Shown here in pieces: positions 1-40,420 of a stretch of DNA of 40,420 bases (within the stretch, counting starts at the first letter, position 1; each line of letters opens with the position of its first letter). The notes beneath the pieces are model-generated. The model ran no database searches. It was not told the origin of the DNA and worked only from the letters and a program-made list of their open reading frames with translations. Position numbers and translations under genes: made by a program. The stretch lies in contig CANHDN010000007.1 in assembly GCA_947459415.1 (NCBI GenBank), positions 1-40,420 of the forward strand, in the 5' to 3' direction. The stretch comes from Bacteroidota bacterium. Its GTDB lineage: Bacteria > Bacteroidota > Bacteroidia > UKL13-3.

Positions 1-255
1 ATTAACGAATTTGTAGCATACTCTAAACTTGCTCCTATGCTGGCTTCTGGTGCATTATCTGCCAAATCTGTAGTGATTGTTAGTTTTGCCCTGTGTGGTT
101 TTGCAAACTTTAGTTCTATTGCCATACAAGTGGGTGGTATTGGTGAGTTAGCACCATCTAGGAGATCAGATTTGGCTAAACTTGGATTCAAGGCACTCAT
201 TGTTGGCACCCTTGCCTCTTACTTGAGCGCAACACTTGCTGGGTTAATGATGTAA
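1..255 (+). CDS. nupC: CNT-family nucleoside transporter, C-terminal fragment
   Basis: Only the last 84 residues are present; the reading frame is open to the left window edge, so the gene starts outside. The fragment begins with INEFVAYSKL, matching the NEFVA(Y/M/F) signature of concentrative nucleoside transporters, and continues with CGFANFSSIAIQVGGIG, a strongly conserved stretch of the same family. Family members import nucleosides with Na+ or H+ across the inner membrane. Hydrophobic stretches at the fragment's middle and end fit the last membrane helices. Its final 12 bases overlap the end of the convergent HsdR-N-like gene. The family call is firm; the symbol is by bacterial analogy and substrate choice cannot be read here. 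Confidence 0.87.
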   Translation: MNEFVAYSKLAPMLASGALSAKSVVIVSFALCGFANFSSIAIQVGGIGELAPSRRSDLAKLGFKALIVGTLASYLSATLAGLMM

Positions 256-693
256 AAAATCTTTTGGAAATGTCTCTAATGGAAGGTATTTACCAATTTC
301 ATCCCAGGCATAAACCTGGTGATTTAGTCCATTTGTGATAAATAAAAAAGGCACCTTAAATACCATATTGTAAGTAGCAATTTGAAATAAGGTTTCACCA
401 GTTAAATTTACCTCTGGCGCTTTGCATTCAATTAACATCGTAGGTTTACCTAAGGTATTATATAATAATACATCAAAACGCTTAGCAAGCTGATTGTATT
501 TAATCATCCGCTCAACCGCAATTAATCCTGCAGGTAAACATTCGGTTTGAACCAAATAGGCAATTACATGTTGCCTGACCCATTCCTCTGCCGTGAGCAG
601 TATCCATTTTTTGCGGATAGGATCGAATATAAATTCCTTTTCTTCTCTTTTACGTATCGAAAAATGATAGCTAGGAAAGTTTAATTGAAACAT
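244..693 (-). CDS. Solitary type I restriction HsdR N-terminal-domain protein (PD-(D/E)xK fold)
   Basis: A 149-residue protein resembling the isolated HsdR N-terminal domain (HSDR_N_2 family) that is widespread as a single-domain protein in Bacteroidota. Visible nuclease-core residues are E36/E37 in TAEEWVRQ, D74 in RFDVLLYN, and E89-x-K91 in LIECKAP, followed by the Q of FQIATYN. This is the usual layout of a PD-(D/E)xK active site. There is no helicase motor, HsdM or HsdS nearby, so it is unlikely to be a working type I restriction subunit. Its role is unknown; DNA repair or processing is only a guess. It converges on the nupC fragment with a 12-base overlap, and its start lies 3 bases past the end of the next secreted-protein gene on the same strand. 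Confidence 0.82.
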   Translation of the reverse strand: MFQLNFPSYHFSIRKREEKEFIFDPIRKKWILLTAEEWVRQHVIAYLVQTECLPAGLIAVERMIKYNQLAKRFDVLLYNTLGKPTMLIECKAPEVNLTGETLFQIATYNMVFKVPFLFITNGLNHQVYAWDEIGKYLPLETFPKDFLHH

Positions 694-695
694 GC

Positions 696-2810
696 TTACT
701 TAATTACAGCAAAACTTCCGCTTTGAATCTCGCCACTTTGGGTATCTTTCACTGTAAACATATAGACACCCGTTGTTAACTGGGTTTTAAAATCGGTTAA
801 AACATCCCAGGCATGTTCTCCTCCACTCATGGTTGTTTTCTCAGGATTACCAAAATTATTACTCCAACCAATTCCCTCTCCTTTATAGACTTCACTATCG
901 TGCCTTAAATTAGCCACCAAATCGCCACTACTCGTATAAATCATTACTTCACAACGTGCAGGCAAATTATAAAAGTATAGTTTTTTGGTTCTAGGCGTAT
1001 TGCCATCCCAAGCTGCCGAAGTTTTATATGGATTAGGGTATACACCAACCTTTTTGGCCGAACCTGCACTAAAATCATTTGGTTTAGTTCCTGGGAAAAC
1101 CCTCATCTCATTTTCTGTGAAAGACGATTCTAAAGTGGGGATTCCTAACAATTTATCTCCCTTATCAAATGCTGTTACAATCACTAAATATTGCCAACCA
1201 TTCGATAAATTATTCATTTCATATTTATAGTGATATTGGGTTGTATCCCCTTCAAATACTTTTGGTTCAGCCAATTTAATAAAATCAAATCCATTATTGA
1301 ATCCAATACCATTAGCGGCAGAATCCCATTGGGCGATCAAATTAGCCTCTGCCAATAAATTCAAACCTAAGTCGTCACCTGGGTTGCTCCGATAAATGCG
1401 ATACCCTTCAAAATCACGAATACGTGTAATGGGATCAACCGAATACTCTGCCCTATTGTTCCAATAGACTTCAATCTTACTCTCACTGGCAATTACTTTT
1501 GTTAGCGGAGACGCTGGTGGTTCAGGCAAAATATATCTATCTAATTTCCCATTTCCATTCAAATCTAAAGCAGCTTGATAAATTCCATCTTCATTGACAT
1601 CCTCACCTAAATAAGTGGCACGTGTTCTTTTAAAATTATCTATCAATTCTTTCCTAGAATCTTTGCTTGAATGGATATTACTAGAACTTGGAGGCAAATA
1701 AGATAATGGTTCTTTCTGTTTGGCAGCCACAAATGCAAGGGCATAAGTAAAAGATTCTCCAGGCTCTATGCTCACCAATGGACCTGCAGACAATAACTGT
1801 AACCAATTGGCAGGTATTCCATTGATGGGGCCATCTCCGCCGTACAACAAGACAGAATCAATACCTTTACTCAATTTTAAATAGCGTTCTTGATCGCTAC
1901 CAGGTGTATTCCAAGGCTCTGCAATGGAGTTAAAGTTCCAAAAATTATAATTCAATTTAGGACTTGGTAAGCCTGCCCTCAAGAAAGTATCTGGTTTATT
2001 CGGATTAAAAAACATGCCACGCCAATCCATTCCTAAAAATTGAATGGCGCCATAGGAGCGCGTAAAATCTATATCATCACCAAAACTTTGATAAGCAAAC
2101 ATGGACATATATTTTGGGTCGACCCCATTTCTACCTTTATTAAAGAATGCCGTACCTGCATCTCGGGTAACATTTACATTGCGCACAACCAAATCGCTGA
2201 AGGCACCTAAATATACTGAATCCCACCTGTTATTAGATGCATTTTTAATGGTGTAATTACAGATTACAAAAAAATCTGCAAAGGGGAAATTCCAAGCATA
2301 AGTCTCTAATTCTATCACAGCACCCAATGGATTTTGGTGACCATTAATAGGAATAGAAGTACCTGGAATAACCACAAAACTATCCGTTTGGGTCATGATA
2401 AAATCTTGATGCGATACCGCGGCAGAAGAAAAATTACTACTATTTGGTAATTTAGATCGTTCCTTAATGGTACTTAATTGGGTAATCTCAAATCCATTTC
2501 CTCCCGTGCTATAACCAGAACTAGCATCCACTGAACTGGTACTAACGCGTACTTGTCCATCTACCAATGCACCAATCCAAATCCCAGCCTCAAAAAGATG
2601 CTCGATGCCACTACCTCGCGGGAATGCCATAGAAGGCGGACCCTGTGTATTGCTTCTTACCGTTGGCCTGCCAAATGTGCCAAAATTATTGATGCTTAAG
2701 CCCATTCTTCCTGTGGTTGTGAACCTACTCTGAGAAGGAACCTGTGCCCAGGCAGAAAACTGAATAAAACACAGGCAAATTATAAATCGGATTTTATTAA
2801 TTAAACTCAT
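696..2810 (-). CDS. Large secreted protein with FN3-like, EF-hand-like and C-terminal sorting-like regions
   Basis: 704 residues from the ATG at 2810; a longer reading from a TTG at 2822 is possible but ATG gives a clean signal peptide (MSLINKIRF...FSAWAQ). No enzyme motif is recognised. Around residues 400-412, DVNEDGIYQAALDLNGNGKLD-like spacing resembles paired calcium-binding EF-hand/dockerin loops. A fibronectin-III-like segment follows (EVYWNN, GYRIYRS). The last ~110 residues begin with GVYPNPYK and contain IYTSSGDLV and end in GVYMFTVKD...FAVIK. This looks like the FlgD/T9SS-style C-terminal beta domain, so export by the type IX system and a surface or released location are inferred. 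It diverges from another secreted-protein gene across 135 bases. No Shine-Dalgarno site is seen. Function is not recognised. Confidence 0.82.
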   Translation of the reverse strand: MSLINKIRFIICLCFIQFSAWAQVPSQSRFTTTGRMGLSINNFGTFGRPTVRSNTQGPPSMAFPRGSGIEHLFEAGIWIGALVDGQVRVSTSSVDASSGYSTGGNGFEITQLSTIKERSKLPNSSNFSSAAVSHQDFIMTQTDSFVVIPGTSIPINGHQNPLGAVIELETYAWNFPFADFFVICNYTIKNASNNRWDSVYLGAFSDLVVRNVNVTRDAGTAFFNKGRNGVDPKYMSMFAYQSFGDDIDFTRSYGAIQFLGMDWRGMFFNPNKPDTFLRAGLPSPKLNYNFWNFNSIAEPWNTPGSDQERYLKLSKGIDSVLLYGGDGPINGIPANWLQLLSAGPLVSIEPGESFTYALAFVAAKQKEPLSYLPPSSSNIHSSKDSRKELIDNFKRTRATYLGEDVNEDGIYQAALDLNGNGKLDRYILPEPPASPLTKVIASESKIEVYWNNRAEYSVDPITRIRDFEGYRIYRSNPGDDLGLNLLAEANLIAQWDSAANGIGFNNGFDFIKLAEPKVFEGDTTQYHYKYEMNNLSNGWQYLVIVTAFDKGDKLLGIPTLESSFTENEMRVFPGTKPNDFSAGSAKKVGVYPNPYKTSAAWDGNTPRTKKLYFYNLPARCEVMIYTSSGDLVANLRHDSEVYKGEGIGWSNNFGNPEKTTMSGGEHAWDVLTDFKTQLTTGVYMFTVKDTQSGEIQSGSFAVIK

Positions 2811-2873
2811 GATAGATTGCAAATATCAACAATTAAAATTTATTCATATAAATTCTATGTAATTTTTAAACAA

Positions 2874-2907
2874 ATTGACCTAAAAAAAGAATAATACCTT
2901 AAATTTG
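2874..2907 (+). promoter_or_regulatory. Promoter candidate for the secreted protein at 2946
   Basis: TAAATTTG at 2900-2907 matches the Bacteroidota -7 consensus TAnnTTTG exactly. ATTG at 2874-2877, 22 bases upstream, is one mismatch from the -33 TTTG. Transcription would start near 2914, about 30 bases before the ATG at 2946. Confidence 0.45.
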
Positions 2908-2945
2908 CGGCTGGCATTTTGCCAAATACAAAACATCTTTCAAGT

Positions 2946-5393
2946 ATGAAAAAATTATTACTAAGTTTCTGCGTGCTCCTGCTAAGCATATTAGCAAATG
3001 CGCAAAATCCGTATCCGGTGCTTCCCATAGACACGGTACAATTTGTTAACATGAATAAGCTAAGTGCTTCATTCCCCAACGATTCTTCAGACTATGTAAA
3101 TCCGTTTTTTAAGGATAGTATTTACAGAGATACCGTTCGTTTTGATGGGATTGTATTGTTTGACCCAAGATTATATGGATTAAGCACAAGTAGAAAAGCA
3201 ACGGTACTTTCTGCAGATACTTTTGGAAGACCTTGGGGTGGTATTGAAATTATGTGTGAACCAGCTGGGAGCGGTAGAACCTTGCCACAATTATTAAACG
3301 ACAACAAGTTTTATGATAATCTAAAGCCAGGTACCCGTGTTAGAGCAACAGGTGTGATAAGAACATTTAGAGGAACGGCTCCTGCAGGCACCAAACAAGG
3401 ACAAAGCCAAGTAAATATGGTAAGAGCCAATGTTAATTGGGATAATGGCATAGAAATTTTGGATTTGGAACCTAAAAAAGTAACAGCAACACCTATTAAT
3501 ATTGATTCATTAATGACAGGTAATGCAGGTATTGGCCAAGTTCAGGTAAAAGCAAGCGGCGAAAAATGGGAAGGTTCTTATGTTGAATTACAAAATGTAA
3601 CTGTATTTTCTCGCCAAGCAAGTGGTAGCCGTTGGTTCTGGAGCATTGCAGATGATAAAGGTAATGCCATAGATGTTGGAGATTTCTCTGCTTGGTTCAG
3701 AAATGATAATAACTCTGATAGCGTTTTGGCTCCAGGAAGATTTTCTCCGCCATTACCAGGTACGCGTATTAGCTTTGTAAGAGGGGTAATTATAGAATCT
3801 GTAATTGGTGGCCAGTACCGATTTACCATTGCGCCATTGTTACCTTCAGATATTGGTCCTATAAGCTATACTCCGCCAACCATTACTTCTAGAGATAGAA
3901 CACCAGTTATTGCAAGATCAACGGATTCTGTTGGGGTTTTAGTAAAGGTTCAGCAAGGTTCTGCTAGGGTAAGTAATGTAAAATTGTTTTATGCAGTAGG
4001 ATACAGTAATAATACTTTTGATTCTGTTACTTTAACCAGAAATACCTTACCTAACGATACCATGCAATTCTTTGGATTTATTCCTGCACAAGCAAATGGT
4101 TCCATTGTAAAATATTTTGTTCGCCCTACCGATGCAAATGGTTTCTTCACAAATTCTCCAAATGCAACAGGTGATTTTAATGCCTACCGAGTAAACGATG
4201 CAGGCATTGCTAGTATTCAAGATTTACAATTTAGTCCATACCCAAATAATCAAACCATTTGGAACAATGATAGTATTACTGGTGTTGATATTAGAGGTAT
4301 TGTTACAGCTACCAACATGATTCAGCAAACTACCAACATTTTAACAGTACAAAATGGAACTGGAACAAACAGTGCCATTATTGTAAACAGAACGAGTGGC
4401 GATGGCACTGGAACTTGGAAAGTTGGTGACTCCGTTTCTATAACAGACTTCAGAATTAGAGAGTCTTTTGGTATGACTACTTTAAATAGTATCAAAGGAA
4501 ATATTATTTCTTCTGGAAATACTTTACCAGCCTACACCACCTTAAATATGGATACCATTGCAGCAATTAGTGCATCATCTGCTCGCCGCTCAGAATTGGC
4601 TCCCTATGAAGGAATGTTATTGCGTTTTGACAGTGTATTTGTGGTAAATACCAATGCAGATGCTCCTTCAAACTTTGGTGAATTTGTAATTAACAACGAT
4701 GTTACCAAAACAACTGGTTTAAGAATAGACGATATTAGCACGCGCCTACCAGATAATTTTAATACCAATTTAGTAACAGGTCAATTTATGGGAAAAGTTC
4801 AAGGTATATTAACCTTAACTTTTAGCAACTGGAAATTACAACCAAGAGATAGCAACGATTTAGATTTCTCTGGTGCTCCAGATACAGAAAAACCAGTAAT
4901 TACTTTAATAGGCAACAACCCAGATTCAGTGTTACTAAATACTTCTTGGGTAGATGCAGGTGTAACTGTCACAGATAATAAAGATGTATTAGTTACGGTT
5001 CAAAAATTCGGATCAGTAGATACTGCCAAAGTAGGTGTATACATTATTTCATATGTGGCTACAGATAAAGCTGGCAACAAAGACTCAATTACCAGAACTG
5101 TTGTAGTATACCAAACGGTTGGTTTGAACCAAAACGAATTGAGTTATGCCAAAATTAATTTGTTCCCTAACCCTGCTAAAGAGCAATTAAATTTAAGCGT
5201 TTCGGGCATTAAAACATTGCCTTTAACCGCTCAAATTTTAGATATTAGTGGAAGAGTATTATTAGGTAAAACATTTAACGAAAGCACTGTAAACCACAGC
5301 TTCGACTTAAATGAGTTAAGCAATGGTATTTACTTCTGCAACATACAATCTGAAAATGGCTCTAGAACCATTAAGTTTGTAGTTAGCAAATAA
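2946..5393 (+). CDS. Multidomain secreted protein with DUF5011-like Ig domain and T9SS sorting domain
   Basis: 815 residues from the ATG at 2946, preferred over an in-frame TTG at 2919 because MKKLLLSFCVLLLSILANAQ is a complete signal peptide. Two OB-fold-like segments (about residues 50-300 and 440-580, the second with GIVTATNM...LTVQNGTG and WKVGDSVSI) resemble those in secreted nuclease-associated and lamin-tail proteins. A beta-sandwich-like segment lies between them (about 318-425). Residues ~646-723 resemble DUF5011/HYR Ig modules (DTEKPVITLIG, VDAGVTVTDN, YVATDKAGN). Residues ~737-815 are a T9SS type A sorting domain (INLFPNPAK, ILDISGRVL, GIYFCNI, KFVVSK). No catalytic nuclease residues were recognised, so it may be a binding or scaffold protein on the cell surface. 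A strong terminator follows. Confidence 0.85.
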   Translation: MKKLLLSFCVLLLSILANAQNPYPVLPIDTVQFVNMNKLSASFPNDSSDYVNPFFKDSIYRDTVRFDGIVLFDPRLYGLSTSRKATVLSADTFGRPWGGIEIMCEPAGSGRTLPQLLNDNKFYDNLKPGTRVRATGVIRTFRGTAPAGTKQGQSQVNMVRANVNWDNGIEILDLEPKKVTATPINIDSLMTGNAGIGQVQVKASGEKWEGSYVELQNVTVFSRQASGSRWFWSIADDKGNAIDVGDFSAWFRNDNNSDSVLAPGRFSPPLPGTRISFVRGVIIESVIGGQYRFTIAPLLPSDIGPISYTPPTITSRDRTPVIARSTDSVGVLVKVQQGSARVSNVKLFYAVGYSNNTFDSVTLTRNTLPNDTMQFFGFIPAQANGSIVKYFVRPTDANGFFTNSPNATGDFNAYRVNDAGIASIQDLQFSPYPNNQTIWNNDSITGVDIRGIVTATNMIQQTTNILTVQNGTGTNSAIIVNRTSGDGTGTWKVGDSVSITDFRIRESFGMTTLNSIKGNIISSGNTLPAYTTLNMDTIAAISASSARRSELAPYEGMLLRFDSVFVVNTNADAPSNFGEFVINNDVTKTTGLRIDDISTRLPDNFNTNLVTGQFMGKVQGILTLTFSNWKLQPRDSNDLDFSGAPDTEKPVITLIGNNPDSVLLNTSWVDAGVTVTDNKDVLVTVQKFGSVDTAKVGVYIISYVATDKAGNKDSITRTVVVYQTVGLNQNELSYAKINLFPNPAKEQLNLSVSGIKTLPLTAQILDISGRVLLGKTFNESTVNHSFDLNELSNGIYFCNIQSENGSRTIKFVVSK

Positions 5394-5420
5394 GGATATT
5401 TTTTAAAAATAGTCTGATTT

Positions 5421-5461
5421 AAAAAAGAGGCTGTCTCCAAAAAGACAGCCTCTTTTTTTTT
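5421..5461 (+). terminator. Rho-independent terminator after the DUF5011/T9SS gene
   Basis: Perfect 11-bp arms AGAGGCTGTCT (5426-5436) and AGACAGCCTCT (5443-5453) with a 6-base loop, flanked by an A-run before and a long T-run after. The flanking A/T runs make it potentially bidirectional, but no gene converges on it. Confidence 0.9.
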
Positions 5462-5519
5462 GAAATAATAAGTTAAATATACTCGTTTTTACATGTGTAA
5501 ACACTTTTCAGTTTAAAAC

Positions 5520-5562
5520 AAAGTGCCAAATTTGCATACACAATCGCCTGGCCAGGCACTTT
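5520..5562. promoter_or_regulatory. Competing inverted repeats in the ssb upstream region
   Basis: AAAGTGCC (5520-5527) and GGCACTTT (5555-5562) form an 8-bp inverted repeat. Inside it lies GCCTGGCCAGGC (5546-5557), a perfect 12-bp palindrome that shares bases 5555-5557 with the right arm. The two pairings exclude each other in part. The block ends 31 bases before the ssb ATG. An operator or leader structure is possible; no factor can be named. Confidence 0.4.
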
Positions 5563-5593
5563 ATCCTATGTTAAACAATAAAAAAAACAAAAC

Positions 5594-5944
5594 ATGTCAA
5601 ACCTCAAAAACAGCGTTAGGCTGATGGGCCATTTAGGGCAAAACCCAGAATTACGCACTACTCCTACAGGCAAGAAAGTTGCCAACTTCTCTTTAGCCAC
5701 CAATGAAAGTTACACAGATGTAAATGGCGAAAAAGTGACTGAAACTATGTGGCACAATTTAATTGCTTGGGGACGCCAAGCAGACCTTGCAGAAAAATAC
5801 CTAGAGAAAGGCAAAGAAATTTGCATTGAGGGTAAAATCTCTAATAGAAATTATGTAGACAAAAATGGCATCAAAAAATATGTCACAGAAATAATTGTCT
5901 CAGATATTCTTATGCTTGGGGCTAAAGAAAAAAGAGTTGCCTAA
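5594..5944 (+). CDS. ssb: Single-stranded DNA-binding protein, short form
   Basis: 116 residues forming one OB fold: NSVRLMGHLGQNPELR, KVANFSLATNESY, MWHNLIAWGRQAD, YLEKGKEICIEGKI and KYVTEIIVSDILML are typical SSB segments in the usual order. SSB coats single-stranded DNA in replication, repair and recombination. The protein ends LGAKEKRVA, without the linker and acidic tip (DDDIPF-like) through which most bacterial SSBs recruit partners. It may therefore be an auxiliary SSB, with a full-length copy elsewhere. The ATG is preceded by an A-rich stretch and no Shine-Dalgarno site. It has its own terminator and lies just upstream of recA, a meaningful pairing for recombination. Confidence 0.92.
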   Translation: MSNLKNSVRLMGHLGQNPELRTTPTGKKVANFSLATNESYTDVNGEKVTETMWHNLIAWGRQADLAEKYLEKGKEICIEGKISNRNYVDKNGIKKYVTEIIVSDILMLGAKEKRVA

Positions 5945-5967
5945 AAATTAGATTGATTAATAAATTT

Positions 5968-6003
5968 CATGGTGTGTTAATTTGATTACACACCATGTTT
6001 TTT
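5968..6003 (+). terminator. Rho-independent terminator after ssb
   Basis: CATGGTGTGT (5968-5977) pairs perfectly with ACACACCATG (5988-5997) across a 10-base AT-rich loop, followed by six T. It separates ssb from recA. Confidence 0.8.
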
Positions 6004-6137
6004 GTTAAATAAATTAACATAATTTGGATTAAATAATCTACATTTTTTATTAAAGTATTGATTTACAATATATTGAAATTGGTAAAACTTGTGGATACTA
6101 TTCCTCATTAATTAGTCAAAAACTCAAAAAATCACCC

Positions 6138-6145
6138 TAATTTTG
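6138..6145 (+). promoter_or_regulatory. Possible recA -7 element
   Basis: TAATTTTG matches TAnnTTTG and lies 21 bases before the recA ATG at 6167. No good TTTG is found 19-21 bases upstream, and no LexA-like operator was recognised, so the call is weak. Confidence 0.35.
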
Positions 6146-6166
6146 AATTCAATAAAATTAACAAGC

Positions 6167-7201
6167 ATGAGTAGCACAGATGTAAAAGAAAAACTAAAAG
6201 CCCTTCAACTTACCATAGATAAATTAGATAAAGCTTATGGTAAAGGGACAGTCATGAAAATGAGCGACCAAAAGGTAGATGATATTGAAGCACTATCTAC
6301 TGGCTCTCTTTCATTAGATATAGCCCTTGGAATTGGAGGCTTGCCAACTGGAAGAATTATAGAAATTTACGGACCAGAATCTTCAGGTAAAACAACTTTA
6401 TCTATGCATGCCATTGCAGAATCGCAAAGAAAAGGTGGCATCGCAGCTTTTATTGATGCAGAGCATGCCTTTGATAGAAATTATGCCGAAAAACTGGGCA
6501 TCGATATTGAAAACCTAATTATCTCCCAACCAGATGATGGTGAGCAAGCATTAGAAATTGCGGATGCCTTAATCCGCTCAGGAGCCATTGACATCATCGT
6601 AATAGATTCTGTTGCTGCCCTTGTTCCTAAAGCTGAATTAGAAGGAGATATGGGAGATAGCAAAATGGGACTGCAAGCCAGGTTAATGAGTCAGGCACTC
6701 AGGAAACTAACAGGCACCATTAATAAAACTGGTTGTATCTGTATTTTTATTAATCAGTTACGTGATAAAATTGGTGTAATGTTTGGAAGTCCGGAAACAA
6801 CTACCGGTGGAAATGCATTAAAATTTTACTCATCTGTTCGCTTAGATATCCGCAGAATTGGACAAATAAAAGATGGTTTGGATATTGTAGGTAATCGCAC
6901 CAAAGTAAAGGTAGCTAAAAACAAAGTTGCTCCTCCATTCCGTACGGTAGAATTTGATATTATTTATGGAGAAGGAATCTCAAAATTAGGCGAAATCATT
7001 GACTTAGGAGTAGATTTAGAAATCATCAAAAAATCTGGATCTTGGTTCAGCTACAACGAAACTAAATTGGGTCAGGGAAGAGATGCCGTTAAGCAACTAT
7101 TAACAGACAACCCAGAATTAAGTCAAGAAATAGAAGGTTTAATTAGAGCAAAATCTGGTGGAGGAGAAATTTTCAAATCTAAACCAGGCGAAGCAGATTA
7201 G
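6167..7201 (+). CDS. recA: Recombinase RecA
   Basis: 344 residues from the ATG at 6167 ([10 protein letters not shown]); an in-frame TTG at 6143 is less likely. Walker A is GPESSGKT at residues 69-76. Walker B region [15 protein letters not shown], loop regions [14 protein letters not shown] and [14 protein letters not shown] are all present, as is the C-terminal small domain ending in KPGEAD. RecA forms ATP-dependent filaments on single-stranded DNA for strand exchange and SOS signalling. Length and motifs are normal. It has its own terminator against the convergent YceI gene, so it is probably monocistronic. Confidence 0.98.
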
Positions 7202-7230
7202 TATTCATTGATAAGCTTTGATTGCATTAC

Positions 7231-7270
7231 AAAAAAAAGAGGTTAACTGAATCAGTTAACCTCTTTTTTT
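7231..7270. terminator. Bidirectional terminator between recA and the YceI gene
   Basis: GAGGTTAACTGA (7239-7250) is mirrored by TCAGTTAACCTC (7252-7263); the innermost bases must open to form the loop. Eight A precede and seven T follow, so it can stop both recA and the convergent minus-strand operon. Confidence 0.9.
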
Positions 7271-7289
7271 ATGTAAAGATATATTTGGC

Positions 7290-7835
7290 TTATTTCTTAG
7301 GTGCCAAAGTAGCGGATACCTTAACGTCTAATTCTTCAGCAATTTTACTTACTACAATAGTTGGAATTTGAATGTTATGCTCAACATTTTTTACTTTAAA
7401 TGAACTTTCTATTTGTGGCACACCATTCACAATTTTCACTAAGCCTTGAATGGTTCTTTCCTTCTCAACCCCATGTATCATTAATTTCCCAACTACATTT
7501 ACAGTATGCTCGGCATCTTTTGTCCAATCTATAGGTTCAGATAACTTACCAACAAAAGTACTTTTTGGATACTTTTCACTCTCCATATATTTCTCATTAA
7601 AATGCTCTTGCATCAATTTATTTGGAAAATTAAAGCTGGTGTTGTTAATGCTAAAAGCAATTGCTTGGGTTTGGGTGTTTACTACCATTAACCCTGTATT
7701 GGTTTCTGCATTAATATCCTCTACTGGTGTTTTAGAGAAAAAAGAAACTTTTGCTGCAGCGGTAGAATACAATTGCGCAAAACTAAAAAATGAGCTGAAC
7801 ATAACAGCCAAGAACAAAGCCAATTTACGATTCAT
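7290..7835 (-). CDS. YceI-family periplasmic protein
   Basis: 181 residues with a signal peptide ending FFSFAQ. The YceI lipocalin-like pattern is visible: YSTAAAKVSFFSKTPVEDI at the N-terminus, MVVNTQTQAIAFSI, NEKYMESEKYPKSTF, and GKLMIHGVEKERTI. Family members bind isoprenoids or other amphipathic molecules in the periplasm and often sit beside cytochrome genes. Here it is the last gene of a minus-strand run behind a DUF5777 barrel and three haem lipoproteins, 54 bases after the barrel gene. A role in carrying a quinone-like lipid for that cluster is an inference from context. No promoter was found in the 54-base gap. Confidence 0.88.
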   Translation of the reverse strand: MNRKLALFLAVMFSSFFSFAQLYSTAAAKVSFFSKTPVEDINAETNTGLMVVNTQTQAIAFSINNTSFNFPNKLMQEHFNEKYMESEKYPKSTFVGKLSEPIDWTKDAEHTVNVVGKLMIHGVEKERTIQGLVKIVNGVPQIESSFKVKNVEHNIQIPTIVVSKIAEELDVKVSATLAPKK

Positions 7836-7889
7836 ATGTGTGTTAATTTATTATTTTTATACTAATCAAAAACCCTACCAACTATAAAA

Positions 7890-8786
7890 CTATTTTTTAT
7901 CAAACGAAAAAGTTCTGCTAACATTAAATCCTAATCTAACTGCCATATTCTCCCAAGAACCTGCAGTTTCTGCAATTTGGTGTTGCTCTAACATACCCAA
8001 ACTATTACTCAACATGAGTTGAAAAACATGACCACCCGTTTCAATGTCTACACCAAGACCCAGGTAATCATATAATTTTTGCCCAGCCCTATTAGGCACA
8101 TCACGACCATTCAATCTTGAATAATATTCTATATTCAGTCGAATACTTCGGTTCAGCTTAATACTTGCCGCCGTACCTAAAGCAAAAATGGTGTTTGGAT
8201 CGGCCGTGCGCCTCACTAAATTATAGTGCACAAGCGTAGGTGAAACCTGCAGACTAAGTTTATCTCCAAACTTTTTAGCCAATATTATTTGATTAAGAAA
8301 ACTTAATCTAGAGGTAAAAAAATTTTGTCTTTGAGGAAAATCCCATGTCAATGTGTTTACAGCCATATTACCATAATATCCCATGCTAACAGGCATTCCG
8401 CCTTTACCTTTACTTTGACCAAAAAATTTAACTTTTAAATTAGCATCATAGGTTTTACCAAATGAACTGCGGGCTAAACCTGCTTGAATTTTGTTTGTAA
8501 TACCATAATCAAAAGCCAATCTAATATTAGCTTGATCCAATCCCCATAACTGATATGCACCACCATTTAATTCCCCAAACCGATGTAAAATGACAAAATT
8601 CAAATGCTTCGCTGCCACGTGTTCAATACTCTGACCATTTACAACACGCGTAGATTTAAAAGTAGCAAAAACTAGAACTGGTTTTTTATCAGATTCTGCG
8701 TCTAACATTCCCAATAAATCTTCTTGGGCATTGCTTATTTTAGTAAATCCCAGCAGCAAAATAAGTAAATAGATATATTTTCTCAT
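7890..8786 (-). CDS. DUF5777-family outer-membrane beta-barrel protein
   Basis: 298 residues with a signal peptide (MRKYIYLLILLLGFTKISNAQ). It resembles the DUF5777 barrel family of Bacteroidota: KPVLVFATFKSTRVVNGQSIE near the start, then HVAAKHLNFVILHRFGELNGG, and many alternating amphipathic strands such as KIQAGLARSSFGKTYDANLKVKF-type segments, ending in NVSRTFSFDKK. An outer-membrane location is likely. Its start is 4 bases after the stop of a haem lipoprotein gene, so the genes are surely cotranscribed. The neighbourhood suggests a porin-like partner for the cytochromes or a channel for their substrate; no direct functional residue can be pointed to. Confidence 0.82.
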   Translation of the reverse strand: MRKYIYLLILLLGFTKISNAQEDLLGMLDAESDKKPVLVFATFKSTRVVNGQSIEHVAAKHLNFVILHRFGELNGGAYQLWGLDQANIRLAFDYGITNKIQAGLARSSFGKTYDANLKVKFFGQSKGKGGMPVSMGYYGNMAVNTLTWDFPQRQNFFTSRLSFLNQIILAKKFGDKLSLQVSPTLVHYNLVRRTADPNTIFALGTAASIKLNRSIRLNIEYYSRLNGRDVPNRAGQKLYDYLGLGVDIETGGHVFQLMLSNSLGMLEQHQIAETAGSWENMAVRLGFNVSRTFSFDKK

Positions 8787-8790
8787 GATA

Positions 8791-9120
8791 CTAATTATTT
8801 AATGCCCCTGCATTTAACCACTTGTCTAATTTTAAAATTTGATCTGAACTTAAAGTACCTCCCGATGGCATATCTTTCCTCACAATTACTCGGTCTCTAA
8901 ACTTACCGTTATCTATGATTACTTTTAATCCAGCATAGGAATTATACGCAGCATGACAAGCAGCGCACCTTGCAGAAACTAAGGGCTGAACAAAGGCTGA
9001 ATAAGTTGCTGCACTGGTATCACCTGAACCAAAATCATTTGGGTATAATAACTCTTCTTTATCTCTATAGCATGAGACTAAAAATGAAAGTACTAAAACA
9101 AATCCTACTATTTTTTTCAT
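8791..9120 (-). CDS. Monohaem c-type cytochrome lipoprotein
   Basis: 109 residues. FLVSC gives a lipoprotein cleavage site at Cys17. A single haem site CAACH lies at residues 52-56. The pattern YSAFVQPLVSARCAACH, then KDMPSGG with Met84 as a likely axial ligand, then LKLDKWLNAGA, matches the repeated domain of the 238-residue neighbour at 9619-10335, so the two are related. The protein should be a membrane-anchored electron carrier on the outer side of the inner membrane or in the outer membrane. Its ATG directly follows the stop codon of the upstream haem gene, and the barrel gene follows 4 bases later. Confidence 0.85.
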   Translation of the reverse strand: MKKIVGFVLVLSFLVSCYRDKEELLYPNDFGSGDTSAATYSAFVQPLVSARCAACHAAYNSYAGLKVIIDNGKFRDRVIVRKDMPSGGTLSSDQILKLDKWLNAGALNN

Positions 9121-9600
9121 TTATCTTAATTCTAATTTACTTGTACTAACTCCATGACAACTATTACAGCTACCACCGTTGTATGGGACAGGCATCACTT
9201 TAACTTGACCACCCAAGGTATATATGGCTGGATAACATCCACCCATAAAATTTATAATTTGATTGGTATAAAAATTTCCTTCATCATCTGTTTCCAAGCG
9301 TTTAATTATTTTACCACGCCTATTTGGCTGCTCCCATAACTCTATCACTGCATTTTTTTGAACATCATCATCCTTGCCAAAAATAGTTCCAGAAACGGTC
9401 CACCATCCACCTTCACGCACTGCTTCATGACCGTTTACATTATGACATGAACTACAATTTTCCCCCTCATTATGACTTTCATCTTCACCCCATTTGCTTT
9501 CTTTGGGATCTTTTTGCAGCTCCTCATAATGAGAACAGGCGCTAATGCTAATAAGCAACCAGGTAAAACTGAACAAAAGAATCAAGTCTAATCTTTTCAT
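9121..9600 (-). CDS. Dihaem lipoprotein with central beta domain
   Basis: 159 residues. SISAC places a lipid-modified Cys at residue 22. Two haem-binding sites are seen, CSSCH at 49-53 and CNSCH at 145-149. Between them lies a segment (WTVSGTIFGKDDD, AVIELWEQ, LETDDEGNFYT) that looks like a carboxypeptidase-regulatory/Ig-like beta domain. The haems therefore flank a beta sandwich. The N-terminal part is acidic (KWGEDESHNEGEN). It is the second of three haem lipoproteins in a row, 18 bases after the first and abutting the third. Electron transfer in the envelope is inferred from the haem sites; donor and acceptor are unknown. Confidence 0.82.
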   Translation of the reverse strand: MKRLDLILLFSFTWLLISISACSHYEELQKDPKESKWGEDESHNEGENCSSCHNVNGHEAVREGGWWTVSGTIFGKDDDVQKNAVIELWEQPNRRGKIIKRLETDDEGNFYTNQIINFMGGCYPAIYTLGGQVKVMPVPYNGGSCNSCHGVSTSKLELR

Positions 9601-9618
9601 ATAAGTAAGATTTCAAAA

Positions 9619-10335
9619 CTAGTTATTAGGGAAACCCATATTCACCCATTTCTGAATTTGTTTTATTTCACAAGCAGGCAATTTTGATCCCTGCGGCATT
9701 GCTTTGTAACCAGCGGCATGCGTGATACTACCCATTAACTTTCCATTTCCAGCAATTTGAGCCAATGATGTGTAATTATTCACAACAATTCCAGCACTTG
9801 GATTATTAGAACCATGACAGCCCACACAAAATGTATTCATGGTTTTGGAAATGATATTAGCGTACGAAACATTTACCGTATCACAATTTTGCTCATCGCA
9901 TACAAGGTTTTTAGCACCCTGGTTAATCCATTTAGAAATTAAAGAAATTTGCGCAGCATTGAGTTTTGGCCTTGGTGGAGGGGGCATTATTTTGTCTGGT
10001 TTGTCTTCTGTAATGGCATCAAATAAATCAGAGTTATTCAAATCAAAAGGCACAACGCTACCTGTTGACATCACTTTTTGATAGGAGTTCAATACAATTC
10101 CCTTAGATGCTGCTCCATCGTCATGACAAGCAGTCATGGCACAATTAGAATTTAAAATGGGGAGAATATCTCTTCCAAAATAAATCACGGTAGAATCGCA
10201 CGGCTGCTTATTATTTCCTTGCCCAGTGGTATCTGTATTTTTAGGATTAAAAACTTCGGTTGGCTTGTGTTGGCAGGAAGCAAGAATCAAGGCACTAAAC
10301 ACAATAAGCGCTAAAAATTTCTTCAAATTATCCAT
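9619..10335 (-). CDS. Tandem-domain haem lipoprotein with a CX4CH site
   Basis: 238 residues, lipobox LILASC with Cys21. Two similar cytochrome-like domains follow. Domain one has CAMTACH at 65-71, a CX4CH rather than CX2CH haem site, and Met117 in KIMPPPP as a possible axial ligand. Domain two has normal CVGCH at 170-174 and Met213 in KAMPQGS. Each ends in a similar helix (SLISKWINQGA, KQIQKWVNMGF). The pattern resembles the planctomycete-type cytochrome domains also common in Bacteroidota. It lies 34 bases after the mlaF-like gene, with no promoter found between, so it may be transcribed from the mlaE promoter. The two domains probably arose by duplication. Confidence 0.84.
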   Translation of the reverse strand: MDNLKKFLALIVFSALILASCQHKPTEVFNPKNTDTTGQGNNKQPCDSTVIYFGRDILPILNSNCAMTACHDDGAASKGIVLNSYQKVMSTGSVVPFDLNNSDLFDAITEDKPDKIMPPPPRPKLNAAQISLISKWINQGAKNLVCDEQNCDTVNVSYANIISKTMNTFCVGCHGSNNPSAGIVVNNYTSLAQIAGNGKLMGSITHAAGYKAMPQGSKLPACEIKQIQKWVNMGFPNN

Positions 10336-10369
10336 ACGCTAATAAAAAATGCAAGATAAGAAATTTTTA

Positions 10370-11098
10370 TTAAAACCTACTAGCTTTAATAAATTCTTGT
10401 AATTCAAAAACTCCTGAATCTTGTATTTCAGATTTATTTCCCTCCCACAAGCGCTTACCTTGATAAATAAACACAATGTGATCTCCCATATCAAATACAC
10501 TTTTGATATCATGAGAATTGATTACGGTGGTGATACCATATTCTTCTGTAATCTCTACAATTAATTCATCGATTACGCGAGAAGTGAGCGGATCTAATCC
10601 ACTATTGGGTTCATCACAAAAAAGATATTTGGGGTTCATGGCGATAGCCCGCGCAATTCCTACACGTTTTTTCATGCCACCACTAATATTAGATGGATAC
10701 AGTTGGTTTACGTTCTCGAGGTTTACTCGCTTTAAACAAAAATTTACCCGATCCATTAATTCACTTTTATTCATATTAGATAACATCCTTAATGGAAAAG
10801 CCACATTATCCTCAACACTTAAAGAATCAAACAATGCCCCACCTTGAAATAGCATGCCAATTTCTTGACGTAGCATTTTCTTGTTTTGATAATCTAGGCC
10901 ATAAAAGCTTCTTCCATCAAAATCTACTTTACCACTGTCTGGAGTAACCAAACCTACCATACATTTCATTAACACACTTTTTCCACCACCACTGGCACCA
11001 ATCACAAATGTGCACTTACCTTTGGCAAACACAGCACTTACATCTTTTAAAACCTCCCGACCATTAAAAGATTTACAAATACTACTTAATTCAATCAT
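10370..11098 (-). CDS. mlaF: MlaF-like ABC transporter ATP-binding protein
   Basis: 242 residues with a full ABC ATPase set: Walker A GASGGGKS (34-41), signature ISGGMKKR (138-145), Walker B YLFCDEP (158-164) and a switch histidine in VINSHDI. The SGGMKKRVGIAR form of the signature is typical of Mla/Ttg2 phospholipid-transport ATPases. The start overlaps the stop of the MlaE-like permease gene by one base (TAATG), so translation is probably coupled. The pair should move lipids between membranes. An MlaD (MCE) gene, expected next to them, is missing here; haem lipoprotein genes follow instead. Confidence 0.9.
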   Translation of the reverse strand: MIELSSICKSFNGREVLKDVSAVFAKGKCTFVIGASGGGKSVLMKCMVGLVTPDSGKVDFDGRSFYGLDYQNKKMLRQEIGMLFQGGALFDSLSVEDNVAFPLRMLSNMNKSELMDRVNFCLKRVNLENVNQLYPSNISGGMKKRVGIARAIAMNPKYLFCDEPNSGLDPLTSRVIDELIVEITEEYGITTVINSHDIKSVFDMGDHIVFIYQGKRLWEGNKSEIQDSGVFELQEFIKASRF

Positions 11099-11838
11099 TA
11101 ATACAACATCAATTGAGTTAAAATATAATCAAAGAATATGATGGCAATGCAACTTTGTACCACAGCCATTGTACTGGCGGAACCAACCTCTAATGCGCCA
11201 CCTTCCGTAATATAGCCATTATAGGAAGAAATGGTTGCAATTAAAAAAGATGAAAAGAAAGCCTTGGTTAAGGAATGGGTAACAAAAAAACCATTAAAAT
11301 CCATTCTTAGGCCCTGTATATAAATATCAACAGTTACCATTTCAGAAAAAAAACAAGAAATAGCACCCCCAACATTAGACAAAAACATACTACAAATAAC
11401 CAAAGCTGGAATGGCAAAAATTGCAGCCAAAATTTTAGGTAAAGCCACATAGCTTGCTGCGTTAATTCCCATAATTTCTAGCGCATCAATTTGCTCACTT
11501 ACCTTCATAGTGCCAATTTCTGATGCAATGTTTGAACCAATTTTACCTGCCATTACTAAGGCAACAATGGTTGGTGAAAATTCTAAAATATTTGCATCGC
11601 GTACTATCCTTCCCAAAATAGTCATGGGAACCAAACTACCTTGCAATTGACTCCCAAACTGAATAACAGTTACCGCACCAATAAACAGCGAAATAATGGC
11701 AACGATTCCAAAAGAATCATTTCCCATTTTGTAAACCTCATTAAAAAAGGCTCGCCAAAACATACGCCATTTATCTGGCTTCCTAAAACAAGCAGCTAAG
11801 AATAATAAATAGCTCCCTAAACGTGATAAAAACTTCAT
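11098..11838 (-). CDS. mlaE: MlaE-like ABC transporter permease
   Basis: 246 residues with about five hydrophobic segments. IISLFIGAVTVIQFGSQL, ALVMAGKIGSNIASEIGTMKVSEQIDALEIMGI and LPKILAAIFAIPAL are hallmark MlaE/Ttg2B stretches, including the conserved coupling region EIGTMKVSEQIDAL. It works in the inner membrane with the downstream ATPase in retrograde or anterograde phospholipid transport. It is the first gene of a minus-strand run and has a promoter candidate 37 bases upstream. Length is normal for the family (about 245-260). Confidence 0.9.
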   Translation of the reverse strand: MKFLSRLGSYLLFLAACFRKPDKWRMFWRAFFNEVYKMGNDSFGIVAIISLFIGAVTVIQFGSQLQGSLVPMTILGRIVRDANILEFSPTIVALVMAGKIGSNIASEIGTMKVSEQIDALEIMGINAASYVALPKILAAIFAIPALVICSMFLSNVGGAISCFFSEMVTVDIYIQGLRMDFNGFFVTHSLTKAFFSSFLIATISSYNGYITEGGALEVGSASTMAVVQSCIAIIFFDYILTQLMLY

Positions 11839-11874
11839 GTTTTTTTCTTCAACGAGTGACTATAATTTTGGATG

Positions 11875-11905
11875 TAAAGATACAGATTTAGCCCAATTCT
11901 ACAAG
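11875..11905 (-). promoter_or_regulatory. Promoter candidate for mlaE
   Basis: Read on the minus strand, CTTG (11905-11902), a 19-base spacer and TATCTTTA (11882-11875). Each element has one mismatch from TTTG / TAnnTTTG. Start of transcription would be near 11868, about 30 bases before the ATG. Confidence 0.45.
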
Positions 11906-11983
11906 GAAGCATGCAAAGCAGAATAAAAAATAGGGTATTCTAAACAAATTAAATATTTTTACAGACATTAATAATTAGCTTAC

Positions 11984-12694
11984 ATGAATCCAAGCATCTT
12001 AGTAAGTGGCTGCACCAAAGGCATTGGTTTAGCCATTGTAAATATTTTCTCTGCCAATGGTTTTAATGTTGCAGGATGTGCAAGAAATAGCTCAGAACTT
12101 AAATTATTGCATACTAATTTAACTCAAAGCTATCCCAATCAAGCATTCTTTTTTGAATCTTGTGATGTTAGTAATACCGCATCCCTTAAACAATTTGCAC
12201 AAAAAGCCATTCACACTTTTAAATCCATTGAGGTACTGGTTAATAATGCAGGTGTTTTTATGCCTGGAACCATTATAGATGAACCAGAGAATGCGCTTGA
12301 AATACAATTCCAAACCAATGTTGCTAGTGCTTATTATTTATGCCAAATAATTGGAAAAAATATGCTAGAGGCGGGCCGGGGACATATCTTTAATATCTGC
12401 TCTACCGCAAGCATTACCGCATATACCAATGGAGGATCCTACTGCATAAGTAAATATGCCATGCTCGGACTAAATCAAGTCCTTCGACAAGAATTAAAGG
12501 ACAAAAACATTAAAGTTACTGCATTGCTTCCTGGTGCAACGCTAACAGATAGTTGGCAAGGCACAGAATTGCCAGATGAAAGATTTATTCCAGCAAATGA
12601 CATTGCAAAACTCGTATATCATGCATATACCCTATCACCACAAACCAATGTAGAAGAAATTTTGGTTAGGCCCATCAAAGGTGATATTGGATAA
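11984..12694 (+). CDS. Short-chain dehydrogenase/reductase
   Basis: 236 residues in the classical SDR fold. The nucleotide-binding motif is SGCTKGIG at residues 8-15, NNAG is at 87-90, the catalytic Ser region is NICSTAS near 140, and the catalytic pair is Y153 and K157 in YCISK. The end VEEILVRPIKGDIG resembles 3-ketoacyl reductase-like SDRs in Bacteroidota. It should reduce a carbonyl or oxidise an alcohol with NAD(P)H; the substrate cannot be told. It diverges from mlaE across 145 bases and is followed by ispG on the same strand after 90 bases. Confidence 0.88.
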   Translation: MNPSILVSGCTKGIGLAIVNIFSANGFNVAGCARNSSELKLLHTNLTQSYPNQAFFFESCDVSNTASLKQFAQKAIHTFKSIEVLVNNAGVFMPGTIIDEPENALEIQFQTNVASAYYLCQIIGKNMLEAGRGHIFNICSTASITAYTNGGSYCISKYAMLGLNQVLRQELKDKNIKVTALLPGATLTDSWQGTELPDERFIPANDIAKLVYHAYTLSPQTNVEEILVRPIKGDIG

Positions 12695-12784
12695 ACATAG
12701 AATAATAAAATTGCATTACCTTCGCATACCAACGTATTAAAGACTTTAAAGAACTTTTTTCACCCTTTTCTGTTTCTATCTAAC

Positions 12785-14743
12785 ATGAGCAAACAAGCAC
12801 TATTTGTAGCTAATTTAAACAGTTATACACGTCGCATTACCAGAACGGTAAACATCGGAGATTTACAAATGGGAAGTAATTTCCCAATCCGCATTCAAAG
12901 TATGACCACTACCGACACCATGAATACTCAGGCATCGGTAGAACAAATTATAAGAATGGTAGATGCCGGATGTGAATTGGTGCGTTTAACAGCACCCAGC
13001 ATCAATGAAGCAGAAAATCTGGCCAATATTAAAGCTGAACTCAAAAAAAGAAACAAATATGTGCCGCTTGTTGCAGATATTCACTTTACTCCAAACGCAG
13101 CTGAAATGGCGGCTAGAATTGTAGAGAAAGTTAGAATTAACCCGGGCAATTATGCAGATAAAAAGAAATTTCAAGTTTTAGAATATACAGATGCTGACTA
13201 CGAAGCCGAACTGAGTAGAATTAGAGAAAAATTTGTACCCCTTCTTAAAATCTGTAAAGAATATGGAACTGCGCTAAGAATTGGAACCAATCATGGTAGC
13301 TTAAGTGATAGAATTTTAAGTAGATATGGTGACACACCGCTAGGAATGGTAGAAAGCGCCATGGAATTTTTACGCATAGCAGAAGAAGAAAATTTTTATA
13401 ATATTGTATTGTCCATGAAGGCAAGTAACCCCCAAGTAATGGTTCAAGCCTATCGATTATTGGTTCAAACCATGAACCAAAATAACATGCAATATCCGCT
13501 ACATTTGGGGGTTACTGAGGCAGGAGATGGAGATGATGGAAGAATAAAATCAGCATTAGGGATTGGAGCACTATTAGAAGATGGATTAGGCGATACTATT
13601 CGGGTTTCTCTTACGGAAGATCCAGAATTTGAAGTACCAGTAGCCAAGCAACTAGCCGCACGTTATGAAAACAGAGAGGAACTTCAATTGTCAAAAACAA
13701 GTACATGGCTCTCAGAAAATGCATCTATATTTTATCAGTACCAAAAAAGAAGCACCCAAGCTGTGCAGAATTTTGGAGCTAATCAAGTACCAAGGGTTAT
13801 AGCTAATTTTGAAGACAAAAATATTCAGCCTTCAGATTTAGTCCAAATTGGATATACATTTAATGAGGCCCTAGACAAATGGAGTATGTCTGAATTGGGT
13901 GCTGATTATATTTACTTGGGTAAAACAACAGCATCATTTATGTTACCAATTGGGCTTAAAGCTATTTATAAACCCGAAATTTGGCAGATCATACCAGACA
14001 AAACGAATGCCTTCCCATTGTTTAATGCCAGTGAATTTTTAGCTACACAAGTTTTATCGAAGAGTTTAAATTTTGTTCATGTAAGCACCACAGATTGTCT
14101 GAACCAATTGGTGATTGAGAAACTAAAAAACACTCAAAATGCCGTTATTATTTTGAGCTCAAATCAGGCAAGTGTGTTGCCAGACCTAAGAAATACCTTG
14201 GGCTTGTTCATGGAAAATGAGATAAAAAATCCTGTAGTTTTTGGTTTATCTTATGAAGAAAAATTGGTTCAGGCCGACCCTATAAATTTACACATGTTAT
14301 ATGCCAGTACTGATGCTGGAAGCTTGTTAATTGATGGATTTGGTGACGGCATTTTCTATATTAACAGCGAGGTGAGTGCTAAACGATTAAACGATATTTC
14401 TTTTGGTATTTTACAGGCGGCCAGAACGCGTATTAGTAAAACAGAATATATAAGTTGCCCTAGTTGCGGCCGAACCCTCTTCGATTTGCAAGAAACAACA
14501 GCCATGATTCGCAAGCGCACAGACCATCTAAAAGGCGTAAAAATTGCCATTATGGGTTGTATTGTAAATGGTCCGGGCGAAATGGCAGATGCAGATTATG
14601 GCTATGTGGGGTCTGGGCCTGGAAAAATAACTTTATACAAAGGCAAAGAAGTGATGAAAAAATCTATTGCATCAGAGCATGCTGTAGACGAACTCATTCA
14701 ACTCATTAAAGAAGATGGGAATTGGGTTGAATCAGAGGCTTAA
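12785..14743 (+). CDS. ispG: (E)-4-hydroxy-3-methylbut-2-enyl-diphosphate synthase, long form
   Basis: 652 residues, much longer than the ~370-residue E. coli enzyme. The N-terminal TIM-barrel part is clear (IRIQSMTTTDTMNTQ, VRLTAPSINEAENL, LVADIHFTP, RIGTNHGSLSDRI, GVTEAGDG). An insertion of roughly 250 residues follows, as in plant and Bacteroidota/Chlamydia enzymes. The C-terminal iron-sulfur domain has C558-P-S-C561, C592 in GCIVNGPGE and E599 as the likely 4Fe-4S ligands. It makes HMBPP in the MEP isoprenoid pathway. TACCTTCG at 12717-12724 is a possible -7 element, without a good -33. The pathway implies that the organism does not rely on mevalonate. Confidence 0.97.
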   Translation: MSKQALFVANLNSYTRRITRTVNIGDLQMGSNFPIRIQSMTTTDTMNTQASVEQIIRMVDAGCELVRLTAPSINEAENLANIKAELKKRNKYVPLVADIHFTPNAAEMAARIVEKVRINPGNYADKKKFQVLEYTDADYEAELSRIREKFVPLLKICKEYGTALRIGTNHGSLSDRILSRYGDTPLGMVESAMEFLRIAEEENFYNIVLSMKASNPQVMVQAYRLLVQTMNQNNMQYPLHLGVTEAGDGDDGRIKSALGIGALLEDGLGDTIRVSLTEDPEFEVPVAKQLAARYENREELQLSKTSTWLSENASIFYQYQKRSTQAVQNFGANQVPRVIANFEDKNIQPSDLVQIGYTFNEALDKWSMSELGADYIYLGKTTASFMLPIGLKAIYKPEIWQIIPDKTNAFPLFNASEFLATQVLSKSLNFVHVSTTDCLNQLVIEKLKNTQNAVIILSSNQASVLPDLRNTLGLFMENEIKNPVVFGLSYEEKLVQADPINLHMLYASTDAGSLLIDGFGDGIFYINSEVSAKRLNDISFGILQAARTRISKTEYISCPSCGRTLFDLQETTAMIRKRTDHLKGVKIAIMGCIVNGPGEMADADYGYVGSGPGKITLYKGKEVMKKSIASEHAVDELIQLIKEDGNWVESEA

Positions 14744-14773
14744 TAAAACCTCATGATCATATTTGGTGACTAA

Positions 14774-14805
14774 CTTGCAAAAGCAGATTAATTATTATAC
14801 ATTCG
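14774..14805 (+). promoter_or_regulatory. Promoter candidate for the T9SS gene at 14829
   Basis: CTTG at 14774-14777, a 20-base spacer, and TACATTCG at 14798-14805. Both elements are one base away from the Bacteroidota consensus and the spacing is ideal. Transcription would start near 14811, about 18 bases before the ATG. Confidence 0.5.
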
Positions 14806-14828
14806 AAATCTTAAAAATCTAATCAAAA

Positions 14829-16223
14829 ATGAAAAAAGTGTTACTTACAGCCCTTGCTGCCCTATCTATTGGATCAGCTGCAATGGCACAAAAAATTGAC
14901 GGCAGTGGCGAATTTCAATACCATGCTGAAGGAGTAAAAGTTAATCCGTTCAAAACTCATAAGCCAATGAAAAAAGGTGGTGAACCTGTTTCTGCTTGGT
15001 ATGATGTGATTGAAATGATGGAGAAAAGTTCTGCAGGTGCTGGATTAAGAAGATATGTAGATTTTTTAATTCACGACTCATTAAATAAGTTTGTTGAAGA
15101 TGATGGAGCAGTAAGATATGGCGGTACAGTGAGTGTTGGACATATTTTTGACCCTAAAGATGATTTAATCCAAAATACATTAGCACCAGAAAACCAATTA
15201 TCTAGATTTAATAGTTATAAATTGGACAGCGTTGCTTTTTCTTATTTGTATGTTAGAAATGTAGATTCGATTGGAGATGGAATGGGTGGAAAAATGCCGG
15301 TAGTTGATACCTTGTTTGTTGCTTATTGGAGAGGTGCTCAAATCGGAAATCGTGCTTTTCAAGATGGTACCAGATACTCTCTACCAAATGCACAAACTGC
15401 ACATTGGAATTCAAGCAACAGAATGCCTGCAGGATTCATAGACATGGATACTTTCTTATTGTCTTCAGGAGCTAATGGCATGTTTGATACCACCCGTGTA
15501 AGCAATAATAATGGCGGTTTTGAAAACGGTTGGTTTAGCAAAATCTCATCTATCAAAGCACCAGAAGGTATAAATGTAAATGCAAATTCTACTGGTACTA
15601 ATGTAAATATTTTAACTGGCTTTACTTTCACTTTCAAATCAGGCATACCTGCTATTATTGGCACAGATACTGCTGTATTTTGTTACCAGTTAAATCCAGC
15701 TAATGCACCTGCAGGCATGAGAAGAACCAACTATTTTGGTTATGGCTTATACCTTAACGAAGGCGCTATTGGTTGGGAAAATACTAAATTTAATAACACG
15801 CCACTTTTAGGCCTTAAGCCTTATGCTTATGCTACAATAAACGGATGGAATGGTTATGTTGCAGGTCAAGCTTTCACCAATGAAAGATTTGTGACAAGTT
15901 ACTTCCACTTAAGCGTAGATACTAGCAATGGTAAACCAGGTGTTGGTTTAAATGATATGGAAACAGTTAAAATCAACTCTGTATTCCCTAATCCTGCTAC
16001 ATCAAAAGTAACTGTAAATTTAGACTTATTAACTGCTTCAGATGTTAATGTTTCATTAACTAACTTAATGGGTCAAGAAGTAGCTAACTTAACATTTGCA
16101 AATACTCCTGCAGGAGCTTTTGAATTACCAATGAACACTTCAAACGTGAATGCTGGTGTTTATATGATTAACATCAAAGCTGGCAATTATACAGCTAGCC
16201 AAAAATTAGTTATAACCAAATAA
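14829..16223 (+). CDS. Secreted protein with T9SS type A sorting domain
   Basis: 464 residues. The signal peptide ends in SAAMAQ near residue 20. The middle (residues ~50-370) has no domain I recognise; it is rich in Asn, Gly and aromatic residues, suggesting beta structure. Residues ~379-464 form a type IX sorting domain with VFPNPATSK, LTNLMGQEV, GVYMINIKAG and a final KLVITK. The protein should cross the outer membrane through the T9SS and be anchored or released. It converges on another T9SS cargo gene (16306-17400), and the two share a terminator. A promoter with correct spacing lies upstream. Confidence 0.86.
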   Translation: MKKVLLTALAALSIGSAAMAQKIDGSGEFQYHAEGVKVNPFKTHKPMKKGGEPVSAWYDVIEMMEKSSAGAGLRRYVDFLIHDSLNKFVEDDGAVRYGGTVSVGHIFDPKDDLIQNTLAPENQLSRFNSYKLDSVAFSYLYVRNVDSIGDGMGGKMPVVDTLFVAYWRGAQIGNRAFQDGTRYSLPNAQTAHWNSSNRMPAGFIDMDTFLLSSGANGMFDTTRVSNNNGGFENGWFSKISSIKAPEGINVNANSTGTNVNILTGFTFTFKSGIPAIIGTDTAVFCYQLNPANAPAGMRRTNYFGYGLYLNEGAIGWENTKFNNTPLLGLKPYAYATINGWNGYVAGQAFTNERFVTSYFHLSVDTSNGKPGVGLNDMETVKINSVFPNPATSKVTVNLDLLTASDVNVSLTNLMGQEVANLTFANTPAGAFELPMNTSNVNAGVYMINIKAGNYTASQKLVITK

Positions 16224-16240
16224 TAGGTTCTAATAATATT

Positions 16241-16285
16241 CCATAAAAAAACCCGAGTTGCATGGCAGCTCGGGTTTTTTTATGG
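16241..16285. terminator. Bidirectional terminator between two convergent T9SS cargo genes
   Basis: A perfect 17-bp inverted repeat: 16241-16257 (CCATAAAAAAACCCGAG) and 16269-16285 (its complement), with an 11-base loop. The GC core ACCCGAG/CTCGGGT is flanked by A7 and T7, so it works on either strand. Confidence 0.93.
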
Positions 16286-16305
16286 AGTTTAAACATTTAC
16301 TTAAA

Positions 16306-17400
16306 CTAGTTTTCTACAACAAATCTTTTACTTGTTTTTATATCACCTTGAACTAACTGAATAAAATAAACTCCTGGTTTAATTCCGTTCAGATTTAAAG
16401 GGATTGAATTATAGCCCGCGTTAAGGCTTACATTTTCTTGCACCAACACTTCATTTCCTAACACATCTAACATACTCAAAGTAGCTGGAGTACGATAAAT
16501 TGTATTCAATTCTATATGGGTATTTTCTTTAGCTGGATTAGGATATACATTCATGCTAATCGCGCTGGATACTTGATTTAATCCACTGCTTAAACCTCTG
16601 CTGCTTGCTAAAACATATTCAATATCTGTTACCAAACCAGTTGTATCTGTATTAGCAATTAATAATGGGTGTCCACCATTTGCAGACAACCAAGCGTATG
16701 AGTTAATATTTTCATTCGCATCTCCAAATCCAGGAAGACTGCTATAAGTTCCTGTAATGGTATTTCTAACCATAAATTTAACCCGCACATTGGTGTTAGA
16801 CAATTGTCTGATTACATCAAATTCACCAGCATCCAATTTCAATTTACCATACGCATCTACCTCCGAGGTAACCTTGAAGGTGTAGGTAATTCTAAGCGAA
16901 TCTACAAATGGTAATTCTAAACCAAAATCTGAAGCCAATAGGGTTAAAAAATTCACTGTTGAGTCTGTAAACTTAGTACCCATGGTAGATGGAAACTGAA
17001 ACAATTTAAATGCACCTCCTGCGCCTGATGTTGGGCCAGCCTCTAAAATAACGCGTAAAGCCGTATTACTAATATTGTAGTAAGTTGGCATTTCTTCCAT
17101 TGTAAATGGGTCTTTTTCATAGCTAACCAAATTACAGCCTGCTGGAGCACCAGGGTAAGTAAACCCATCTGCATAAAAAGTAGTATCTTTTGAATGACGA
17201 TCTGCCCAACCTGATAGATCCCAACGTTTATTTTGTCCAGCTAATTTTAATGCTGAGCTAGTACTTTCATCTATGGTGGTATCGTTTGCTATTAGAAACC
17301 AATCTCCAGGCACCGCATAGGAAGATTTTTCAACGGTAATTTGTGCAAATGCAGTTAATCCACCCAGGATTAATGCTGCTGATAGTAATTGTTTTTTCAT
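16306..17400 (-). CDS. Secreted protein with T9SS type A sorting domain
   Basis: 364 residues. Signal peptide MKKQLLSAALILGGLTAFAQ. Residues ~21-275 carry no named domain that I recognise; WDLSGWADRHSKDTTFYADGF and similar stretches recur in uncharacterised Bacteroidota secreted proteins. Residues ~280-364 form the sorting domain: MNVYPNPAKENTHIEL, LDVLGNEVLV, IKPGVYFIQL, KRFVVEN. Its partner across the shared terminator is also a T9SS cargo, but the two bodies do not look alike. The 86 bases upstream separate it from the GIN-domain gene and show no clear promoter. Confidence 0.85.
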   Translation of the reverse strand: MKKQLLSAALILGGLTAFAQITVEKSSYAVPGDWFLIANDTTIDESTSSALKLAGQNKRWDLSGWADRHSKDTTFYADGFTYPGAPAGCNLVSYEKDPFTMEEMPTYYNISNTALRVILEAGPTSGAGGAFKLFQFPSTMGTKFTDSTVNFLTLLASDFGLELPFVDSLRITYTFKVTSEVDAYGKLKLDAGEFDVIRQLSNTNVRVKFMVRNTITGTYSSLPGFGDANENINSYAWLSANGGHPLLIANTDTTGLVTDIEYVLASSRGLSSGLNQVSSAISMNVYPNPAKENTHIELNTIYRTPATLSMLDVLGNEVLVQENVSLNAGYNSIPLNLNGIKPGVYFIQLVQGDIKTSKRFVVEN

Positions 17401-17486
17401 ATTGTTTGTAGTTTCTAATTTGAATCAAATTTCAAGCCAAATTCTTACAGCTGCTATGCTTACAAAAAGAAAATGAGTAAACATTT

Positions 17487-18926
17487 TTAGAATGGAACTA
17501 GCGTTAAACCTACAGAAAGTGTTCTAAAATCTGGTGTATTGGCTTCCGTTTTAAAATAGGGTGTTAAACTATAGTTAGCAAATGCCCTAAACCATCCATA
17601 CCCAAGCCTTGCAGTGGCAGTAATCCTGAACGGATTAATATTAAAATCATCTCGCGTTTTGGTTTCTTGCTCATAACCAAATGCGGTGGTTTCAGTTCTT
17701 AAATGACTGTATGCTTTAAAAGAAGCAATAACTCCTATTACTGCATGGAACTTATTTTTCTGTTTTTTTGTTCTTGGAGCAAATTTGAGTAATAATGGCA
17801 TATTAAACTGGTAGACATATAAGTTATTTTTGTTTAAGCCTACTAATCCAGAATCTGCCGCGACCCCATTTTGATTGGCTAATAAAACCCTATTGGTGTT
17901 AAATGCAAAATTCTGAAACTCCATCCCAAATCCGCTGGTTAAGGCTAAATGATTGGCAACTATTTGATAATCGCCCTCCCACAGATTTAAACCATAAAAA
18001 AATGACTTCTCTGGCTTAACCTCTAAAAAATCGTATTCTGTTGGCAAATTGGTGCTCATGGCATTGGTAGTAAATTGATTTACCCCCATTTCAAAACCAG
18101 CATATACATGCTTCAACTCATATTTCTTTTCTTTTTTTTCAGCTTCCTCTCCAAGGGTAATTTTATCTTTATCTTCTACTATAATAAACTTCTTTTTACC
18201 TATGATAATTCTAGTGGTATCATCCCCATCACCCAAGCGATCATCTTTCATTTGATCACCCGTTGCGGCATCAACAATATTTGCCAATCCACTAATATTT
18301 ATGATTTTACTTTTAGGAACTCCTGTATAAATTCCTTTACTCGAACCACTAGCATCTATTACCAAATCTCCTCTTGTATTAATATTATAAAAGCTAGCTC
18401 CAGAGGCATTAATGGTCATGTCTTTACAGTTTAATTCATTAGCAAATAATTTACTTGCTCCAGACAATGTTAACTTGGCACTTTCTACCTCTCCAAATAA
18501 GGTAATTTTAGAAGCACCATCAGATTGGATAGATAAATCTTTTGCATCTATCCCCAACATTGCTTTTACGGCTCCGCTAGAAATCAACTTAAATTCATTA
18601 CCCACAATTTTCTCTCCACTTGCAGTTTCAATGCTACCTGCTCCATTTATTTCTATTTCGTTTAAATCGGTATAATATAGAGTAACTTGCTGCTTAGAAA
18701 TAGGAACTGTTTCATTTAAATGAAAGGCTAAGGTTTTTTCTTTCACCTCTACAGTTATTCCTTCGTATCCTGCAGCTAATTGCACTTTGGCTTCAGCACT
18801 TTTTACCAAAACAACTTTGATTGGAATATCAAAACTAATTTTTGAATAATTGGCCAGACGCATCTCTTTTTGTGCAAACAAGCTGCTGCCTATTCCAAGC
18901 AGGCTCATAAAAAATATTTTTTTCAT
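17487..18926 (-). CDS. GIN-domain (DUF2807) and outer-membrane beta-barrel fusion
   Basis: 479 residues. Signal peptide ends SSLFAQ. Residues ~20-230 are a putative autotransporter-head GIN domain (DUF2807) with its repeated hallmark GAGSIE, SDGASKI, LSGASKL and ASGASFY, which fits a beta-helix. A charged linker follows (residues ~235-275, rich in K, E and D). The C-terminal ~200 residues look like a porin-type barrel (HVYAGFEMGVNQF, LRTETTAFGYEQ, RTLSVGLTLVPF). It is the third gene of an ECF sigma / anti-sigma operon, 4 bases after the anti-sigma gene, so it is probably a product or target of that signalling system in the outer membrane. Confidence 0.83.
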   Translation of the reverse strand: MKKIFFMSLLGIGSSLFAQKEMRLANYSKISFDIPIKVVLVKSAEAKVQLAAGYEGITVEVKEKTLAFHLNETVPISKQQVTLYYTDLNEIEINGAGSIETASGEKIVGNEFKLISSGAVKAMLGIDAKDLSIQSDGASKITLFGEVESAKLTLSGASKLFANELNCKDMTINASGASFYNINTRGDLVIDASGSSKGIYTGVPKSKIINISGLANIVDAATGDQMKDDRLGDGDDTTRIIIGKKKFIIVEDKDKITLGEEAEKKEKKYELKHVYAGFEMGVNQFTTNAMSTNLPTEYDFLEVKPEKSFFYGLNLWEGDYQIVANHLALTSGFGMEFQNFAFNTNRVLLANQNGVAADSGLVGLNKNNLYVYQFNMPLLLKFAPRTKKQKNKFHAVIGVIASFKAYSHLRTETTAFGYEQETKTRDDFNINPFRITATARLGYGWFRAFANYSLTPYFKTEANTPDFRTLSVGLTLVPF

Positions 18927-18930
18927 CTTA

Positions 18931-19875
18931 TTAATTGGTTTTTACAATACGTTCGTAAGCAAAATATTTAGAAATTAAACCATATCGCTTTACCTGTGTT
19001 TCTGGGTTAGTTTCTGAATGAAAGGACAATCCAACATTTACAAATACTTCTTCTTTTATTTTCTGAACTAAAAATTCTGCTGGATTCAAAAATGGTTTTT
19101 TTATATATTCTTTTTTAGATAAACAAATAGGTGCTGGTTCATGAACTAAATTTATTTCAGGTTTCTTAATTGCAATCCCTTTTTCCAGAACTGCCCCACC
19201 CTTTCTATCTGCTATCCATGTTACTTTCAATGCTTCTCTAGAGAAGCAATTGCTAGCTATTTTATTAAAATTAGTATGTTTTACTTTAATTATTTCTTTA
19301 GTTGATAATACTTTTTGGGCATTCATACTCGGAGAAATCAACATTTCTGTAGCATCACTTTGCATCCTTGTTTTTAAGGCCTGTTCTTTAATAAAATAAG
19401 CTAAAAAACCAATAAACAGCAAACAGGCAGCTGCAGTAAAAATAGCAAGAGGCAAGGAAAGTTTTCTAGCGATTGGCTTTTTTAAATTCTCTTTATTTTC
19501 AAAAACAGATGTTTCTGGAATAAGCTTAGATTGGATATACCACGCTAACTCCGTTTTATTATTAGGATATAAAACTAATTTGCGCTCACAATCTGCCTTT
19601 TCACTTCCAATTAAATCCCCTTCCATATAAGCGATTAATATCTCGGGAGCGATAGTAATTTCTGGCAATTTCTTTAAATAACTAAAATCAATCCCATGCA
19701 GCTCATGAGAGCATGCAATAGGTTTATTCTCCAATCCTTTTATAAGTAATAGTTCCTCATTAATTTCTGGATGCTCCTGTAAAAAAAATTCAAACTCAGA
19801 TCTATCGCTATCAGGTAAAGAATCATCCAAGTAATCAACCATCCATAACCCATAATTATCCAGTGTTATTTTCAT
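18931..19875 (-). CDS. Single-pass membrane anti-sigma factor with duplicated cytosolic module
   Basis: 314 residues. Two similar segments precede the membrane span: Y15-LDDSLPDSDRSEF...EHPEINEEL and Y83-MEGDLIGSEKADC...YPNNKTEL. Both follow the pattern Y-x-(D/E)-x-x-L...E...P...EL seen in Bacteroidota anti-sigma factors, and neither has the HxxxCxxC zinc site of ZAS anti-sigma factors. One membrane helix lies at about 141-162, then a ~150-residue periplasmic part. The ATG overlaps the sigma gene stop by four bases (ATGA), so translation is coupled. It should hold the ECF sigma factor inactive until an envelope signal arrives. The identification rests on context and pattern, not on a strong motif. 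Confidence 0.78.
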   Translation of the reverse strand: MKITLDNYGLWMVDYLDDSLPDSDRSEFEFFLQEHPEINEELLLIKGLENKPIACSHELHGIDFSYLKKLPEITIAPEILIAYMEGDLIGSEKADCERKLVLYPNNKTELAWYIQSKLIPETSVFENKENLKKPIARKLSLPLAIFTAAACLLFIGFLAYFIKEQALKTRMQSDATEMLISPSMNAQKVLSTKEIIKVKHTNFNKIASNCFSREALKVTWIADRKGGAVLEKGIAIKKPEINLVHEPAPICLSKKEYIKKPFLNPAEFLVQKIKEEVFVNVGLSFHSETNPETQVKRYGLISKYFAYERIVKTN

Positions 19876-20357
19876 AGAATCTGCCCCCTTTCACCCAAAT
19901 AGCTTCTTAATGACATCCTAGCCCTATAAATATATACTTTAACCTGACTTTCATTTAAGCCGGTAATTGATCCAATTTCTTCATAACTATAGCCTTCGTA
20001 ATCCCTTAACAAAATAACAGATCGTTGAATTTGACTTAAGGTATTCAGTGCTTTGTCTAAAATAGATTTTAAATCAGTAAATGAATTTTCGGTTTGAACC
20101 AAATTTTCATGATGAGATTCTAGTAAACCAGAACGTTGCTCTTTCCTAATTTTATCTATCATGGTATGATAAGCGGTGGTAAACAGATAACTTTTTGCCT
20201 TGTCAAAATCTACATAGGAAAGCTTTCTCCACATTTTTTCAAATGTATCTTGAACTACATCACGCGCAGCATCCTGATCTTTCAAGTTTTTTACGATGAA
20301 CCTAAATAAGGAATCAGCATATAAATCAACACAAGAATTAAAATCAGAGGCCGTCAT
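19872..20357 (-). CDS. ECF RNA polymerase sigma factor
   Basis: 161 residues. Region 2 is seen at about 10-75 (YADSLFRFIVKNLKDQDAARDVVQDTFEKMW, then SYLFTTAYHTMIDKIRK). Region 4 at about 100-155 has the helix-turn-helix GYSYEEIGSITGLNESQVKVYIYRAR. There is no region 3, as expected of an ECF factor. It overlaps the anti-sigma gene by four bases and leads the three-gene operon ending in the GIN/barrel gene. A TATTTTTG (20426-20419, minus) upstream could be a housekeeping -7 element, with no well-spaced -33. An autoregulated promoter cannot be recognised. Confidence 0.94.
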   Translation of the reverse strand: MTASDFNSCVDLYADSLFRFIVKNLKDQDAARDVVQDTFEKMWRKLSYVDFDKAKSYLFTTAYHTMIDKIRKEQRSGLLESHHENLVQTENSFTDLKSILDKALNTLSQIQRSVILLRDYEGYSYEEIGSITGLNESQVKVYIYRARMSLRSYLGERGQIL

Positions 20358-20418
20358 ATGAACAATTGGAAACTTTAGGAATAAGACGCACAGGGGTAAT
20401 AAAAGGTTACAATCTAAT

Positions 20419-20426
20419 CAAAAATA
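20419..20426 (-). promoter_or_regulatory. Possible -7 element for the ECF sigma operon
   Basis: TATTTTTG on the minus strand matches TAnnTTTG. CAAA copies further upstream give TTTG at about 11 or 16 bases, shorter than usual, so support is weak. Confidence 0.3.
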
Positions 20427-20481
20427 AATACATACCTCAAAACAAAATAAAAAGAAGTATACAATACTTAGACCTATAAAT

Positions 20482-20513
20482 AAAAAAAGCCCTGTACATA
20501 GTACAAGGCTTTT
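20482..20513 (-). terminator. Terminator of the ribosomal super-operon
   Basis: On the minus strand AGCCTTGTAC, a short loop TAT and GTACAGGGCT pair with one T-G position, followed by seven T. It ends the rpsL-rplQ block about 20 bases after the rplQ stop and separates it from the ECF sigma gene. Confidence 0.88.
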
Positions 20514-20532
20514 CAAAGTTTTGTTTAAATGA

Positions 20533-21015
20533 TTATTCTGCAGAATCAGCAGGCGTTTCTGCAACAACTTCTGCTTTAGGAGCCGAAGTTTTTGCCTTAC
20601 CACGACGGGTTCTTTTGCTGCTTGATGCCTTAGATGATGAATCTTTCAATAAGTTTTCGTTAAAATCAACTAACTCAATGATAGCCATTTCAGCGTTATC
20701 ACCTTTTCTGTTCATTAATTTAAGCACGCGGGTGTATCCACCTGGTCTATCAGCAACTTTACCAGCAACTGGGCCAAAAAGTTCTTTAATAGATTCTTTA
20801 TTCTTTAAATAACTAAAAACAACACGACGAGAATGTGTACTATCGTCTTTCGCTTTAGTTATCAAAGGCTCTACATATTTGCGTAACTCCTTTGCTTTCG
20901 CAGTAGTTGTGGTAATCTTCTTGTGTAAAATTAAAGAAGTAGCCATATTAGCAAGTAAAGCTTTTCTATGTGAAGCAGTTCTGCTTAAATGATTAAATGT
21001 TTTTCCGTGTCTCAT
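20533..21015 (-). CDS. rplQ: 50S ribosomal protein L17 (bL17)
   Basis: 160 residues, longer than the ~127 of E. coli. The core is clear: [60 protein letters not shown] and [12 protein letters not shown]. After residue ~120 a low-complexity tail follows ([17 protein letters not shown], then acidic PADSAE), which is common in Bacteroidota bL17. It binds 23S rRNA near the exit tunnel. It is the last gene of the block, 49 bases after rpoA, and is followed by a terminator. Confidence 0.97.
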
Positions 21016-21064
21016 TTTTCTATTTTGTATGTGTGCTTCACAGCACGTTACATTTTTCTAACAA

Positions 21065-22057
21065 TTACTCTTGATCTAACTTATATTTTGCGATATCAAT
21101 ACCAAAAGTTAAACCTTTATCTCTCACAAGTTCCTCTAATTCGCTTAATGATTTCTTACCAAAATTGCGGAATTTCAATAAATCAGCAATATCATAAGAA
21201 ACTAAATCTGCCAAAGATTTGATATCAGCAGCTTTCAAACAATTGTAAGCACGCACAGACAAATCTAGATCAGACAAAGGAGTTTTAAGAATTTTACGAA
21301 CATGTAAATAATTTTCGTCTACTTCTTGAGTAGGTTCTTTAACCTGAGTATCTAAGGTGATTAACTCATCAGAGAATAGCATAAAGTGTTGAATCAAAAT
21401 CTTAGCAGCCTCTTTTAAAGCTTCCTCTGGATGAATTGAACCATCCGTTTCAATTTCAATTAACAATTTCTCGTAATCAGTCTTTTGTTCTACACGAAAA
21501 TCTTCAACACTATACTTTACATTCTTAATAGGTGTGAAAACTGAATCGATAGCTATTACACCGATATTAGCATCCTTAGACTTATTCTCCTCAGCAGGAA
21601 CGTATCCACGACCTTTTTCGATCGTTAATTCAACCTCTAAGTGAACAAATGGTTCCATGTTACAGATAACTAATTCTGGATTTAAGACTTTAAAAGAATT
21701 GGTATGTTTACCAATTTCTCCAGCCAAAAACTGTTCGCTACCTTTTAAGTTAACATAGATTTTTTCATTATCTATTCCATCTACGATTCTTTTGAAACGA
21801 ACTTGTTTAAAGTTCATTACCATTTCAGTTACATCTTCAATTACACCTTTGATGGTCGAGAATTCATGATCTACTCCCGTAATTTTGATTGAAGTAATAG
21901 CATAACCTTCCAAAGAAGATAAAAGAATCCTTCTTAATGAATTTCCAATTGTTACGCCATACCCTTTTTCAAGCGGACGGAATTCGAATTGCCCAAAGAA
22001 CTCAGTGTCTTTGTGCATAATAACTTTATCTGGTTTTTGGAATGCAAGGATACCCAT
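21065..22057 (-). CDS. rpoA: RNA polymerase alpha subunit
   Basis: 330 residues. The N-terminal assembly domain has [23 protein letters not shown] and the second part [11 protein letters not shown] linker with [12 protein letters not shown] leads to the C-terminal DNA-binding domain from about residue 245 ([39 protein letters not shown]). Alpha dimers start polymerase assembly, and the C-terminal domain contacts upstream DNA and regulators. Order rpsD-rpoA-rplQ is the classical alpha-operon end, with gaps of 20 and 49 bases. Confidence 0.98.
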
Positions 22058-22077
22058 GTATGGTTCTTATTAAATGA

Positions 22078-22686
22078 TTATTTAGAATACAATTCTACGA
22101 TCAACTGTTCTTTAATGTTTTCAGGAATTTGGTCACGCTCAGGGTAAGCTAAGAAAGTACCGGCCATTTCTTTTGTTTCAAAATTTAACCAGTTAAATTT
22201 CTTAGGATTACTAGCAGCGATCGAATGCGTGATAACTTCTAAAGATTTAGATTTTTCACGAACAGAGATAACGTCTCCAGGTCTTAATTGCGCTGATGGT
22301 ATATTAACTAATTTGCCATTTACATTAATATGACCATGAGAAACCAATTGACGAGCCTGACTGCGAGTTTGGGCAAATCCCATGCGATAAACTGTATTGT
22401 CTAAACGAGACTCTAAAAATCTTAACAAGTTTTCACCGGTAATACCTTTTTTACGAGCAGCCATCTCAAAAGTTTTGTAAAACTGACGTTCCAACACACC
22501 ATAAGTGTATTTAGCCTTTTGCTTCTCAGATAACTGAATAGCGTATTCAGTTTGTTTGGTACGCCTACGAGAGCTACCATGTTGTCCTGGAGGAGTTGGT
22601 CTCTTCTCAAAAGATTTATCTGGTCCAAAAATTGGATCTTTAAATCTTCTGGCGATTTTGGTTTTTGGTCCTATATATCTTGCCAT
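22078..22686 (-). CDS. rpsD: 30S ribosomal protein S4 (uS4)
   Basis: 202 residues, normal length. N-terminus [15 protein letters not shown] lacks the Cys cluster of zinc-binding S4. The S4 RNA-binding domain is visible at about residues 95-155 ([33 protein letters not shown]). S4 binds 16S rRNA early in 30S assembly and in many bacteria represses the alpha operon. No obvious pseudoknot target was identified upstream of rpsM here. Confidence 0.98.
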
Positions 22687-22707
22687 TACTATCTTATCTT
22701 TAAAATA

Positions 22708-23100
22708 TTAAACTCTACGTGCTTTAGGAGGACGACAGCCATTGTGAGGTAAAGGAGTAATATCAGTGATTGATAATACTTCTAATCCTGTGGCTTGAAG
22801 GGTACGGATAGCAGAATCTCTACCAGAACCAGGTCCTTTAATAAACACATCAACTTTTTTCATACCTGCATCTACCGCAACTTTAGCACAATCTGCTGAA
22901 GCCATCTGTGCAGCATATGGAGTATTTTTCTTTGAACCTCTAAAACCCATTTTACCAGAAGATGCCCAAGATACAACTTGACCTGTTTGATTAGTGATAG
23001 AGATAATTACGTTATTAAAAGAAGCTTTAATATGCACTTGACCATGAGCCTCAATGCTTACTACTCTCTTCTTTGTAACTTTTTTATTATTCGCAGCCAT
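22708..23100 (-). CDS. rpsK: 30S ribosomal protein S11 (uS11)
   Basis: 130 residues. Conserved stretches include [62 protein letters not shown] and the C-terminal [19 protein letters not shown]11 sits in the 30S platform near the E site. It is 17 bases after rpsM and 21 before rpsD. Confidence 0.98.
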
Positions 23101-23117
23101 TATTACTTAATTACTGA

Positions 23118-23495
23118 TTATTTGGTTACTTTTTTCTTACCTGCAACAGTTTTACGCTTACCTTTACGAGTGCGTGAATTCGTACGAGTACGTTGTCCAC
23201 GAACAGGTAAACCTTTACGATGACGTAGGCCACGGTAGCATCCAATATCCATCAAACGCTTGATGTTTAATTGACGTTCCGAACGTAATTCACCTTCTAC
23301 GGTAATTTTTTCTGTTACATACTTACGAATGGCATTCAACTCTTCGTCGTTCCATTCGTTTACTTTTTTGTCGTAATCAACGCCACACTCGGTTAATATC
23401 CTTTGGGCAATTGAACGTCCAATTCCGAAGATATAGGTTAAACCTATCTCTCCTCTTTTGTTTTTGGGTAAATCTATACCTGCTATACGAGCCAT
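23118..23495 (-). CDS. rpsM: 30S ribosomal protein S13 (uS13)
   Basis: 125 residues. [26 protein letters not shown] is the typical start, and the basic tail [20 protein letters not shown] followed by a Lys-rich end contacts the P-site tRNA in known structures. S13 is in the 30S head and forms bridges to the 50S. The 49-base gap to rpmJ has no clear promoter. Confidence 0.98.
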
Positions 23496-23544
23496 ACTTC
23501 TTTTTAACTTTTTTTCAATTTAACACACCGAGCAAAGCCGAGGG

Positions 23545-23661
23545 TTATCCTTGACGTTGTTTAAACTTAGGGTTCTTTTTGTTAATAACGTAAACTCTTC
23601 CTTTACGCTTTACGATAATGCAATCTTCACTGCGCTTTTTTACCGATGCTCTAATTTTCAT
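23545..23661 (-). CDS. rpmJ: 50S ribosomal protein L36 (bL36), zinc-free form
   Basis: Found by translating the gap between rpsM and infA: an ATG at 23661 opens a 38-residue frame starting [19 protein letters not shown] and ending KFKQRQG, both diagnostic for bL36. Only one of the four zinc ligands remains (Cys14); the CxxC...C...H ribbon is otherwise lost, so this is the C-minus form that does not bind zinc. It lies 12 bases after infA, as in most bacteria. Confidence 0.96.
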
Positions 23662-23673
23662 TTTACGAGTTTA

Positions 23674-23892
23674 TTACTTGTATCTATAAATAATTCTTCC
23701 TTTTGATAGGTCATATGGCGACATTTCTATCGACACTTTATCTCCTGGTAAGATTTTAATGTAATGCATACGCATCTTACCTGAGATATGGGCAATTACC
23801 TCGTGCCCATTTTCCAACTGTACTCTAAACATCGCATTACTAAGCGACTCTGTTATGGTACCGTCTTGTTTTATTAACGACTGTTTTGGCAT
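23674..23892 (-). CDS. infA: Translation initiation factor IF-1
   Basis: 72 residues, the standard length. OB-fold stretches [51 protein letters not shown] and [15 protein letters not shown] are diagnostic. IF-1 binds the ribosomal A site during initiation with IF-2 and IF-3. Upstream, AGGA lies 4 bases before the ATG. A 61-base gap to secY holds an internal promoter candidate. The map gene often found between secY and infA is missing. Confidence 0.98.
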
Positions 23893-23911
23893 ATTATCCT
23901 AAAAAGGGAGG

Positions 23912-23942
23912 CAAAAATAGTAAAACTTTTGTTATTGTCAAC
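23912..23942 (-). promoter_or_regulatory. Internal promoter candidate upstream of infA
   Basis: On the minus strand GTTG (23942-23939), a 19-base spacer and TATTTTTG (23919-23912). The -7 element is a full match to TAnnTTTG. Transcription would begin near 23905, about 13 bases before the infA ATG. Confidence 0.45.
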
Positions 23943-23953
23943 GATTTATTTAA

Positions 23954-25315
23954 TTAAACCCCTGCACCAACAGCATTTCTACCCTTAATTCTTCCCGATT
24001 TCATTAAACCATCATAATGACGCATCATTAAATGGCTTTCTATTTGTTGTAAAGTATCTAATACTACGCCAACCATAATCAATAAACTAGTTCCACCATA
24101 GAATTGAGCAAACTGACTATTAATATTCATCACATTAGCTAATGAAGGCAATATTGCAACAAAAGCTAAAAATATTGCGCCAGGTAAAGTAATTCTAGAC
24201 ATCACGTTATCTATGAAATCAGCAGTTGATTTACCAGGTTTTACCCCAGGAATAAATCCACCATTACGTTTCATATCATCAGAAATTTGATTAGAGTTTA
24301 CTGAAATCGCTGTGTAGAAATAGGTGAAAACAATGATCAATATGGCAAAAGTAATATTGTAGGTCCATCCCATAGGATTGATAAATGCACCCATCACTCC
24401 TTGCATCGCTTCGTAATTAGGAAAAAACTGAGCAACGGTTGATGGAATAAACATTAATGCTTGAGCAAAAATGATTGGCATAACACCGGCTGCATTCACT
24501 TTTAAAGGAATGTACTGTCTAACTCCACCGTATTGACGATTTCCAACTACTCTCTTCGCATATTGAACAGGAATCTTTCTTGTACCTTGAACCAATAATA
24601 TGGTAATCATAACTACCGCAAACAAAGCAGCTAACTCAACTAAGAATATTACAAGACCACCACCACTTTCACTTAATTTAAAGTTGAATTCTTCTTTTAA
24701 AGCAAAAGGTAATCGAGCGATGATACCAATCATGATGATAAGCGATATACCGTTTCCTATTCCTTTTTCGGTAATTCTTTCACCTAACCACATTACAAAC
24801 ATGGTGCTAGAAGTAAGAATAATAACAGAACTAAGCATGAATACGAAATCTGACATCTCTGCTGGGTTTGTAATAGAAAGAACAGCTTGAGGATTTTCTG
24901 ATTTCAAGTTTATTAAGAAACCAATCGCTTGAACAGCAGTTATTACAATAGTTAAATACCTAGTAATTTGATTAATTTTTCTTCTACCATCTTCTCCTTC
25001 TTTCTGCATTTTCTGAAAAGAAGGAACAGCTAGGCTCATTAATTGAACCACAATAGAAGCTGAGATATATGGCATAATACCAAGGGCAAAAATAGATCCC
25101 CTAGCAAAAGCACCACCGGCAAACATATTAATTAATCCAAAAATACCACCATCTGCTTGCTGGGCTGAACCTTGAAGCATATTTGGGTCAACACCAGGAA
25201 GGGTAACATAAGTACCCAAACGGTAAGCCAATAACATCCAAAATGTAACAGCTAATTTATATCTTAGCTCTTCGATTCTGTATATGTTTTGAAATGTTTC
25301 TATTAATTTCTTCAC
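23954..25315 (-). CDS. secY: Protein translocase subunit SecY
   Basis: 453 residues with ten expected membrane helices. The start codon is GTG at 25315; no ATG lies in frame upstream, and MKKLIETFQNIYRIEELRYKL is the usual N-terminus in Bacteroidota. Recognisable segments are YRLGTYVTLPGVDP, MPYISASIVVQL, ERITEKGIGNGISLIIMIGI, GNRQYGGVRQYIPLKVNAAGVMPIIFA and the C-terminal region with GVVLDTLQQIESHLMMRHYDGL. SecY forms the protein-conducting channel of the inner membrane with SecE and SecG. It lies 24 bases after rplO. Confidence 0.97.
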   Translation of the reverse strand: MKKLIETFQNIYRIEELRYKLAVTFWMLLAYRLGTYVTLPGVDPNMLQGSAQQADGGIFGLINMFAGGAFARGSIFALGIMPYISASIVVQLMSLAVPSFQKMQKEGEDGRRKINQITRYLTIVITAVQAIGFLINLKSENPQAVLSITNPAEMSDFVFMLSSVIILTSSTMFVMWLGERITEKGIGNGISLIIMIGIIARLPFALKEEFNFKLSESGGGLVIFLVELAALFAVVMITILLVQGTRKIPVQYAKRVVGNRQYGGVRQYIPLKVNAAGVMPIIFAQALMFIPSTVAQFFPNYEAMQGVMGAFINPMGWTYNITFAILIIVFTYFYTAISVNSNQISDDMKRNGGFIPGVKPGKSTADFIDNVMSRITLPGAIFLAFVAILPSLANVMNINSQFAQFYGGTSLLIMVGVVLDTLQQIESHLMMRHYDGLMKSGRIKGRNAVGAGV

Positions 25316-25339
25316 CTGCGTTGGAAATATAAATTGTTA

Positions 25340-25786
25340 TTAATTACTAGCGATTGATCCACCTGCAGCTTCAACAGCTTTCTGAGCAGCGCTAGAAAAC
25401 TTATCAGCTTTAATTTCAAGAGCAGTTTTTAATTCACCGCGACCTAAAATCTTTACTAAATCCTTTTTTCCTATCAAACCATTCTCACGTAGAACTGTAT
25501 TATCGATTTTAGTGATACCATTATCAGCTAACTCTTGTAATTTATCTAAATTGATAGGAGCATAAGCAACACGGTTCAAGTTTTTGAAACCAAACTTTGG
25601 AACACGACGGTATAAAGGCATTTGACCACCCTCAAAACCACGTTTTGTACTAGTACCACTTCTAGAACCAGCACCTTTGTGTCCACGTGCAGCTGTACCA
25701 CCTTTTCCGCTACCTTCACCTCTACCTACTCTTTTACCTTCTTTGTGAGTTGACCCACTTGCTGGTTTTAATGTATGTAATTTCAT
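25340..25786 (-). CDS. rplO: 50S ribosomal protein L15 (uL15)
   Basis: 148 residues. The glycine-rich basic N-terminal arm is clear (GKRVGRGEGSGKGGTAARGHKGAGSR) and is followed by KRGFEGGQMPLYRRVPKFGF. L15 binds 23S rRNA late in 50S assembly. The C-terminal part is ordinary and ends AVEAAGGSIASN. It follows rpmD by 13 bases. Confidence 0.97.
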   Translation of the reverse strand: MKLHTLKPASGSTHKEGKRVGRGEGSGKGGTAARGHKGAGSRSGTSTKRGFEGGQMPLYRRVPKFGFKNLNRVAYAPINLDKLQELADNGITKIDNTVLRENGLIGKKDLVKILGRGELKTALEIKADKFSSAAQKAVEAAGGSIASN

Positions 25787-25799
25787 TGCTAATCTCTTA

Positions 25800-25979
25800 T
25801 TAGATTTTTTCTATTTTTAACAAATGAGCAACTTTATTAATCATTCCCATGATTTGTGGTGTACCTTCCACTTCTTTGCTCTGATTTAATTTGGTAAATC
25901 CTAAAGCACGAATTGTGCGTTTTTGATCTTCCATTCTATCGATGGTACTTTTTACTTGTGTAATTCTAAACTTTTCCAT
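25800..25979 (-). CDS. rpmD: 50S ribosomal protein L30 (uL30)
   Basis: Found by translating the gap between rpsE and rplO: an ATG at 25979 opens a 59-residue frame with FRITQVKSTIDRMEDQKRTI, LGFTKLNQS and PQIMGMINKVAHLLKIE. This matches bacterial L30 in length and pattern, and the place between rpsE and rplO is the canonical one. Gaps are 4 and 13 bases. Confidence 0.95.
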   Translation of the reverse strand: MEKFRITQVKSTIDRMEDQKRTIRALGFTKLNQSKEVEGTPQIMGMINKVAHLLKIEKI

Positions 25980-25983
25980 CGTG

Positions 25984-26505
25984 TTATTGTCCGTTAAAAA
26001 CCTTCTTTAAACTGATACCTCTTTGCTGAGCAACTGTAAAAGCATCACGCATTTCTAACAAAGCATTGATAGTTGCTTTAACCACGTTATGTGGATTTGA
26101 AGAGCCTTTAGATTTTGCTAAAACGTCTGTAACACCAGCACTCTCTAATACCGCACGCATCGCACCACCGGCAATAACACCAGTACCGTGAGCTGCAGGC
26201 TTTAAGAATACCCTGCCACCACCATATTTCCCTAATTGCTCATGAGGAACAGTACCTTTAAGCACAGGAACTTTAATCAAATTCTTCTTGGCATCGTCTA
26301 CACCTTTAGAGATAGCATCTGTAACCTCTAATGATTTTCCTAAACCATATCCTACTACACCATTTCCATCTCCTACTACCACTAGAGCAGAAAAGCTAAA
26401 AGTTCTACCCCCTTTTGTAACTTTCGCTACACGATTGATAGAAACAACCTTCTCTTTTAACTCGATATCGGTAGTTTTTACTTTTTTAATATTTGCTGTT
26501 GACAT
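25984..26505 (-). CDS. rpsE: 30S ribosomal protein S5 (uS5)
   Basis: 173 residues. The double-stranded-RNA-binding fold has [34 protein letters not shown], and the C-terminal fold has [19 protein letters not shown] and [15 protein letters not shown]. The loop [10 protein letters not shown] is the region linked to spectinomycin resistance elsewhere, and looks wild type. S5 contributes to translational accuracy and mRNA entry. It lies 17 bases after rplR. Confidence 0.97.
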
Positions 26506-26522
26506 ACTTCTTCTTTCTAAAA

Positions 26523-26867
26523 TTAAAATTTAAGTCCGCCTTCTCTTGCACCATCAGCCAATGCTTTCACACGACCATGATACAAATATCCACCTCTGTC
26601 GAAAACTACTTCAGTAATACCTGAAGATAATGCTTTTTGAGCTAAAGTTTTTCCAACCTCAGTTGAAGAGTCAACTTTATTAACTTTATCAGTTAATGCC
26701 CTAGATGATGTAGATACAAGCGTTTTACCTGAAACATCATCAATAAGCTGCGCATAAATATATTTGTTGCTCCTAAATACCGATAAACGAGGTTTTTGAG
26801 CTGTACCTGAAACGCGACTGCGAATACGGGCACGGATTTTATTTCTTCTTGATTCTTTACTAAACAT
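26523..26867 (-). CDS. rplR: 50S ribosomal protein L18 (uL18)
   Basis: 114 residues. [31 protein letters not shown] and [28 protein letters not shown] are diagnostic. L18 binds 5S rRNA with L5 to build the central protuberance. It follows rplF by 10 bases. Confidence 0.97.
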
Positions 26868-26877
26868 GGCTCAATTT

Positions 26878-27432
26878 TTATTTAGAAGCAGTTTTACCCG
26901 CTTTTCTTCTTAATACTTCACCTTCAAACTTGATACCTTTACCTTTGTATGGTTCTGGTGCACGCAACGAGCGAATCTTTGCAGCAACTTGACCAATCAA
27001 TTGTTTATCGATACCTTCTAATGTAACAATTGGATTTTTACCTTTATCTTGTTCTGTTTTTACAGATAATTCCTTAGGGATTTCAAAATAAATATGGTGA
27101 GAGTATCCAAGGGTTAAATCAAGAATATTCCCTTCATTGGTAGCTTTGTAACCAACACCCACTAATTCTTGACGTTTTTTGTAACCTTGCGTAACACCAG
27201 TTACCATGTTATTTACCAATGAACGGTATAAACCATGTAGTGCTTTGTGACGTTTTTGATCTGTAGCTCTGTTTAATTGAATATTTCCATCAATAATCTC
27301 GAGCGATATATCTGCATCTAATTGTTGTGTTAATTCACCTTTTGGACCTTTTACAGTTACCATATTTGAAGATGAAACCTTAACCTCAACACCGGCAGGT
27401 AATTTTATAAGTGCTTTTCCTATACGTGACAT
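26878..27432 (-). CDS. rplF: 50S ribosomal protein L6 (uL6)
   Basis: 184 residues. Typical motifs are MSRIGKALIKLPAGVEV, VKGPKGELTQ, YRSLVNNMVTGVTQGY and, at the end, IRSLRAPEPYKGKGIKFEGEVLRRKAGKT. L6 binds near the GTPase-associated centre. AGGAG stands 9 bases before the ATG, an unusual Shine-Dalgarno-like site for this phylum. The gene lies 19 bases after rpsH. Confidence 0.97.
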   Translation of the reverse strand: MSRIGKALIKLPAGVEVKVSSSNMVTVKGPKGELTQQLDADISLEIIDGNIQLNRATDQKRHKALHGLYRSLVNNMVTGVTQGYKKRQELVGVGYKATNEGNILDLTLGYSHHIYFEIPKELSVKTEQDKGKNPIVTLEGIDKQLIGQVAAKIRSLRAPEPYKGKGIKFEGEVLRRKAGKTASK

Positions 27433-27451
27433 AATTTCTTTCTCCTATATA

Positions 27452-27850
27452 TTAATACACGTAACACAATACTTCACCACCTACATTATGGTTACGGGCT
27501 TCTTTGTCTGTCATTACACCTTTAGAGGTAGTAACAATAGCAACACCCATTCCGTTGATAACGCGAGGCATATTTTCTACACCAGCATATCTACGTAAAC
27601 CAGGACGGCTAATTCTTTCTAAACTTTTAATTGCTGAAGTCTTTGTTACCGGATGGTATTTCAAAGCAATTTTAATTACACCTTGGTGGTTAACCACATC
27701 TTCGAACTTATAGTTCAAAATGTATCCTTTTTCAAAAAGAACACGTGTAATCTCCTTTTTTAATTTGGAGCTTGGGATTTCTACAATGCGATGATTTGCC
27801 TTGATCGCATTACGAAGCCTAGTTAAATAATCTGATATTGGATCTGTCAT
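27452..27850 (-). CDS. rpsH: 30S ribosomal protein S8 (uS8)
   Basis: 132 residues. MTDPISDYLTRLRNAIKANHRIVEIPSSKLKKEI at the start and the C-terminal VINGMGVAIVTTSKGVMTDKEARNHNVGGEVLCYVY are diagnostic; GVMTDKEAR is the conserved RNA-binding loop. S8 binds 16S helix 21 and, in E. coli, represses spc-operon translation through a site in the rplE leader. Here the 128 bases just upstream of rpsH are structured, which makes control at this point plausible. The gene has the longest upstream spacer in the block. Confidence 0.97.
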   Translation of the reverse strand: MTDPISDYLTRLRNAIKANHRIVEIPSSKLKKEITRVLFEKGYILNYKFEDVVNHQGVIKIALKYHPVTKTSAIKSLERISRPGLRRYAGVENMPRVINGMGVAIVTTSKGVMTDKEARNHNVGGEVLCYVY

Positions 27851-27868
27851 ATGTTGTTATTTTTACTC

Positions 27869-27960
27869 ATCAGTAGTTAGCCAAGGCTTGTACTCTTACT
27901 GATTGAGTTATTGTTTTATATAGTTAAAGGGCTGCGAATATACAATAACTCGCATCCCTT
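27869..27960 (-). promoter_or_regulatory. Structured spacer between rpsN and rpsH (candidate RNA element or operator)
   Basis: Three inverted repeats are seen in a 128-base spacer. Stem 1 pairs 27950-27960 with 27927-27937 (11 positions, one mismatch). Stem 2 pairs 27942-27951 with 27905-27914 (10 bp, perfect: GAGTTATTGT / ACAATAACTC). Stem 3 pairs 27897-27903 with 27869-27875 (7 bp). Stems 1 and 2 interlock and share two bases, giving a pseudoknot order or two exclusive hairpins. No T-run follows either stem, so it is not a simple terminator. The function is unknown; an autoregulatory leader for rpsH is one option. Confidence 0.5.
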
Positions 27961-27966
27961 ACCAAA
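27935..27966 (-). promoter_or_regulatory. Internal promoter candidate upstream of rpsH
   Basis: On the minus strand TTTG (27966-27963), a 20-base spacer, then TATATTCG (27942-27935). The -33 is exact and the -7 has one change (TTCG for TTTG), the same change as upstream of the gene at 14829. Start would be near 27928, leaving a ~78-base leader containing stems 2 and 3 in part. Confidence 0.4.
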
Positions 27967-27978
27967 TTTTTCTTTTAA

Positions 27979-28248
27979 TTACCAGCTAGCTTTGGTTACA
28001 CCTGGTATTTTACCCATTAAGGCTAATTCTCTGAATTGATTACGACAAATGCCAAAATCTTTCATGTAACCTTTAGGACGACCAGTTAATTTGCAACGAT
28101 TTTTCAAACGAACCGGTGATGCGTTACGTGGTAACTTTTGTAAACCAGCCGAATCATTTGCTTTTTTTAAAGCCTCGCGCTTTGCAGCAAACTGTGCTAC
28201 CATTCTTTCTCTTTTGCGCTGACGTGCTTTTATTGACTCTTTTGCCAT
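27979..28248 (-). CDS. rpsN: 30S ribosomal protein S14 (uS14), zinc-free form
   Basis: 89 residues. [41 protein letters not shown] and [25 protein letters not shown] are diagnostic. The length and the absence of two CxxC pairs identify the zinc-independent form. S14 is in the 30S head. It lies 10 bases after rplE and is followed by the unusual 128-base spacer. Confidence 0.97.
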
Positions 28249-28258
28249 CTTTATTTAA

Positions 28259-28807
28259 TTAAGATTTTTTGAATGGGAAACCAAACTCTTTCAATAACTC
28301 TAAACATTGCTCATCATTGGTTGCAGAGGTTACAAAAGTTACATCCATACCATTGATACGGGTAACTTTCTCCATTACAATCTCTGGGAAAATGATTTGC
28401 TCAGTAACACCCATGTTGTAGTTTCCTCTGCCATCAAAACCTTTCAATTTTAAACCTTGGAAATCACGAACACGTGGCAAAGAAACAGAGATTAAACGAT
28501 CTAAAAATTCATACATTCTATCACCACGTAATGTAACACGTGTACCGATTGGAACATTCTTTCTTAACTTAAAGTTAGAAATATCTTTCTTAGAACGAGT
28601 ACCTACAGCTCTCTGACCTGCAATTAAAGATAATTCTTCAATAGCTTGATCCACTAATTTTTTATCTGCTACCGCTTGGCCAATACCCTGATTAATGCAA
28701 ATCTTTAACAATTTAGGCACCATCATGCTGTTTCTGTAACCAAACTTCTCTTGCATCGCAGGAATTATCTGCTTAGCATATTTTTCTTTTAATCTTGGCG
28801 TATACAT
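28259..28807 (-). CDS. rplE: 50S ribosomal protein L5 (uL5)
   Basis: 182 residues. [54 protein letters not shown] and the end [18 protein letters not shown] are typical. L5 binds 5S rRNA and contacts P-site tRNA. AGGAG lies 6 bases before the ATG, one of few Shine-Dalgarno-like sites in the block. Gap to rplX is 10 bases. Confidence 0.97.
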
Positions 28808-28817
28808 ACAATTCTCC

Positions 28818-29156
28818 TTAATCTATAATTTCACCAGACTTTTTAGAAACACGCACCAATTTGCCTTTTTCATTTTCTTTTCTTCCAACACGTGACGCTA
28901 CACCTGTTTTATCTACTACTTGAAGATTTGAAATATGAACAGGAGCTTCTTTCTTGATGATTCCTCCATTCTGGTTTTGTGCATTAGGCTTTGTGTGGCG
29001 GCTTACTATATTAATACCTTCTACAATAGCTCTGTTGCTATCTGAAACGATTTCAATAATACGACCTTTTTTGCCTTTGTCATCTCCAGCAATAACTTGT
29101 ACCATATCGCCTTTTTTAACGTGGCGCTTTGCCTGGCTGTTGAATTTTCTTTCCAT
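28818..29156 (-). CDS. rplX: 50S ribosomal protein L24 (uL24)
   Basis: 112 residues with a KOW motif near residues 15-45 ([23 protein letters not shown]) and the conserved [14 protein letters not shown]24 initiates 50S assembly on 23S rRNA. The ATG follows the rplN stop by one base; a GGAGG nine bases upstream lies inside the last codons of rplN, whose conserved PEVL end may dictate it. Confidence 0.97.
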
Positions 29157-29157
29157 T

Positions 29158-29526
29158 TTATAATACCTCCGGAGCTAATGAAACAATCTTCATAAATTGC
29201 TTTTCTCTTAATTCGCGGGCTACTGGCCCAAAAATACGAGTAGCACGTGGTTCATCTTGCGCATTTAACAATACACATGAGTTATCGTCGAAACGAATAT
29301 AAGAACCATCAGCTCTACGAACTTCTTTTTTGGTTCTTACCACAACTGCTTTTGAAACAGTTCCTTTTTTTACAGTACCAGATGGCATAGCAGATTTAAC
29401 TGTAACAACAATCTTGTCGCCAACAGATGCATATCTCCTACCAGTTCCACCTAATACACGGATGCAAAGAACTTCTTTTGCACCACTGTTATCGGCTACT
29501 TTTAACCTACTTTCTTGTTGTATCAT
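29158..29526 (-). CDS. rplN: 50S ribosomal protein L14 (uL14)
   Basis: 122 residues, standard length. [55 protein letters not shown] and [28 protein letters not shown] are diagnostic. L14 lies at the 30S interface. It starts 2 bases after rpsQ. Confidence 0.98.
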
Positions 29527-29528
29527 CG

Positions 29529-29798
29529 TTATTTAGCTTTTTCAATGATTTCTACTAATCTCCAACGCTTATCTTTACTCAGCGGACGAGTTTCCATAAC
29601 TTTTACGATATCATTCATACCGCATTCACCCTTTTCGTCATGAGCCTTAAACTTAGAGGTCATCTTAATGAACTTACCATACTTAGGGTGCATCACTTTA
29701 CGTTCAACCGATACTACAATAGTTTTTTGCATTTTATTGCTAACTACTTTACCGATGATGACTTTTCTAGAGTTTCTTACTTCTAATGTATTTTCCAT
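29529..29798 (-). CDS. rpsQ: 30S ribosomal protein S17 (uS17)
   Basis: 89 residues from the ATG at 29798; an in-frame TTG two codons earlier is less likely. [33 protein letters not shown] and the OB-fold end [22 protein letters not shown] are typical. S17 is a primary 16S binder. It follows rpmC by 9 bases. Confidence 0.97.
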
Positions 29799-29807
29799 CT
29801 TCAATCT

Positions 29808-30008
29808 TTATTGAACACTAACTAATTGACGCATTCTTTGTTCTGTCAACAAACGAGCAATTAATCTTTTGTTTTCTTTGATAATATTTGGGTTCTCAAC
29901 AGGAGAAATGGCGTGATTTAATACCAATTTGGTAAATCCAGCTCTCTCTTCTCTGATTCTAGCTGCTAATTCTTTATTAGACAACTCCTTTATTTCGGCG
30001 TTTTTCAT
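29808..30008 (-). CDS. rpmC: 50S ribosomal protein L29 (uL29)
   Basis: 66 residues with two helices: EIKELSNKELAARIREERAGFTKL and NPNIIKENKRLIARLLTEQRMR. L29 sits by the polypeptide exit and helps dock trigger factor and SRP. It starts 2 bases after rplP. Confidence 0.96.
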   Translation of the reverse strand: MKNAEIKELSNKELAARIREERAGFTKLVLNHAISPVENPNIIKENKRLIARLLTEQRMRQLVSVQ

Positions 30009-30010
30009 AA

Positions 30011-30430
30011 TTATTCGCTATATTCAGGTTTAACAACAAATTTAGTAATTACCGGCAACTTTTGTGAAGCTAAACGCATAGCTTCTTGAGCAATTGCCAT
30101 TGGTACACCATCCGCTTCAAAAATAATGGTTCCTGGTCTGCAACGAGCAACCCAAAATTCTGGTGCTCCCTTACCTTTACCCATACGTACTTCAGCTGGT
30201 TTACGTGTCATTGGTTTATCTGGAAACACACGGATCCAAACCTGACCTTCACGTTTCATGTAACGATTTAACGCTACACGAGCTGCTTCCAATTGCTTTG
30301 ATGTGAGGAAACAGGTATCAAGGGCTTTTAACCCAAATGATCCGAAAGAAACAGTAAATCCACGTGTGGCATTTCCTCTTACTCTTCCTTTTTGTTGTTT
30401 CCTATATTTAGTCTTTTTAGGCTGTAACAT
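30011..30430 (-). CDS. rplP: 50S ribosomal protein L16 (uL16)
   Basis: 139 residues. [64 protein letters not shown] and [18 protein letters not shown] are diagnostic. L16 organises the A-site tRNA region of the 50S. The conserved Arg in EVRMGKGKG, which is hydroxylated in some bacteria, is kept. Gap to rpsC is 31 bases. Confidence 0.97.
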
Positions 30431-30461
30431 TTCTACAGTTATTTAGCTTTCGAACAATTAA

Positions 30462-31262
30462 TTATTTTCTTCTTCTATCTGAACCAGCACCACGGTTTCC
30501 ACCTTCTCTTCTCTCTCCACCACGATTACCACCTTCTCTTCTATCAGAACCTCTTCTGTTATCCGGACGGTTTGAACCACCTGATGCAGCTTTGTCGTTA
30601 GAGTTTGTGAATCCTAAGTTAGGAGAAAGATCTCTTTTACCAAAAACCTCTCCTTTACAAATCCAAACTTTAATTCCAATCTTTCCGTATACCGTTAAAG
30701 CTTCTGCAATGGTATAGTCGATATCGGCACGTAAGGTATGTAATGGTGTTCTTCCTTCTTTGAAAGACTCTGAACGAGCCATCTCAGCACCACCCAAACG
30801 ACCAGATACCATCACTTTTATACCTTCTGCTCCCATTCTCATGGTAGATGCAATAGCCATTTTAACTGCACGCTTGTATGAAACACGAGCAACAATCTGG
30901 CTAGCAATAGACTCTCCAACTAAAGTTGCATCCAATTCAGGGCGCTTAATTTCAAAAATGTTGATTGCAACGTCTTTTTTGGTTAATTTCTTAACCTCTT
31001 CTTTGATTTTATCAACTTCTGATCCCGCTTTACCAATTACGATACCAGGACGTGAAGTGTGGATAGTGATAATCACACGTTTTATGGTACGCTCGATGAT
31101 GATTTTTGCAATACCACCTTTTGTAATACGAGCATTTAAGTATTTTCTGATATTCTCATCTTCGATAAGCTTATCAGCAAAATTTTTACCACCATACCAG
31201 TTAGACTCCCAGCCTCTGATAATACCTAAGCGTAAACCTATTGGGTTAACCTTTTGTCCCAT
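30462..31262 (-). CDS. rpsC: 30S ribosomal protein S3 (uS3) with Arg/Gly-rich tail
   Basis: 266 residues against ~233 in E. coli. [25 protein letters not shown], the KH domain ([20 protein letters not shown]) and the C-terminal fold ([23 protein letters not shown]) are normal. After residue ~225 comes an added tail of Arg, Gly, Asp and Asn with a repeated REGGNRG unit. S3 lines the mRNA entry channel and has helicase activity with S4 and S5. The tail is likely disordered. It follows rplV by 10 bases. Confidence 0.97.
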
Positions 31263-31272
31263 TCTGATTAAT

Positions 31273-31659
31273 TTATGCGTTTTCTATTGATTCTTTACTA
31301 ACTTCTTTCGTCGCAACTTTGCTATCCACGATTAACGTAACGTGATTAGAACGCTTGCGAATACGATGTGCTCTTCCTTGAGGTGCAGGGCGAATTCTTT
31401 TAACCATTGCTCCACCATCTACGAAAATGGTTTTGATAAATAGTTCACTATCCTCTACTCTACTACCTTCGTTTTTTTGCTCCCAATTGGCAATTGCCGA
31501 GCGAAGTAATTTCTCTAAACGAAGAGAATTCTCTTTCTTAGCATTAAATACCAAAATATTAAAAGCATCTTCAACGCGCTTTCCGCGGATCAAATCGGCC
31601 AATAACCTCATTTTTCTTGGAGAGGTTGGACAATTATTTAATTTAGCTACTGCTTCCAT
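31273..31659 (-). CDS. rplV: 50S ribosomal protein L22 (uL22)
   Basis: 128 residues. [29 protein letters not shown] and [29 protein letters not shown] match L22, including the extended hairpin that lines the exit tunnel and is known for macrolide-resistance changes. The tip looks ordinary. It starts 8 bases after rpsS. Confidence 0.97.
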
Positions 31660-31667
31660 TCTTCTTA

Positions 31668-31928
31668 TTACTTAACAGGATGCGACTTAAATGTACGGGT
31701 TGGAGCGAACTCGCCCAACTTATGGCCTACCATATTTTCAGTTACATAAACTGGAATAAATTTACTCCCGTTATGTACTGCAAAAGTATGACCTACAAAA
31801 TCAGGAGTAATCATTGACCTGCGACTCCAAGTTTTAATTACTGATTTTTTCTTGTTATCGTTCATAGCGAAAACTTTCTTCTCAAGTTTAACTTCTACAA
31901 ACGGACCTTTTTTTAATGAACGCGCCAT
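31668..31928 (-). CDS. rpsS: 30S ribosomal protein S19 (uS19)
   Basis: 86 residues. [43 protein letters not shown] and [17 protein letters not shown] are diagnostic. S19 pairs with S13 in the 30S head. It follows rplB by 6 bases. Confidence 0.98.
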
Positions 31929-31934
31929 ATCTCG

Positions 31935-32765
31935 TTATTTCTTCTTACGACTTTCAATGATAAATGAGTTCGAATATTTCTTTGGTGTACGTGTTTTGTA
32001 ACCCTTAGATTTTAATCCTTTACGTGAACGTGGGTGACCACCTGAAGCTCTACCTTCACCACCACCCATTGGGTGATCTACAGGGTTCATAGCAACAGGA
32101 CGAGTACGTGGCCTTCTACCAATCCAACGATTAGCACCAGCTTTACCCTTTACTTCGTTCATGTGATCAGGATTTGATACCTGTCCAACCGTAGCATAAC
32201 AGGTAACTAAGATTTGACGGGTTTCACCAGATACCATTTTAACAGTGGCATATTTACCGTCACGGTTCAATAATTGAGCAGCAGTTCCTGCAGAGCGAGC
32301 AATTTGTCCGCCTTTACCAGGATGAATCTCAATATTGTGTATGGTTGTACCTAATGGAATTTCTGACAAAGGTAAAGCATTACCAATCTCAGGTGCAATC
32401 CCGGTACCACTCATCAACGTTTGTCCAGCTTCAACTCCTTTAGGAGCTAGAATGTAACGCTTCTCACCATCAGCATATTTTAACAATGCAATAAAGCAAG
32501 AACGATTTGGATCGTACTGAATAGAATCTACTACAGCTTCCACCCCAAATTTGTTACGCTTAAAATCAATAACACGGTACAATTTACGACTTCCACCACC
32601 AATATAGCGCATGGTCATTTTACCTGAGTTATTACGTCCACCTGAGTTTTTTAAACTCACGATTAACGACTTCTCAACTTTATAATCCGGTGTTAACTCT
32701 TCGTAGGTATTTTGAGCCCTGAAGCGTGTTCCCGGTGTTACTGGTTTAAATTTCCTGATTCCCAT
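31935..32765 (-). CDS. rplB: 50S ribosomal protein L2 (uL2)
   Basis: 276 residues, standard length. [57 protein letters not shown] and [20 protein letters not shown] are diagnostic. The His of [10 protein letters not shown] is the conserved residue linked to peptidyl transfer and subunit joining. L2 is a primary 23S binder. It lies 8 bases after rplW. Confidence 0.98.
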
Positions 32766-32773
32766 TGTCTTTC

Positions 32774-33064
32774 TTAGATATTTTGGAAGAAGTCAATTTT
32801 CTGACCCTCTTGTAAAGTAATTACAGCCTTCTTAAAAGATGGTTTACGTCCTGAGAAATAACCTCTTTTGGTAAATCTGGCTTTTGATTTACCTGCATAT
32901 ACCATGGTGTTAACGTTTGTAACATTCACACTATATGTTTCTTCAACAGCTTTTTTAATTTCTGTTTTGGTAGCCGTTTTGGCTACTATGAAACTTACCT
33001 TATTTAACTTTTCGCTAATGGCAGTAAATTTCTCTGTTACTAAAGGCTTCTTTAAAATTGTCAT
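32774..33064 (-). CDS. rplW: 50S ribosomal protein L23 (uL23)
   Basis: 96 residues. [48 protein letters not shown] and [17 protein letters not shown] are typical. L23 docks trigger factor and SRP at the tunnel exit. One base separates it from rplD. Confidence 0.97.
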
Positions 33065-33065
33065 C

Positions 33066-33698
33066 TTACGCCTTATTTAAAATGTTCTCAATAACTTCAA
33101 CTGAATTCTCAACAAGAATTACCTTATCTGCATGTAAGATATCATAAGTGTTTAGATCCTTTGCAGCCATAATCTTAGCTTTAGGCAAGTTTCTTCCCGA
33201 CTTATAAATATTCTCATTATAGTCTGCTAACACTAACAAAGTTTTACTGTTAGTTAAATCCAAACCATTCAAGATATTCATGTAATTCTTAGTTTTAGGA
33301 TTCTCCATCGCAAATACCTCAAGTACCGCAATGTTATTTTCCTTTGCTTTATAGGCTAAAGCACTCTTACGAGCTAATTGCTTTAGCTTCTTATTTAATT
33401 TGAAACTATAATCACGAGGACGTGGTCCGTGGATTCTAGCTCCGCCTACAAAAGTACCAGACTTGATAGATCCCTTACGAGAACCACCGGTACCTTTTTG
33501 TCTGTGTAATTTTTTGGTTGAACCACTTACAGTACTTTTCTCTTTAGACGAGTGAGTACCTTGACGCTGGTTAGCCAAATATTGCTTCACATCTAAATAA
33601 ATAGCGTGATCGTTTGGATCAATCCCGAAAACGTCATCATTTAAGGTAACTTTTCTTCCTGTGGCTGATCCGCTGGTATTTAATACTGCTAATTCCAT
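33066..33698 (-). CDS. rplD: 50S ribosomal protein L4 (uL4)
   Basis: 210 residues. [64 protein letters not shown] (the tunnel loop) and the C-terminal fold with [15 protein letters not shown] are diagnostic. In E. coli L4 represses the S10 operon from its rpsJ leader; here rpsJ follows fusA by 4 bases, so no such leader exists at that place. One base separates rplD from rplC. Confidence 0.97.
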
Positions 33699-33699
33699 G

Positions 33700-34317
33700 T
33701 TACTTCTCTATCAATACAATTGAACCTTTATGGCCAGGAACAGATCCCTTAACAACCAATAAGTTTTGATCTTTATGAACTTTTAATATTTCAAGATTGG
33801 TTTTCTTGATACGTGTACCACCGGTTCTACCAGCCATACGCATACCTTTGAATACCCTTGAAGGATCTGATGATGCTCCAATAGATCCTGGTGCACGCAA
33901 ACGATTGTGCTGACCATGTGTTTGCATCCCAACTCCTTGGAAATTGTGACGCTTAACAACACCTTGGAAACCTTTTCCTTTGCTGGTACCAACCACATCT
34001 ACAAACTCTCCAGCCGCAAATAAATCTACAGTTAAAGTTTGGCCTACAGTTAATGTTTGCTCAAAACCTTTAAACTCAGCTATTTTTGACTTAGCACTTG
34101 TATTTGCTTTCTTAAAAATACCTTGTAACGCAGCGGGAGTGTTTTTTTCTTTTGCATCTCCATACGCTATCTGAACAGCACTGTACCCATCAGTTTCTGA
34201 TGTTTTCACCTGTGTAACTACACAAGGGCCAACTTCGATTACGGTGCAAGGAATTTGCTTACCGCTAGCATCGAAGACGCTGGTCATTCCTAATTTTTTT
34301 CCTATTAAACCTGACAT
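33700..34317 (-). CDS. rplC: 50S ribosomal protein L3 (uL3)
   Basis: 205 residues from the ATG at 34317 ([11 protein letters not shown]); a TTG five codons upstream overlaps the rpsJ stop and is less likely. AGGAG lies five bases before this ATG, which supports the choice. [34 protein letters not shown] and [22 protein letters not shown] are diagnostic. L3 is an early 50S assembly protein that reaches the peptidyl-transferase centre. Confidence 0.97.
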
Positions 34318-34328
34318 AGTTTCTCCTA

Positions 34329-34637
34329 TCAAACTTTAATTTCAACATCAACCCCGCTAGGCAATTCAAGCTTCATCAAAGCATCAACAGTTTTTGCGGT
34401 TGAACTGTAAATATCTAACAATCTTTTGTATGAGCACAATTGGAATTGTTCTCTCGCTTTTTTGTTTACGTGCGGTGAACGTAGAACTGTGTAAATCTTC
34501 TTGTGAGTTGGCAAAGGAATTGGACCGCTTACTACGGCTCCTGTTGCCTTAACAGTTCTTACAATCTTCTCAGCTGACTTATCAACTAAGTTGTGATCGA
34601 ACGATTTTAATTTAATCCTTATTCTTTGGCTAACCAT
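34329..34637 (-). CDS. rpsJ: 30S ribosomal protein S10 (uS10)
   Basis: 102 residues. [54 protein letters not shown] and the end [19 protein letters not shown] are diagnostic. S10 is in the 30S head and is also NusE in antitermination. It starts 4 bases after fusA, with no tuf gene between; this fuses the str and S10 operons. Confidence 0.98.
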
Positions 34638-34641
34638 GATC

Positions 34642-36747
34642 TTATGCTTTTGCGCCTTTTCCGTTAACTTTTGCTAAAACTTCGTCTTGTACATTTCTAG
34701 GAGCTTCAGCATAATGACTGAATTCCATAGTGCTGGTTGCACGACCAGATGATAATGTTCTTAATTGTGTAACATAACCAAACATCTCTGCCAAAGGAAC
34801 TTTTGCTTTAACAACTTGTGCTCCAGCTCTGCTATCCATTCCTTCTAACTGACCTCTTCTTTTGTTTAAGTCACCAATTACATCGCCCATATTTTCTTCA
34901 GGAGTAATAACTTCCATTTTCATGATAGGCTCAAGTAATACCGGGCTTGCTTTTCTAGCTGCCTCTTTGAATGCAATTTTTGCAGCAATTTCAAAAGACA
35001 ATGAATCTGAATCCACGGCATGGAAAGAACCATCAAACAAACGAACTTTTAAACTCTCTACAGCAAATCCAGCTAATACTCCATTCTGCATGGCTGCTTT
35101 AAATCCTTTTTCTACTGAAGGAATAAATTCCTTAGGGATAGAACCACCCACAATTTCATTCACAAATTCCAAACCTGGCTTGTCAGCTGAACCTGGAATT
35201 AGTTCAAATTGAATATCTGCAAACTTACCACGTCCACCAGACTGCTTTTTATAAACCTCACGGTGAGAAACGGGAGCAGTAATGGTTTCTTTGTAAGATA
35301 CCTGTGGAGCACCTTGATTGATCTCAACCTTAAACTCACGTTTTAAACGATCTACGATAATTTCTAAGTGTAATTCTCCCATTCCAGAGATTACGGTCTG
35401 ACCCGAATCTTCATCAGTATGCACTTTGAAAGTTGGATCCTCTTCAGCTAATTTAGCTAAAGCCATACCTAATTTATCAGAATCCGCCTGTGTTTTTGGT
35501 TCAACTGCTAATCCAATAACTGGATCAGGGAAATCCATCGCTTCCAATACAATTGGAAACTTTTCAGCACACAAGGTATCACCTGTTTTAATATCTTTAA
35601 AACCAACTGCTGCACCAATATCACCAGCTTCTAAGGCTTCAATTGGATTTTGTTTGTTAGCGTGCATTTGGAAAATGCGAGAGATACGCTCTTTATTTCC
35701 ACTACGTGTATTTAATACGTAAGAACCAGCATCTAATTTACCTGAGTATGCACGCATAAATGCTAAGCGACCAACAAAAGGATCTGTAGCGATTTTAAAT
35801 GCTAAGGCTGTAAATGGTTCCTCAACACTAGGTTTGCGGGTTATCTCTGCACCAGTATCTGGATTTGTACCAATCACACCTTCTTTATCCATTGGGCTAG
35901 GTAATAATTCCATAACTAGATCTAGCATGGTTTGAACACCTTTGTTTTTGAATGAAGAACCACATAACATAGGTACAATCTTCATATCGATAACAGCTTT
36001 ACGCAAGGCATCTAATATTTCTCTTTCTGTGATAGAAGTTGGATCTTCAAAAAATTTCTCCATTAACTTATCATCATATTCAGAAACAGCTTCTAGCAAC
36101 TTTTCTCTCCATTCAGTAGCTTCTTCTACCATATCGGCAGGAATATCAACTACTTCATAAGTCATACCTTTATCGTGCTCATTCCAAACCATTCCACGGA
36201 AGTTGATTAAATCAACTACACCTTTGAAACCATCTTCTGCACCGATAGGTAATTGCAATGGAACTGCATGACTGCCTAACATTTCTTTTACTTGTTTTAC
36301 CACGTTTAAGAAATCGGCACCTGAGCGGTCCATCTTGTTCACGAAGCCCAAACGAGCAACGTTGTAGTTATTTGCTAATCTCCAATTTGTCTCAGATTGA
36401 GGTTCAACACCATCAACCGCAGAGAATAAGAAAACTAAGCCATCCAATACACGCAAAGAACGATTTACTTCAACAGTAAAATCTACGTGTCCTGGAGTAT
36501 CAATAATATTAATATGATATTGTTGGTTACGGTACTTCCAATTAACGGTAGTTGCAGCAGAAGTAATGGTAATACCACGTTCTGCCTCTTGAACCATCCA
36601 GTCCATTGTAGAAGCACCATCATGAACCTCACCTATTTTGTGATTTACACCAGCATAATAAAGAATACGCTCTGTAGTCGTAGTCTTACCTGCATCAATG
36701 TGAGCAGCAATACCAATGTTTCTTGTATATCTAAGATCGCGAGCCAT
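34642..36747 (-). CDS. fusA: Elongation factor G
   Basis: 701 residues. The GTPase motifs are AHIDAGKT (15-22), [11 protein letters not shown] (switch I), DTPGHVDF (switch II) and NKMDRSGAD. The later domains contain [18 protein letters not shown] and, near the end, [21 protein letters not shown] drives translocation after peptide bond formation. An AGAGG lies 10 bases before the ATG. Position between rpsG and rpsJ is the classical str layout, minus tuf. Confidence 0.98.
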
Positions 36748-36767
36748 TTATTTGATTCCTCTATTAA

Positions 36768-37238
36768 TTAGCTAATTTTAAAATGTGAGAAGGCTTTATT
36801 TGCATCTGCCATCTTGTGTGTGTCTTCACGCTTTTTAACTGAAGCTCCTTCGTTTTTAGATGCAGCTAATATTTCATTAGCTAATTTATCTGCCATCGTT
36901 TTCTCGCCACGGTTGCGTGAATACTTGATTAACCACTTCATACCTACAGCAACTTTACGATCTGCAGGTACTTCCATTGGAATTTGGAAAGTAGCACCAC
37001 CAACGCGTCTAGATTTAACTTCAACAGAAGGCATTACATTATTTAATGCTTTCTTCCAAACATCTAGGCCACGTTCTTGGGCTTTGGCTTCAACTTTATC
37101 TAATGCTGCATAGAAAACTCCATATGCGGTAGCTTTCTTACCTTGCAACATCATGTTATTTACAAAGCGGGTTACCAGAACATCATTGAACTTTGGGTCA
37201 GGTAACAAAATATGCTTTTTAGCTCTTGCTTTTCTCAT
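36768..37238 (-). CDS. rpsG: 30S ribosomal protein S7 (uS7)
   Basis: 156 residues. MRKARAKKHILLPDPKFNDVLVTRFVNNMM, NVMPSVEVKSRRVGGATFQIPMEV and MKWLIKYSRNRGEKTMADKLANEI are diagnostic. S7 starts 30S head assembly and is the str-operon repressor in E. coli through the rpsL-rpsG spacer; here that spacer is only 25 bases and has no obvious structure. Confidence 0.98.
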   Translation of the reverse strand: MRKARAKKHILLPDPKFNDVLVTRFVNNMMLQGKKATAYGVFYAALDKVEAKAQERGLDVWKKALNNVMPSVEVKSRRVGGATFQIPMEVPADRKVAVGMKWLIKYSRNRGEKTMADKLANEILAASKNEGASVKKREDTHKMADANKAFSHFKIS

Positions 37239-37263
37239 CTGATTATTTACTTACGCTTGGTAA

Positions 37264-37674
37264 TTATTTCTTTTTTGCTTTAGGATCAACTGCTACTTGT
37301 CCTGGCTTTGGCTTTTTAGTACCATATTTAGAACGTCTTTGGTTACGTCCAGCTACACCAGCTGTATCTAATGCACCTCTCACAATGTGATAACGAACTC
37401 CAGGTAAATCTTTTACCCTTCCTCCTCTTACCAATACAATAGAGTGCTCTTGTAAATTGTGACCTTCTCCAGGGATGTAAGCATTAATCTCATTTCCGTT
37501 CGTTAAACGAACACGAGCAACCTTACGCATTGCCGAGTTTGGCTTCTTGGGTGTTGTCGTGTATACACGTGTACAAACACCTCTACGTTGAGGACAAGAA
37601 TCAAGAGCTGGTGATTTACTCTTGGTTGAAACGTCGTTGCGGCCCTTACGAACCAGTTGTTGAATAGTAGGCAT
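37264..37674 (-). CDS. rpsL: 30S ribosomal protein S12 (uS12)
   Basis: 136 residues. [43 protein letters not shown] and [16 protein letters not shown] are diagnostic. The TPKKPNS loop (Lys43/44) and the VKDLPG loop are wild type with regard to known streptomycin-resistance sites. S12 acts in the decoding centre. It is the first gene of the 32-gene block and is preceded by two promoter candidates. Confidence 0.98.
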
Positions 37675-37716
37675 ATCTTCTTGTTATACGCAATAATTGT
37701 CAAAAATTTGGGACGG

Positions 37717-37748
37717 CAAAAGTAGGTGATTGTAGTTAGCTATGCAAG
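37717..37748 (-). promoter_or_regulatory. Proximal promoter candidate (P2) of the ribosomal block
   Basis: On the minus strand CTTG (37748-37745), a 20-base spacer and TACTTTTG (37724-37717). The -7 is an exact match. Start would be near 37711, giving a ~37-base leader before rpsL. Confidence 0.6.
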
Positions 37749-37829
37749 TGCGCAACAAAAAATATTAAAAATATCCAATGCTGAGCGGGTTATTATGCTA
37801 ACAGTAACCATCAGTCTCTACCGTAAATT

Positions 37830-37877
37830 CCCCTTTAAGGGGCTGCAAACGTAGACTATATTTATTTATTATCCAAA
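37830..37877 (-). promoter_or_regulatory. Distal promoter candidate (P1) with a palindrome at the start site
   Basis: On the minus strand TTTG (37877-37874), a 20-base spacer and TACGTTTG (37853-37846): both elements match the Bacteroidota consensus exactly. Predicted start is near 37840, inside the palindrome CCCCTTTAAGGGG (37830-37842). The leader to rpsL would be about 165 bases. Confidence 0.62.
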
Positions 37878-37960
37878 CATTTATCAAAAATAGTTTTAAA
37901 ATACTTCTTTTTATTCGGTTCAAACCAAAACATAAAACACAGATTTACAGAAAAATAAAC

Positions 37961-37998
37961 AAAAAAAATGGCCTACAAATTTCTTTGCAGGCCATTTT
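37961..37998 (-). terminator. Terminator of the beta-helix T9SS gene
   Basis: On the minus strand AATGGCCTGCAAA (37996-37984) pairs with TTTGTAGGCCATT (37979-37967) with one G-T pair around a GAAA tetraloop (37983-37980), followed by a T-run. It ends 20 bases after the stop codon and protects the ribosomal promoters from read-through. Confidence 0.92.
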
Positions 37999-38015
37999 AA
38001 ATTAAACTTTAAATA

Positions 38016-40420
38016 TTAGTTTCTAACTACTTTTACTGATTTAGCGCTGTTGCTGCTAAAGGTTAATAGGTAGATTCCTTTATCTAAACTATTAGGAATA
38101 TTTAATTGGTGAACCATATCCGCACTGTTTAATGTTTGGGTAAAGATCACACGTCCGCTCATATCTCTTAACTCCACAGTTTCGTTGGTAGCTGCTTTGT
38201 AATCGATATATAAATTATTGTTAAACGGATTAGGGAATACTTTCACATCTGACAAAGTAACTTCTTCGTCGTTGTTAGCAATGCGAATGGTATTAGAATA
38301 TTCAAAAGAAGCATCACGATCAACTAGCTTTAAACGGTAGTATACAGCCGACTCATCATTTACAAAAGCTAATTCGTCTGAATATGAATAGTTTTTAACG
38401 CTATTGCTATTTCCATTTGATTTAACTGTTGCAATGGTTTTGAAGTTTTTACCATCATATGAACGCTCCACTTCAAAATGACTACTGTTCTTTTCTGTAG
38501 CAGTAGCCCAATTTAATGCAGCCGCAACATCAACTTTTGAACCCATAAACTTCATCAATTCTACTGGTAATGGATTGTTATCATCTGTACCAGTTAAAAT
38601 GGCAGGTAAATCCATTAATGGAGAATTACCCACAATAGATTTCAAGGTTGAATCTACAGTACTTGAGGTACTTAATAAATTTAACCAAGCTGCAGTTGGG
38701 TATTTTACAGACATTTTTAAAACAGATTCGCTGGTAACAGTACCAATCCAAGATGGATTATAATATAATTTAGCATTATAATTATACATTCCAGCAGGTG
38801 CAGTTAAGTTTACGTAAAAATTAGTATAACCTGTTGCAGTGCCTAATAGTGGCGCTTTAACACCTGTATATAATTTAGCTGACACACTAGTTGGTGCAGT
38901 GGAAAATGCATCCCAAGTGATGGTCATTACTGTATCTAAACCAGATAAGAACACTTGAGTTCCGCCAGCAAGCGGCGTAGCAGGTGTAACCGTTACATTG
39001 TTTGGAATGCTAGTTGGTGTAACCTCATAAGCTCCTAAATCTGGAACACCATCAGCAACGGTAGCCGGACGAGCAACATTATTCATATCTGCAGGTGCTT
39101 CTGCCTGAATTTCTCCACGACCATTTGTATTCCATACATCTGGGCTCGCTGGATTAGGCATTACGTTTGTAGCGCTCATAAAACCTGGATTAGCTTGAAC
39201 CGAATTTCTCTCCTGAGTAGGATTAGCAAGACGGAAGGCAGTTAAATTTTGGTTAGTTGCTGCAAAGATTGCAGTACTACTCGCTGTAGACCAAAAGTTA
39301 TTATAATCTGTATTAACTCCTGGAGATACAGGAACTGCAGACCAATAACATGAACTAGGTGTAGCACTCATCCAGATATTATTTCTTAACTTAACACCAC
39401 TTAAACCTGAGTTTGCAGCATAGAAATAACCAGAACCGGTAGAGTAACTGTTATTTAAAAAATCTGCATTTTGAACCGTATTTCCAAAATAATGATAGAA
39501 TGAAGGTCCAACAAAAGTATTATTTGCAATTAAAGAACGAGGACTAACCCCATTATGACGCAAATAATATTGGTACACATAACAAGGAATGGTATAATTA
39601 AACTTATTACCTGTAAAAATGGTGGTAGAATCTAGGTAATACATATAAGTATAACTTGTTGTATTTCCTAAGTTTACCATGTTTACATTATTGTTCTTGA
39701 ATGTTAAGAAATCAAGATAGTAAAAATAGTACAAAGATGCGTAGTAAGCAGAATCAAAGGTATTTCCTTCAAAATAGGTATTACGAACTTTTACAGTGGT
39801 ACTTACACCCCACCAGTAAAATCCATAATAAGTACCTCTAAACAAATTATTCTTAAAACCATTACCAATACCCGTTAAATTAGTACCATATACTGAATAA
39901 TCATATCCAGTAATAGCAAAGTTTACATATGGATGCAATACATTACAATTAATTAAGGAATCGTAACTAGCATTACCATTGTAACGAACAATATAAGTAG
40001 TTGCCGAACCAGAATTATATAACTGACGGATGGTTAAATCTTTAAAGCTAACATAACTAGAGTTTGGTCCAAAACCCAACACAAATTGATTTCCAGTTGC
40101 TGAGTTATAAGCCAAGGTAGCAGAATCTCTGTTATTAGCCATAGATTTGAAAGTAATAGAATTGGTAGCACTTGCACCAGTCACTCCATTTAAAAATACA
40201 GATTCTGTATAGGTACCAGTTCTCACATTAAATGTAACTGGGCCAGCAACTCCACGAAGATTTAATGCGTTAACAGCTGCGTTAAATGAAGGGAAATCGC
40301 CAACTACGTTTCCAATAATATAATTGCCATTTAAAGGTGTAGCAACATCAACAATAATAGTATCATTGCTTGTATTGGCATCTGCACCAGCATTTGGATT
40401 ACTGGTATACACTCTTAAGG
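38016..40420 (-). CDS. Beta-helix surface protein with T9SS sorting domain, N-terminus missing
   Basis: The frame is open to the right window edge; a GTG at 40412 lies inside the protein (preceded by L-R in frame), so at least 801 residues are visible and the signal peptide is outside. The visible N-terminal half (GDFPSFNAAVNALN, then repeated units with LINCN, FKNNLFRG, FEGNTF, FKNNNVN, FTGNKFNY, IANNTFVG, FLNNSY, LRNNIWM) is a right-handed parallel beta-helix, as in pectate-lyase-like adhesins. It is unusually rich in Tyr. An Ig/FN3-like domain follows (ELMKFMGSKV, ALNWATATEKNSSHFEVERS). The last ~80 residues are the type A sorting domain (VKVFPNPFNNNLYIDY, LRDMSGRVIF, GIYLLTF). No catalytic residues are recognised; adhesion is a guess. 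Confidence 0.86.
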   Translation of the reverse strand, partial: LRVYTSNPNAGADANTSNDTIIVDVATPLNGNYIIGNVVGDFPSFNAAVNALNLRGVAGPVTFNVRTGTYTESVFLNGVTGASATNSITFKSMANNRDSATLAYNSATGNQFVLGFGPNSSYVSFKDLTIRQLYNSGSATTYIVRYNGNASYDSLINCNVLHPYVNFAITGYDYSVYGTNLTGIGNGFKNNLFRGTYYGFYWWGVSTTVKVRNTYFEGNTFDSAYYASLYYFYYLDFLTFKNNNVNMVNLGNTTSYTYMYYLDSTTIFTGNKFNYTIPCYVYQYYLRHNGVSPRSLIANNTFVGPSFYHYFGNTVQNADFLNNSYSTGSGYFYAANSGLSGVKLRNNIWMSATPSSCYWSAVPVSPGVNTDYNNFWSTASSTAIFAATNQNLTAFRLANPTQERNSVQANPGFMSATNVMPNPASPDVWNTNGRGEIQAEAPADMNNVARPATVADGVPDLGAYEVTPTSIPNNVTVTPATPLAGGTQVFLSGLDTVMTITWDAFSTAPTSVSAKLYTGVKAPLLGTATGYTNFYVNLTAPAGMYNYNAKLYYNPSWIGTVTSESVLKMSVKYPTAAWLNLLSTSSTVDSTLKSIVGNSPLMDLPAILTGTDDNNPLPVELMKFMGSKVDVAAALNWATATEKNSSHFEVERSYDGKNFKTIATVKSNGNSNSVKNYSYSDELAFVNDESAVYYRLKLVDRDASFEYSNTIRIANNDEEVTLSDVKVFPNPFNNNLYIDYKAATNETVELRDMSGRVIFTQTLNSADMVHQLNIPNSLDKGIYLLTFSSNSAKSVKVVRN

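Follow-up and report, generated by a model that had tools for sequence, protein, structure and literature searches.

A candidate autogenous S8 leader with a 16S helix 21-like core precedes rpsH in a Bacteroidota ribosomal block

The spacer in front of rpsH in the window (the whole stretch of DNA analyzed here, 40,420 nt of contig CANHDN010000007.1) probably represents an autogenous leader for ribosomal protein S8, which would combine an rRNA-mimicking hairpin with an own promoter and repress the translation of rpsH. Judged from the sequence, we assign this reading a probability of roughly 0.83. By analogy with known S8 control, S8 would most likely attach to the mRNA that encodes it and switch off its own synthesis. 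A previous sequence-only reading had suggested that the spacer could be an S8- or S14-responsive leader, or a pseudoknot or switch formed by interlocking stems. The S8-responsive leader is retained here, based on a covarying hairpin with a helix 21 (h21) core in front of rpsH, while the pseudoknot and the switch are given up.

The spacer between rpsN and rpsH comprises exactly 128 nt (27978-27851, minus strand), and the remaining spacers of the ribosomal block, as far as they can be read from the list of open reading frames, measure at most 61 nt, which agrees with the earlier remark that this spacer stands out. The three stems described in it were all found in the window sequence; stem 3 proved to covary in relatives, whereas stem 2 and its interlock with stem 1 found no support. 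As a whole, the spacer folds modestly better than its shuffled versions (z -2.1). For comparison, rpsH was found in 87 of 98 relatives and in 80 named GTDB loci, and the rpsN-rpsH spacers were cut out by script. In the majority of genera of the same family, this spacer is 120-150 nt long and contains two conserved parts, one upstream and one downstream. At the head of the block, a gap of 341 nt (window positions 37675-38015) was additionally noticed 5′ of an ORF (37264-37674) that is probably rpsL. The coordinates of all features are listed in Table 1.

Table 1. Features of the rpsN-rpsH region, given in window coordinates.
Feature	Position	Strand	Remark
rpsN	28248-27979	-	
-33 element TTTG, predicted rpsH promoter	27963..27966	-	consensus TTTG/TAnnTTTG (PMC6847099)
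Stem 1, inverted repeat AAGGGATGCGA...TCGCAGCCCTT across promoter	27927..27960	-	27960-27950 with 27937-27927, one mismatch
Stem 2, GAGTTATTGT/ACAATAACTC	27905..27951	-	27951-27942 with 27914-27905; complementarity peculiar to window sequence
-7 element TATATTCG	27935..27942	-	-7-type box; predicted transcription start ~27930
Whole leader hairpin, 44 nt	27865..27908	-	covariation in A1; single match of model R1, E 5.6e-15
Leader P1	27908-27905 with 27868-27865	-	alignment A1
Bulged A of leader hairpin	27904	-	between P1 and P2
Leader P2	27903-27898 with 27874-27869	-	followed by asymmetric internal loop
S8-like core, 5′ strand U594 A595 A596 G597 A598 G599 U600	27892..27898	-	E. coli 16S numbering by analogy
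S8-like core, 3′ strand G638 C639 U640 A641 A642 C643 U644 A645	27874..27881	-	
A-rich stretch, 14 nt, hairpin to rpsH AUG, putative ribosome landing zone	27851..27864	-	sequence AAAAATAACAACAT
rpsH, ribosomal protein S8, putative ligand	27452..27850	-	phmmer full-length match to uS8 of solved ribosomes, E 4.4e-58

Stem 3 (ATCAGTA/TACTGAT; 27903-27897 with 27875-27869) turned out to be the core of a covarying hairpin in the downstream part of the spacer. In alignment A1, consisting of 29 family sequences, 91.5% of the cells of this hairpin are paired, compared to at most 52% in slid versions. Double changes were counted in 46 cells (11.5 in shuffles) and at 7 of the 15 pairs, and the covariation score amounts to 0.353 vs. 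0.166 after shuffling. While the letters of the helices change, those of the internal loop (AAG.GU / CU.ACU) are invariant throughout A1. Compensatory changes in relatives, as found for stem 3 (P2), do not extend to stem 2, which is paired in 55.7% of the cells across 23 relatives vs. 56.7% in shuffled columns.

A model of this hairpin (R1) gave exactly one match in each of 46 out of 64 family genomes, 45 of these at E <= 4e-6 and one at 0.084. At all 30 fetched loci the S8 gene adjoins the match, with the hairpin located immediately 5′ of rpsH. Three genomes of the window's genus contain no match (G011, G014, and G016), and rpsH could not be detected in them either. Beyond the family, R1 did not match in a phylum sample of 392 genomes except in the window's own genome, and a search of the spacer against Rfam 15 yielded no family at gathering score, a lax threshold giving chance-level matches only. 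The R1 form is absent from the genera g3, g4, g12, and g14. The short spacers of g12, g3, and g4 (L046, L049, L053, L055, L056) carry core-like GAAAGU..AACUC hairpins in which position 641 seems to be missing; they were not counted as S8 core and may possibly be decayed or altered versions of it. The spacers of genus g14 (L042-L044, L047, L048) are also short; a small hairpin, GAUUAAACAUAGGUUCAAUC, is conserved in them, and the S8 core is absent.

The internal loop of the leader hairpin reproduces the primary S8 site of 16S rRNA in h21, which is characterized by the triples A595-(A596-U644) and (G597-C643)-U641 and by the invariant A642 (PMC4176348). A595, the 596-644 pair, G597-C643, a nucleotide at 641, and the invariant A642 are all present in the leader, the window reading U594 A595 A596 G597 A598 / U640 A641 A642 C643 U644 A645 at 27898-27894 / 27879-27874. 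Among the 29 family sequences, A595, A596, G597, G599, and U600 on the one strand and A642, C643, and U644 on the other are invariant. Position 641, a U in the E. coli S8 site, varies between A (17 distinct cores of the family) and U (9 distinct cores), whereas A642 is always A. The standard closing pair 598-640 is an A-U in 28 of the 29 sequences and is broken in L012. The h21 of the window genome's own 16S rRNA reads UAUAAGUCAG..UUGAAACUGUA (UAAGUC/GAAACUG), likewise with A at 641, so that A595, A596-U644, G597-C643, A641, and A642 of the leader equal those of the genome's own rRNA. In contrast to this core, 598-640 is A-U in the leader and U-A in the rRNA, the adjoining helices on both sides show no sequence relationship, and the apical loop of the leader is short. 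Since the core pairs hardly vary inside the family, their support comes from the identity with rRNA and from a second hairpin type (see below) and not from covariation within the family. In nearest-neighbor folding, the free window RNA prefers another pairing of the loop (-11.7 vs. -9.4 kcal/mol, a gap of 2.3 kcal/mol), with the 596-644 pair of the window hairpin at only 6%; such free-energy models give no score to base triples. Given this preferred pairing, S8 would need either to select the core or to induce it. Rearrangement upon binding has been described for an S8 aptamer (PMC4176348).

The second type of hairpin was found in front of rpsH in Sphingobacteriaceae (Pedobacter, Mucilaginibacter, and Olivibacter) and has the form GAUGG-n-AGGUC..GAAACC-A-CCAUC. 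In the corresponding alignment (A2), 95% of the cells are paired and 27 carry double changes, compared to 10.1 in shuffles. In rRNA numbering, this hairpin shows the same core geometry, with 596-644 as G-C, 598-640 as U-A, and 599-639 as C-G. Its model (R2) matched 18 of 396 genomes of the class, all of them belonging to family f40 (Sphingobacteriaceae according to the named loci) and none to any other family, and the two types are therefore treated as separate. The S8 gene lies next to the match at all fetched R1 and R2 loci, as expected of an element in S8-encoding mRNA. A descriptor of the core was found in 56 of 88 long spacers vs. 1.2 expected in shuffles, and in 49 vs. 0.32 with a stricter lower helix; as the descriptor was written after the sequences had been seen and the spacers are related, these counts are not to be read as probabilities, and the background consists of the window and shuffles only. 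It is quite unlikely that the leader responds to another ribosomal protein, namely S14, encoded before it, or L6, L18, or S5, encoded after it. In multi-gene operons, the protein that binds the leader is indeed frequently not the one encoded first downstream (PMC7247131), but the core of the 16S S8 site is found here in two hairpin types of differing sequence, both directly 5′ of rpsH, and both primary binding and autogenous repression are known for S8.

Further hairpins were observed in spacers of other families. Cytophagales-type spacers (L059, L108, L132, L136, L205-L207) contain a third one before rpsH, GGUUGCUGAGU..C-AGGUCG..CGAAACC-GG.., with an AGGUC/GAAACC core. It lies 5′ of a promoter-like site (TTTG-N19-TATCTTTG) and of a GC-rich hairpin followed by a T-run, an order of elements unlike that of the window's family; being upstream of the promoter-like site, it would occur in read-through RNA only. 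In L040, L045, L050, L052, L060, and L106, a conserved hairpin with S8-loop-like geometry, UAUAAUUAUCC..GGAUAACAUAUA, is located a few bases 5′ of rpsH. These hairpins have a C at the required A642 and were not counted as S8 core.

The upstream half of the spacer contains a predicted promoter of the Bacteroidota -33/-7 type, with the layout TTTG-N20-TATATTCG at 27966-27935, which corresponds to the consensus TTTG/TAnnTTTG of this phylum (PMC6847099). Among the 40 family spacers that bear the leader, 33 contain the pattern TTG-N17..23-TAnnTT[TC]G and all 40 contain a -7-type box, compared to 0.23 and 4.0, respectively, expected by shuffling; the relatives are non-independent in both counts. As the -7 box of Flavobacterium spans -12 to -5 relative to the start site (PMC9723704), the transcript of rpsH is predicted to start at approximately 27930. 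RNA made from this promoter would therefore lack the 5′ arms of both stem 1 and stem 2.

Both stems are present in the window, where the sequence-only reading had joined them to an interlocking H-type pseudoknot or, alternatively, to two mutually exclusive hairpins switching the expression of rpsH. We regard either version as highly improbable. The pairing of stem 2 is no better kept in relatives than in shuffled columns and is broken even in close ones such as L004, so that the interlock appears to be a peculiarity of the window sequence. Moreover, a pseudoknot would call for two conserved stems on the same transcript, and the conserved promoter covers both 5′ arms, which precede the predicted start; the same evidence speaks against the switch.

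Stem 1 itself was excluded from the leader since its 5′ arm precedes the predicted start. It is probably a terminator-like or insulating hairpin that would form as RNA in read-through transcripts only. In the window, the fold of the upstream half including stem 1 is far more stable than that of shuffled versions (z -4.1); most relatives show a z of about -2 or lower, with sequences that differ in some genera. On alignment A3, no covariation of stem 1 was found (85.7% of cells paired vs. 84.7% in shuffled columns). In genus g2 (L035, L038, L039, L041), a different, very stable hairpin (AGGCGCG..CGCGCCU) lies over the promoter, with z of about -6 in L035 and L041; these 5′ halves suggest that the upstream hairpin is retained while its own sequence turns over. 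In Mucilaginibacter and Pedobacter, it is A/T-rich and followed by a T-run. This terminator-like appearance of the promoter-overlapping hairpin would fit a structure without any protein ligand, i.e., a stabilizer of the mRNA, a processing site, or a transcription insulator between two operons. Such an explanation suits stem 1. It does not suit the hairpin further downstream, in which invariant loop letters within changing helices form the pattern expected of a protein site, and we consider it unlikely for the leader.

For the S8 leader, the following mechanism is proposed. rpsH and the later genes would be transcribed as a unit of their own that begins in the spacer, driven by the predicted housekeeping promoter. 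Its 5′ UTR, presumably on one transcript with rpsH, would fold into the hairpin at 27908-27865, with the asymmetric internal loop as the putative copy of the S8 site of 16S h21. Whenever S8 is in excess over 16S rRNA, it would occupy the hairpin, loading of the 30S subunit would be blocked, and rpsH would be repressed, probably along with the downstream genes via translational coupling. Binding, repression, and downstream coupling are proposed here by analogy with S8 of E. coli (PMC10931766). Bacteroidetes lack Shine-Dalgarno sites, and their mRNAs tend to stay free of pairing between nucleotides -20 and +20 (PMC6847099). With its end 14 nt from the AUG, the hairpin would reach the initiation region, and if clamped by S8 it would compete with the 30S subunit.

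S8 is an autogenous repressor in E. coli (PMC10931766). The spc operator of this organism, like the leader, mimics the 16S h21 core in an mRNA and is subject to autogenous control by S8, which in the case of the leader is a proposal (PMC4176348, PMC10931766). Both share the A-(A-U) triple, the G-C pair, and the equivalent of the invariant A642 (PMC4176348). In contrast, the E. coli operator is situated inside the operon at the initiation region of rplE, whereas the Bacteroidota leader precedes rpsH in what appears to be the 5′ UTR of a separate promoter, and the flanking structures of the two are unrelated. Because the element lies at rpsH and the rplX-rplE spacer of the window comprises only 10 nt (28808-28817), the leader was not classified as a homolog of the spc operator.

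Leaders predicted in Bacteroidia/Flavobacteria for S4, L13, S15, and S16 are likewise covarying structures in the 5′ UTRs of ribosomal protein genes of this phylum (PMC7247131). None of the 20 new leaders of Eckert and Weinberg (2020; PMC7247131) is located 5′ of rpsH, and S8 is not the likely ligand of any of them. According to a 2024 review, S8 control outside E. coli-like bacteria is unknown (PMC10931766). No S8 leader outside gamma-proteobacteria, Bacteroidota included, was found in the open-licence r-leader literature, although an earlier description is possible.

We consider it somewhat probable that Bacteroidota control S8 by rRNA-mimicking leaders before rpsH, with at least two types (perhaps three, including that of the Cytophagales) that have little in common apart from the S8 core, and with a promoter and terminator-like hairpin splitting the spc operon between rpsN and rpsH. 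If true, one protein site would have evolved repeatedly, and S8 feedback would be described for the first time outside gamma-proteobacteria. The leader thus provides a concrete, testable candidate for an S8 feedback site in another phylum, and as its named carriers include strains of Mucilaginibacter and Pedobacter, some of them cultured isolates, it is amenable to direct tests. The same protein site would then occupy another point of the operon and be embedded in differing hairpins.
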